Assembly: GCA_027596195.1 (NCBI GenBank)
Contig: JADGJG010000002.1
Location: 62,001 to 126,000, forward strand
Direction: 5' to 3'
DNA: 64,000 nt
From: Podochytrium sp. JEL0797
Taxonomy: Eukaryota; Chytridiomycota; Chytridiomycetes; Chytridiales; Chytriomycetaceae
Within the stretch, counting starts at the first letter, position 1; the number at the start of each line of letters is the position of its first letter. The notes under the pieces are model-generated. The model ran no database searches and had not been told where the DNA came from. It was given only the letters and a program-made list of their open reading frames with translations. Shown here in pieces: positions 1 through 64,000 of the stretch. The position numbers and the translations under genes were made by a program.

Positions 1-3000
1 CGTTTGGCGACGCGAGGAGACAAAGACAATAACGGGTTTCGTTGGGGAGTGGGTCAGAATCGCAGCGTACGTTGGCTTGTTCATGGCCTGCATTCGTGGA
101 CAATCTGGTATCCCCAAAAAACGCATCAGCAACCCCCAACCACCACCAAAAAAGCACAAAACTCACAATGCTTCCCCGCGAACCCATCAATATACACCTC
201 CAACGGCACAGGCCTCACCGAATGCCTGAAATTAAACAACCCTTGATTCTCAATATTCAACCAATCCCCGAGATCCGTCGCATTCGCCAACGCCGTACTC
301 AACCCCACAACCCGAATCTTTCGCTTCGTCTGCGCGCTTATATAATTCATGCGTGACACAATCACTTCCAAAATCGGGCCACGATCTCCCCCCAACAAAT
401 GAATCTCATCGATAATCACGAGAGACACGTCCGTCACGTATTTGCGCGTTTGCCAGTTTCGACTGATTCCGTCCCACTTCTCGGGAGTCGTAATGATGAT
501 ATCGGCGCCTTGGATCGTGTGCAAGTCCGGGGTCACGTCTCCAGTCAATTCAACGAGTTTGCGGCCCATTTGGCGAGTGAGGCGGAGCCGCCAGTCTTGC
601 ACGCGTTCGCGCACGAGGGCTTTCATGGGTGCAATGTAGACGACTTTGGATTTGGGAAAGTCTCGGAACGCGGCCCTGAGGTGTGTGCGTTTCAATATGA
701 ATTCTCAAACCGCACACAAAAAAAACACAAACCACAACGCCAACTCCGCAGCCACAGTCTTTCCGGACCCCGTCGGCGCCCCGACCAACGCATTATTCTG
801 CGTCCGATACAACGTATGAAAAATCTGCGTCTGTACGGGATTGAAATACTCAAACCGTTGCAAACAAATCTCCTCCAACACGGGATTGTCCAACGCAGAA
901 ACAGGCAACGGCTGTAAACTCAACAATTCCGTGTGAGGGGACCGTTTCATGGTTGGCAGGATGAGATGTTTGAAGGAGATTGCTTCGACCGTTTCGGAAC
1001 CGATCCATTTGTCGCTCATGGCGCGCACGTAGATTTGAGGGGGTAGTTCGTCGGTGGTGGAGTCGGTGCGTGGGATGGGGATTGTGAAGACGAGTTTTTG
1101 GGGTTCGAGGGACGATTTCTTGGACAAGAGAAAGTATTCCGAGTGGAGAATCTCGATGCTTTCCGAGTCTTCGACCCAGATCCAGAACGGTTCAACGGAT
1201 CCGTGAACGCGATCGTTCCAATAAAAGTCTGCCCCAAAAGATCAATACTCACGCCACAACAAAGAAATCCAAACCAACAAACCTGCAGTAATCCACAACG
1301 TAATCCGAATCACAGACTGCGTAATCGGCGCAACCTCCGTCTCCAAATACAAAGTCGGAAACTGTTCCACACACTTGGCCACACTACCCCCCATCTTCAT
1401 ATGCCGCACAACCCCCCCAATCTCCTTTACATCCATAAACCGCAACTCGTCCATCCCCATATTCGAATGATTGAGTTTCTGAATAATCTCATACGGCAAG
1501 TCAAACTGCGACAGCGGGTGTTCAAACGCCCACATTCTGCGATCCACCATCTTGCAGAGAGACAACACGACGGAGGCGGTTGGGCCCCAATTGCGGGAAA
1601 GGCAAATCTCAAACAAGGCGCGCAGGATGCGTGCCGCGTTCTGTGCCACGTACGCGCAATCCGAGACGAGTGCGAAATTCTCGAGGGATGCTCGAGAAAT
1701 GTACGCTTGCAACAGAATATTCGTCTTTCCATACGCCGTGTCCGTACCCCCCTTCACATCGCAATGACAGCTACTCCGCATCAACCCCTTCAACTCCACC
1801 ACCTCATCCTCCCTCAACTTGATATTCTCAAACTCCGTCGCCCGACTCAACATGCTCAACGCGTCCGCCTCCGTCATACTCGGCCGCATCATTTCATTAA
1901 ACACTTCAATCGTGACGCTGCGGATATAATACGAGCTCGAGATGCGACACAGGTCTTTCGGGGACAGGAACCCGTTGCGTTCGTCAAACACAATCATTTG
2001 GGCCTTGTGGAGGTTTCGGGCCGCGAGGGTGATGAGTTCGCCGCATCGTTTGCCGAGGTTCGGGTCGTCTTCGAGGACTTTCCAGTCGAGGCCGTAGTGG
2101 AAGGGGTTTTTGCGCATTCGGACAAAGAGGTAGGAGTAGCTGAGCCATTTGATGGCTTCTTGGATGTTGGTTACGGTTCCAAGCGAGATCTGTGGCGCGC
2201 ATCGCGTGTTAGGAGTGTGTGTTTCGGAAACAAAATCAGAATCACAGGTTTACCTCCGCATTCAAATTATCCGTCAAATGCTCCGCAAACCTCGACTCAA
2301 TCGGATGCTGCATCGTCATCGCATTCACATAATGCGCCAACTTATCCTGCGTCGTAATAATATACCCAACCCCACGATCCTCATACTGCGGTCTCCCTGC
2401 CCTCCCAAAAATCTGCAACACATCGAGAATCGATAAATCGATAAACGCACCCTTTTGCGAATCGTACAACTGCGTGCCCTTGATTAGGACGGCGTACGCG
2501 GGGAGGTTGACTCCCCAGGCCAACGTGGCCGTGCAACAGAGTACGCGCATGTGTCCCTTTTCAAAACACTTTTCGACAAGGGAGCGGTCTGAGCGGAGCA
2601 TGCCAGCGTGATGGATTCCGAACCCGGATTGGAACAGTTCCTTGAGTTCCTTGTTGCGCGATTTGCTCATTTCACGTACGGAGGAGTCGTAGTTGGTTTC
2701 CTTGGTGGCTTGATCGTAGAGCAGGGAGCCGCAATCTTCGGCGAGGGCTTCGTCGCGCAGCATCATGGCCGTTTTGACCGTGTCCTTGCGCGAGTGCACA
2801 AAGACCATGACTTGATGGCCGTCGCGGATGAGATCAATGAGTTTTTCGTAGCAGACGCGGTCCATGTTGGATTTGGAGGAGGCGGATCCGGCGCGGCCTT
2901 TGGCGCCGATAAAGTGTTGTTCGAGGGGGACGGGGCGGAATCCAGAGTCAAAGTAGAAGAGGCCTTGGTATAGGTTGACGCTGAAAATGGGGGAGAGTTC

Positions 3001-5332
3001 AACAACTTGAAACGAAACGAAACCCCGCATTGCTCACCCCAGAAACTGAGCCACATCGACATAATTCGGCAACGTTGCCGACAACCCCACCACGCGAATC
3101 ATATTCTGACTCGTCTCCACAAGTCGCTGCGTGCGCGCCACGATGCTCTCAATCACGCTTCCGCGGTCTTCATGCAACAGGTGGACTTCGTCAATAATCA
3201 GGAGACGCACTTTTTGTGCCAGTTCCGTGTCTCCTGCGCCCTTTCGCGTGACAACGTCCCATTTCTCGGGGGTTGTGACAATCATTTGGGTTGCAGCAAT
3301 TTCGGCTTTCGTCAACTGCATGTCGCCTGGTCAATTTCGAAAGGAATCAGCCACACACGTGTTTCTTTGGGAGGTGGACTGTTCCACTCTCCACTCTCAA
3401 TCGCAGAAAGGGAGGACTCACCCGTCAACTCTTTCACCTGAATCCCCAACCCCCCAGCCGCCTCACTCGCGCCTAACCGTTTCGAAAACTTGGCCACAAT
3501 CTAAAAACCCAAAGAAGAAGTGCGTCAGGGGAATATGCATGGTTCGAGGGTAGGTCATGGACAGCCGAAACAAAATAATCACCTCCGCCGCCAACGCCTT
3601 CATAGGAGCCACATACACAATCTTGAACTCATTCTTCATAATAAACCCATGTTTTCGATGCTGCCCCAAACACCTCAACACAGCCAACATGGCCACGTCC
3701 GTCTTTCCCGCTCCCGTCGGTGCACACACGAGCATATTCTCGTTCGTCTCAAACGCGATCGGGTACACGAGGGATTGCACGCGGTTTAGGGAAGTGTATC
3801 CCTTGTACGCTTTTTGGATCCACGGTTCGAATTGGGTTACCGAGATGAGCGCCTCTTTGGCGCGGAAGGGTGCGACTTTGGCGACGGGGATCGTGATTTC
3901 TTCAAAGTGGTCGTATTCTTCGCGGGTGGATCCTGCGGGGAGGGTCGTGCGGACTCCGAAGGCGGCGGCGGCGGAGCTGGTCGTGTCGGCGGCTTGGTAG
4001 ACGTGGGGGTATTGGATTGCTGGGGCGGTTGTGAATGTCTGTGGTGGGGAGAGATTGGATGGTAAATGCGGGTTCGGGTCTGATTTCGAAAAGTTGATAT
4101 TTCTGTCTTGTTCGTGCTCGCTTCGCGTGTGTGGTCTTTTTGACACTAAAGCGTCACCGGCCCGCCGGGGCATCACTTCGCAACTTTCTTGCACTCTTCG
4201 AACTTCGGTTTCGAAAAGACCAACGCTGATGAATCTTCTTCGCTCGCACTTCGCTCGAATCTCGACTCTCGATTCTCGAACTTAAGCAGACAATGTTTAC
4301 CGGATTCGAAATCCCACTTGACTTGGCGCCCGCCATCAACTGGTCTTCTCTTGCACGCTTCAACGCGTCGACATCAAAGCCCAACAAAGCAGCCGATTCG
4401 ACAACGGAAGATTCAGCCTCTGATAGTTTCGAACGCTTCTTTGCTTCCTTGCGTAGCCTCTTTTGCTCGAGTTTTTCAGATTCGGAAGTGACAGTGACTT
4501 GGGCGCCGTAGAGAGGACGGTGTTGGGGTTTGGAGGATCCTCCAGCTGCAGAGGCGTGTGCGGAATGTGAACCACGGGAAGGATCGGATTCGCTCTGAGG
4601 TGGATGGGGGGGATCGAAACGCAAAAAGCGGAAATCAAAATCAGAAAACGCGAGACTCATTTTCGCGCAATCGCAGGGAAGCAAGAGAAATGGATTTACG
4701 TTTGCGACAATGTTTGCGATAATCAGTTTGCGGTTCGTCAACAGGTCTTCGACAAATTGCATGTTTCCGTAACCGAGTGAGTCAAACAGGGCGCCTTGGA
4801 TTTCGTCGTCTGAAGAGCATATGAGCAAGCGCAATAAGGACAACGAGACGGACCTCCTTGCGGATCGCGCAGGGTTGTGAAGATCTGCGTGCACAGAGCG
4901 AGGGGCGACAGGCCGCCCTCGTCGGCGAATTCGGCGAGGTGATTCTCGCATTTGCTGTGTGAGTGGGTGAGATGTGGTGTACTAATCAAGCAAGTACCTC
5001 AGCAGCCAGTCCTTGTCGAAAGTGGCGAAAGAGTTTGATTCGAACGCAAAAGAGTCGGCGTCGTGTTCGGACACGCTGTCGGCGGCGTCGCTTTCTTCGG
5101 ACGAAGAGTCGTCCGACTCTTCGGACAAAGACGCCTCGTCGCAGGCGCCCTTCTTTTTCTTCAGCGAAAAAAGCGGCGCCACAAAGGCAACGTCTCGTCC
5201 AAACTCAAACAACTCGTCGCTGTCTTCTGTCTCTGCTTCACATTCGCATCGCTGCTGAAACGCTGCTGCCACGGAGGGTGTCCACTCAGAAGTGGTTCTT
5301 TGCGCCTTGGCAACGTGGTGCAGAAAAAACAT
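1..5332 (-). CDS. SLH1: Slh1/ASCC3-type Ski2-like RNA helicase (3' end outside window)
   Basis: Slh1 (ASCC3 in animals) is the helicase of the RQT complex that splits collided ribosomes. Two helicase cassettes are visible. Cassette 1 has Walker [11 protein letters not shown] (about 3700-3730), [15 protein letters not shown] (about 3160-3205) and the motif VI stretch [14 protein letters not shown] (near 2390). A Sec63-like unit follows at 1242-2117. Cassette 2 has GAPTGSGKT (about 755-785) and [14 protein letters not shown] (about 390-430). The last exon, about 1-102, carries the cassette 2 motif around FVSSRRQT, so the gene runs off the left edge. The acidic N-terminus includes DKDWLL, spliced to a block ending in NRKLI, as in Slh1. 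The first usable ATG is at 5332; the frame is open further upstream without an ATG. Several short introns are present, for example about 4954-4997. Brr2 is the main alternative, but the cassette 1 region matches Slh1/ASCC3 better. Confidence 0.93.
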
Positions 5333-5460
5333 AGAAAAAAAAGTGGGGCAGCAATTTGTGGTAGTCGCGGTTTTATCTGTGGTCGGGAAACTCAACTGAG
5401 ACCATTTGAAAGCTTGACCACAAGTACAATTGCAATCACCACCAAGGGAGGGAGTCGCTT

Positions 5461-6099
5461 TTATTCTTCAACCATAGGGTGATACCTCCTCTCATGGCCC
5501 CTCAAATTACTCACTTGCGTCGTTTCATAGCCACATTTCCGACATACAAACGGCTTCTCCCCCGAATGAATTCTCTTATGTTTCCGCAGCTCCGTCGACT
5601 GCTTGCACGTGTACTCGCACTCCTCGCACGCAAATGGCTTCTCGCCCGTATGCCTGCGTTCATGCACCTTGAGGTTGCTCTTTTGCGTTGCTGAGTAGTC
5701 GCAGAATGCGCATTGGAATGGTTTCGTGCCCGTGTGGGAGTTTGAGTGGCGTGTGAGTGCGGTTTTGGATGGGCACGTGAATTCACACACGGAGCATGCG
5801 AAGCGGTTTCGTTTGCGCGTGTTGGTTGGTTGAGTTGGTGAACTTGAAGTATGCTCGTCGTTGCCGTCGTCCCGGGGTTTCCGCGGAGCAGTGTGTCGAT
5901 TATCACGATCGTCTGCGCCCGAGCTTGAATCGCAATTGGTGCCAGATTCATCCGCAGTTTGCCCGAGGGAACTCGAACCGTTGCTGCCTGCGCTTTCGTT
6001 GGACTCCGCCGAGACTGAGGAAACCGCAGCCGGTTGTTCCTCAGCACAAGGTGCCTTAGCGGTGCTCGTGGTGGTAGTAGACACGCTTCGCGGTTTCAT
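5461..6099 (-). CDS. C2H2 zinc-finger protein, 212 aa
   Basis: The reading frame is intronless and starts at an ATG (6097-6099). The N-terminal half (about residues 1-100) is rich in Ser, Thr, Asn and Asp and looks disordered. Four tandem C2H2 fingers follow, at about residues 100-122, 128-150, 156-178 and 184-207. Each has C-x2-C and H-x3/4-H, and they are joined by TGEKPF/SGEKPF-type linkers, the hallmark of sequence-specific DNA-binding fingers. The last finger lies almost at the C-terminus. It is probably a nuclear transcription regulator; the target is unknown. It lies on the same strand as, and only 128 bp upstream of, the Slh1 start codon. No orthologue is recognisable from the fingers alone. 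Confidence 0.85.
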   Translation of the reverse strand: MKPRSVSTTTTSTAKAPCAEEQPAAVSSVSAESNESAGSNGSSSLGQTADESGTNCDSSSGADDRDNRHTAPRKPRDDGNDEHTSSSPTQPTNTRKRNRFACSVCEFTCPSKTALTRHSNSHTGTKPFQCAFCDYSATQKSNLKVHERRHTGEKPFACEECEYTCKQSTELRKHKRIHSGEKPFVCRKCGYETTQVSNLRGHERRYHPMVEE

Positions 6100-6213
6100 C
6101 TCGGAGTTGATGGGGGAGATTGAGGCTGGAGGCGCGTTTTGGCTGATTGGTGAAGAAAAAAATAATCAAAACTCCGACGAAACCCGCTCAAACCTCGCGA
6201 GGCGCGCTTTTAC

Positions 6214-6440
6214 GCCCCCCCACAATCACTTCTCAGGTCATCCAACGCGCATCTATTTGGAACACACAGTTGGCTGCTTTCTATCCTGGCAAGCACATCC
6301 TGCTTCCTTGACGTGATCAAAATCCCGAAACCGAACATATATCGCAGCGTCAATCCTTGACACCCAGTTCGCGCACCAAAAATTGGAAAGATCTGCCTCC
6401 CCCTGGTCACGCCTGTCACAAGCATGATTTGGCGCCGCTG
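6214..6440. repeat. Intergenic direct repeat R1, copy 1
   Basis: This stretch is matched by 6491-6720 at an offset of about 277 bp. The best-conserved block is TTCCTTGACGTGATCAAAAT, at about 6305-6324 in this copy. Homology continues through TTGACACCCA and GATCTGCCTCC to TTTGGCGCC near the end. There is no coding potential in either copy. Confidence 0.75.
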
Positions 6441-6490
6441 AGCAACTCGCATAAATCCCTCATTGGCCACCTACGCTATTGCCGGCCTCC

Positions 6491-6720
6491 GCCCCCACGA
6501 TCGCCTCTCAAGTCATCAAACGCGCGTCTATTTCGTGCACACATGTAGCTACTTTCTATCATGGTGAGAATATCCTGATTCCTTGACGTGATCAAAATCC
6601 TGAAACTGACACCGCGAATCCTTGACACCCATTTCGCGCACCAAAACTTGAAAAGATCTGCCTCCGTGGACTCCTCCTTCGCGTTCCGTCGCGGCTGTCA
6701 AAATTTCGTTTTGGCGCCAC
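6491..6720. repeat. Intergenic direct repeat R1, copy 2
   Basis: This is the second copy of R1 and carries scattered substitutions relative to 6214-6440. Shared landmarks are AACGCG..TCTATTT, the 20-nt TTGACGTGATCAAAAT core and TTTGGCGCC. The divergence indicates an old tandem duplication rather than an assembly echo. Confidence 0.75.
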
Positions 6721-6810
6721 CAAACGCTATTTTTTGTATTTGAATTCCGTGTTTCCCCCCTCTCCTCACACAACTCACCCAAAAACTCATTTTTACATCC
6801 ACCAGGCATC

Positions 6811-7004
6811 CTACTGTTTCTTCGCTAGTGTCTCTGCAGTTGTTGTACCGGCTCTCTGACTCGCAAGAAATCGCCACTCGTTGGGACCTAACAACCCCAC
6901 GCTGATTGTTGGTGCAACAACTGCAGTGGAGCTGGCGTTAGGTATATTGTAATTTGGAATATGCTGACCCATTTGTTTCCCTGCAGGCGGTGGGACATGT
7001 TGAC
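6811..7004. repeat. Intergenic repeat R2, copy A (with internal inverted repeat)
   Basis: R2 occurs as A (6811-7004), B (7012-7205) and a partial copy C (7391-7470). Each copy opens with ACTGTTTCTTC and CTGCAGTTGTTGTACC. Copies A and B end with GGCGGTGGGACATGTTGACG. Inside A, CTGCAGTTGTTGTACC (6834-6849) is complementary at 15 of 16 positions to GGTGCAACAACTGCAG (6911-6926), so a transcript could fold into a stem with a loop of about 61 nt. Confidence 0.8.
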
Positions 7005-7011
7005 GAAGGAA

Positions 7012-7205
7012 CCCCACTGTTTCTTCACCAGTTTTTCTGCAGTTGTTGTACCGGCTCTCTGACTAGCACGCAATTGCCACTCGTTGGACCTAAGAAACCC
7101 ACGTTGACTGTTGGTTGAACAACTGTAGCGGAGCTGGCGTTGGGTAAATTGTAATTTGGGTGTGCTGACCCATCGTTTTCCCCTAAAGGCGGTGGGACAT
7201 GTTGA
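7012..7205. repeat. Intergenic repeat R2, copy B
   Basis: This copy is adjacent to copy A in head-to-tail order, with a 201-bp period. The inverted arms are at 7037-7052 and 7113-7128. The second arm has three mismatches to a perfect stem. Confidence 0.8.
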
Positions 7206-7390
7206 CGGCCTCCACGCGGCTTCCACTGGTAACGAGAAGCGAGTTGTTTGACTCGTTTCTTGGCTAGCGGTCAACTCGTTGCAGCAAATTGAGGTTTGTT
7301 TATTATTGGTTTCGCGTTTCGCGAACCCCACGTTTCGCTCACATCTTCCCCCTCCACTTAGAGCTCATTCCCCCAAACGAGAAAGGCATC

Positions 7391-7470
7391 ACACCGTTTC
7401 TTCGCTAGTGTCTCTGCAGTTGTTGTACCAGCTATCTGACTCGCAAGCAATCGCCACTCATTGGTCCTAG
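7391..7470. repeat. Intergenic repeat R2, partial copy C
   Basis: Only the first 80 bp of R2 is present. It is preceded by AGGCATC, as copy A is, and stops at the conserved CCTA..AACC, before the second inverted arm. It lies about 130 bp upstream of the next gene start. Confidence 0.7.
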
Positions 7471-7598
7471 CAACCAGAGGGAAGAAAGGATGCAAAAGCT
7501 AACCAAGAAATAAAGAAAAATATAATTTGAGAAAATAACCTTTCTGTTTCTTCAACCAATCAAAAAGGACAGTTTCGCTAAAAGAGTTGTCGCAAAAT

Positions 7599-8495
7599 AT
7601 GGAAACTCCCGCTGTCCGCGACTTAACCCCCACCGTCCTCGCCGCCAAACACGACGTTCTTCCAACAGAACTCCTTCGTTTTCAATTCGCGTCGATTAGA
7701 GTTTCTCTCGATGATATGAACAAGGATCGCGTGTTACAAGACGTGAAGCCCGGACTTGAAATTCTGGAGTTCGAGACTTCTTCGTGCCAGACTGTTGCTG
7801 TGGCGGTGCCAGTGAGTGGAGATGTGTGCTTAATGGCGAAAATATTACTGTTAGAACGAGAAGGAATGTTTCTATCGTTATTTCAGTGTCAAACGCGACA
7901 GGCGAGCATTTTTTTGAATTTTTAGGATGACTGCGAGACTGAGAGTTTGACCTCTAATTCAGTACAACCGTATCGATAGGATCGTCTTGAAAACTGTTGA
8001 ACGACTCGAAAGCCGCGAATTGTAAGTTTTTGAGCAGTAGCTTGTTGGTGGTTGGACCTGACTGTGTTTTTTTTCATTTTTTCGGAACGCGTAGCGGTTC
8101 CCACCATTGCCTCCACCACTACCATCAACACCTCTCCTGGTCGTCTTCTGCCCAAGATCATCTCGAAGCGACCGTGGATTTCTTTTAATCAGAGCCGTGG
8201 CTGGGGTGAATACCCAAAGGCCAGCGATCTTAATTACTTCTATGGCGCGTACAAAGAGAATGAGGAACTCGAGGAAGTTAAGATTCTTGCGACGACAAAC
8301 TCTGAATGCGCATCGGCTCCCGTGACACATACCACCACCACCGCCACCACCGCCACCAGCACTACCACAAATACCTTTCCTGCCCGTCATTCACCAATGA
8401 CGAACTCCATGAAGCGACCCTTCATTAGTTATAATCAAAGCCGTGGCTGGGGCAAATTTAATTACTTCTATGGTGCTTACAAGGAGGTCGATTGA
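7599..8495 (+). CDS. Unknown protein with a duplicated NQSRGWG...NYFYGAYKE motif (splice model unsure)
   Basis: An ATG at 7599 opens 71 codons that run to a clear donor (GTGAGT at 7812). A strong downstream frame ends at 8495 and carries two related blocks: KRPWISFNQSRGWG then NYFYGAYKE near 8165-8255, and KRPFISYNQSRGWG then NYFYGAYKEVD at the C-terminus. A Thr-rich linker separates them. The second block looks like an internal duplication of about 120 bp. Possible acceptors lie at 7887, 7926, 7962 and 8094, with a donor at 8022. I could not join the first and last parts in one phase with confidence, so this may be one gene with 3-4 exons or two pieces. I recognise no family. Confidence 0.45.
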
Positions 8496-9084
8496 GTATT
8501 TGGAGGTCGTTGGATAGAGAGGAGCAAGAAGAATAAAGATTTTTTGACCACTAAACCAAATTTCTGGCAGCACAGCTTGCGGCAATGGCGTAACGGACGC
8601 GAATTTAATAGATGAAACTTTCCTTCCACCTCATGCTTGGAATGTGGCAACGTGTTGGGCTACTCTCTATTTCAAAAAAAAGGGATTGAACGAAAAAAAC
8701 AATTCCAGATTGTACAAAGTTTTTCAATGATTTTTTTGTGACGCCCAGCCTGCTGCTACGGCTGAGCTGGCCAAGAAGATGTGAGTTTTCAGAAGAGGAA
8801 ATTGAGAGGTGGACTGGTGAGGTCGAGCGACAAGATTCTACGCCCTCATCGGCCGTTGCTCCTTCGTCCTCAACTGCGGGACGGTCAAAGGCTCTGCTTC
8901 TGCGGCTTTTGGCGTTGGGTTGGGTGTTTGGAACGTGGCCATATGCTTGGCTGCTTTCTTTTTCTTATTTTGAGTGTTTAGAATTTGACGGATTACGAGG
9001 AGTGAGAAAAACACAGAAATATCATATTGATGCTTGAATCATTCGAGCATTGCACCAGCAGTTTTCCAGTGCACGCGACTAGAA
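8496..9084. other. Spacer without a supported gene
   Basis: I see no gene here. Two similar stretches of about 39 bp (8633-8671 and 8927-8965, 29 of 39 identical) share TTGGAA.GTGGC and GGCT.CT.TCT. They also resemble part of repeat R1 near 6255. This points to decayed dispersed repeats. Confidence 0.5.
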
Positions 9085-9306
9085 ATGGTTAGCACCATTT
9101 TAGGTGGATTCTCGCGCCCCCCAGTCGGTCCTGCCGTGCCCGACGCGTTCATTTCTCACGATCTTGTTCTACCTCCTCCAGGCGAGACTATGGTACGTAT
9201 CCGCATCCCCGCTGCACGCCTCCTCACAAAGCCGCTAGTACTGAAAAGAAAAGAAAGATATAACCTGGAGCTGCGGCTGGGACGGCCAAGCAGAAGGATG
9301 GTCTGA
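9085..9306 (+). CDS. Small hypothetical protein, possibly spliced
   Basis: A frame starting at ATG 9085 runs 73 codons: a Pro-rich, uncharged N-terminal half, then an Arg/Lys-rich end. A GTACGT donor just after GETM (near 9190) suggests that the second half may really be intron followed by a short Lys-rich exon ending in AFPFN near 9335. It ends 78 bp before the VMA22 start. No family is recognised and it may not be a gene. Confidence 0.25.
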   Translation: MVSTILGGFSRPPVGPAVPDAFISHDLVLPPPGETMVRIRIPAARLLTKPLVLKRKERYNLELRLGRPSRRMV

Positions 9307-9384
9307 AGAAGAATAAGGCTTTCCCTTTTAATTAATTCATAGCTTGCAAAGAAGAGAGGAAAGAGAAAGCGACGCCACAAAAAG

Positions 9385-9915
9385 ATGTCAAAACCACAAC
9401 AAGCCGTGCCGCAACCACAGGGCCTCGCCACCAAACTCGACCAGGTTGACGAGTATCTCCACCTCCAATCGGAAGTCAGAGACAAGCTTCGCAAGGTATC
9501 TCAGTGGTTTCCCTGGTTGTTTGATTTCTCAACCTGCTTGCCCAGGGCTTCATGCACCTCGCGTCGGCAAAGTACGTTCTCGGGGCGGACCGCGTATCGC
9601 GCTTCTCGTACGATAGACGCATGCAGGCCACGGCGTTTTGGTAACTTGTTCTTGGTCCGTGTTGGTATTAAACAAACGACGGTGGCCAGTCCCGACCAAT
9701 CCGCCGAACCGATCCTCCCGACAACGACCCTGCGCCGCCGAAACGACTCTGACTCGGAAGACGAGGAGCCCGAGGCAGTCGTCCTTCCGCCCAACGACCC
9801 ACTGCTCCAGTTTGCCGGGTTCCCGCCAAAAGCGCTGCGAGATGCACAAGAAGAGTTTCGGAATGCGTTGAAGGCGATGTTGGAGATGCATAGTCTCGCA
9901 ATTGTGAACGAATAA
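9385..9915 (+). CDS. VMA22: V-ATPase assembly factor Vma22/CCDC115-like
   Basis: Vma22 (CCDC115) helps assemble the V0 sector of the vacuolar ATPase in the ER. Three exons join in phase: 9385-9495, 9546-9640 and 9690-9915, giving about 143 aa. Introns of 50 and 49 bp have GT-AG ends. The short N-terminal helix (LDEYLHLQSEVRDKL type) leads into GFMHLASAKYVLGADRVS, the family's signature helix. The C-terminal block DPLLQFAGFPPKALRDAQ followed by EFRNALKAMLEM matches the family's PL.WFG.L.P.SLR.AQ..F pattern. The acidic middle (SDSEDEEPE) is a normal linker. The length is typical for the family. Confidence 0.88.
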   Translation: MSKPQQAVPQPQGLATKLDQVDEYLHLQSEVRDKLRKVSQWFPWLFDFSTCLPRASCTSRRQSTFSGRTAYRASRTIDACRPRRFGNLFLVRVGIKQTTVASPDQSAEPILPTTTLRRRNDSDSEDEEPEAVVLPPNDPLLQFAGFPPKALRDAQEEFRNALKAMLEMHSLAIVNE

Positions 9916-10059
9916 ATCATTGCCAAAAGAACTCTGGAAGAACTCTTTCGAAAAACAATCCGAGGAACTTTGCGCTGCCCCCCGCCCTCCTCCCCAGCCG
10001 TCCCGCACCGGAACACCTTCAGCCACACCCATTCACTCGAAACCCGACACTCAAATCGG

Positions 10060-11091
10060 ATGGACGAATTCGTCGACGATCTCAAACGGTACGACGAGGC
10101 CCGGAAACACAGCGATTTGTGCTCTGTCAAAATCAACAAGGTGCACGGCAAGATTGTCAAGTCGGACAAGTTTTCAACCAAAGTCGCCAAGAAGCTTCTC
10201 GAGATTTATCAGGAGGCCACAGCGTCTGCGAGTTTGGAGAAGAGGTGGGAACTTTTTTGTTTTTTTTGGTATTCCAGCATTGATTCTCCAATTGGTTAGG
10301 ATGTTGGATGAGCTGATTTCCGATGTTACGAAGCTCGAAGGCTTGGTGGCTGCGTCGTCGCCTGCGGATTCGAGTTGCGTTGTTTTTTCCCAACTTCCTT
10401 GATTCCAGCGCGCTCACACACCCACTCACGTCATTTTAGCTGAACGAAAGAAGAAGCGCAAGTCTGATGACAGGACATCAGTCGGTCCCGCCTCAAACGG
10501 CAGTGGCAGCTCGATCGCCAAGCGGTCCAAGACGTGAGTCACAACAGTATTCTTGCGGTTTCGCGAAGTCCCCCATACACGTCCCACTCACTTACTCACT
10601 CACTCCCTTTATTCTATGCATTCAAGAGAAGACGAAGGAAGCCCGCAACTTCTGGCCCCACTCTCACAAGTTGTTGTGCGTCCCGCTGAAGACTTTATCC
10701 TCGCCAACGTGATTCGATACCACCCCGACAAGCAAAAGTAATTAACCCTCCACCTCGTCCCTACCCATGAAACTCAAAATTAACCCGTAGATACGAAGTC
10801 GAAGACGCCGACGCTGACGACCCAGTAAACGCGCGCAAGAAATACCTCTTCTCCACCAAACAAATCATTCCCATCACGGACTCACCCTCGCGCCCCGATT
10901 TCCCCGAAGGTCACACAGTGCTCGCATTGTACCCTCAAACGACGTGTTTTTATAAAGCGGTCGTGATTGTGCCGGCGGGGCGGAACCCGGGCCGGTTTTA
11001 TAGCGTGCAGTTTGATGATGATGGAAACGTGGATCGGAGCGTTTTGGCGAGGTTTTGTTTGGATTATCCCAAATCGAGAAAGAGTGGGTGA
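10060..11091 (+). CDS. SGF29: SAGA-associated factor Sgf29-like (tandem Tudor)
   Basis: Sgf29 binds H3K4me2/3 through a tandem Tudor module and tethers the SAGA acetyltransferase. Five exons join in phase: 10060-10244, 10300-10373, 10440-10533, 10627-10737 and 10791-11091, giving 254 aa. The N-terminal third is a predicted coiled coil and the middle is Lys-rich (KKKRKSDD). The Tudor half shows FILANVIRYHPDKQKYEVED, then a K..STKQIIPI stretch, and HTVLALYPQTTCFYKAVV, which is diagnostic of Sgf29. The ATG at 10060 is the first in frame. The third donor (GTTGCG) is weak. A decayed copy of part of the last exon lies just downstream at 11110. Confidence 0.9.
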
Positions 11092-11109
11092 AGAAATATG
11101 GGCGGTGTG

Positions 11110-11192
11110 GCCGACGTAGCAAATCGCGCAATAAAATACCACTTCTCCGCCAAATAAATCATTCCCCAACCCCACGCGCCCCAAGTTCGCCG
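11110..11192 (+). pseudogene. Decayed duplicate of an SGF29 exon segment
   Basis: This stretch resembles SGF29 bases about 10808-10911. Shared words include CGCGCAA, TACC.CTTCTCC.CCAAA and AAATCATTCCC. The copy holds a nonsense change (CAA in the gene, TAA at 11155-11157) and small gaps. It begins 19 bp after the SGF29 stop and ends just before the stop of the convergent NYN gene. Confidence 0.7.
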
Positions 11193-11216
11193 AACCACCC
11201 TATTCCCATTATATCT

Positions 11217-13114
11217 CTATCCACACACGCCGGACAAGGAGGAAATGAAATAACATGTGGATTTATTAAAAACTGCCCGCCTGCGGAGAGAGATTTCAAG
11301 CTTCTTCTGTTCCAGGAGGCATCGCATCTTTTCAATGGAATGCTCGAGCTCCACAAGTTGATTAGCAATTGAAGTAGATCCCATTTGAGCTGAACCTTGA
11401 TACTTTCCCAGTTCCGTGCTCTTCAGAGTCAAGCCCTTGTCCAAACGATTCAACTCTTCCCATGACCGACTGTGGATACTATTGAAAACTGAGCTATCTC
11501 TACTAATCCTTAACCCCAGTTCTTGCGCCTGTGTTGTGACAAACGGCTGGACGATCCAGGACTTGATTCCAAATTTCCTTAGAAGCATCGTGGCAAACCT
11601 CGCCCTGATGTCAGAGCACCCAATAACAATCTCCTTGAGAGTATTCTTGTGTTGTCCCAACAATCTCCTTGAGAGTATTCTTGTGTTGTCCCACAAGATA
11701 GATGAGGCGCGTGAAGAGGGTAAACATGGATTCAATCTCATGTGTTGAGGAGACAGTGTCAGTGGAAATTTGTCTTGAAGGAGTGACAAAGAAGCATCAA
11801 ACGCGTTTTCGAAGCGTATTATAGTCGACAATCGATTGGCCTTGTCTGTTGGAGTGTTGGAAGATAAGCACGCATTGAGTTTGTCAATGTGCTCAATTTC
11901 CACCTACTGGGGAAATCTTGTGAGAACGGGGGCATGAAATGATTAAGATTCAACTGACCAGATCTGGAATTCTAAAAGGGTCGCACGAGTTCCAAATCAC
12001 TGCTGAAGAGTATGATCTTTCTGGTCGCTTCCCCACTCCTCGAGAAGAGCGAATTATCTCCCAACCCTGAGGCAGGCCAATTCCTAAATCGTGGAAACGT
12101 GCTCTACAGGGCTTATGAATCCTCCATGCATCATAGTCAAGTTGCTCGAAAATGTTGAAAATGCCACATAAGTCCCTGTCACTCGACAGGATGACGACGC
12201 GCGTATTGTTCGAATATTCAAGGGCTGTTTTAAGAGCCAGATAGTGAATCTCAACATCAGCCGCATCCGGACCAGTCAAGCATTTGCGAATCTCAATTCC
12301 GGCGAGTTTCAAGCTGTTTTCGTCAACGCCATATTTGGCATAGGCGCATTGGAACTGCACTTTTTTGTTCGACAAGCCGGATAGGACTACGCGACCAATG
12401 TCTTGGGGCAACTGAAGATAAGTCTAAAGCGGGAATGTTAAATTAAAGAGGCGAAGACTTGGGAGCTCTCAAAATTTTTGAATTTACCAAAGCCATGTTT
12501 TCCAAGTCCCACAATACAACAGCACCCACATCTTCTGGGGAATCAGAAGCAGGGTTGAATAAAATGGATGGCAGTCTGGGCAAAGGAGTGCAGTTCCTTG
12601 CAAGCCCGACGCGCTCGACAATTGCTGGCACTTTCATTTCCACCTCGACAACCATATCATTAGAAGTAGACAACGAAACATGTTTGGGTACCTTTAATGG
12701 TACTTCAACTGCCGTCTGAAACGTAGGAATATCTGATCCACGCCAGTGGCGCCGATTGGAATCATCGAACCCTTTTTTGCGAAAAAGCGGCTCCCGCAAC
12801 GCCGGTTCTGATCGATGTCGAACAAACAATAAAATCCAAGGAGAGGGTCCGATCGAAGCAAGCGAACTTGCGTGATCGTCAGTCTCTTGCGTTCGATAAA
12901 CACTCCATGCCAACAAACGAGCTCATACTCGACCGCCGAATAGAGCCTGCGAATTCGTTCCGACTTTTTGAAATTCGCAGTTGCCTGTAAAATTATAAAC
13001 GATTTTAGATGTAGTGCGGGAAAAGAGGGGTACCTGTCTGCGAGTATTGTTGCTGATTCTGGAGTATGCAAGTATGCAGTTCGTTTCTGCCAACTGGTGG
13101 TGGACTTCGTTCAT
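11217..13114 (-). CDS. NYN-domain (PIN-like) putative ribonuclease
   Basis: NYN domains are PIN-fold nucleases, as in MARF1. The domain here opens with VVLWDLENMAL, spliced by an intron (about 12412-12489) to LPQDIGRVVLSG. It continues to GPDAADVEIHYLAL and VVILSSDRDLCGIF, giving the expected acidic residues. Residues before it (exon from ATG 13114, then after an intron the block starting ATANFKKSERIRRLYSAVEY) match nothing I know. The link between that part and the NYN part uses an acceptor at TTTCAG near 12719, but its donor is unclear. After the NYN domain, PDL joins VEIEHIDKLN across an intron at about 11904-11955. The C-terminal exon holds a perfect 34-bp tandem duplication that changes frame, so the last about 140 residues are unsure. 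Confidence 0.7.
11625..11692. repeat. Perfect 34-bp tandem duplication inside the NYN gene
   Basis: Bases 11625-11658 and 11659-11692 are identical and adjacent. Because 34 is not a multiple of three, the two copies are read in different frames on minus (NTRILSRRLL, then GQHKNTLKEIV). Confidence 0.97.
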
Positions 13115-13296
13115 CTTGAAATAGATTCGGAGATTCTTATTTTGGTTCGGACCCGAAACATCTCAATCATGTTGTCATGAAACGTATCCGGAAGAGAGAA
13201 TCATGGCTTTATTCAAGCCTGGCATTTATATCCCTCCGTATTCTTGATTTTCGAAGCTGAGTTTCTTTGTCGCGTGGTTTGTTTTGATTTTCGGAA

Positions 13297-16200
13297 ATGC
13301 TTCGTTTCGTCCGACGCTTTGCCTCGACCAAGTCACCGCCAAGGGTTTCCCCAGACAAACTCCTACCTAGCCACCCAACACCCCGCCCAGAGTTCCGCCA
13401 CAATGCCGTCAACATCCAAATGCTTTCCGCCAACCTCCACAAGCAGCTCTTCCACCCAAACTCACGGCCACTCCGCCAACCCTCTGCCTCGCAACAGAAA
13501 CTCTCGACCCTCCTCCTCAAAGATGCGAATCTCCTGGGAAAGCAGGAATCCCCTCTCCCCGATGTGATCCTCCGGCTGCCCAAGCTCACCGCCGACTCGA
13601 TCGAATCCCATTTCCGCATCCTCGGCGAAGAGCAAGCCGAGCCATACCGCGGAATGACGAGATCTCTCGCGGATGCAGATATCCCTTCTTTCCCGAAGCG
13701 GTGGAGTCGACGGGCTGGATGGACGCGGTATGACCCTGACTCTGGCAAACAAACCCAAGTTGCCTATCCCATCGAACCCGCGCTCGTGTTTGATATCGAA
13801 AACATGTGGAAAATGTCCCCGTATGCGGTGATGGCGACCGCCGTGTCCGAGACGCATTGGTATTCGTGGGTGAGCCCCGAGTTGGCGGAATTGTTGAACG
13901 AGACGTTGAGCTGTGAGGAGTTGGAGAAGCGGATTTCGGAGGTGGAGTTCAAGACGTTGATTCCGATGGGGTTGTCAGTGGATACTCCGCGTGTCGTCGT
14001 GGGGCATAATGTCGCGTATGATCGAGCGCGGGTTCTCGAGGAGTATAACCTCGATGGGAATCGAGCGGCCTGGATAGATACCTTGAGTCTGCATTCGGCA
14101 GTTGGTGGTTTGTCGAGTCAGCAACGTGCGCAGTGGATGAAATACCGTCGCGTGAAGAAGGAATTTGAGGATATTCGAGACGCGCCGGATTTCCTCATTA
14201 GCGAAACGGACAAGAAGGAAATCATGCAAGAAACCTTGAACACAGTGATGGACGTCAAGAGGGAGTGGATGGAGGAAGGATCCATGAACGCGTTGAAGCA
14301 TGTTGCGATGCTGTATCTCGGGAAAGAGCTGTCCAAGGACCCTCGCGCCGTGTTTGAGTCGGGCGATCTCGTCACGCTGGTTGACAAGTTCGATTCTTCG
14401 ATGGAATATTGCGCCAACGACGTCAAGATCACTCATGAAGTGTTGAGCGTTGTCTTTCCGCTGTTTCTCGACAAGTGTCCGCATCCGGTGTCGTTCGCTG
14501 GAATGCTCGAAATGGGACGCGGATTCCTGCCAACATCCTCTAGTTGGGACGACTACATTTCCAACACGGAATCCATGTGCGATAGGGAGCTGAAATCGGT
14601 GGAAGATTCTCTATTGGGTTTGGCCAAGGACGCATTGTCACTCCAAGAGGGAAACAAGTGGGAGAAGGACGAGTGGTTGAAACGCGTTGATTGGGAGCCT
14701 GTTTCTTCGAGATCCAAGATTCTTGTCGGTCATCCAAAATGTGAGTATTTTTTTCCTGTGCTTTTGTGAACGCGATTTCTTTCGAATATATTGCTAAAAC
14801 CCAGTCTAAGGGTATCGCGAGCTCTGGGATAGCAAATCCCAATCCATCAAAATCTCCTCCGGCAAACGCATCACTCCATACCTCCTGAACCTCACCTGGC
14901 GCGGATTTCCCCTCTACTTCAACCGCGCCTTTGGCTGGCTATACCGTGTTCCTCGGCTCGATCCCACCGTCATCAAAGAAAAGGAGGTCTCGCTGCCAAC
15001 CGACTCAAACGACAAAGGATACGACGCAGACGCACTCTCCGAACTGCCTGACTTCAAGTTTTACCGCATCCCCCACAAGGACGGCGAGAACGCCAACTGC
15101 GGGAACCCGCTGAGCAAGCCGTACGTTGTCGAGTTTGAGAACGGGTTGCTGGGCTCCAACTTCGCGGGTGCAATCGAAATCTTGCGCAAGAAGGCTGCCT
15201 GCAGTTATTGGGTGGCAGCGCGTAGTCGAATCACGTCGCAGTTTGTCGTGACGCCCGGCGCGGCAACACATCCGGGCACGAAACCGATCTTCGCGCAAGA
15301 TGGAACCGTGGGGAAAGTGATTCTCCCACAAGTGATTGCCATGGGAACCGTGACACGACGCGCGGTGGAGTCCACGTGGTTGACGGCGTCGAACGCGAAA
15401 AAGAACCGCATCGGGTCCGAGTTGAAGACGCTGATTCGCGCGCCCAAGGGGTACTCGTTGGTTGGTGCGGATGTGGATAGTGAGGAGTTGTGGATTTGTT
15501 CGTTGCTGGGAGACGCGCAGTTTGGAATCCATGGGTCCACGCCGATCGGGTTCATGACGCTGCAAGGGACCAAAAGCAAGGGGACCGATTTGCACACGGT
15601 CACGGGCAACATTGTCAACATTAGTCGCGATGCCGCCAAGGTGTTCAATTACTCGCGATTGGTAACCACATTCATCTTTCCACCCGCCGCCGCCACCTCT
15701 GTTTCTAACACCATCCTAGTATGGAGCCGGGGCCAAACATTCGACGCAGTTGTTGACGCAAAACTGCCCTGGGATCGAGAAGGAGGAGGCGGCCAAAAAA
15801 ATCAAGAGCCTGTTTCAGCAAACGAAGGGAACCAAGGGGAGGACGATTGGTAAATATAAGGATGTTTGGTTTGGTGGCAGTGAGTCGTATGTCTTCAATA
15901 TGCTCGAACGGATTGCCAATTCCCCCGTCCCGACGACGCCCGTATTGGGGTCCTCGATTCCTAACTCCTTGCTACCCGAGAATGTCAAACGCGATGTGAG
16001 TCCTATTTTTGTTTGATTTCTTGGTCCAAGAATTCTGACTGTTTGGTATTCCAGTTCCAAACCAGCCGCATCAACTGGGTCGTGCAATCCTCCGGAGTTG
16101 ATTATCTCCACCTCCTCCTTGTCAGCACAAACTACCTTATGCGTCGATTCGGCATCAAGGGCCGCTTCATGATCAGCATTCACGACGAAGCGCGATACGT

Positions 16201-16937
16201 GGTCGCCACCGAACACGCCGACATTGCCTCCCTCGCGCTCCAAATCGCGAATCTCTGGACCCGTGCGATTTTCGCGAGTCGCGTTGGAATCGATGATTTG
16301 CCTTTGGTAAGAACCTGTCCACGCGTTTCCCGAGCTTGATGGGTTGAAAACTTAAAAACGCCATCATAAACTCCAGAACATTGCCTTCTTCTCTGCCGTC
16401 GACATTGACCACTGTCTCCGCAAAGAGGTGGACCAACCCTGCGTTACACCCACCAACCCAACTCCCATCCCGAACGGACGCAGCGCAACCATTTATGATA
16501 CCCTCGCTGCTGTCGAGAAGCAATTCGGTGGAGACCTTTCTAAACTGTATGGAGACGAATTGGAGTCGGTCAAACGCGTCGTGGCATCAGTTGCAATACG
16601 CGAAAGGGATGAGGGGAAGGTGGAGGAGAAGGATTTCTACGCCGTAGATTGTGATGAGAAGTGGTTGGAGGTTCAGATGTGCAAGACTTCTTCGGAGGCG
16701 TGGAAAGTTGTGGATGGCAAGCACTCTAGATTGATGGAACCGAAGGAAGAAGTGAAGCGTGTGCCGGCTGCGACGAAAACTGCGAGCAAAGCCAAACCTG
16801 CGGCAAAGGAGGTGAAACTGAAAGCGCCAGTTGATGAGAAGAGCAAACCGGAAAAGAAACGATCGTTCAAGCCGAGCATTGAGCGAATAACATCGGCGGA
16901 ATTGGCAAAAGATTCATCGTCCAAGAAACCAAAATAA
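13297..16937 (+). CDS. MIP1: Mitochondrial DNA polymerase gamma (Mip1)
   Basis: This is the family A polymerase that replicates mitochondrial DNA. Five exons join in phase: 13297-14740, 14811-15661, 15720-15995, 16055-16306 and 16377-16937, giving 1127 aa. The N-terminus ([11 protein letters not shown]) is a basic presequence. Exonuclease motifs are LVFDIEN (Exo I), [17 protein letters not shown] (Exo II) and [14 protein letters not shown] (Exo III). Polymerase motifs are [11 protein letters not shown] (A), [13 protein letters not shown] joined to YGAG across an intron (B), and [10 protein letters not shown] (C). [15 protein letters not shown] is also typical. The first intron must use the acceptor at 14810, since the AG at 14804 would create a stop. 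The C-terminus is a Lys-rich tail of about 80 residues. The stop lies 23 bp from the convergent phosphatase gene. Confidence 0.96.
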
Positions 16938-16960
16938 ACTCATTTTTATCAAAAAAGAGG

Positions 16961-18943
16961 TCAAATAAAGTCATGATATCCATCCTTCAACGCTCCATCG
17001 ATTGTCCACTTGGAATACCCCTCCACGACGCGATCCCACCAACCCGCGGAACGCATGAGCTTGGTCGTCACCTTTGCCAAATCCACCTTCATCAACGCGA
17101 CCATAAACTTGCCAATGTCCGTGTTCTCATGGTTCCCTCTCAACGCCTCGGCCATATGTCCATGCGCGTACAGATTCACGTCGACGGCACTGTGGCCGTG
17201 CGTGGCCCACCCCAACCCTGCGCGATCGCTCACCATATGCGCGATAAAGTCTGCATATTCTTTGGAAGTTCTGTTGGGAACCGTAAGGAACTCCATCTCG
17301 GTGGAGCTGGCGTCTGAGATTCCAAGCCATTTGGGGACCACCGTCTCCGAAACGAAAGCAGGGAACGCTGCCGTGTTGGGGAAATTGGACAAGAAGGGAC
17401 CCAGGACTTCGGTCGAGTTTTGCACGGGAACGAGGGCCGAGGGGTACCACGCGTAATCAGGGTATCCGGTGCCCATTTGATGAGCGACAGAGAGGCCGCC
17501 GGTTTCGTGGTCTGAGGTCGAGATCATGATCGTGTTGGGGTGTTTGTCAACCCATTCAATCACGGAGGCAATCATTTCGTTGTAAGCGAGGACTTCATGG
17601 ACTTGGGCTGCGGGATCGTTGCTTTGTTTCGTGGCGTCAAAACATACAAGCCCGATATTTCCAGCAACTCACTTGTGCCCGGCAATATCGATGCGACTTC
17701 CTTCAATCATGATAAAGAATCCTTTACGGCTCTTTTTGCCCGAGTAGCTCAAGATATCCAGGGCCTTCATGGCCATTTCTTTCAGGGAGGGTTGTTTCGA
17801 ATGGTCACGGTCAAGCTCAAATGAGAGGCTGTCGCGGGCAAAGAGGCCCATAAGGGGAAGCCTAAAAACACAAGTCAGAATACAGGGACGGAGCAAAAGG
17901 CTGTGCTTCAGGGACCCACTTGATGTTTTCAGAGTCCAAAGCGCGAAACTCGTCCACCGTTTCCAACACGCTCCATCCCAACTTTTCTTTCGCCCACCCG
18001 AACACGTCCAAATCGTCAAATCGACAACTTTCTGGGTTGTTTCCGGTCTGCGGCTTGAAGAAGCACGACCCCCCGCCAAACGCGAGGTCCACCATTCTAC
18101 CGAGCGAATAATTTCCAATTTGCTGGATCGCGATTTGATCTTGCATCCATCTGTTGAGAACATGAGAAGAAAACGACGCGGGAGTCGCTGTTTTTTTTTT
18201 GTTCGTTGATTCCATTTAATCCCGCGTTGTTAAGCGCGATTTCTCACCATCGGTGATGGAGCTAGTGACGACGAGACCGGTCATGTATCCGCGCAATTTG
18301 GCAGCTTCGAGGATGGTTCCGCAAGGAACGGTATCGGGGTCCTGTGCCAGAAGCGATGCGCGTCAAACTGCGCGGTTTCGAGAATTCGTGCCACATTCAA
18401 ACCTTACCACAGCAATAGCGCCATTATAAGTCTTGAGGGCACAAGAGAACGCTGCCAAATATTATAACGATCAACAGGAATATTCGGAAGGATCAATGGA
18501 ATTTCTAACCTGTGGCGCCAGCTGCGCTGTCTGTGACGAAGGAGCTGCTGCTCCTCGTGCGAGAAGAGCCAACGAGGATGCTGTCGAGCGGAAGGATCGC
18601 TTCCGGGCCAAGGTCGTTCACGAATGCGTTGTAGTTCCGCGCCATGGTCATCGAAGCCGGGCTGTCGAAACGAAGTCAGCCTCGGAACCGCCGCCAGACT
18701 AAAACCGCACCCGAATCCGTCCGAGACAAGCATAATCACATTCGGCGGATGTGGTCCCCCAAACTCCACCACCGCCCACACGCCCAGCATCAGAAGACCA
18801 AAGCCACCCAGTGCAACGCCAACCTTCAAAGTCCTCGTGGCCTTGTGCAGACCAAACGAGCGCAGCACATAGGATCCATAGCTGTCTTCATCGCTGTTGG
18901 AAGCGGTGTGCTGGTGTGCCAGCAGTGGTTGTGTCTCGGACAT
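16961..18943 (-). CDS. PHO8: Vacuolar-type alkaline phosphatase, copy 1 (Pho8-like)
   Basis: Pho8 is a type II vacuolar membrane alkaline phosphatase. The start (ATG 18943) gives a short cytosolic tail (MSETQPLLAHQ), then a signal anchor of about 22 residues (VGVALGGFGLLMLGVWAVV). Next come the metal motif NVIMLVSDGFG, spliced to PASMTMARNYN, and the phosphoserine site FVTDSAAGAT. Further motifs are GYMTGLVVTSSITDAT, FFIMIEGSRIDIAGH, ISTSDHETGGLS and WATHGHSAVDVNLYAHG. All catalytic and metal-binding motifs are present. At least six short introns are visible, for example one beginning GTGCGGTT right after the DGFG codons. It is tandem with a paralogue at 19070-21120. Confidence 0.92.
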
Positions 18944-19069
18944 ATTTTTTGATTCGATTACAAAAGGTCGCGTCGCGAACGCCTCGTTCTACCACGCCAT
19001 CACTGGTCTTACTAGATTGGCTTGAGGGATGATCAAAAGCAATATATTTGTCTGAAACAGGTCATGAGA

Positions 19070-21120
19070 TCACGGCTTCTGGTGATAATGAACCTTCACA
19101 TATCCCTTGGAATCCGACTTGATTCCCTTCCTCACAGTCCAAGCATCATACCCTCCAACGACTCTGTCCCACCAATCCACAGCATCAACCAACAGGGCCG
19201 TGACCTTGTCCAAATCCACCTTCATCAAGGATGTCATAAACTTGCCAATGTCTGTGTTCTCATGGTTCCCTCTCAACTCCTGAGACCGGTATCCATGGGC
19301 GTACAAGTTCACATCCACAGCACTGTGCCCATGCGTGGCCCACCCCAACCCCGCGCGATCGCTCACCATCTTGGCCGCAAAATCACTATACTGCGACGCC
19401 GTCTTGTCCACGGCCGCCATGAAATCGGTTTCATAGAGACTCGCGTCGTGGATACCAAGCCATTTGGGAATCACGGTCTGCGTAATCAAGTCCGTAAAAA
19501 CAGCCTTGTCCGGGAAATTGAACAAGTATTGTCCGAGTTTTTCGGTCGAGTTTTTGACGGCAACGAGGGCGGAGGGGTACCATGCGTAATCTGGGTATGC
19601 GGTTCCGAGTTGGTGGGCGACAGAGAGACCTCCCGTTTCGTGGTCTGAGGTGGAGATCATGACGGTGTTGGGGTGTTTGTTGACCCATTCGACGACGGAT
19701 TCAATCATTTCGTTGTAAGCGAGGATTTCGTGGACGTGGGCAGCGGCGTCGTTGCTTGTAGGGAAAACGCGTGTTGTCAACAAACGAGAACAGAATCAGG
19801 AGAACACGCAATGCAAACAAATACCTATGGCCAGCCATATCGATACGACTCCCTTCAATCATGATAAAAAATCCCTTGCGGCTCTTTCTCGTCGACCCGC
19901 TCAAAATGTTCAGAGCCTTGATGGCCATTTCCTTCAGCGAAGGCTCCTTCGTTGGGTCGCGATCGATTTCGTACGACATGTGGTCAGGAGTAAACAGGCC
20001 CATGATCGGAAGTCTGATTCAAAGTGCATCGTGAGAAACTCGGACCTTTCACCCATCAGCGGCGCCATCAGAACAAAAGAAACTCACTGTGGGTTCTTTG
20101 AATCCAACTGCCGAAACACATCCACATTGTCCACCAAATTCCACCCCACATTTTCGATTCCCCATGCGAAAAGGTCCGAATTGTCTTGTCGACAACTGTC
20201 GGGGTTATTTCCAGTTTGCGGCTTGAAGTGGCACGAACCGCCGCCAAACGCGACATCCACCATTCTGCCGAGCGAGTAATTTCCAATTTGTTGAACAGCA
20301 ATTTCGTCTTCCATGTCTCTGTCAATGACGTGTGCAGAAAACGACGCGGGAGTAGCTGTTTTTTTGTTTGCGAGGAAATCAGAAAGGGTCCCCGGCAGAA
20401 ACAGCGAAGGGGCGTTACCGTGTGTGATTCGAGAAGTGGCAACAAGACCCGTCATGTATCCACGGAGTTTCGCGGCTTCGAGAACGGTTCCGCAAGGGAC
20501 CGCGTTGGAATTCTGAGGTTGCCGAAATCTGGTTCAGCCCAATCAATCAAAACAAAAGCCACTCACAACTCCAATAGCTCCATTGTAGGACTTGATGGCG
20601 CATGAAAACGCTATCGAAAACGACAACGAACGTTTAACATTCATTTAAAAACACGTGCTTCCCACGAATTTCCTAACCAGTCGCGCCTGCCGCACTGTCA
20701 GTGACAAAAGAGCTGCTACTTCTCGTGCGAGAAGAACCAACGAGGATGTGATCAAGCGGGAGAAGTGCTTCTGGGCCCTGCGAGGTGACAAATCCGTTGA
20801 AGTTTCGAGCCAAGGTTTGCGACGCTGGGCTACGGGGAATCAAATAATGAGCTTGCTTGATCATTATAAGACGAGTCGTTGGCTTACCCAAAGCCATCGG
20901 AGATGAGCATAATCACGTTGGGCTGCTTGTTATTTCCACCAAACTCGATGGCTGCCCAGATCCCGCAAACAATCGCCCCGACACCTGCGAATCCAACGGC
21001 AGTCAACCTGACAGGGCTCATCTTTTCGATCCCAAGCGTTCGCTGCAGATAAGCGACATAGCTGCCGTCGTGTGTGGTGGTGGAGGGATGCGGAAGGAGG
21101 GGCTCGTCAATGGCAGACAT
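19070..21120 (-). CDS. Vacuolar-type alkaline phosphatase, copy 2 (Pho8-like)
   Basis: This tandem paralogue of the gene at 16961-18943 has the same order: a short tail (MSAIDEPLLPHP), a signal anchor (VGFAGVGAIVCGIWAAI), NVIMLISDGFG, FVTDSAAGATG, IMIEGSRIDMAGH, ISTSDHETGGLS and WATHGHSAVDVNLYAHG. The catalytic set is complete. The C-terminus is slightly longer and basic (SKGYVKVHYHQKP). The ATG at 21120 aligns with the start of copy 1; another ATG at 21168 would add 16 residues. Intron positions correspond to copy 1, so the duplication was genomic, not by retroposition. Protein divergence is substantial, so the pair is old. Confidence 0.91.
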
Positions 21121-21782
21121 GCTGATGAATTTGGCGATGAAATTTTTTTCCCTTGTCGATGGCACCATTTCAAGGGGTCATTACTCGAGGCCCGTTTTTC
21201 AATGGACGCGTTTTCGAAGTCGAGTATATTCAAAAAGAAAGAATAAAGAAGTCCATGACAAAAAAATCCGCAGTTTCATCGGTTTGGCGACTTGACTAAA
21301 AATCAGTGACGTCAAATCCAACGAGCGACTCAAAAACAACTTCGAGTGATTCCACCGGACGGATGACAGACAATGGCCCCACGAGAGGCGAGTCTGACGT
21401 ACTAAAAATTCCAGGTAAATAAAGTCAAGCCGCGTCTTTGCAAATATCATTCTAGACAGAATCCTCCACATTAAACGTGAATCCCCGTGTGCTCATTTGC
21501 GAGAGAGTTTCTATAAGATTTCGTCAGATACCGAATCGGACCGAATTTATGGGACGGAAAACCGATTCCCCAAAAGTTGCGTGTTTCTCCGCCGTTCCCA
21601 CCCAAAAATGAGACGCAGATGACCACCCCCAAAAGCATTTGCGCCGCAGAAAAATGAATGAACACTCACTTCCCCCAAAGATGGGGACGCGTCGACGAAA
21701 ATTATAACGAAATTTTTTGCTTTTTTCCTTTTGCCGCCCGAAAACTTCTTCGAAATCAAGCACATCGCTCGATCAAACAGAA
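21121..21782. promoter_or_regulatory. Divergent spacer between alkaline phosphatase copy 2 and SHMT
   Basis: No gene is supported here. CCCCCAAAAG occurs twice (near 21567 and 21627), about 160-210 bp upstream of the SHMT start. ACGCGT occurs near 21206. It presumably holds both promoters. Confidence 0.4.
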
Positions 21783-23502
21783 ATGACCAAGTCTACCGCC
21801 GATTCATGGGTATTTAACTTGATATTGCAGTCTCCATTTCGATGGAGCATTCTACCCGCGATACTGATTCTTCATCTTGCGATTTCGCCAACCCAGAACG
21901 TCTGCCTCAACACCCCCCTTGAGAAGGAGGACCCCGCCATCTACGAACTGATCCAGAAGGAGAAGTGGAGACAGTTCTCTTGCCTCGAGTTGATTGCGTC
22001 AGAGGTTCGTGCGCTTTCACATTCATGATCGATCCAACGCCCTCGAATATCGGAATTGAACGTGCATGACAAACAGAACTTCACTTCCCAAGCCGTCATG
22101 GAGGCCAACGGATCCGCTTTGACCAACAAATACTCTGAAGGTATGGGAAAAGAGCTTGTTCAGATTAGAATGCTATCACAGAGAGTTCAACCACATTTTT
22201 CTTTTTTGATAAGGTCTCCCCGGCGCCAGATTCTACGGAGGCAACGAGCACATTGATGTTGTCGAGAACCTCTGCCGCACGCGTGCCCTCGCGGCGTTCC
22301 AGTTGAAGGACAATGAGTGGGGTGTCAACGTGCAGCCATACTCAGGAACCACGGCCAACTTTGCCGCCTTGACTGCCCTTTTGGCCCCCCACGACCGTAT
22401 TATGGGATTGGAGTTGGCTTCTGGTGGACAGTTGAGTATTCCCGCTCTCCCCGAAACCTTTCCCGAAAATGAATGTTGACCGATTCGCATTCCCCCAACC
22501 AGCTTGACCCACGGCCACCAAACCGCCAAAAAGAAGATCTCCTCGAGCGCCATCTACTTTGAATCCTTCCCCTACCAAGTCAACCAGGCCACCGGCCTCG
22601 TCGACTACGACAAACTCGAAGCCCAAGCCGACGCCTACCGCCCCAAGCTCATCATCTGCGGCGCCTCCGCGTACCCCCGAGACTGGGACTACGCGCGATT
22701 GAGAGCCATCGCCGACAAGAACGGCAGCTACCTCATGGCCGATATCGCTCACATTTCCGGTCTCGTTGCCACGGGCGAGCAATCCTCCCCCTTTGTCCAC
22801 TGCGACGTGGTCACCACCACCACGCACAAGACGTTGCGCGGCCCGCGCGCCGGGTTGGTGTTTTTCAAAAAGGGCGAGAAGGGAACGCGGTGTGGAGACT
22901 TGGAGGAGCGTTGCAACTTTGCCGTGTTCCCGTCGAACCAGGGTGGACCCCACAACAACACGATTGCGGCTGTGGCGGTGGCGTTGAAGCAGGTGGCTGA
23001 GCCTGGGTTCAAGTTGTATTCGCAGCAGGTGCGCAAGAATGCCAAGGCGATTGCGGACACGCTCGTGAAGCATGGGTACAAGCTTGCGAGTGGGGGTACC
23101 GACAACCACTTGGTGCTTTGGGACTTGCGTCCCATGGGTCTCAACGGCAACAAGATGGAGAAGATTTGTGACGCGTTGAACATCACTGTCAACAAGAACA
23201 GCATTGCGGGAGACAGCAGTGCGTTCGTGCCAGGAGGTGTGCGTGTGGGTACCGCGGCGTTGACGTCGAGAAGCATGAAGGAGGAGGACTTCGTGAAGGT
23301 GGCCGAGTTTTTGCACCAGGCGGCTCAGTTGGCGCTCAAGATTCAGGCGCAGTCTGGAAAGCTCGTCAAGGACTTTATTGTTGCCTTGGAGAGCAATGCG
23401 GAGGTCAAAGCTTTGAGAGTCCAGGTTGAGGCGTTTGCGCAACAGTTCCCCATGCCCGGATTCGACCCCCAGTCTGTCCCAGCGAGTGCCAGAACCCACT
23501 GA
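21783..23502 (+). CDS. SHM2: Serine hydroxymethyltransferase (cytosolic type)
   Basis: This PLP enzyme interconverts serine and glycine and charges tetrahydrofolate with a one-carbon unit. Exons 21783-21809, 21897-22004, 22077-22140, 22214-22430 and 22503-23502 join in phase to 471 aa. Hallmarks are SCLELIASE joined to [19 protein letters not shown] joined to [14 protein letters not shown], and GHLTHGHQT. The PLP-lysine block is [25 protein letters not shown] and [11 protein letters not shown] are also present. The spliced N-terminus is short without a targeting peptide, so I infer a cytosolic location. Intron 1 is 87 bp, in frame and stop-free, so retaining it would insert a hydrophobic segment. 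Confidence 0.95.
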
Positions 23503-23524
23503 ATGTTTTTGATATAATCCGAAA

Positions 23525-23530
23525 AATAAA
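23525..23530 (+). terminator. Poly(A) signal of SHMT
   Basis: AATAAA lies 22 bp after the SHMT stop codon. A mirrored signal for the convergent MAM33 gene is TTTATT at 23597-23602. Confidence 0.6.
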
Positions 23531-23620
23531 TGAATTCTTCTTTTGATTATTCGTTTCAAAAATGCTAACGTAAACAAAAAAAATGTTGATTGATTATTTA
23601 TTTGTTGAAACGCGCTCCAT

Positions 23621-24775
23621 TCACTTGGCAACCCACTCGCCAACTCTCTTGAGCCACTCCGTGTACTCGTTCTGCTCCTTGAAGTCAATGTACTGCGGGA
23701 TGAACTCGGAAAGAGCCTCATCGAAACCTCTCTCCTTCAAAAACTCGTGGAACTGGTCCTGGAGTCCCTCGTCCAAGTCCTGGAACACGGGACCACCGTA
23801 ACGGCCGTTGCGCTGCCAGTCAGCCTCAGCGCTCTGGTCCACCATGAGAGAAGAGTTGGGGTTGAAACGGACAGAGTCGATGAAGAAGGAGTTGTCCTGG
23901 ACGGTGGCTTGGAGCTCGAGGGCACCGTTGTCGCCAGCGCTGCTCTTCTTTTCGATGAGGATGGTCGCGTTCACGGCAAAGACTTCGTCTTGGTCCTGCG
24001 ATTGAAAGAAATTCAGCTTGCAAGATTCGAATGAAAAATGGGGCAAACTCACGCTCTCGGCTTCGTCAAACTCGGACTTATCGGCAATCGCGTCGGTGCT
24101 GAAAATGACGGAGATTTTCTCGTTGCCAAAGTTTCTGACAAGGGTGACTTCCTTCTCGCCGACCTTGTCTTCAATCTGTGAAGGAGGTTCAAAAGTCAGA
24201 ACAGCTTCGACAAAACCACGTGGCTTGAAATTCAGTTGTCGATTTCGGGCGTTCTGATCCAAACAGACCCGCGAAAGAACTGCTAGCTGATGGATCCGTT
24301 CGACACGATGCGTCCAGGTTGTCCATATGATCAATTCGCAGTTCGAATTCGCCCCCAAGCGAGGTCCTCAAGCGATGATGATCGATCAAAGGAAAAAAAG
24401 AAAACCAGGACTAGGCACACCTTGAAAACTCCCATGTCGTTGAAGGCCTTGATGAAGGAAGGCGTGGCACTCTCGATACTCTCCTTCTCGAACTTGAGCT
24501 CGGATTCGAGCTTGTGCGCAAGGTCGCGGTCACCTGCGAACATGTGAGTATTGGCCATGGATGGGGTCACTAAGGGACCAGCACATGAGGCATTCCACAC
24601 GGCGGGTGCTGGTCGATGCTCGCGCAACCCGGGACCCTGACTCACCAGCGCCGTGGCCTCGCGTGAAAGCGGCAGCAGAGAACTGTCTGGCAGCGATTGG
24701 AGACACGCGTGCAAAGGCAGTTGGGGCAGCGATGCGCGAGGCGGAAAGAGATGCGAGACGACGGAGTGCCAACAT
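23621..24775 (-). CDS. MAM33: Mitochondrial matrix acidic protein Mam33/p32 family
   Basis: Mam33 (p32/C1QBP) is a trimeric acidic matrix protein linked to mitochondrial translation. The N-terminus MLALRRLASLSASRIAAPTA is a classical presequence. After an intron ending at about 24543 comes GDRDLAHKLESELKFEKES, then IEDKVGEKEVTLVRNFGNE. The C-terminal half has the family's acidic strands and ends in the EYTEWLKRVGEWV helix. Three introns are visible (donors near 24646, 24423 and 24055). The start is the ATG at 24775. It is divergent from KGD2, another mitochondrial gene, across 343 bp. Confidence 0.9.
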
Positions 24776-25118
24776 GTTTTCGACGTGGTTTTGCGAAAAA
24801 GAAAATAAATAGCCACTCGATTTCGCACAAGGTCGATGCCTTTCCCGGTGTCCAATTGCTGATGATTACCCTTGTAAATCCAAACTCCGATTCGCGTCGC
24901 GTTTTTATCTCTTCTCTCATTCGTTTCTCAAGCCGCATGGATGGAAACCAGAAAAGAGAGGAAACCCAAATATACTCATTATCGATGTTATCGCGAATCC
25001 TGTGTATTAGGCAATACTTTTCTGTCTTTGTTCTCGGTTTGTGCTGTCGATTTCGGGAAAACGCGGGTTCCCATTCTGGCCTCGAAAAAGGGCAAAAAAA
25101 TCTCTATCCCAACCAACG
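24776..25118. promoter_or_regulatory. Divergent promoter region MAM33 / KGD2
   Basis: No gene is seen in these 343 bp. A CCAAT box lies at 24852-24856. CCAAT/HAP control of respiratory genes is well known in fungi; its use here is inference. Confidence 0.45.
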
Positions 25119-27359
25119 ATGCTGAAACAGGTCCTTAGAAGCGGAAGAGCCGGCCTTGTGTCTGCCGTGACTGCGAGAAACAGCTGTGCTGCGATGCCCG
25201 CTCGGTGCGTGTCTCCCTTTGCCGTTTTTGACGTGTGGACTGATCTTTTGTCTTTTCAGCGTGATGGCCATGCAAACCCGCTTCCTCAGTAAGTGTTCCA
25301 TCTTGAATATTTCTTGTTTGTGTATGGGATGTGCCTGGATCGTGTCGTACGGCTCCCAAACATGCTCCCTCTCGAGCCTCCTTATCACGTCAATTTTCGT
25401 CGATCAGACTTGGGCCGTCCAAATCAATCTTACTAAGCGTTTCCCCGTTTGCAGCTGAGAAACTCATCAAGACCCCGCCCATGGCCGATTCTATTACCGA
25501 AGGAACCCTGACGAAATGGCACAAATGTATGATCGCAGTATTCGCTAAATTTTCGGGCTTTTCGCTCATCCTCATACTGTGCGGTCTTGAACAGCCATCG
25601 GTGAATTCGTTGCCCGCGACGAACCCATCGCCACCATCGAAACCGACAAGGTGTGGTCGATTCTTGCGTTGATCAATTTGGTTTCTCATTGTTCTCGTTT
25701 GCCATCAGGTCGACGTGACCGTCAACTCTGCCGAGTCTGGAACCATTCTCGAATACTTTGCAAAAGAGGGAGACAACGTGTTGGTTGGATCCAACCTCTT
25801 CAAGGTTGATTTGGACGGCGTTGCTGGAGCTGCTGCTGCTGCCCCTGTTGCGGCGGCTGCTCCTCCCACTCCCGCTGCCGCTGCTCCCGTTGCTGCTGCC
25901 CCAGTCGCGGCCGCTTCTTCTGGACCAGGTGAGCTTGCTTTTTCGGATGGGAGGAACTCGTCAGAATGCTTACTTCGCGCGATTACAGTTGTTGAGAAGA
26001 TTGTGAAGACCCCCTCCCTCGCTGATTCTATTACTGAAGGAACTTTGACAAAGCTGCACAAGGGTATTGATGCCATTCTTTGACCTCCGCAAAACCGCGT
26101 TTTTCTTTTGGATCACCAACCCATTCATTTTATCCCAGCCGTCGGCGAATACGTTGCCCGCGACGAACCTATCGCCACCATTGAAACCGACAAGGTGGAT
26201 GTGACTGTGAACTCTGCCGAAGCCGGAATCATTATGGAGTGGTTTGCCAAGGAGGGAGAGACGATCGCGGTCGGAAGCAACTTGTTCAAGGTCAACACGA
26301 ACGGGGTTGCTGGGGCTCCTGCGGCACCTAAGGCTGCTGTCCCTGTGGCCGCTGCCCCCGTTGCTGCGGCTCCAAAAGCTGCCGCCGCGGCTCCTGCCCC
26401 TAAGGCCGCCGCCCCTGGTAATTCTCGCAAAAAGACTTTCATCTTTCCAACGGTCGACTGAATTTGCCTTTTTATTTCTGACAGTTACCCCTGTCGCTTC
26501 GATCCCAGTGCCCACCGGAGCCCGTCTCGAACGCCGCGTCAAGATGAACAGAATGCGCAAGACGATCGCGTCCCGGTTAAAGGAGTCCCAAAACACTGCT
26601 GCCGCCTTGACCACCTTCAACGAAATTGACATGAGGTACAAAAAAGTTTCCTCCCTTCCCTATTCGAAATTCTTTACTCATCGGAAATCACTTTCCCCCG
26701 CCAGTGCCCTCATGGAATTCCGCTCCAAATATAAGGACGCCGTGATGGACAAATACGGAGTCAAGATGGGCTTCATGGGTGCCTTCATCAAGGCCGCGTC
26801 GCTCGCGTTGAAGGAGATTCCCGAAGTCAACGCGCGCATGGAAGGCGATGAAGTCGTGTACTCTGACTTCGTTGACATTTCCGTCGCCGTGGCGACCCCG
26901 AAGGGACTCGTGACGCCCGCTGTGAGAAACTGCCAAAACATGAGCTTGTTGGCGATTGAGAAGGAGATGGCTGATTTGGGCAAGAAGGTTCGTTGGTCGA
27001 GCGATCCCCTCCCATGAAATCTGCGCGAAAACTCACCAATTTTTTTTCACATCAAGGCCAAGGCCAACCAAATCACCATCGAAGACCTCGCCGGTGGAAC
27101 CTTCACCATCTCGAACGGCGGTGTGTTTGGCTCCCTCATGGGAACCCCCATCATCAACCAACCGCAATCCGCGATCCTCGGCATGCACGCGACCAAGGAC
27201 CGCGCTGTCGTTGTGAACGGACAAGTGGTTGTGCGTCCCATGATGTACGTAGCGCTCACGTATGACCACAGATTGATTGATGGAAGAGAGGCTGTGACGT
27301 TCTTGGTGAGGTTGAAGGAGTTGATTGAGGACCCGAGAAGAATGTTGTTGGAGATTTAG
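25119..27359 (+). CDS. KGD2: 2-oxoglutarate dehydrogenase E2 (succinyltransferase) with two lipoyl domains
   Basis: This is the E2 core of the TCA-cycle 2-oxoglutarate dehydrogenase. The N-terminus ([20 protein letters not shown]) is a presequence. Two lipoyl domains follow, each with [21 protein letters not shown], (E)[15 protein letters not shown] and VDVTVNSAE, so both keep the lipoylated Lys. They are separated by Ala/Pro linkers. No peripheral subunit-binding domain is seen, as usual for E2o. The catalytic domain runs from [18 protein letters not shown] to [17 protein letters not shown], with the active-site His and Asp. There are about nine exons, and the intron after the [13 protein letters not shown] block sits at the same place in both lipoyl domains. 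Fungal Kgd2 normally has one lipoyl domain. The ATG is at 25119. Confidence 0.93.
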
Positions 27360-27584
27360 AATGGCTTGAGGGGTTTTTTCTTTGGTTTCTCATATTTGAT
27401 TTGTTTGGTGATTTGTGAGGAGTAATGAAGTACTCTTTTGATACGTTAGCATAACAAAAAAAGGGAAATGATATCAGACGCCACGTTTAAGCGACCTTGA
27501 ATATGGGTAGGCGCGGAAAATTTTTCAAAATCACCAACCTGCCAAAATAAATCGGTTTTAATCTCCTAATAATCAGAATTGAAG

Positions 27585-27704
27585 ATGTACCCAGCATCCT
27601 CCCTTCGCTTTGTCTTCCACACCGATCTCTGGGGCCCTTACTTTACGATGTTCATCTGGCTGCTTCCCGCTACTTCTCGAATGGAGCGATCCGATACGGC
27701 TTGA
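27585..27704 (+). pseudogene. Truncated 5' copy of the TLC-heme peroxidase gene
   Basis: The ATG at 27585 opens MYPASSLRFVFHTDLWGPYF, nearly identical to the intact start at 28266. After about 33 codons homology stops, and an in-frame TGA (27702-27704) follows. Only the first membrane helix is encoded. Confidence 0.88.
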
Positions 27705-27927
27705 CGACTATAAACGCGATAACAGTTGGCGTTCAGCAAAACTACTCGGATCCGCGCTATCTCCTTCCAAATTGTCTTGAAATGTGCCAAGTAATAGGTC
27801 TTATTTGGCCCTATTGCAAGCGCTATTGCAGTTTACTCACCACGAGTAAACTGGGTTGGGCTTCAAAAGTTTTGGGAGAGAATGTATCGCGAGGAGCAAT
27901 GAAATGCTTATCTCGTAAAATAGTACA

Positions 27928-28115
27928 CCGATCCTCGGCGTGCACGCGACCAAGGACCGCGCTGGCGTTATGAACGGACAAGTAGATGTGCGTCCCATGA
28001 TGTACATGGCGCTCACGTATGACCACAGATTGATTGATGGAAGAAAGGCTGTGACGTTCTTGGTGTGGTTGAAGGAGTTGATTGTGGACCCGAGGCGAAT
28101 GTTGTCGAGATTTAG
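27928..28115 (+). pseudogene. Decayed 3' copy of KGD2
   Basis: This copy matches KGD2 bases about 27173-27359. It still reads [20 protein letters not shown] but carries substitutions. A one-base loss just before the end puts the old GAGATTTAG stop out of frame. There is no start codon or upstream catalytic domain. Confidence 0.9.
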
Positions 28116-28265
28116 AGGAGCTGGGGTTTTTCACATCGGAATTGTGGGCTGGAAGGGGCCAAATTGTATCACAAAATCGACAATCTCGACTGGGCGGTCG
28201 CGGAAAAATTGTTGATAAATTTGCCAAAAAATCGGTTTTTAATCTCCCAAAATCAGCTTCGAACG

Positions 28266-30707
28266 ATGTATCCAACATCCTCCCTTCGATTCGTCTTCCA
28301 CACAGATCTCTGGGGCCCCTACTTCGCAATGTTCTTGTGGCTCCTTCCCGCTACTTGGGCCCTGTACCGCGTGGCCTTGGAAGTGACGAAGCGGGCTTGC
28401 CCGGATGTCAAGAAAAAGGACGCCTTCGCCCTCTACTTTGTCAACCTCGTACTGTCTACGAGTGCAAGCGTCTGCTTCATCCAAAACCTCGCGCCCGTGT
28501 ATTTTGGCAGCGCGTCCATCTTCCTTTACGCGAACGAGTTCTTTGCCGGCATCAACATTGTTGTGTGCTTGTACGCCGCAGAGATCATGATCCGAAATGA
28601 AATGCCAGTGTCCCTCTTGGTCCATCACGTTTCCTGCCTCATTGTCGCCTTGTGGGGAGTCCTGATGAGAAACGAGCCGCAAATGAAGCAGCTTGTCGTC
28701 ATGCTGTTGTTTGCGACGCTTGAGCAGCCGTGCCAGATTGGCATGATCTGTTACCGTGTTGGTAGCCCCGCGGTGCGAAAAGCGGGCCTTGCATTTGCGT
28801 TTGTGGCGTTTGCAATCACGCGTGCGGCCAACATTGCCATGGTGTTCTGGTTGGCGACTCAGGAGTGGCGGTTGTATGAAACTTCTTTTCAAGTTGTGTT
28901 CACGCTCTGGGTGATGTTGATTATATGGGCACAGTATATGACGTTGGTCATTTACTGGAGTTTGTTGAAGCGCGTTCGGAACCCGAAGGTTAGACGGGTT
29001 TCCCATTTTTCAAACCAAATGCTAATATCACCTTTATAGACTCGCTCTTCAGCCGGTATTGCAAAAGATACGGACGAATGGGTCGTGTCTGACGGCAACT
29101 CGGTGCCAATTCCAGTCGAGCAAATGGTCCAGCTCTCTACCGGTGAGCCATCACCCGAAGACCCACCCCACGCGGAGTCCCGCAAGAAGAATACCACAAG
29201 AAAGTCCTTCCAGTCTTTTGCCACTTTCGGTAGCGCCGGTGCCGCACTGCTTGCTTGCGTGTTGATGATCGTGTTCATCCCAAGCAAGGTCTCATACACC
29301 CCGTACCATCTCGACGGCTCCAACAACCATCCTACCTATCCGGCCTCTGGACAAGCCAACATCAGCTTCGCGAGTCTCCAAGATCCGATCCACCCTGCCA
29401 ACCTCCCATCCACCAAGGACGTCTGTTCGCGCGTTTTGAACCGCACGCTGTTCCCTCCTTCCTTTGACCCACAGAGCAGATCTCTGTTTGACGTCAGTTT
29501 TGGACAGTTTGTCAGTCACGACCTTACCCTGACCTCGACCAACAAGAGCGCATTGCCCATTTTTGTCGGTGCTACTCCGGAGGAAACGGCTTGGCCCTGG
29601 ATCGACAACAACGAGCAAACTGCCTGGTTGGATTTGAGCAACCTGTATGGAACCACGCCGGAAGCTCTCCAGTTTGTCCGCAACGCGAGTGACCCGTGCA
29701 AGCTCCGTGTCGACCCTTCCGGGAATCTGTTGTTTGAGAACGGTCAAGTGGTGACGGGAGACCAACGCGCTACCGAGAGTCCCTTCTTGCTTGGCTGGCA
29801 CACGCTGTTCACGAAGGAGCACAACTACGAATGTAACTTGCTTGCAACCGTGTTTCCAGAACTTACGGGCGACGCGTTGTTCTTCAAGGCGCGTGAGGCT
29901 ACGATTCTGATGTATCAGCGGATTGCTTTCTCCGATTACTTTACCGGATATACCGCGGCAGGTGGTCTCCGTTACGGTTTGACGGATCGTAACGTTGATT
30001 ATCTCGTCAACGAGAAGCAAGTCACCATCAACAACGAGTTTGACATTCTCTACCGCCTGCACACCATGATTCCAGATTCCATTAAAATCATTGCAAGCAA
30101 TGGGTCTTTGGTTGGCACGTATTCGATTGACCAGGTCTTCTACAACACCACGCTGTCGAACAAGTACGGCCTGGACGCGATGCTCCGAGGTGCCATGTCA
30201 ACAGTCTCAAACCAATACGGTCGGGGATATCCCGCCGCAATGACCACGGACCGGTTCAACCTCTGCCAAATCGACCTGCTGAGATCGCGTGAGCGAGGCC
30301 TCGTCACTTACAACACGGCACGCAGAGGGTATTCTCTACCACCCGTCACCGAATGGTCTCAAGTCACATCGATTCCGGTCATTCAAGAGTCTCTGAAGGA
30401 GTTGTACGCGTCGGTGGATGAGGTGGAAATGATGGTTGGGTCGTTCTTGGACCCTCTCGCCAAATACAACAGTTTCGGAGTGATTGGATTGCAAGTGATG
30501 ATGGAGCAAGTGTTACTGGTTGGGCGCTCTGACCGGTGGGGTATCTTGAATTTTGACGTTGCACCGAGGGATTTGGCGTGGCAGAACCAGTTGGTTCAGA
30601 GCACGTATGGTAGATCTTTGTATGATGTGATCAAGCAGCATTTGGGGGTCACATGCGTTGCGACGGATGTTTTGCGCGTCGGGGAAGGCCGTCTTGTTTG
30701 TGATTGA
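28266..30707 (+). CDS. TLC-domain protein fused to a fatty-acid-oxygenase-like heme peroxidase
   Basis: Two exons (28266-28988, 29040-30707) join in phase to 796 aa. The intron has a TGCTAATA branch-like site. Exon 1 is almost all membrane: about seven helices in residues 15-240, with the PVSLLVHHVSCLIVALWG block and layout of TLC domains (Lag1/TRAM/CLN8). A basic linker and one more helix (GSAGAALLACVLMIVF) follow, then an animal-type heme peroxidase domain. There FGQFVSHDLTL gives the distal Gln and His, GDQRATESP the catalytic Arg and heme-linking Glu, and HTLFTKEHN is typical. The proximal His lies in EFDILYRLHTMIPDS, with Tyr three residues before it as in cyclooxygenase and linoleate diol synthase. 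I infer an enzyme acting on membrane lipids. The alternative is two genes, with the first ending at 29039, but the second part has no well-placed ATG. Confidence 0.8.
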
Positions 30708-30746
30708 ATCCGACCTCCCCTTCAGTATATCTTTTTGTGATCGAAA

Positions 30747-30752
30747 AATAAA
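30747..30752 (+). terminator. Poly(A) signal of the TLC-peroxidase gene
   Basis: AATAAA lies 40 bp after the stop codon in an A-rich context. The large hairpin begins 37 bp further on. Confidence 0.5.
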
Positions 30753-30788
30753 AAATCGTATATCAATCGTTCGGACTACACGTTCTTC

Positions 30789-30929
30789 GCAAACTACCTG
30801 ACTTTCCTCGGATTCAACCCAGACTTCTCCACGAACTTCCGCTCCGAAAATAATCTGCCTTTCCTGTTTTTCGGCGCGGAAATTCGCGGAGAAGCCTGGG
30901 TTGAATCTGAGGAAAGTCAGATAGTTTGC
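30789..30929. repeat. Large near-perfect inverted repeat (63-nt arms, 15-nt loop)
   Basis: Arm 30789-30851 is complementary to arm 30867-30929 at about 90% of positions. Both arms contain TGACTTTCCTC, GATTCAACCCAG and CTTCTCC when read towards the loop. Most differences are transitions. A transcript from either strand would fold into one long hairpin. Confidence 0.93.
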
Positions 30930-31128
30930 AAATAACCTGGCTTAGTTGTCCGCTGGTGCCTGGGCAAGTTCTTGGGAGGCCACAATAAGCGCATTGACTG
31001 GCGATGAAGGAAATGGTCAGTGAAGGACAATTCCGGGGTGAAATCGTGAGGAGTATTCATGAATTTTTTTCTAATGCTTCCATGTAAATGGGGTGGCGGG
31101 TTCGGGGTTCTTAGGGGGAATCTGGGGA

Positions 31129-31145
31129 GGGGGGGGGGGGGGGGG
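31129..31145 (+). repeat. G17 homopolymer
   Basis: This is a run of 17 G in the spacer between the peroxidase and PP1 genes. Its length is likely variable or poorly determined. Confidence 0.9.
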
Positions 31146-31591
31146 TGTATGGTTCGAGGAAAAAGGTGATTATTTATTTCCTCCCAGATATATATACACA
31201 AGATAAGAATTATAAAGAAAGAACATCATAATGATGCAGAATGGTAAAGGAGAAACTTGTCACGACGACGATAAAGGCGGAGTAATTGCCCAGATGACTA
31301 ATTCGGGTGATCACTTTTCCTCACAGGTTCAGTTCCGGTTCGAATAGCTTTGAATGTGTTCTTCGAGACTGCGTATTTGGCTTCTCACCCTGAACTTTAA
31401 TTTTGAATATCGGCGGAAATTGAAATTGGACTCATACAATATTGTTTCGATTGGAGACAGGAGTGGACAGGGTCGGAAGGGTAATAAATGGTATGCGTTG
31501 TCGGCGGAGATGTTTATTTATTGGAACTTCACGGGAATTTTATAAACTGTCCTAAAGTTTTAGAGAATGTGGGTCGATGGCAGCAGCTAGT
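31146..31591. other. Spacer without a supported gene
   Basis: I see no coding sequence here beyond chance frames. The right end presumably holds the PP1 3' untranslated region. Confidence 0.4.
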
Positions 31592-32964
<1,373 letters not shown>

Positions 32965-33149
32965 ATTCGAGACGGCGGCGCAAAAGAGAGCTGGCGCAAA
33001 GTTGCAGATTGGCGGTTGAAAAAAAAGATGGAATGCGCGCGCGTAAATCTTTCTCTGATTTGAGAAGGAAGGGCGAATTTGAAAGAAAAAACTGCGTGTT
33101 GGAGAACTAACTTTTTTTCGCGAAAAACAAGCACCTTGCACGCCATCAA

Positions 33150-34410
33150 ATGGGCTTGTGCAAGTGTCGAAACGTGACCAACCTTTTGTGAGTCTTCCTT
33201 CTTCTCCTATACGCATCCGTTCGTTAACCCTTTCCATCAGTTGCTTCGAGCACAGAAAGAATGTCTGTGAGAAATGTATCTCGTCGGACCACGTCAAAGT
33301 GAGTTCGAATTGTCATCCTCCTGCTTCGATCCTTCGTTCTAAACCACACCAATCGTCCATTCTTTGCACTAGTGCGTTGGTAACTATCCGACTCGATTCG
33401 TCCAATTCGATATTGGCGTACCGCTGAATTTAATCGAATCTCTCCGTTCTTCCAGTCAAATCGTATCTGCAGTGGCTGCAAGACTCGGATTATGATGCAG
33501 CCTGCCAGATTTGCCACGAATCGCTCGAACAGGGAGACCTCCTGCGCTTGAATTGTTTGGGTAAAACGAATACGTTGAACCTTTTGCTCCGAGGACTAGG
33601 GCCAGCCCCACACCTCATCTCACTGCCCTGAATGTCGATTCTTAATTTCAATCTCTTGCGATTTGATTCCAGACATTTTCCACCGCAAATGCATTTCCGA
33701 ACTTTGCGAAAAACTCCCCGAAACCACGGCTCCTGCGGGGTACGCGTGCCCCGTGTGCAACGTGAGTCGGATATCTGTTTTCTCCGTCAGCCAAAAAGAT
33801 TGCTGATCATTATAGTAAAAATGTAAACAGGCGAGCGTGATTCCCCCAGACAACGTCAACACACAAATTGCCGAAACCGTGCGTGTGGCCTTTGCGAACG
33901 CCAAGTGGGCGCAAAACATTATTCCCAAGAAATCGGTAAGCACTCTATACTTGTTTTTTTTGGAAGGCGTGGAATTAAACTCAACTTGGCCCTCCTCGCG
34001 ACCCAGACCATGCCGCTCGAACCCCCCAAGATTCCTCAAAACGCGCACGTTGTCACGAATCCTGTGATTTCTTCTCACAATGACTCTGTCTCGATCGAGA
34101 CTGGTAAGCGCAAATGTAATCACACGTGTTTCAACTAACTTTTTTTGACTGTCAGGAATCCTGCCCACCAAGAAAGTCGCCACGAAACCATCAGTTGGCA
34201 CACTGAGAGACGCGGATGACGACAAGTACGGAAAATCGGGCAATTTATCGGCGAACTGGTGAGGAGATCTTTTCTTGGAGTTCGTTTTTCTTTTGAGGCT
34301 GAACCAAACAAAGGACTCCACGGGGACGATTCTTGTCGCCCAAACGGCTCGCGTTTGGAACGGTTGTGGCGATTGTGCTCGTTATTTTCCTCTACTACTT
34401 CATCATTTGA
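33150..34410 (+). CDS. ZFPL1: ZFPL1-like Golgi zinc-finger membrane protein
   Basis: ZFPL1 is a cis-Golgi integral membrane protein with a B-box-like and a RING-like zinc region. Exons give MGLCKCRNVTNL, then CFEHRKNVCEKCISSDHVK, CVVKSYLQWLQDSDYDAACQ, ICHESLEQGDLLRLNCLD, and IFHRKCISELCEKLPETTAP followed by GYACPVCN. All these blocks match the animal protein. IIPKKS then probably splices to MPLEPPKIPQNAHVV. The last intron joins NLSANW to TPRGRFLSPKR, leaving a single C-terminal membrane helix (FGTVVAIVLVIFLYYFII). About nine exons are present with 40-90 bp introns. The ATG is at 33150 and the stop at 34408-34410. Acceptors in the middle (near 34009) are my best reading. Confidence 0.87.
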
Positions 34411-34479
34411 GAAATGAAAATGAGGAATACCTAATCTTTTATTTTCTTGCATCAAATCCATCCCAAAATCGACCCTTCA

Positions 34480-35145
34480 TCAACGCTTGGGTCCATCGGC
34501 AAGGAGACCCACAATCATGCAGTATAAATAGAAAAAGAAGGACAAGAGGTAAAAGGCGAGTTTGAAGAATGATTCCTTTTTGTGATCAGGCAGCGTTTTG
34601 AAAATCTCGGTCGCGTCATATGTATGTCTGTGGTTCATGATTCTAGAAGGGGAAATAGGATATAAATGATAGCTCTCGCGGCGGGTCGCATGCGGAATCA
34701 GATTTTCGTTCGGGGACAAAACATTACTTGTTGACGTTGAGAGCAATGAGCGGCACGTTGATGAGGAACGAGATCCAGGCTCCGTTGAACAAAAATAGCA
34801 GAGCCAGGATCGCATGGGCAATGTTTTCGGGGAGGACAAACTGTTTTGAAGGTTAATGGTTTGACTATTTGCGAATGAACTCGTGGACCTGGTTCAGCTT
34901 GTTGCAGAGATCGATGGGGTTGATGTAGTCGCATTCGAGATCAGAGAACATGATGATCTGCAAGAGCTTGTTTTAGCATTTGGGAAGGGAGGAAGGGAAG
35001 CGGCAGCGGGTGCTCACAAAGAAGACCATGGTGAAGAGCAGCACAGCGGCCATCACGACGGCAAACAAGAACAGCCACTGGATGGGGAGGTGAGTGAGCA
35101 TGCAGCGGAGAGAACACGAGGGCTACGCACGGCTTCTCCGTTCAT
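34480..35145 (-). CDS. ERV14: Cornichon/Erv14 cargo receptor
   Basis: Erv14 packages membrane proteins into COPII vesicles. A tiny first exon (MNGEA) splices to WLFLFAVVMAAVLLFTMVFF, then IIMFSDLECDYINPIDLCNK and FVLPENIAHAILALLF follow. The loop and last helix are YDATEIFKTLPDHKKESFFK and LLSFFFYLYCMIVGLLAD. Three membrane helices and the family's DATEIF signature are present. The stop is TCA at 34480-34482 on plus. The genes on both sides are on plus: ZFPL1 converges on it 69 bp away, and CSN7 diverges from it across 147 bp. Confidence 0.92.
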
Positions 35146-35292
35146 TTTTTCGAGAGTTTTTCGTCGTAAGCAAAAACAAGCATTCCGATTCATTCGCTCT
35201 TCATATTACAATAAGCTGTGAATAGGACCTAGTAACATCGGAAGGAAGGAGAGTGATCCCACCTCCAAAGGGGAAATCAAAAACTCTTCAAA

Positions 35293-36270
35293 ATGGACTC
35301 TTTCCTGGCCCTCGCCAAAGGCACCAAGGGAGCTGCCTGTGCCCAGCTGATTCTCGACGCGCTTTCTTCGCCAGGTGTTTTTGTGTTTGGCGAACTGCTG
35401 CACACGCCGAATGTTGCCGAGGTGAGAACAAGTTCACCTGCCCTTGGTGAGAGAGTTGCGTTAACGTGGCTGGCTGGTCCCAGCTCGCCGCGAGCCCCGC
35501 CCATTCGCCCAATCTCCGCCTCCTCGAAATCTTTGCCTATGGCTCCTTCACAGACTACCAAGGTGCGTTGCCCCTCGCTGCCCTTTCAAAACTGAACCCT
35601 TTCGGTTCCCACAGCCCACGCCGCACAGCTCCCCCCACTGTCTCCCGCCCAGCTCAAGAAGCTCAAGCAACTGTCCATCGTGACCCTTTCGCAATCCTCA
35701 AAGGTTGTAACCTCCCGTGTTGTTTCCTGCCTTGCGAATGCCGACCATTTCTGATCAAATCTCAGGTCCTTCCCTACACGCTTCTCCAATCATCCCTGCA
35801 AATTCCTAACGTGAGAGACCTCGAAGATTTGATCATCGATACCATGTACCAGTCCATTATTGCCGGCAAGTTGGACCAAAAAAATATGTGTTTGCGCGTC
35901 GAAATGGCCATGGGAAGGGACTTGAAACCCGGCCAGTCGCAGCAACTGCTGGATACTCTTTCCGCATGGTAAGCGAATCGACTGCCTCCACTTTTCGAAA
36001 TCCCCTCAACCTTCAATCTCCTCAAGGCTCGAGACGTCCGACAAAATCCTTGCCGCCATTGACCACCAACTCGAATCCGTCCTTTCGAGCGATGCAGCCT
36101 ATCTGAAAGAACAGGACGCGTACGAAAAGCAATTGGAAGTCCAAAAACAGGAGGCTGCCAAATCCGCTTCCTCGCGTTCGTTCCAACTCGACGACGATGA
36201 CGACAACATGATCAGACGGATGAGTGGGGGCAGGAAGCATTTTGCGAAGGGACGTAGCAGAAGGCACTGA
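35293..36270 (+). CDS. CSN7: COP9 signalosome subunit 7 (PCI domain)
   Basis: CSN7 is a PCI subunit of the complex that removes NEDD8 from cullins. Exons read MDSFLALAKGTKGAACAQLI, then LAASPAHSPNLRLLEIFAYG, LPPLSPAQLKKLKQLSIVTL, VLPYTLLQSSLQIPNVRDLE and DLIIDTMYQSIIAGKLDQ. These form the PCI winged helix and match CSN7 (FAYGTY..Y and IPNVRELEDLII blocks). The C-terminal part is a coiled coil with acidic DDDDD and ends in a basic tail. Introns are 40-60 bp long. A degraded copy of the last exon lies at 36419-36533. Confidence 0.9.
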
Positions 36271-36418
36271 GTGATGCGTGTGTTGGATTTTCTTTTGCTG
36301 GGTGTGGCTTGTTCCGCGTCGCGTGGCATGGCATGGGATGAAATTGCTTGAAATTGCTTTGTTTGTTTGTTTCGGAAGTTGCTTTATAAAGTCAATCTTC
36401 ATCTCGAGAAAGGGATCG

Positions 36419-36533
36419 TATCTGCGCATGCAGGGCGCGTATGAAAAGCTTGTGGAGACTCAGAAACAGGTGAATGCGCCTCCCACGCGTTCATTCCAAC
36501 AACAAGGGCAACACATATTACGACGCATGAGCT
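36419..36533 (+). pseudogene. Decayed duplicate of the CSN7 last exon
   Basis: In frame it still reads YLR.QGAYEKLVETQKQ, RSFQ and HILRRMS, against YLKEQDAYEKQLEVQKQ, RSFQ and NMIRRMS in CSN7 (from about 36100). It lacks the rest of the gene and runs into unrelated sequence. The surrounding spacer 36271-36634 holds nothing else I can name. Confidence 0.8.
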
Positions 36534-36634
36534 GTGTACTCATTTCTATAATTTGGAGGGCGTTTTCCTTTCAAGTGACGCGGTGTGGCAGATTTGGTTA
36601 TGTTTTGGCCGAGCTTCACAAGATACACACTTTT

Positions 36635-39600
36635 TTATGAAAACATCTCTATCGTCTCTTCTGCTCTTACAGTCAACACTGCCTCCACATCACCGACATT
36701 CCCCACTTTCACAGCCACAACAACTTTATACCTCCGCCCAGCCTTCACCACCGTCTCCACAAACGCAAACTTTGGCCGAAACTCTCCTACACCCTGCAAC
36801 AGTCCCTCTCCAACCTCCACCCCAGTCTCTACATCTACCACCGCCACCTTTACCCCGACCTCCGCCTGCGTCTCCACCATCACCAACACATCCCGCGTCG
36901 CAATCTTGAAATCCTGCTCCCACTGCACCACCCCTCCTTCCTCCACTCCTCCACCTGGAAACAGATGCCGCCTCTTCTCTTCATTCGCATACTCCTTCCC
37001 AATCGCCCCAAACAAAAACGGATGCTTCCCATACGCCCGTAAACTAAATGACAAATCGCGCGTTTTTTCATGCTGAGAAACCACCACCGTGTACCGCGAT
37101 TTCCGCCCCACAGGAACCTGAAACGACGCGAGAATGTGCGGCGAGTTGACGTACACGCCGACGCAAATGACGGTATACATGTCGGGCGAGTACACGCGGT
37201 GACAGTCCGTGTCGGCGAATACGTGGAGCGTGATGTAGTCTTGGTTTGGGGTTGTGGTGGTGGTGGTTGTCATGTGTTTCGAGAGGAGGAGCCATATTGT
37301 GGAAGGGGTTGTTGTGGTGGTGGGTTCTGTGGGGGAGACTTGGAGGCCGAATTGGGGGTTGTGGGCGAAGGTGTAGGCGTCTACGGCGGGGCCGGATTCG
37401 AGGGGCCAGGATCTACAAGAAAATGTCAATGTAGCACTACAAGACGCGTCGAAGAGGGAGAATGGACTCAACAAATGCATCACGTGCTGATAAGTGAACA
37501 TGGTTGGGTTCCAGTTCACATGGATCGATTCAAAGTGCTGGAGCACTGAATCAAAGTGGATCCAAAAGATGCCGTCGTCGTGATCCAGCGCCGAGACGCG
37601 GTCGTAGTTGAGGGCTTCCGAGAGCGCGAGGGTCCAGTTTTCCTTGTCGAGATGCGAGAATTTGCCTGAAATCAAAAAGAAATGAGATAGAGTTCTCGTG
37701 TGGAGGCATTTGCGAGGCTTTACCGTTCCAGCGGCAATGGTTCCACGGATTCTTAAGCTGTTTTTGTTGCGAAAATTTGGTGTCCAAAATTTACACACGC
37801 ACAATCGTGGTGCATTTGCTAACACACCTGAATCATGCGTCTTCCCAAGACTTCCCGAACATCCAAAACAGCATACGCATGCGCCGGGACCAGCCCGATT
37901 TTCTTAGCATGCGATTCATCCATATCGACCTGACCAAAAAGAGCTTTTCAGCCCAGACTAGTTGTCTATGCAAGACTCCAATACGCAATGGACTTACAGT
38001 TGCTAAAGTGATTAAAGCGCGTCCCGTGTTGAAACCGCTCATCATCCGTTTCCATTGAATATCCGCGTTCCATTTTGTGCTGCAAACACGCATCAAATGA
38101 GACTCAACTCAAGATGCGACCAATGAGACTCAACTCGTTGATAAATATCTGTTCCGGTATCCATCCCGTCAGAGCTACAAATTGAAATGGCATCAGTATT
38201 CGCAAACAAAAGGAAGCATCGCACCGTACAAATCGATCCCTGAATTGGACCCCGGAAAATCGTATCCCCCGTTCAACTTCATGTACGCCTTTTCGACAAT
38301 GCTGGGCCAAATTTCGTTCTGGTTGCTCGAGTACGTGCACATGAGGGATCCTTATGTAGAAATTTGCAAATTCAGCAATGGATTTCAAGTGCGAAGGAAT
38401 ATGTTACCAGATTTACTGACTGGCAGGTAGTCATCGACCACTATCGTTTTCATTTGAGAAATATGCCTATCAATTTTCGATTCTGTCTATCAAACACAAG
38501 GAGATCATAATTTTACCAATCTTGCGGTGGATTCCGTTGAATATCAATTTCACACTATATTTCCCCGACGGGTTGTATAACGGCACGCCATCCGCGTCTT
38601 GAGGAAAGATGCAGGCGGTGATCAGCTGAGTGAGGTTGGTTTAGAAACTTAGTGAGGAAAAAAGTCTCACTGAACCTGTTTCTGGAATTTACGTTCATAG
38701 GCCGCACTAACGCACAACGAAGCGACAAACGAGCAATCCGTGACAACATCCTACACAAAAGGGAAATTGCTTCAACATCCAGCATCTCCAACCTCTTACA
38801 AGCACACCACACCTGAACAATCGAATCCCTCGAAACCCGTGCAATCATGAGCGGATCGTTCATCAACTCAGGAACGCGTTTCCAACACCCAAACGACGCG
38901 TTCGTCAAACTCAAGAACCCATCCGGATCACAAAAAGGCTCACGCGTCCAAAACGAATCGGTCGAATCTGTTTCGATCCACGGAAGAAACAGACGTCCAT
39001 TCACGACGGACGCGTCTTTGAGAATATCGATTTCGGTTGGTGATAGTTGAGGAAACTCGGATCTCGTCACAGGTGGTTCCATCATGGGTGGTGATTCTTT
39101 GCGCGTCGAAATGAGGTGTTTGACTTGTTCGATGCGGCCCAAAATGAGGGATACTTTTTCGGAGAGGGTTGGTTTGTTTGGCGGTGGGGGAATCGATTCG
39201 AGGTAAGATAAGGCGAGTTCGCATCCGGCCACGTACGCGTCGAACGCTTGGTTCGGTTTGTCCTTTTCGTCAAATTCAAGTCCACGTTCAAAGAGAAACT
39301 AGATTCGAACCCCGCAGCCTCGTTCAGTTTTGGATACAGGAATTCTCTGCTTCGTTATTGGCCGAAAACTCACGTTGATGTGGGACATTCGTGTGGTATG
39401 TGAGGTGGGATCGAATGAGTTTTTCGAAGTGAGTTCCTTGATGATGGATGCACGATCGCAGTATAAGACTGCCTTTTCCAAACACGCATTCCGCACAGAT
39501 TCATCGGTTTCGTCTGGACAGGATGCGGGGGGTGGAGATTCAGGATTACAAGCGGATCGTGTCCCAGGCAAATCAAGCAGAAACCTGCAGCGATATCCAT

Positions 39601-39815
39601 AAGGACCTCCGTCAGACGATAGTAATCCACGAAAGCCGCTTTGTAATTGGCGCACCGATCAGCTGATGCCGCCGACGCCTCGAGTTTGGATTCCCCACAC
39701 ACAAAAGCCCCGTTAGTCAGACTTGTTTGAACTTGGACCCAAGGAACTCTCCGAATCCAAACACAGCACTCACGGCAAGTTCTTTGGCTCGCCGATGCCG
39801 CTCGAGTTGGCTCAT
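36635..39815 (-). CDS. CAPN7: CAPN7/PalB-type calpain with MIT domains
   Basis: CAPN7 (PalB/Rim13 in fungi) is an ESCRT-III-binding Cys protease. The start is the ATG at 39815 (MSQLERHRRAKELA). MIT-like helices follow (ADRCANYKAAFVDYYRLTE, and FDAYVAGCELALSYL after an intron). The calpain core has the catalytic Cys in VTDCSFVASL (about 38733), then YNPSGKYSVKLIFNG and IVEKAYMKLNGGYDFPGSNS. The His lies in GLVPAHAYAVLDVREV (about 37880) and the Asn in LKNPWNHCRWNG (about 37745). The C-terminal C2-like half carries FWIHFDSVLQHFESIHVNWN and ends at 36635. About ten exons are present. The whole catalytic triad is intact. Confidence 0.9.
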
Positions 39816-39889
39816 ATTGTGGATTTTTTTTGACAGCCAAACAAAGACACCAAAAGACACAACAAAGCCGAAAATTGCAACGCGCGCAC
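39816..39889. promoter_or_regulatory. 74-bp divergent promoter CAPN7 / LRRC45
   Basis: Only 74 bp separate the two start codons. It is AT-rich with a T8-type tract next to the CAPN7 start. Both promoters must lie here or inside the genes. Confidence 0.6.
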
Positions 39890-42173
39890 ATGACGCAACA
39901 TTTCGCAGATCAATTTGAAGCAGAATGTGCAACTCTCGGGGCCTGTGAGGCTGCGATCGCCGTCGTCAAGAACGCGTTGAAAGAGCCCAAAGAGAAGGAA
40001 AGGAAAAACAAAGTCGTGCTTCAGGGACACTGCATCGACGCGAAGGTAAATGGAATAGGACTATCATCGATATTAAATCGGGCTCGATTCAGGCCTTGAC
40101 CGCTCTCTGCACAGTCCTGTCAAAAGACGTGTTGATTTCGTCCCTTTGTCTCTCTGACACGTTCCTCGGCGACGACGGCGCCATATTACTTTCCGGGTAT
40201 GAAAACAGAATCAAATCAAATCCGCTCGTTCTTCTCACAAGAACTCCTTTTGCAGCTGTCTCAAAAAAAACACTACCATCACGCACCTCGACCTTCGTGG
40301 CAACAACATCCGCTCCGACGGAGCCATCGCACTTTCTCAAATGCTCAAAATGAATGGAACCCTCAAAGGCTTGATGCTCGAATGGAACTGTTTGGGCATC
40401 TGGGAAACGGGCGTCAAAGCCCTCGCGGACGCGTTGCTCGTGAACGACGCGTTGGAAATATTGGATTTGAGAAACTGCAAATTGAGTCCGCAGGGAGTGA
40501 ATATGTTGAGTTTGGGGCTGAAACAAAATAAGGCGTTGAGAAAATTGGGTGAGAGACGTTGTCACTTTATATTCTTCGAAAAGTGAATTGAAACGAAATC
40601 CAGATTTGAGATGGAATAGCGGGGGGCTCGTTGGTGGCCGCGGCCTCCTCCAATGTATGAAGCACAACCATACAATTACGGAACTCTCACTCGTAGGGAA
40701 CGAAATCCCCGAAGACCTCCTGCGTGCCATCGAAGCGTGTGTCGAACGCAACAAATCGCGACACGACGAGACCATGAATTCGAAACTGAAGGCTGATTTT
40801 CTCACGTCCACGTTTCAGCAACTCTCCGAGAGCCATCAGAATACGATTGACCATTTAAACACGAGTCTCGAGATGTCGAAGGAGAATTCGGGAACTGTGA
40901 CGGGCAAGTTGGCGGCGGTATCGAAAGAATTGATTGAAACTAGAGAAGGCAAGAAAGCGGTAGAAGAGAGGTTGAGGGAAGCTGAGAAGGAGAAGGAGGA
41001 ATACGGGAAGGTGATTTCGGGGCTCCAAAAAGAAATTCTGAACGAAAAAGAGGTTAGTTTGTTTGATGCTTCGTTTTTCTTTTACAAACTAACTCGATAC
41101 TCAGAAAATTCTACATCTTGAGCATCGTGGAGCCAAACACGCTTCCTCTTTGGAAGTCAAAATCAAAGACCTCGAAACCACACACACGGAAATGGATCTT
41201 AAAATCAGCGTTCTCAAGAAAGACAAGGGATTCCTCGTGGAAGAGCTGGACAAAGTGAAGCGACGCGAAAAAGACCGGATCGAATTAAACAATGAAAAGA
41301 TGGAACGCTTGGAACAAATGCAGCACCGCAAAATCCTCGAAATTCAGCAAGACAAGGACCGGCAAGTTGTTGAAAAGGCGCGAGAGTTTGAAGACCGTAC
41401 GCGAGCAATGGAAATGCAGAAGCAAAAATTGGTGGAGGAAGTGGACCGCGTCAAATCTGAGTTTGTTGCCGAGAAGCACAAGTTGTTGGATCTGGTGAGC
41501 CATACAGAAATCAAGATTCGGAACGACGAGGTTAGTTAACGGCTGCACGCCAATTAAATTGAGAATTTCTCTCATTCGTTAGAATTTAGTCCAAGCGGCG
41601 GCAATCGTTGGAGCACGAGCTAGACTCCATTCGCTCCTTGAAAGACAAACTCCAAGAAGAATTGTCCACCCAAGTTTCTATTCACTCCTCCTCTCTCCGA
41701 GAACATGAATCCGAAGTCAACAATTTGACCGCCTCACGAAAGACCCTCACTGAGCAGCTATCCAAACTCGAACACAAACACACAAAACTGTCGTCCGAGT
41801 TTCACATATTGCAAACTGAAAATTCTGCAACCCTCAAAACTTGCCGATCGCAAGAAGAAAAGATTCACGCGTTGGAAACGAAATTGGAGCAGGGGCATGA
41901 GGAGGTGGCTCACTTGAAACGATCGCGGGCAAAGGAGCGGGAGAGTCACGAAATTGCGTTGGCCGAAAAGGATGAGATTATTGCAAAATTGAGAGAAGAG
42001 ATCAAAAAGTAAGTCCTCCATTCTTGCCATCAACTCGCATTTAAGCTTTATTCCTTAGACTCGAAGCGGAGATGGAGCAAGAGCGCGATGATCAGGAATT
42101 GCGAATGAAGGAGATTTCTCTGCAGATCACTTCGGTGCTGGCACAGCGACAAAAGTCGCGACGAGCCAAATAA
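39890..42173 (+). CDS. LRRC45: LRRC45-like centriolar-linker protein
   Basis: LRRC45 sits at the proximal ends of centrioles and at basal bodies. The N-terminal third has about six ribonuclease-inhibitor-type LRRs: ALTALCTVLSKDVLISSLCL, HLDLRGNNIRSDGAIALSQM, GLMLEWNCLGIWETGVKALA, EILDLRNCKLSPQGVNML and a DLRWN...GGRGLLQCM unit. The DLRWN and NEIPEDLLRAIE blocks match LRRC45 closely. The remaining about 450 residues are coiled coil, rich in Glu and Lys. The stop is TAA at 42171-42173. About seven short introns break it. The start is the first in-frame ATG, at 39890. Confidence 0.88.
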
Positions 42174-42255
42174 ATTACAGATTTAAACTACAAATTATGC
42201 TCGATAGCTTCAAAAAGTTTCGGGCTTTATAGGTCTAATGCACATTCCAAAACAC

Positions 42256-43032
42256 TCAAACAAAGAAATAGGCAGCAACCAAGCACATGGTCACATTCCA
42301 AACACCCAAACCAACGCTGGAAGCCCCGTTAACAGACACTTTGGCAGTCGCAGCCAAGGTGGAACTAGCGGCTAAAGTGGCAGCTGCCGCAGTCGAGGTG
42401 GAAGCCGCGCTCGACTTGGTGGAAGCTGGCGCCGTCGCAGTCGACGAAGAAGGAACAACGTCCAACGAGGAAGAAGGAGCCACGGCCAACGAGGGCGTCT
42501 GTTGCGAGCTGGTTTGACCAGCAAGATAGTCCGCCACCGTTCCAACATACGTGTACTTCACAGCTTGGCCAAAAAGTGTGTCGGTCGCGCAGCCGAGTTG
42601 CAGCGCCGTGACAGAGACTGGGGTGCCGGAACAGTCGCTGTTGTCCCACAACATGCTTGCGGTACTGCTCACCGAAGTGGAAGTATACATGATCTTCTTC
42701 ATTGTCGCCAATACATTAACTTGACACACGCCCAACGCGGTGACTTGGAAGTCTCCCTGCGCCGTTGGCTCCAAAGGAGGTGGACACGCTGCCCCAGCAT
42801 CCCCGAAGGACATTGTTACAAGCACTTGCTGTGTTGGCGGGAAGAATGCGCCCAGGAACCCGGTGAACCCGTTCTGGTCGCAAAAGCCTTGACTGTTTCC
42901 TCCAATGAAGCAGTTAGGGGCCGTTGGCGGCATAGGGGACTCGGGGCAGACGAAATCCGGTACAGTACTGTAGCGGAACGAGAGCGGCTGGGCGCACGTT
43001 CCGTTATACGCTACGTTGACGTGGGCAGACAT
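42256..43032 (-). CDS. Cys-rich, Ser/Thr-rich cell-surface-like protein, 258 aa
   Basis: The single open frame starts at the ATG at 43032. Residues 1-160 hold about ten Cys, spaced as in a disulfide-bonded extracellular fold (for example DFVCPESPM, NCFIGG, GFCDQNG, CQVNVL, DNSDCSG and QLGCATD). Residues 170-235 are almost only Ala, Ser and Thr, typical of an O-glycosylated stalk. The last about 18 residues are hydrophobic (VGLGVWNVTMCLVAAYFFV), as in GPI-anchor signals. There is no clear N-terminal signal peptide, so an upstream exon may be missing. It converges with LRRC45, 82 bp away. The family is unknown. Confidence 0.6.
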   Translation of the reverse strand: MSAHVNVAYNGTCAQPLSFRYSTVPDFVCPESPMPPTAPNCFIGGNSQGFCDQNGFTGFLGAFFPPTQQVLVTMSFGDAGAACPPPLEPTAQGDFQVTALGVCQVNVLATMKKIMYTSTSVSSTASMLWDNSDCSGTPVSVTALQLGCATDTLFGQAVKYTYVGTVADYLAGQTSSQQTPSLAVAPSSSLDVVPSSSTATAPASTKSSAASTSTAAAATLAASSTLAATAKVSVNGASSVGLGVWNVTMCLVAAYFFV

Positions 43033-43134
43033 ATTTTGATTGCAACTTTTAATTGATACTGTTCATCAAAAATTTCCCCTTTTTAATGGATGGACCGCGC
43101 CGGGACAGCGCTTTTTAATCTCCATCGAGATAAG

Positions 43135-43146
43135 CCCCCCCCCCCC
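43135..43146 (+). repeat. C12 homopolymer
   Basis: This is a run of 12 C upstream of the arginase pseudogene. Its length may vary. Confidence 0.85.
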
Positions 43147-43216
43147 GTCATTAGAGTGAAAAAGTAATGGCTCTTATCGTCGCTCAGCTGTCATCTGGCT
43201 GGGCAGTGGGCGCGCG

Positions 43217-43800
43217 GTGTTTTGGCTTTTCTCCCTCTCCCGAAAATCGAATTCCGATATCCTATTAAATTGGGTATTAGTTTCTGACAAGCCTCAGTTC
43301 AAGCACAATAATGAAGGCGGACTCATTGTCGAAATGGAAGGCCCTTTCAACAGGAACGTTGAGCTCGACAACAAACCAGTTCAGAACCACTTCACTTACG
43401 GAATCCTCAAGAACGTCGAGTACGTGTCCAACACCACCAAGGAAGTCCACGACCTGTGTCTTGCCCTCATCATTGGTGGAGACTACTCCCTCGCCATCGA
43501 AACCGTCTTGGGATCCCTCAAGGCTTACCCCAAGATGGGACTCATCTGGGTCGACGCCCACAGTAACATGAACACCGAGGAATGCACGACCAATGGAAAC
43601 TTGCAGGGACTATGCCGCCCCATCGCATTCGTGTCTGGACTCACCAAGATCATGTCCCCACTTCAGCAAGTGGTTAAAATCCGACTTTAACCTCTCGCGT
43701 CTCGTGTACAAAATTTTACGTGGCCACAACATCAAGGCTTTATCCATGACGCAGGTGGTGCGGATAAGCCATACTCTTTCACAACTACAAATAAAGAATA
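43217..43800 (+). pseudogene. Decayed arginase gene
   Basis: An open stretch reads ALIIGGDYSLAIETVLGSL, then GLIWVDAHSNMNTEE and NGNLQGL, clearly an arginase core (consensus GGDHS..., VDAHADIN, GNLHG). The Mn ligand His of GGDHS is Tyr here, the second Asp of DAHxD is Asn, and the His of GNxHG is Gln. The N-terminal third and the C-terminal GGD-type region are missing. After a stop at 43690, a further arginase-like piece (ILRGHNIKALSMTQVVR) appears in another frame. Lost ligands, gaps and frame change mark it as dead. Arginase normally breaks down arginine to urea and ornithine. Confidence 0.8.
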
Positions 43801-43923
43801 ATGGGAATAGTGGATTGAATCGCCACCAGCACCCATCAACTGCTTTTTTTTTCGATTTTTCTTTCCGCATTTCGCAAGCCTGACCTCAAGCCCCCCCGCC
43901 CCCGCAAGATCTCGCGCGCCTAA

Positions 43924-44844
43924 ATGCCATGCATACCCACCGAACTCATCCAACTGATCCTCAGCTGGATCCACCCAAAAGAACTCGCACCCCTCCGCCT
44001 TGTCTCTCGGCACATCAACACGAGTCTCACGACCCGCTCGTTCGCCCTCATGAACCTCCGGCGCTTCGCGGGCCCACCACCGCCCGTTATAGCGGGAACG
44101 ATCAACACCTCCCCAAACGAATACGACGTTCTCTTTTTCCACTTCCCGGAGGCGTACCGGTTCGCATACTCGGAGGCGTTTTGGAAACCGCTCACGGGCC
44201 TCGATTGGGGCGAAGATGATGTGTTTTTGGGGACACCGCTCCCACGCGAGGTCGGCCGACTATCAAACCTCGTGCGTTTGAATTTGATTGATTGCGGACT
44301 GTGTGGGGAGATTCCGAGGGAACTCACACACCTTGTGACGCTTGAGGTGTTGTCGCTGTATGAGAATGAATTCGAGGGAGAGATTCCGGATGAGATTGGA
44401 CGGCTGGTCAATCTGACCGAGTTGTATTTGGGGCGGAATCAGCTCGAAGGAGAGATTCCGGCTGAAATCGGGTGCCTTCGGTTGCTCAAGATTCTGAACC
44501 TCGGGCCGAACCTATTGCAAGGCACGATCCCACCCGCGATTGGACAACTCACGAACCTGACCGAATTATATCTGGGAAACAATCAACTCAGTGGTGCGAT
44601 TCCACGCGAGATTCTGTGCTTACCGAACGTGTTGGATCTGTTTTTGCATGGGAATGCGTTGTGTGGGAGCATTCCAAGAGAGATTGGGCTGTTGAAGAAG
44701 GCGCGGTGTGTGTATTTCGAGGACAATCAGTTGAGTGGGGAGATTCCCGTGGAGGTGCTGCAGTTGAAGAAGTTGGAAGATTTGGATTTGAGGAATAATG
44801 CGGGACTGACGTGTTCGTTTACGCATCCTTTCATTAAGTATTAA
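43924..44844 (+). CDS. F-box-like protein with plant-type LRRs
   Basis: One exon, 306 aa. Residues 1-50 (IPTELIQLILSWIHPKELAP then LRLVSRHIN) look like an F-box that could bind Skp1. Residues 90-300 hold about eight LRRs of the plant-specific LxGxIPxEI type (CGEIPRELTHL, EGEIPDEIGRL, EGEIPAEIGCL, QGTIPPAIGQL, SGAIPREILCL and others). There is no signal peptide or kinase domain. It is a possible substrate adaptor of an SCF ligase, by inference. A decayed copy of its 3' end lies at 44991-45056. Confidence 0.8.
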   Translation: MPCIPTELIQLILSWIHPKELAPLRLVSRHINTSLTTRSFALMNLRRFAGPPPPVIAGTINTSPNEYDVLFFHFPEAYRFAYSEAFWKPLTGLDWGEDDVFLGTPLPREVGRLSNLVRLNLIDCGLCGEIPRELTHLVTLEVLSLYENEFEGEIPDEIGRLVNLTELYLGRNQLEGEIPAEIGCLRLLKILNLGPNLLQGTIPPAIGQLTNLTELYLGNNQLSGAIPREILCLPNVLDLFLHGNALCGSIPREIGLLKKARCVYFEDNQLSGEIPVEVLQLKKLEDLDLRNNAGLTCSFTHPFIKY

Positions 44845-44990
44845 ACATTTGAAGTCGATGTTCGAAATTGCGCATCAGAGCCCAGATCGCCGAAGGGTCG
44901 TGGCATGAAGAGAGAGGCCTGAAAACTGAAAATTTGAAGTCGAGCTGTTTGCAGCGAACCTGTTTTCGAAGGAGGGGAACAGTATTTTTT

Positions 44991-45056
44991 TGGATTTGTG
45001 GAATAATGCGGGTTTTGACGAGTTCTTTTAACGCATCCTTTCATGAAGTATTAAAA
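44991..45056 (+). pseudogene. Decayed duplicate of the LRR gene's 3' end
   Basis: This copy matches 44783-44846. Shared words are TGGATTTG.GGAATAATGCGGG, TTTTAACGCATCC against TTTACGCATCC, and CATCCTTTCAT.AAGTATTAAA, including the stop codon. One inserted base breaks the frame. It lies 147 bp after the intact stop. Confidence 0.9.
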
Positions 45057-45134
45057 AGTCCATGTTTTGAAGGTGGATCGGCGGCCAATTGATGGCCAAG
45101 CGTTTGTGAGAAATTCCCCGAAAATTCTGCGGTC

Positions 45135-47783
45135 ATGAATTCCATGCAATACGAATCCGGCTCCGACGACGAGTCGGTGTTCCCCACGTTTACGACGGAT
45201 GCGCACGTGATTGCCCTGCCTCCGCTCGGTGCAGCCAATGGACAGCGTGGGCCTTCGGGCTTCGACTCGGACGGCGACTCTGGGCAGCCGCCTTTTGACC
45301 TTCTCGTCGAAGACGCTTCGGCGGCGCATCGCAGCAGCGACTCTTTTGGCAGCGACGACTTTGAAGACGACAAAGACAAAGCGAGGCGTCTTTTTGAAAC
45401 AACAAAAGACAAAGACGACTTGTTGACTCGAATCTATCTCTACTTTAAAGAAAAGGGCTTCGTGGCGATAGTCCTGGCGAGAATGTGTCACCTGATGTGC
45501 GTGTCTTTCTTAGCATGTCCTTTCTTAGTGCTTGCTTTCTTTCTTATTGGAACTGCTTCGCGCTTACAAACATCAACAGCATCCTCGCCTTCATGGTGGC
45601 ATTCTCAACCTTTGCATTCTCGTGCATCGATCACTCTCTACTGCACACGCACAAGCGTCTCGAGGATGTGATTGTGCCACAGTGTCTCTCAAAGTATTGT
45701 TGACTTCGCCTCCCTTTTCGAAACCTCACCCCTCCCACTTCTTACAAACACAGACTCAACGGACTCCACACCTTCTTTCTCCTCCTCTTTTCAGTCTGGT
45801 GGATCTTCCAACTCGTTCATTTTCTCGTCTATTCCCTCCCGAAACTGTTGGAAACGAAACTCATTTTCAACCACTTTCTCGATATCCCCGAACGTCTCAT
45901 GGATACCGTCACTTGGCCCGAAATTGTATCCAAACTGACGACACTCAACGAAACCCCCTTTTTGGTCCCGAATCCGGACCCGACCCACGATCGCCAAGAC
46001 TTGATTCATCTCGATGCCCATTCCATCGTCACCCGAATCATGCGCAAAGAGAATTACATGATTGCCCTTTTCAACAAGGATGTCTTAAATTTGAAGGCGC
46101 CTGGTCTTTTGGGCACCTGGGTCTTTAAAGGGCCGGCCGTTGTGACCAAGATTGTCGAATGGTGCTTGTACCTGTGTGTTGTTTTGTATGCGTTTGATGA
46201 GCAAGGGCAGTTGAGGGAGCGGTTTCTCAAGGCGCGGTTTCGGAGGAGGTTGATTGTTGGGTGAGTCGAACAAAGCGATTTGATTTGATGTGGCGCGCAG
46301 CGGAGCGAAGCGCAACTCAACACTGCGAGAATAGCGTCGAAAATGGTCGATGCAAGTTATTGACGCGAAGCGTCTCAAGGGATTGAAGAAACGCGTCGAC
46401 ATTTCTGAATAGCGAACGTGACGCGTTATATATTTCTCCAAACTCACTGACTCTCAATGCGCATGCACACACAAACACACACAGACTCCAAAAACGATTC
46501 GAACTCGTGGCTTTCCTCTCCCTCCTCTTCTCGCCGTTCCTGCTCGCCCTGACACTCCTCCATTTCGTCTTCACAACCACCGAATCGTACCAAACCTCCC
46601 CCTCCACCGCCTTCAGCGCTCGCACGTATACCCCACACGCACGGTGGCTCCTGCGCGACTTTAACGAACTGCCCCACACATTCGAACACCGCTTGAACCA
46701 AAGCCACCCACTCGCCGTTTCGTACCTTGCACAGTTTCGGAACCAGAAAGTGATTGTCGTCGCGCGGCTTGTGAGTTTAGTGTGTGGTAGTTTTGTGGCG
46801 GCTCTGGCCCTGTTGGCGGTACTGGATGATCAGTTGTTGGTCGAGTTTGAAGTGTCACCTGGGAGGAGTGCGTTGTTTTACGTCACGGTGTTTGGGGCCA
46901 TTGTGGCAGGTGCACGGGCTATGGTTCCTGAGGAGACGAAAGTGTTTGAACCGGAGCGGTTGATGCGGGAGGTTGTGGAAGAGATTCACTACCTTCCGGA
47001 CGGGTGGAAGGGGAAGTTGCATACGGAGGAGGTGAGATTTTCGCATCCTACCCCTAACCCGATTGTCGATTTCCAATTGAACCAAAATACACACAATAGG
47101 TGCGAAACCAATTCTCTGTCCTGTTTGACCTCAAAATCGTACAACTCTTGCTCGAAATCATCTCCATCCCACTCACCCCGTACCTCCTCTACTCCACCCT
47201 CCCCCTCTGCGCTGAATCCATTGTCGACTTTTTCGCCACATACACCGTCTCCATGGACCACGTTGGCCTTATTTGCAGTTACTCGGCGTTTGATCTCGCG
47301 CGGTACGGGAACCCGCGGTACGGCGTTCCCACGCTCCATCCCCGCGATGAGGAAAACGAAGGAGGGGAAGTGTATAGCAAGCAGGGGAAGATGGAGCAGA
47401 GTTTCTTGTACTTTCAGGCACAGTATCCGCAATGGGAGCCGGGGGCAGATGGGGAGCGGTACCTTGAGGCTGTGGGACGGAGTGTTGTGGGTGGGGGTAG
47501 GATGAGGGGGGATGCGAGTGTGTTGTTTGATGGGGGCGCGTTGGGGAGGAGTCGAAGGAATGTCGGGGTGCCGAGTCCGTTGGGGATGCCGAGCCCGTTG
47601 GGGGTGCCGAGTTTGCAGAATGGGAGGGGGAGGGGTGCGTCGAGGGGTGGTGGGGAGTCGAGGTTTGGGGATGAGTCGAGGTTTGGGGGGTCGGAGATGG
47701 AGGGTGGGGAGGAGGTGGTGGGGATTGTGGGGATTTTGGAGGGGTTGTACGAGGCGAGTAGTCGGGCGGGTGGGCGGTTGTGA
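45135..47783 (+). CDS. ATG9: Autophagy scramblase Atg9
   Basis: Atg9 is the multi-pass lipid scramblase that seeds autophagosomes. The acidic N-terminal tail (about 95 residues) leads to IYLYFKEKGFVAIVLARMCH and a first helix region (ILAFMVAFSTFAFSCIDHS). A second helix is FLLLFSVWWIFQLVHFLVYS. The core then reads DTVTWPEIVSKLTTLNE, AHSIVTRIMRKENYMIALFN, KDVLNLKAP and DEQGQLRERFLKARFRRRL. Further helices and GLICSYSAFDLARYGNPRYG complete the fold. The tail after about 47480 is Gly/Arg-rich with small VPSPLG repeats. About six exons are visible. The ATG is at 45135. Confidence 0.92.
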
Positions 47784-47888
47784 AATATTATTGTATAGGC
47801 ATTGTTAAGTATTTGAATGGTTGTTTTTGACTACCACCCATCTTGGCATGCGCGTTGCCTTTCGAGAGAAAGTTTTGAGCGAGAAAAC

Positions 47889-48867
47889 ATGTCTAAAATT
47901 TCGCAGGTTGTCGCTGTGCTCCTCCTCGCAGCACTTTCAGTGCAAGCCTCTCTGGTTGCCAAAGTGATTGTTCTTGGACGGGATGGCGTGCAGGTCTCGT
48001 CTGCCACGTGAGTGCTTTCTTGTCTCCAATGATGAATTAAACAAATAACACTTCACAGGACCACACTCCCCAAATCGCTCTCCACAACAACTCGCGTCGG
48101 CGACGAAGAAATCCTCGGCCTCGGCATCGTCGGCGCCTCCGCCAACCAAGTCTTTGCCCACTTCCGCCACTCCTCCCTCCCAACCATCGAAGCCTCCTTC
48201 CCCGTCGAAGGATCCACCAAAAAGCAACTCAGCATCGACCTCGCAAAGAAATCCACCTTCTCCTACTCCACCTTCCGCCGCTTCCCGGGTACTTACGAAC
48301 TGTCCCTCGTGTCGCTCGAGTTCCCGGAGGGCGTGCGTGTCGGGACGGTGGACTTTGATGTGCGTGAGGTTGCGGAGGCGGCCGTGTTGGGGTCTACTGA
48401 GGCGTTTGCGGCGCAGAAAGAGATTTATCACGTGTTTCGGGAGCAGGAGAAGATGCCGAATGCGATGATTTCGGTGGTGTTTGCGGCGGCGGTGGTGGTG
48501 GTGCCGTGGGTCATGTTGATTGCGATGGTACCGTCCTCCCGTTTTATCTTTGGAGTACCAAGCGTTTGCGCACTGCATTCTAACCTCCTGTTTTGCGCGT
48601 TCTCATAATAATTCACAGTGGACCAGCATCGGTGCCAACGTTTCGAACCTCTCCGCCTCCCCCTCCAACCAATTCTGGGGCCCCGCGTTCCTCCTCTCCC
48701 TTGCCGCTTCCTGTGCGTTTTTCGTCGTGTACTGGGTCCAATTGAACCTGTTTGAGCTGTTTGGATACGGAAGCGTGGTGTGGAGTGTGATGGGGTTGTT
48801 GGGTCGTCAGGCGTTGGTTTCGCGTGCGGACGCGAGATTGAAGGACGAAAAGGTGAAGGGGATGTGA
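47889..48867 (+). CDS. SWP1: Oligosaccharyltransferase subunit Swp1/ribophorin II
   Basis: Swp1 is a subunit of the ER N-glycosylation complex. MSKISQVVAVLLLAALSVQA is a signal peptide. The luminal part (LPKSLSTTTRVGDEEILGLG and onward) is followed by QKEIYHVFREQEKMPN, typical of the family's juxtamembrane segment. Three membrane helices follow: ISVVFAAAVVVVPWVMLIAM, a second in FWGPAFLLSLAASCAFFVVY, and a third in ELFGYGSVVWSVMGLLG. GANVSNL is a family landmark. Three exons are present with introns near 48008-48059 and about 48530-48618. It is in tandem after ATG9, 105 bp from its stop. Confidence 0.9.
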
Positions 48868-49082
48868 CGTGGGTTTACCCAGTTGAATGGTGGTGAGGAA
48901 AGTGACTTGGAATGGGAATAAAGTGGGTCATGGCACCCTCGAATGGAATCGCGAAACAAACCAACTTGCGCATTTCTTGATATCTGATAGATGGAATTGG
49001 TCATCCAACACACCTCCAGACTTGTTCACGCGAAATCGTTTGCACTTTTTTCCTCACTTCGATTTCACACCCACCCAATCGG

Positions 49083-50579
49083 ATGCATTTCCTCCGCACG
49101 GCGCGCTGGTTCTCCACTGGCAGGACAACTCCACCCGCCGATTCCTCTGCCGCACTAGGCGCCCTGGCAGGACTCCTCGCCAACACAATGGCGCTGGGTG
49201 CCAGTGAAACCGCGGCAAGACCCTCCCCACCGATACCCACCCCGCGTGATCCAAAGCCCTCGTGGTCATCAACTCTCTCCACCGCTCAGCGCGTTGTCGA
49301 TGCCAACGGCGACCACAAGCTCTCCGCCACTTCCCTCGTGGGTGCCGACGTGGCTCTCCTCGCGCAAAACATCCGCGGACTCCTCGGCAGCGATCACCCC
49401 GTGTTGAAATCCGTGGCCTCCTACTACTTTATGGGAACAGGTGGCAAACACATCCGTCCCATGCTTGTCCTCCTCGTTGCCCAGGCATCGTCCGTAACCG
49501 TGACTACCAAGCAGGCACCCCCCCTCTCCGTTAATGCCATCAACGCGCCCGTCTCCTCCCACTGCGACATTCACTTCTCCCCACCCACTACTCCACAAAG
49601 CACCCCAAACATCCTCCCCACCCAACGCCGCCTCGCCGAAATCACCGAAATGATCCACACCGCCTCCCTCCTACACGACGACGTGATCGACGCGTCCCTC
49701 CACCGCCGCGCACAACCCTCCGTGAACGCCGAATACGGCAACAAAATGGCCATCCTCGCAGGCGACTTTCTCCTCTCCCGCGCGTCCGTGGCACTCGCGC
49801 GGTTGCGCAACTTGGAAGTTGTTGAACTCCTGAGTACGGTGATTGCGAATTTGGTCGAAGGCGAGTTTATGCAGTTGAGGAATAGTTCGAAAGCGAGGGA
49901 TCCGAGTCAAGGGATTGCGGAAGCTAAAGGGGAGGATGCGGGGGATCTCGTGATTCCGAGGAAATTGGCGCCGTTGAATGCGGTGTCTTATCATCCGTTT
50001 GGGGATGAAACCTCGACGGCTCGGTTCGAGTATTACCTCCTCAAAACGTACATGAAGACAGCGTCGTTGATTGCCAACAGTTGTCGCGCGTCGGCTGTGT
50101 TGGGGGGGTGTGATGGTGTGGTGGCGGATGCGGTGTATCGGTATGGACGCGCGTTGGGGCTGTCGTTTCAGATTGTGGATGATTTGCTCGATTTCACTGT
50201 GACGGCCGATGAGATGGGGAAACCCGTAAATGCGGATTTGAAGTTGGGGATTGCGACGGCGCCGGTGTTGTATGCTGTGGAGGAGTTTGCGGAGTTGGAT
50301 GCGGTTGTGGAGAGGGGGTTTAAGCAGGAGGGGGATGCTGCTTTGGTGAGTGGTTTTGTTTTGAGGTTTTACTTGCGGGGTCATGCCAAACTGATTCGAC
50401 TTGCTTGCTTCAATTAGGCTTTGAAACTCGTACACGCGAGTGCTGGAATTGAAAGAACGCGGCAACTCGCCGCCGCTTTCTGCGCCGAGGCTGTGGACGC
50501 GCTGCAACCCTTGCCAGATTCGGACGCCAAACGCGTCTTGATTCAACTTACCGAAGCCGTGCTCACACGGAAACACTAG
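49083..50579 (+). CDS. COQ1: Polyprenyl diphosphate synthase of ubiquinone synthesis (Coq1)
   Basis: Coq1 makes the isoprenoid tail of coenzyme Q in mitochondria. The N-terminus (MHFLRTARWFSTG) is a presequence. GTGGKHIRPMLVLL, the first Asp-rich motif LLHDDVIDAS, GNKMAILAGDFLLSRAS and the second motif FQIVDDLLDFT are all intact. A Pro/Thr-rich insert of about 40 residues lies before the first Asp motif. One intron (about 50346-50418) separates a short last exon ending in TAG 50577-50579. It is longer than yeast Coq1 in the insert only. Confidence 0.93.
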
Positions 50580-50671
50580 AACATTGCATTTTCTATCATG
50601 TTATTCTATACTTTGGGGGGGGTGGAGGATAAGGGCTCATTTATGATGAGGAGGATTCATGGATATGTGTT

Positions 50672-52822
50672 TATTGGATTTGGGTGACAGATGGAGTGAC
50701 GGGCAACTCTTGGCCCGTCTGCTCATAATAAGATTCCCATAACCGGATCATCTGCAAAGTGAGGTTTCTCGTTATATTAGCAAAACGTGTTTGAAAATGT
50801 CCACAAACAAAAAACACGCACCTCCTTCTGCGTCTCGATAAAACACTTCAACACAGCTTGCACGGACAAGGAGAAATCAGCCACACGTTCGGTGTCGTAT
50901 CGGTCGAGTTCCTTGTGGATCAAGTCATCGACTTTGCGGAACTCGTCGCGTGCAGCTTCGAGTTGCCTTTCGAGCTGCGTTTCCGAACCGAAATTTCAGA
51001 CCAATTTGCTCCCAAACGAGAACCTAGAGGGGGAACAATCCTCCCAATCAACTCACCTCAGGCAAATTATTCAACCCCAACGTAATCTGATCCACTTTCC
51101 CCCTCCCATCGCCTCGCATGCGCTCAATGCTCTCCTTCTTGCGTTTCAACGCGATATCCGCGTTCTGGACCGCCATAAACACTTTCATCCTCCCCGCCAA
51201 CGCGACGCGCACCGCGCCAATTAGGGCAAGGTGATCTTCGACCGTGGTTGCGAGGTTCGTGAGATCTATGCTCGCCTTTTTCAAGAATTCAGAACAAACA
51301 TGTTAATCCCTAAAGAGAAAACGCGAGAAATCAACCCCTTGATACCTGCTTGTCATGCAACACTTGAATCCGCGCCTGAATCCCTGCAACAGCCCCCAAA
51401 CACGCACCCACCTCCTTCCCGGCCTCAATCCCCGCCAAAACACCCAAACTGTCACCAAACTCTTTACTCGCGTTTCCGTAGTCCCTTCTCTGTTTCACCA
51501 ACACTTCGAGCACGCGCAGCAACTGTTTGAGCTGCATCTCGTCCGACATTTCAATGTGCAGACGGCGGTTGTCGAGCGTGTAGGAGTCTACTACGCGGCC
51601 GGACATGGCGGACGAGGCGTAGGTTGCGGCGGTGGTGTCAAGGCCGGTGGTGTGGGTGAGGAAGGTGGTGGGTCGTTTTTCCTTTTTCTGTCAACAAGAA
51701 AAACAAAGGTGTCAGCCTTGTCAATAATGGGAGCGGATGGGGAGGGGCGTACATCCGCACTGAAGCTGTTGGACTCCAAAAACAAGCGCAGGTCCGCGTC
51801 CTGTTGCAACAACGCGTGCGAAACGGTTTTGAGAAGAAATTTTTCGAGACCCGCGCGTCGCGTTTCGATAAAGTCTTGTTGGAAGCGTCCTATTCGTCAA
51901 ATTGTTTGTGCGTGTGAATATTCGAGGATTTGTGAGGATGTGCGTTTGTTACCCAGGCTGTTTTTGCCGGGAAGTGTTTGCACGATTGCGCCCGGGTATC
52001 GTTCGACGAGTTGGTGGTAGACCCACAAAAAGTCAGTGTATCTTCTGCTCACGGAGAAGGACGCGTTGGTGTATCCAGGGCAATTGGTCTGATTGCAAAA
52101 AGGGGCTTGTAAACACGCAACGACCCAGCAACGAGCAAATGACACATTCTTACCCACGTCGACACTTTATACACTACGTGTCCACCCATCAGCTTGTTTC
52201 CAACTTCTTGCGGCTCAGAAACGGTGACTTGGAACCCATAAATGCGCTATCGACGATAATTTCAGCATTAGGGCTTGGCTTGTGCCAGATCAAAAGACCA
52301 GATCGAAAGCGCGCCCGACTTCCTCACCTCCTCATTCCCCTCATTCGCATTCGCATCTTCCTGGTCCTCTTCCTCTTCGGGTGCAGCAATATTCGCCAAC
52401 GGATCGAACGCAACTGGTTTCGGAGTGATGGTATTCGCCACAGAGATGCCTGCCGTCAGCGGAGCCACACGGGTTTGGGCCATCATTGGGTGCGCGAATG
52501 CGGAGGGGGGAGGGTTCCCCCATCCGCTGTCTTCGCCAATTTGAGAATGGTTCGTCTCGTATTGCGAGGAAGTGGGAGGGTTGTATTCGGGGTTGTATTC
52601 GGACTGGGCAAACGGAGAGGTCAGCGGGTCTTGGTGGTAGGGATCGTTGTAGTGCGAGGACGAGGTGGATGTGTAGGGGTCGTTGGCGAAGGGCTCGTCG
52701 TCGTTGAGGGATAGCGAGGCCAGTGGGTCGCTGGGTGTGGTTGTGTATGGCAGCGAGGTGGGGAGAGGAGCAGGAGCGGACGGGTCGCCCCAAACTTGGG
52801 AGCCAAAGTCGTCGGAATCCAT
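50672..52822 (-). CDS. VPS5: Retromer sorting nexin Vps5 (PX-BAR)
   Basis: Vps5 is the SNX-BAR subunit of retromer on endosomes. A disordered N-terminus of about 180 residues (MDSDDFGSQVWGDPSAPAPL and onward) precedes the PX domain. PX marks are FSVSRRYTDFLWVYHQLVER and GAIVQTLPGKN for the PPII loop, then DFIETRRAGLEKFLLKTVSH. The BAR half shows EMQLKQLLRVLEVLVKQRRD, ALIGAVRVALAGRMKVFMAV and ADFSLSVQAVLKCFIETQKE. The C-terminus is VTPSVTQIQ. About seven exons are present. The ATG is at 52822, only 35 bp from the LTN1 start on the other strand. Confidence 0.9.
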
Positions 52823-52857
52823 TCGTGTTTTTTTTTGAAGTTTTTCCAAGTCGAGAA
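52823..52857. promoter_or_regulatory. 35-bp divergent spacer VPS5 / LTN1
   Basis: The two start codons are separated by 35 bp containing a T9-type tract. No separate core promoters can fit, so transcription must start inside or very close to the coding parts, or one start codon is wrongly placed. Confidence 0.55.
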
Positions 52858-55800
52858 ATGAACAACAAGAACACGACGAAAGCAAGGTCACCCTTGTTTG
52901 ATCATGTTCCCCTCGCCTATTCTCACACAGTACTTTACAGCCGCATCGCTGATCTCGTCGGTTCCACGGCTGGATTTGGCGCATTTGGTTCCCCGGCTTC
53001 ATCCCGCAGTGCCAGTCCCATGTCGGCCGCATTTGCCTCGCTCTTGCCTGATGAGATGGAGCATCTTGATTCAGAACTCAAGGTGATCACCTGTTGAAAT
53101 GTGGAATACACTGGCATTCAAATCGAATACTCAAAAACTCATCCACCCGGTCAGGTTCTCATCAAACGACTCGCAAAGAAGGACGCACAGACAAAGATTC
53201 GCGCCACAGATGACCTTAAAACGTATCTGAACAAAGCTACGGACCACGATTTAACCCTGTTTGTGTACATCTGGGTATGGCCGTTTGAATTTCGACGCTC
53301 CCATCATCAACCGTTCCAATCTCAACACTAACCCATCCACAGCCCAAAATCTTCAACAAAACAGGTCTCGATGCAGACCGAAAGATTCGCGAAAACTTGG
53401 TGGCCTGTCACGCGATTCTGTTTTCGAGACTCAAGAAGGAAATGGCGCCTGTGCTCAAACAAGTGATTGGCACTTGGCTGTGTTTGCAGTTTGACAATGC
53501 GTCTGCGGAAGCGGCGAGGGTGGCGATGGATTCGTTTCAGGTGCGGTTTGAGAGAATTGGGGATCAACGTGGGATACGCCAGGCTTTTGATGAATGCGGA
53601 TTTCTACTCTATTTCATTTACGCGCCGGGCGATGTCAAAGAAATCTTGCGCTTGCTGTGCCGGTTGCCGCTGCCTCGATTTTCTGACACGTTGGAGCACT
53701 GATTCGTGGAATGCGAACCTGTATTCTGATCTCTATCGATTCAAAAACAGAAAGCGTTCCCCAACAAGACTCCAGACGTTCTTGCCTTTTGTCAATCCGA
53801 AATCTACAACTTTGTCAGCGACAACGTTGTCTACCACACGGTCGAGAGCATGAGTGAGTAGATGGAAAATGCGAATCCATGCACGATTGTTAACATGATT
53901 CCAACCAGGCGACTCGAGATTCAACACATCCGAAGAAATGCTTGCCAAGTACATTCGAGTCGTCTCAGGATCTCTTTCCATCATTTCGAACCTCTACGGT
54001 AACCTCTTCTATTGCCGAACAGCCCCATTCGACGTCCAACTCACCCTTCATCTCAGAAACCATCACCAAACTCGATGCCCTCACCGCTGACTTTGACCCC
54101 CTCCTCGACGATCCCAAATTCTGGGCCACCGCCTGCTCACCACACGCACCCATCCGTCGTGCCTTCTACTCTCTCCTCAAAACTCTAGCCTCCGTCTCCC
54201 CTTCGCCCCTTGCAAACCGCCTCACACCCCTCAAAACCTCCTTCCTCAACGAATGCTTCACGGACAAGGACGCCTCCACACATGACGCGTTATGGGACGC
54301 TGTCCTCACCATCACGCGCCACTTTCCACACGTGTGGACGCGCGAGGACGTGTCCGCCAAAAAGGGCGCGTTGGGGCCCGCGCGCTTCGGAAAGTACCTT
54401 GAAAATGGATGTTACGGCAGCGGTTCGGCCAGCTGGCCGGCGTTGTTGGCGTTTGTGGCGCATTTGCCAAAGGAGGTGGTTGTGGAGGAGGGCGCGGCTG
54501 GGTTTCGGACAAGGTTTTTGGATTCCGTGTGGAAGGGGGTTGGGTCTGTGCATGTGACGCCTGGGAATGCGGGGGTGTTTGTCAAGTCGATTCAGGAGTG
54601 TTCGCTGTTTTTGGCGTTGAAATACGGGTACAGTGCTGCTTGTATGAAATGGGGCGGTTTCTGATCGGTCCTTTTTTATTTGTAGAGACGCGGTTGTTTC
54701 GACTGATGCAGGAGACACTGACTTTTTGAAAGTGGCTCCCGTGACTCTTGTTCGATTGACGGAGGCTCTGTTGTTCCCGTTCCTGGTTTGTCTTTTTCTG
54801 TTGGGCGTACCGCTTCCAAAATCTTCTGACCTCCAGAACTGACAGAATGCAGATGCTCGATTCAAACTCGCCCCTTCCGATTTGGAATCTGCCGTGTCGG
54901 GGTATATTTCGAAACTTTGCTCCACGTCCACATTCTCAACGACATACTCGGAACGCTTGTCCAAGTCCCTGTGTGACTCCGTTTCCGATTCATTTGCGAC
55001 GGCCAAGCGGTTCGATGGACTGTCCGCGCTATCGGTTGATGATTATGGCGTGTTTAGTGAACGCGCGGCGGCGCTGGTGACCAATTTGGCAACGGCTGCG
55101 GATGGAGGCAAGAGTCCCGCATTGAAGCAGAAAGCGGATGAGTTGTTGGAGAAGTTGATCTTGAAGTCTATGGAACGCATTCCTATTGCCGATGGTAAAG
55201 CAATTCCATTCCCTTTCCTTCCTTCTGATGCTAATCTATGTTCAGAGCATATGAATGCATCCATCCGAATGCTTATCGGCCTTGCGTCCGCTTCGTCAAA
55301 CACAACCGCAGTCTCCCCCTCCGTGCTTGAGTCCTTGACAACCTTCCTCAACGCCTCGTTCCCGACCCTCCTCCAAACACATGAGGAATCCATAATTCCC
55401 TTGATTTCCCCTCTCCTCCGCCTCATCAGCCGCACGACCCACGAATCCGCATCCATTCTCCACGCATCCCTGCTCAAGCACATTGTGTCATCTCACAGTC
55501 TCCTCGGTGTGCAGGACTACCTGTCCCAATCGCAATCGATGGCCCTTGCGCGTATTGAATCGGCCGATCTCGATGCCCTCGTTCTTGAGCTGATTCGAAA
55601 TGCTGGGGAGGTGGGATATGGCTTGGTCGATGCGCTCTGCAAGAATGTGATTGTTCAGAGTCTCGTGTTTTCCTCGCGCGATGGACAATGTGCTGTTTCT
55701 CGGGACACTGTTGCGCACATCTCAACTTGCGTCGTTGAAGCAATGGAATCGTTTTGGAACAACTGCATCTTTGCGGCAGAGGACCCACGCACATCCGCTT

Positions 55801-58800
55801 GTGTGTTCTTTATGGAGTTGGTGCAGGCCGTTGCGGAAAAGAGCCCCGCAGCGATGCGGGCGTGGCCCAAGGGTGTGGAAATGATGGCGAGTGTGTTGGA
55901 GGTGGCGTCGTTTGGGTTTGTGAGGGTTGGGTTTTCGGACGTGAGTGACACGGCGGCTGCGGTGTGGGAGGTGTGTGGAGAAGTTGCGGATAAAAAGGGA
56001 GTTGAGTTGTTGGAGAGGGTGATGCAGAGGTGGAGGGAGTTTTTGGTGGATTCCAAGTTTCCGGGCGTGTGAGTGTTTTTTGTTGTTTTGTCTGTGGTTT
56101 ATTGGCTCATGCTATACTCAGGACTGCCGACTTTGTTTTGATTCATGAGCGAATGTCGTCTTTTTACGCCGACAACTCGGTTGCGCTGGAATTGTTGCAA
56201 GCCAAAACTCTGTTTGACGAGTCCACTTGGACCGCCCTGATGGATCCATTCAACTTGCTCCGCCCCACTCTCGCAATTATCGATCCGATTTACGTGAATG
56301 AACCTCGTGCCAATACTGAACGTCCCGAAATCAATATTGAGGAAAGCACCGCTGCTCGGTTGGCTTGCACGTTGGCCGTTCTTCTCACCTTGCCCCGCTC
56401 TTCGGATGCCTCTGTTCGATCCTTGTTCCACTTGAACGCGTTTTATTTGAGCGTGTTCAAAACGCTGCTGCTGGACAGTCGAAGCTGCGAGGGCGTGTAT
56501 GACTTGGAGTTTAAAGACCCCACGGAACAGATTGACGGAATGATCGCGCGTGCGGTGTCTCAGGATGAGCATTTGGAGTCCTGGGCTGTGGAAGGAGTGG
56601 CGGTGGTGGATGGCAAGAATTTGCGGGACGGGTTCTTGTTGGATTGTTTGCGGATGGTGGTGGCGGAGCGGGCGTCGGGTCTCGCAGGGAGGGTGTTTGG
56701 AAAGATTGCTGGTGTTGCGGTGGAGGAGATGTCTGTTGCGGGGAGACGCGGGGTTGTGGGGTTGGTGAAGGCGTGTTTTGAATCTGGTTTGTTAGCATTT
56801 TGTTTCAATTTTTTTAGATTAGTGGCTAAACGCAGTCATATCTTGTAGATATGTTCGCAGTTGCGGCACCCCTCAGTTATGCGGCTAGAAAGTATCTGGA
56901 TGCCGCATCTGCCGACGTTTTCGTCGCCTCCTTGTGTCGTGCATCGTCGATTCCCAAAACCGAGTTGACCAACCGTGTCTCGATTCGAAAATCCGTCGCT
57001 GGTCTTTCCATCCTAACGAGCATTTTATTCAAGTGCGAGGACGTGGCCATCGAATCTTTTGCGCTTCCGTTGAAGAACTTGGTCAAGCAGTTTCGTGTGT
57101 GGTTCACGAGCGGCAACCACGTTACGATTGAACATGTTGCACCCGAGTTGACGGCGCGGGTGGCGCGATTCCTTGTGTGCGTGATTGAGCGGGAGGCGGA
57201 GTTTGATATCAATGTGGCTGGGTTTGTTGTTGAGCTTGCCTCGACGATGGTGACGACTGTGAGTTGCTGTTTTTCTTCGCCTTGATTTGAAGGACGATTC
57301 AACCCTTTTTGTTTCTCTTAACAGGCTACGTCGAAACCGGTACTCTTCAACGCCCTCGAGCTGTACCAGTGCCTGTCAGCGGCCGACCCCGAAACCTGGA
57401 CAACCGTGGACAAATTCACTTCCACGATCCAATCCTCCTGTTTGGACCTCTTCCTGCAAGAATGTACCGGGCCACATCTCCTCGTGGTTTCCGACCCGCA
57501 ATCCCGCCTGCAATCCCTCCTCGCGTCCATCTGTGCCGAAATGGACTTTGGTCTTCTGTACAAGCGCCTTCCCGTTGACAAACTGGCCGCGATTCTGTTC
57601 ACCAACAACACGGAGGCACAGGTTGTGGCGTATCGATTGTTGAGCAAGCTGACAGTAAAGCTCGTTGAGGTGATCAGTGTGAGGCTGGAGATGTCGGTGA
57701 GGACGGTCGGGGAGGATGGAGAGACGATTAGCAAGGAAAAGTATGTAGGGGAGGGGTTGGCGGAGGGGTTGGTGAAGGAGATTCCGTTGATGGAGGCGGA
57801 GCATTTGATTGAGTCCAAGGTAATTGCGATTCTGCTCGATCATATTTTTTGATTTCCTGTTTCGTTTTCAGCTGGATTTGCACACTGCGGTCGGAGTTTT
57901 GCTCTCGTGGATGACGCTGTTGGATCACTTTATTGGGGCAACGTTCGATTTGAAAACCAACATCATCAACGAAGTGAAAGTCTTGGATTCTTTGGACAAG
58001 CTGTTGGAGTTTGTTTTCTTTGTGTTGGGTGTGGGATACACGACTAAGCCGTTTGATTTGACGGGATGGGACTTTTCTGAGATTGAGATTGAAGGTTTGT
58101 TCTGTGACGCTTCTTCGATCTTTGCTCACGGACGGCTGATGTGATTCAGGAATCGATTTCGAATCTGAATTGGGAATCTCGCTGCTCTCTGCTCACCTGT
58201 ATTATCGGGTCCTTCGAAACATGCCGTCCCTCGCGCGAACCTGGTGGTCGAGCTGCAAAGACCGGCAACTCACACTTGCGGTGGAATCTTACACAGACAA
58301 ATTCTTCACCCCTCTGCTCTTGCAATCCGAAATGGACCTCGTCCTGACGACTGGAAAGTCCTCGTTTGAGGATGTGGAAATCAAAGCGTCCAAGCAGAGC
58401 CGCGAAATCACAGCCATTTACACGATGGAAGAAGCATCCACGGATATGGTGGTCAAATTCCCCAACGCGTTCCCGTTGAAACCCGTCGAGTTTTCTAGTG
58501 TGGCCGGTGGACGCGCGATTGGGGTTCCCGAGCCGCATTGGAGGGGTTGGATGTTGAGCGCCAATATTATGGCGCAGAGTACTTCGATTTTGGATGCGCT
58601 GGGACTGTGGCAGAAGAATATCAAGTTGCATTTTGAGGGCATTGAGGAGTGTTCGATTTGTGAGTTCCTCCTTCGAATTTCAACAAGTTCTGACCTTTTC
58701 CCTTTCTTCGCATTTTAATAGGTTACTCTGTCGTTGGTGTGATTGATAGAACGTTGCCGAGCAAGTCGTGCAGAACGTGTAAAAACAAGTTCCACGCGTC

Positions 58801-58866
58801 GTGCTTGTACAAATGGGTACGAACGAGTGGGAACACGCAATGTCCCATGTGTCGTAGCGAGCTTTA
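52858..58866 (+). CDS. LTN1: Listerin E3 ubiquitin ligase Ltn1
   Basis: Ltn1 ubiquitylates stalled nascent chains on split 60S subunits. The N-terminus (MNNKNTTKARSPLFDHV; then KDAQTKIRATDDLKTYLNKA, the listerin N-domain) starts a long HEAT-type solenoid over about 5 kb with more than ten short introns. The end carries NIMAQSTSILDALGLWQKNI, KLHFEGIEECSIC, and the RING CRTCKNKFHASCLYKWVRTS plus NTQCPMCRSEL with TAA at 58864-58866. That RING (CxxC...CxxC...H..C...CxxC, with KNKFHxxCLYKW) is diagnostic of listerin. Length (about 1750 aa) fits the family. Confidence 0.93.
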
Positions 58867-58885
58867 ATTTAGTTCTCATTTTACC

Positions 58886-58891
58886 AATAAA
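58886..58891 (+). terminator. Poly(A) signal of LTN1
   Basis: AATAAA lies 20 bp after the LTN1 stop. Confidence 0.55.
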
Positions 58892-59989
58892 TATGATACA
58901 AGCGCAGAGATTTTCCGCCCATTTCCTTCATTGTGAGCCACAGTCGAAAGGAGCAACAGCAGCAGTATGAAAATGTGATTGTATTTAGGCGAAATATTAT
59001 GCCCATGCTGCCCCGAATGGCAGAACAGGCAAAAATCGTCGTACCTGATTACCAAATATTCTTCGCAAAAAATTTTGGCACCGAAAATTGTAAATCTTAC
59101 CGCTTCTTTCGCCACCTGCTCACACACCCTTTACCTGATCGTTCTGAAACTTGCCATTGACTGTCAGCGGTTATGTCGCTAGCTAATACTGGTACGAAAA
59201 TATCGATTTTACGAGTTCTTTTTTGATTACCCCAAAAAAATTCTCACCTCTTTTAGCACCAGCAAAAGAAGGGGTAGCGATTTTTTTTTTCCGAACTTCT
59301 TTTCCCTTCGATAATCCGGTAACAGGTGTGGGCCAGCTCTGGTGCCAGTGAGTCGCATCTCCAAATGTCGCTTGTCCATCGCTTCGCAGGGGTCCATACG
59401 GAAGGGAGTGTAATGTCAAAGTGGGCAAAGGAGTCACCGTACCTCATTTGTCGACTCCCTCGTTTGACCTTGGCTCATTCATCACTCATCCCCTCCTAGT
59501 CAAATGTAAACTCTCTCATATCAATCTCGTACTTTCTGACTTCGGTGCCGCACTCGTTGAAGGCAACGCCCGGGTGGCTGCGGGGGCTCGTCATTCTGGA
59601 ATGAAACTGAGACCGCTTTTTCCTTCCTTTGCAACGTAAAAAAGGCCGGAATCATCAGATTGGAAGGAAAGGAAAAGGAAGAAGAGGGTTAAGGGAGGTG
59701 GGTTGGAATTTGAAGGAAGACAGAATGAGAACACTTTGCCTCCGAGTTTTTTTAGCTGGCTATGGTTTCCAGTTGCTGTTTTATTATGATGGCTGGAAGA
59801 GTCGCCAGTTTCGATTGAGCGTTGCGTCGAACTCAACGAAGTGATTTACGTTCGAACTGACAATTCAACGCGCTCGAACGAGGACCACCTCGTTCTCAAG
59901 ATCCCACCACAACGCGACAACAGACGCCCACAACAGATTCCATCGATTGCACAATATACCCCGTTTCTCCGTGCCTCGTTGATTACAAT
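58892..59989. other. 1.1-kb spacer without a supported gene
   Basis: Chance frames of up to about 80 codons exist on both strands, but none has a family match, a good start and a codon bias like the neighbours. I see no RNA gene. Confidence 0.5.
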
Positions 59990-62605
59990 ATGACACCTCC
60001 CTTGCCTCACCGACCATCTCCACAATCCCCTCGACGGCCCGCGTCAAAAGCTTCGACAGAAAAGCTCAGTAGCAAAATCTCTGCTCGATTACCCAAAGAT
60101 CAGGGTCCGAGAATCGGTCCATATCTACTGGGCAAGACGCTTGGCGTTGGCAGCACAGGTAAAAACGAGTGTTGGCGGATACATTTTTTGACCACCGCTG
60201 GCCGAAAACAACACAGGACGCGTCAAGCTCGGAACACATATCGAAACTCAGCAGAGTGTCGCGATAAAAATTATTCCAAAGGATTCGTTGTTGCGCCAGA
60301 GTAGTTCCGAAAGCGTTGATTCGCCAAGCGAAGCCAAGGCCAACAAACTCACTGAGAAAACGGAACGAGAAATCACCATCATGAAGCTGATCCAACATCC
60401 TAACGTGCTGCAATTGTATGATGTGTACGAAACGGAAAAAGAATTATTCTTGATATTGGAGCATATCGAAGGCGGCGAGTTGTTTGACTATCTCGTGACA
60501 AAGGGCCGCCTTCCAGAATCAGAGGCTCTTGATTTCTTTCAGCAAATTACGTTTGGCGTAGACTATTGCCATAGGCATAATATTTGTCACAGGGATCTAA
60601 AGCCTGAAAATCTGCTATTGAACAAGGACCTTTCGGTAAAGATAGCAGATTTTGGGATGGCAAGTCTGCAAGTGGCAGGCAGAATGCTCGAGACAAGTTG
60701 CGGCAGCCCACATGTGCGTTATTTACCATCTTTGTTCTCTCATTTCTTATTTACATCATCATCAAGTATGCAAGTCCCGAAATCATCAGGGGTGTCAAAT
60801 ATGATGGCGCTCTCGCCGATGTGTGGAGCTGCGGGATCATTTTGTTTGCGTTGCTGACTGGCAACTTGCCATTCGACGACGACAATATCAGAAGACTTTT
60901 GAGCAAGGTATATTTTTCCTGTACAATACCTCGTAAATGTTAAGAATCGATCTCAGGTCAAAGCCGGGAATTATGAAATCCCAGAACACATCAGTTCGAA
61001 TGCACGCGATCTATTAAGCAAAATGCTTGTCGTCGACCCCGCAGAACGAATCCCCATGAGCCATATCTTTCAGCACAGATGGTTTACTTCGGTTGAGCCC
61101 AAGAATAGCGAATCGTTCAAATATCTGGCGGATGACATCACGAACCAAGTTTCCGACACGACGACTTCGACACTCGCCAAATTCCAACCCTTGACCACTG
61201 GACTCAACGATCCTGATGCTCTTGATTTGGAAGTTGTCAGCTCGTTGGGATTCCTGGGCTGGACGGGGAATGAAAAGGGATTGTTGCAAGCTCTGCTGTC
61301 GAACGAAAAGAATATGGAGAAAGTTTTTTATAATCTCCTGTGCCGCAAAAAATGGGAATCTTTTGAGAACTATGGAGGCGATAATTTCTCATCCTGGGAT
61401 CTGGCGGACGGGGCGAAACGTCGCGTTGGGTCGTTTTCAAACTCGCCTAATGGAAGCGTCAACAGCGGGACCTGTAGTCCTTCAATGTCGCGAATCGATA
61501 TTTACAAAAGCGAGCTCTGTTTGGTTCGTAAGAACTCGTCAAGCGCCGATTCACTTGTCGACGATTCTGAATACTCTGAAACGGGCTTGCCGACGTATTC
61601 CGATACTGGACTCGCGCAAATTTCGACGTTGGGCATCGGAAAGCACGATAGTAGTACCAATTTGAGGCTCAACAGCCCATTGTCAAAATTCGTGAATGTC
61701 TCAGAGGATTCCGAAAATGCCTCAGCCTCCAAACTCGCTTCACCAAGGTCTGGGAGCAAAAGCTCTTCTGCGCTTGCAGACTCAGCAACACTGAGAAGCG
61801 AGTTGCGCGAATCGAAAGCCGTTCCTCTGCCCTCAACCCCGCAATCGAAACGAACACCACCTGGATTGCGTTCGTCCAGTGATCCACATAAAAACGTGTC
61901 AGTTGCGCCAATCAAAACGGGGTTTGACCTATCTCAATCATCGACCACAATTGGCCATCGAAAGCTGAGTAAGTTTGGGTTATATTTCCTGCGCAGGGAT
62001 GTTGTCGAGTTTTAAACCGCCATTATAGGTCTTTACGACGATGGCGAATCCACCACCCCAACCTCATCGCCCAAGAAACGATGGTTCAAGGGATTTCACT
62101 ATACTCCACCAGAAATCTGCTTGATCTCAACGCACGAGTTTGCTTCGACCGCCGATGCCGCCGCACTTCGGCTACATGTTTGTGTTATCCCTTTCCTTTC
62201 CATTCTAATTACGCGATAAATTAGGACCTGAAAATAAAGTACCAAACCGACGACTACGGTATCTGGCGCTGCAAGTTTGAACAGAAATCTGACGAACAAC
62301 ACGACTCGTTGCACCGCCGACCGACGTCGCCGTTCAAGCAACCCAACTTTATGACCAACTTCACGCGCAAGCTCTCCTTATCCATGAAAGGATCCGAAGG
62401 ACCCGAGTCTCTTTCACACACGCTCGTGGACATTCAAAAATCGTCGTCTTCAACCCCCAAAAGTGTGAAATTCAAAATGGAAGTCAAGGCCTCAGTGGAA
62501 CTTTCTGGAGGCTGCAAAATTGTATTCACTCATCAGCAAGGGTCTTACTCTTTGTTGCAGTCTGTTGTTGGAAATTTTAAAGAGGCGTGGCCTCTCAGCG
62601 CGTAA
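59990..62605 (+). CDS. BRSK/Gin4-type CAMK protein kinase
   Basis: The kinase belongs to the Snf1-related group (BRSK/SAD in animals, Gin4/Hsl1/Cdr2 in fungi). The Gly loop [16 protein letters not shown] splices to [18 protein letters not shown] (catalytic Lys). An insert of about 25 residues follows. Then come [28 protein letters not shown] spliced to YASPEIIRG, and [23 protein letters not shown]-like block ([18 protein letters not shown]) follows the kinase, as in BRSK. A Ser-rich middle region leads to a C-terminal region that may be KA1-like ([19 protein letters not shown]). The ATG is at 59990, the stop at 62603-62605. Such kinases control polarity or septins and mitotic entry. Confidence 0.88.
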
Positions 62606-62676
62606 TTCAAAATAGAAATCATTTATTAAACATCGCCAAACCAGTTGGCCTAAGTAAAAATGCAGGAAATTCAAGA

Positions 62677-64000
62677 TCACAAAGTACTGTCATAACGTTG
62701 CTGGGACGATCCGCGCATGGAGATGCCGCGCGCCTTTCCGGACTTCGTTTCGCCGAGGAGCGCAAGGCAGGAAAGAGGCACAGCGCCGATAGCTCCAGTG
62801 GATTCCTTCTTGGCAGAAGCCCAACCGTCGTCGTAACTTTCGAGAACGACGATCACTTCGCCGAATTTCAGAGTCAACTCGTCCGGCTGCTGCGCCATAT
62901 ACTCCTCGACCACTTCCATCTTCATCAATAAGCCATCGTCGTCGTTGTAATAGCTGCCATTATCATCGTCGTATTCGCTCTCGTCTTGGAATTCACTTTG
63001 ATATTCACTTTGATATTCGCTTGGGCTTCGGACGGCCGACTCCGCTCCGTATTCCGAATTGACCTCGACTCTTGGCTGATACTCCGAGTCTGGGCGGGCA
63101 CCTCCACCAAACATACTCTCAAAGACGCTCTTGCGCCCAGTGTTTCCACCCATTTGTTGTCGACGCAGCGTAGCCCTCCCGCGAGCAATCGTTCCGACTC
63201 CAGCAAGCTTTTCAGGCTCGTTCATGTTCTTGTACCGTTCGGGAAGCTGTGACATACCCTCTGGCTGAACCGAAATGGTGGCACGTCCAACCCAGTCCGT
63301 TGACTTGACGATGGTCATCCAAGTCAAACTGGCGAACGCCATGACAGCCCAGGCGATTCCAGAAGCAATCCACGGAGTGTCGCGGGCTGGAAGAATAAGG
63401 GCAAACTTTTGGGCTCTCGTCAAAGGTCCAAGCGGGTTGATTCCCTTGATTGGTGCAGTGGAAGTGGCCGAGACCGATCCCATGTTCTTGCAGAGAGTCG
63501 CGTCGATTTGGTCCAGGTTTGTCATGGCACAGAATGGAGCAGCGTCGGCGGCCAAGGAGAATCCTGCGTGTATGACATCTGCGGCAGTTCCAGATGAGCA
63601 CACCGCGGTGTCGTTGGAAGTGAACATGCTGTAGCACGAATCGAAGTAGACATTGGAGTTGGCCACATTGCCCGGTGTAGTGCTCAAAGTCATGAAGATT
63701 TGTCTAGCTTGTGATCCCATGGCCGCGGGAGAAGGCGTGCAGACGTTTGGATTCGCGAAGAGGGAGTTGACGGAGTTGATGTGACCAAAACAAGAACTCT
63801 GGCAGAGTGGCTTGTACGCAACGGGAGCGGGAGCGCATTTGCTCAAGGAAAAACTGACGAAGTAGTTGCACATAAGAGACTGATGGAATCTGATGTTGTG
63901 GCCCATGAAACCCGGGCACTCGTACGTGGATTGGAACCCGGCAATAAATGCCTGCGAGTTGTCCATTGACTGCGCAATGTAGTTGTCAAATGCCGCAAGG
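62677..64000 (-). CDS. Membrane protein with Cys-rich ectodomain and SH3 domain (5' end outside window)
   Basis: The frame stays open through 64000, so the N-terminus lies beyond the window. The outer part (about 230 residues) has many Cys (YECPGF, KCAPAP, CQSSCFGH, VCTPSP, CKNMGS). One helix (WIASGIAWAVMAFASLTWMT) crosses the membrane. The cytosolic side is acidic with repeated SEYQSEYQSEFQ. An SH3 domain near the C-terminus reads VVEEYMAQQPDELTLKFGEV, SYDDGWASAK and GAVPLSCLALLG, with the ALYDY-like start replaced by EEYMA. A basic tail ends it. Fungal proteins of this layout act as surface sensors (inference). It converges with the kinase gene, 71 bp away. Confidence 0.8.
   Translation of the reverse strand, partial: LAAFDNYIAQSMDNSQAFIAGFQSTYECPGFMGHNIRFHQSLMCNYFVSFSLSKCAPAPVAYKPLCQSSCFGHINSVNSLFANPNVCTPSPAAMGSQARQIFMTLSTTPGNVANSNVYFDSCYSMFTSNDTAVCSSGTAADVIHAGFSLAADAAPFCAMTNLDQIDATLCKNMGSVSATSTAPIKGINPLGPLTRAQKFALILPARDTPWIASGIAWAVMAFASLTWMTIVKSTDWVGRATISVQPEGMSQLPERYKNMNEPEKLAGVGTIARGRATLRRQQMGGNTGRKSVFESMFGGGARPDSEYQPRVEVNSEYGAESAVRSPSEYQSEYQSEFQDESEYDDDNGSYYNDDDGLLMKMEVVEEYMAQQPDELTLKFGEVIVVLESYDDGWASAKKESTGAIGAVPLSCLALLGETKSGKARGISMRGSSQQRYDSTL

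Follow-up and report, generated by a model that had tools for sequence, protein, structure and literature searches.

The window analysed here is a stretch of 64,000 nucleotides (contig C112, positions 62001-126000) from the 24.4 Mb assembly of Podochytrium sp. JEL0797. It contains a two-exon gene on the forward strand (28266-30707; Table 1), whose 796-residue product comprises, in this order, a seven-helix membrane domain, a linker, an eighth helix and a heme peroxidase domain. The reading frame starts with ATG at 28266 and ends with TGA at 30705-30707. In the NCBI model of this gene (HDU98_004262; P0001), the exon junction was identical (...NPK/TRSS...). When the intron is read through, the frame stops at TAG 29037-29039, the intron's last three bases, so that intron retention would yield a protein consisting of the membrane barrel only. 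Relative to the 796-residue reading, P0001 has 55 additional N-terminal residues, the majority of which derive from a remnant, lying upstream, of the adjacent 2-oxoacid dehydrogenase E2 gene (P0001 residues 2-45 matched PF00198 in a profile search). The start at 28266 was supported by the presence of the same MYP beginning in the paralogue P0002 and in a tandem relic at 27585.

TABLE 1. Features of the fusion gene and adjacent relics (window positions).
Feature	Position	Strand	Description
Tandem relic of exon 1 start	27540..27689	+	84.8% DNA identity (138 columns); 80% protein identity (35 aa)
Relic copy of upstream E2 gene's end	27929..28116	+	92.6%; part fused into NCBI model P0001
Exon 1	28266..28988	+	Predicted TLC-like (ceramide-synthase-fold) seven-helix membrane domain, residues 1-241
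His120-His121 codons	28623..28628	+	Helix 4; invariant in 3/3 members
Glu153 codon	28722..28724	+	Invariant acidic residue at helix 5 break
Intron	28989..29039	+	Phase 0, 51 nt, GT...AG, TGCTAAT inside; junction as in P0001
Exon 2	29040..30707	+	Linker, helix 8 and heme peroxidase; residues 242-796
Eighth membrane helix	29214..29285	+	Approximately residues 300-323; basic stretch in front
Distal site GQFVSHD	29502..29522	+	Gln397, His401, Asp402
GDQRATE	29757..29777	+	Arg484, Glu487 (Arg-x-x-Glu)
LYRLH	30048..30062	+	Tyr579, proximal His582

The segment 27540-28116 consists of the remnants of one tandem duplication, which spanned the end of the E2 gene and the start of the fusion gene. Within the E2 region, duplicated lipoyl-domain-like stretches were recognized by eye (25592-25836 and 26136-26322; 91.9% over 62 columns and 73.3% over 131 columns), and an imperfect inverted repeat of approximately 160 bp (30779-30939; 80.7% over 161 columns) lies directly 3' of the fusion gene. 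Judged from translations read by eye, with profile evidence for the E2 relic alone, neighbouring frames resemble housekeeping genes, namely an upstream E2 acyltransferase, a serine hydroxymethyltransferase, a polyprenyl synthase and, downstream on the opposite strand, a PP1-like phosphatase.

The same domain order was encountered in P0002, a partial Podochytrium paralogue of 483 residues (49-52% identity), in P0005 from Siphonaria sp. JEL0065 (981 residues; 40% identity) and at the end of contig C655 (L022, 2662-3146), where a decayed third copy with an internal deletion is cut by the contig end. The model of a further relative, P0004 from Rhizoclosmatium hyalinum (487 residues), begins within helix 8 and shows 56% identity in the heme domain. 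Podochytrium, Siphonaria and Rhizoclosmatium all fall within the Chytriomycetaceae. P0002, P0004 and P0005 are known as predicted proteins or gene models and the C655 copy as DNA; P0005 bears the source flag UNVERIFIED_CONTAM, and its front could be over-joined. A misreading of two adjacent genes as one was nevertheless considered very improbable. The gene structure was read from DNA and gene models, the NCBI model already includes one apparently wrong join, P0002 and P0005 are likewise gene models, and translation of a signal-anchored peroxidase could begin at the first Met in exon 2. However, the two exons are only 51 nt apart, the NCBI model splices at identical sites, and repetition of the order in P0002, P0005 and the C655 copy makes a misjoin unlikely. 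The single spliced frame proposed in a preliminary description of this DNA was thus confirmed by the gene structure, the NCBI junction and the relatives, and the same fusion, sought in related chytrids, was found as a gene model in Siphonaria.

Searches for protein relatives scored the best 8000 candidates by shared words, and the family may therefore be larger. When the membrane domain of P0002 was compared with approximately 5.8 billion proteins in a length window of 266-845 residues, 790 candidates yielded P0002 itself as the only match at E ≤ 1; since this length window left out P0001 and P0005, the result does not prove absence of the domain elsewhere. Query A4 had no relative in the prokaryote genomes or viral contigs searched, and P0006 had none in the viral contigs searched. 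Ahead of its barrel, P0005 carries a piece of a heme-thiolate peroxygenase (residues 3-170; PF01328 profile positions 40-185, E 2.8e-25). Because the first 39 positions of the profile are absent, exons may be missing from the model, or two genes may have been joined in it. Both PF01328 matches in the Podochytrium genome are on other contigs.

Hydropathy analysis showed overlapping peaks in exon 1, which were read as seven helices, and one peak in exon 2. An AF2 model of exon 1 also contained seven membrane helices, with helix 5 broken at residues 152-153, in line with the seven helices and one more helix described earlier. For the proposed TLC-type domain, evidence was divided. Comparison of the AF2 model with known structures (VIA-align) matched CerS6, Lac1, Lag1 and TMEM120A at 8-11% identity, whereas the TLC profile (PF03798) gave no match in three family members (Pfam, E ≤ 10), an outcome named beforehand as refuting the assignment. 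As sequence profiles gave no TLC match, assignment of exon 1 to a TLC/ceramide-synthase-like fold, with a six-helix barrel and one outer helix, rests on the predicted fold and is supported by the model.

The sole Pfam match to the membrane domain was DUF7937, in the Siphonaria protein (E 0.23-0.81; searches at E ≤ 1 to E ≤ 10), and a PDB profile search with this domain yielded no match. NCBIfam matches to YneK (0.032) and archaeal STT3 (2.5), each confined to a single member, and a PDB phmmer match to coatomer zeta (0.46-0.86) were taken as chance. A local hhalign comparison with a core of five CerS sequences gave no more than a suggestive result; in one run, the HH of the family aligned with that of CerS. 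Seven PF03798 matches were listed for the Podochytrium genome, none of them inside the window. An ELO (PF01151) search of the same genome gave no match anywhere, with controls also silent, and is therefore uninformative. From the numbering of the helices and a profile alignment of 18 columns, His120-His121 is proposed as the counterpart of the His-His pair of CerS6 (His211/His212, according to PMC11919693). The Asp239/Asp242 pair of the Lag1p motif is absent; the segment at the helix 5 break reads ATLEQP, with Glu153 as its sole acidic residue.

Exon 2 belongs to the peroxidase-cyclooxygenase (heme-peroxidase) superfamily. The An_peroxidase profile search suggested earlier gave a match to PF03098 (E 4.8e-54; 184.3 bits versus a curated cut-off of 25), and a heme-peroxidase fold was found in the predicted structure by VIA-align on the whole-protein model, which probed the heme domain alone. 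The catalytic motifs of the preliminary description were all located, with Gln397, His401, Arg484, Glu487, Tyr579 and His582 as key residues (Table 1). In a phmmer alignment, the Tyr of Y579-RL-H582 lies opposite the catalytic Tyr of COX-2 and alpha-DOX, and the alignment is gapped at COX Tyr348. The Arg-x-x-Glu motif reads RATE in the window protein, with Gln at the position of Glu487 in P0004 and P0005. No P450 profile match was found in exon 2 (E ≤ 5) or P0001 (E ≤ 1), and the protein ends at residue 796. In a peroxidase tree of 17 rows, the three chytrid rows grouped together (100/100); chytrid and six alpha-DOX-like rows were split from the other eight (91/93). This placement is tentative, as both groups sit on branches of 1.6 and the program flagged a possible artefactual joining of long branches.

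Two further loci carry related genes. In L021 (G000:C94:5500-14000), the stretch at approximately 3060-6990 holds heme-peroxidase exons followed by frames that resemble, in that order, a DOMON domain, cytochrome b561, cytochrome b5 and a flavin/NAD reductase (names by eye except for the peroxidase), and an incomplete duplicate of the reductase end appears to lie upstream. In L020 (G000:C258:1-8000), a separate alpha-DOX-like gene (2905-4500; EEFVSIYRMHQLLPETF) adjoins a sugar-lactone oxidase-like frame (by eye).

The reading ranked second, possible if somewhat unlikely, holds that the barrel serves solely to anchor the protein in the membrane or to sense lipids, and that the heme domain is a conventional peroxidase of the lumen or the cell exterior, engaged in cell wall, halide or defence chemistry rather than in lipid oxygenation. 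By sequence and by fold, the heme domain matched peroxidases best (DdPoxA and the cyanobacterial 8s6c), not COX. Consistent with such a role, Glu487, which is missing from COX-2, alpha-DOX 4kvj and 6/6 alpha-DOX-like rows, is kept, as is Arg484, which is missing from COX-2 and 5/6 alpha-DOX-like rows but present in 4kvj and P0009. Membrane proteins with a heme peroxidase domain have precedents, e.g., DUOX, which was among the fold matches. However, the Tyr-x-x-His motif has no inserted Gly, as is the case in COX and alpha-DOX: seven of the eight other rows (all except P0014) have the Gly, and none has the Tyr. The residue before the distal His is Ser, as opposed to Asp in 6/7 non-alpha-DOX rows with data. 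Moreover, 74 of the 243 columns of the membrane domain are invariant, including HH, E, R and N within helices, which is unexpected for a mere anchor, and helix 8 already provides anchoring. In comparisons with P0002 and P0005, identity was 50% and 40% in the barrel, approximately 30% in the linker, and 8/26 and 3/26 in helix 8. Conservation of the barrel, next to a poorly conserved linker and a variable helix 8, indicated that the barrel is probably more than an anchor.

In the alignment, P0004 has lost the distal His, the catalytic Tyr and the proximal His, which counts against an oxygenase reading and makes this protein a likely pseudo-peroxidase. These losses, the decayed copies at C655 and at window 27540-27689 and the lack of conservation of Glu487 would fit a family, including the window copy, that is moving towards scaffold-like, pseudo-enzymatic or otherwise non-catalytic functions. 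Such drift appears improbable, given that the window and Siphonaria copies retain the distal Gln and His, the Tyr and the proximal His with an overall peroxidase identity of 44%.

Six of the seven sequons are located C-terminal to helix 8 and none in residues 1-241, while six cysteines are common to the window protein, P0004 and P0005. As a prediction from the sequence, a topology that places the basic linker in the cytosol and the heme domain in the lumen (or outside the cell) fits best. The single barrel sequon of P0002 (residue 136, helix 4-5 loop) would be lumenal under this topology too. In COX, the heme domain is lumenal.

With roughly even confidence, we propose that the protein is a membrane lipid oxygenase with a lumenal heme domain, served by an acyl-binding barrel. 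Peroxide would oxidise the heme, upon which Tyr579 would become a radical and take hydrogen from a polyunsaturated acyl chain; addition of O2 would then yield a lipid hydroperoxide on the lumenal side. The barrel would bind acyl chains and would either supply the oxygenase with substrate or, by way of His120-His121, transfer the oxygenated acyl chain to or from a lipid of the membrane. An oxylipin-making membrane enzyme, as suggested in the preliminary description, would be plausible: the window protein and P0005 keep the Tyr and both His, although P0004 has lost them. A more far-reaching reading, which we regard as doubtful, is that of a bifunctional enzyme combining a His-His acyl-transfer CerS-fold barrel and a Tyr-radical lipid oxygenase in one chain. 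Oxygenated acyl groups would be formed and then attached to, or freed from, membrane lipids while staying within the membrane. This would add a third arrangement to those of COX acting with separate P450 enzymes and of the Ppo DOX-P450 enzymes, possibly with a heme-thiolate peroxygenase in front in Siphonaria. Classification as a DOX-like function coupled to an acyl-handling barrel, and not as a ceramide synthase, COX or Ppo family member, was judged about as probable as not.

Since both parts have known folds, the fusion represents a new architecture and not a new fold. It joins two lipid-enzyme folds, a joining found nowhere else in the searches made, and would extend the TLC/CerS fold, as predicted by modelling, to a sequence family missed by the Pfam profile. 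If active, the protein offers a testable case of acyl handling coupled directly to oxygenation, may produce lipid signals within the membrane, and bears on the origin of oxylipin signalling before the Dikarya. Among the open-licence PMC papers listed, no title or abstract opening described a TLC-heme peroxidase fusion, in agreement with the earlier statement that none was known in fungi. According to PMC9579011, Ascomycota and Basidiomycota have enzymes of this class in which DOX is fused to P450, and the previously stated rule of P450 fusion applies to them, but early-diverging fungi, including Rhizoclosmatium globosum, have DOX-like genes without P450; the same paper reports DOX-like genes and no DOX-P450 fusion in its survey of the chytrid phylum.

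Ppo/linoleate diol synthases, described in PMC9579011 and PMC13049297 as heme DOX with a Tyr-radical site and a fused second lipid-handling domain, resemble the window protein in joining such a heme domain to another lipid-handling domain. Their partner is a C-terminal P450, whereas here it is an N-terminal membrane barrel, with a heme domain that is probably lumenal. Plant and bacterial alpha-dioxygenases share Tyr-Arg-x-His, an RxRERG-type segment and, in 4kvj, a counterpart of Arg484, but Glu487 is found only here and the membrane barrel is missing on their side. COX (PGHS-1/2) differs in lacking Arg-x-x-Glu and a polytopic membrane domain. Its N-terminal part, with EGF and membrane-binding parts, has no counterpart here, where barrel, linker and helix 8 precede the heme domain; alignments begin at chain residue 139-145. 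CerS6, Lag1/Lac1 and TMEM120A share the predicted barrel fold and CerS6 also the His-His in helix 4, but low identity, lack of a PF03798 match, absence of the Asp pair and the fused heme domain set the window protein apart. DUOX is likewise a polytopic membrane protein carrying a heme peroxidase domain; in contrast to the window protein, it has no TLC-like fold, its peroxidase domain comes first, and it includes an NADPH oxidase.
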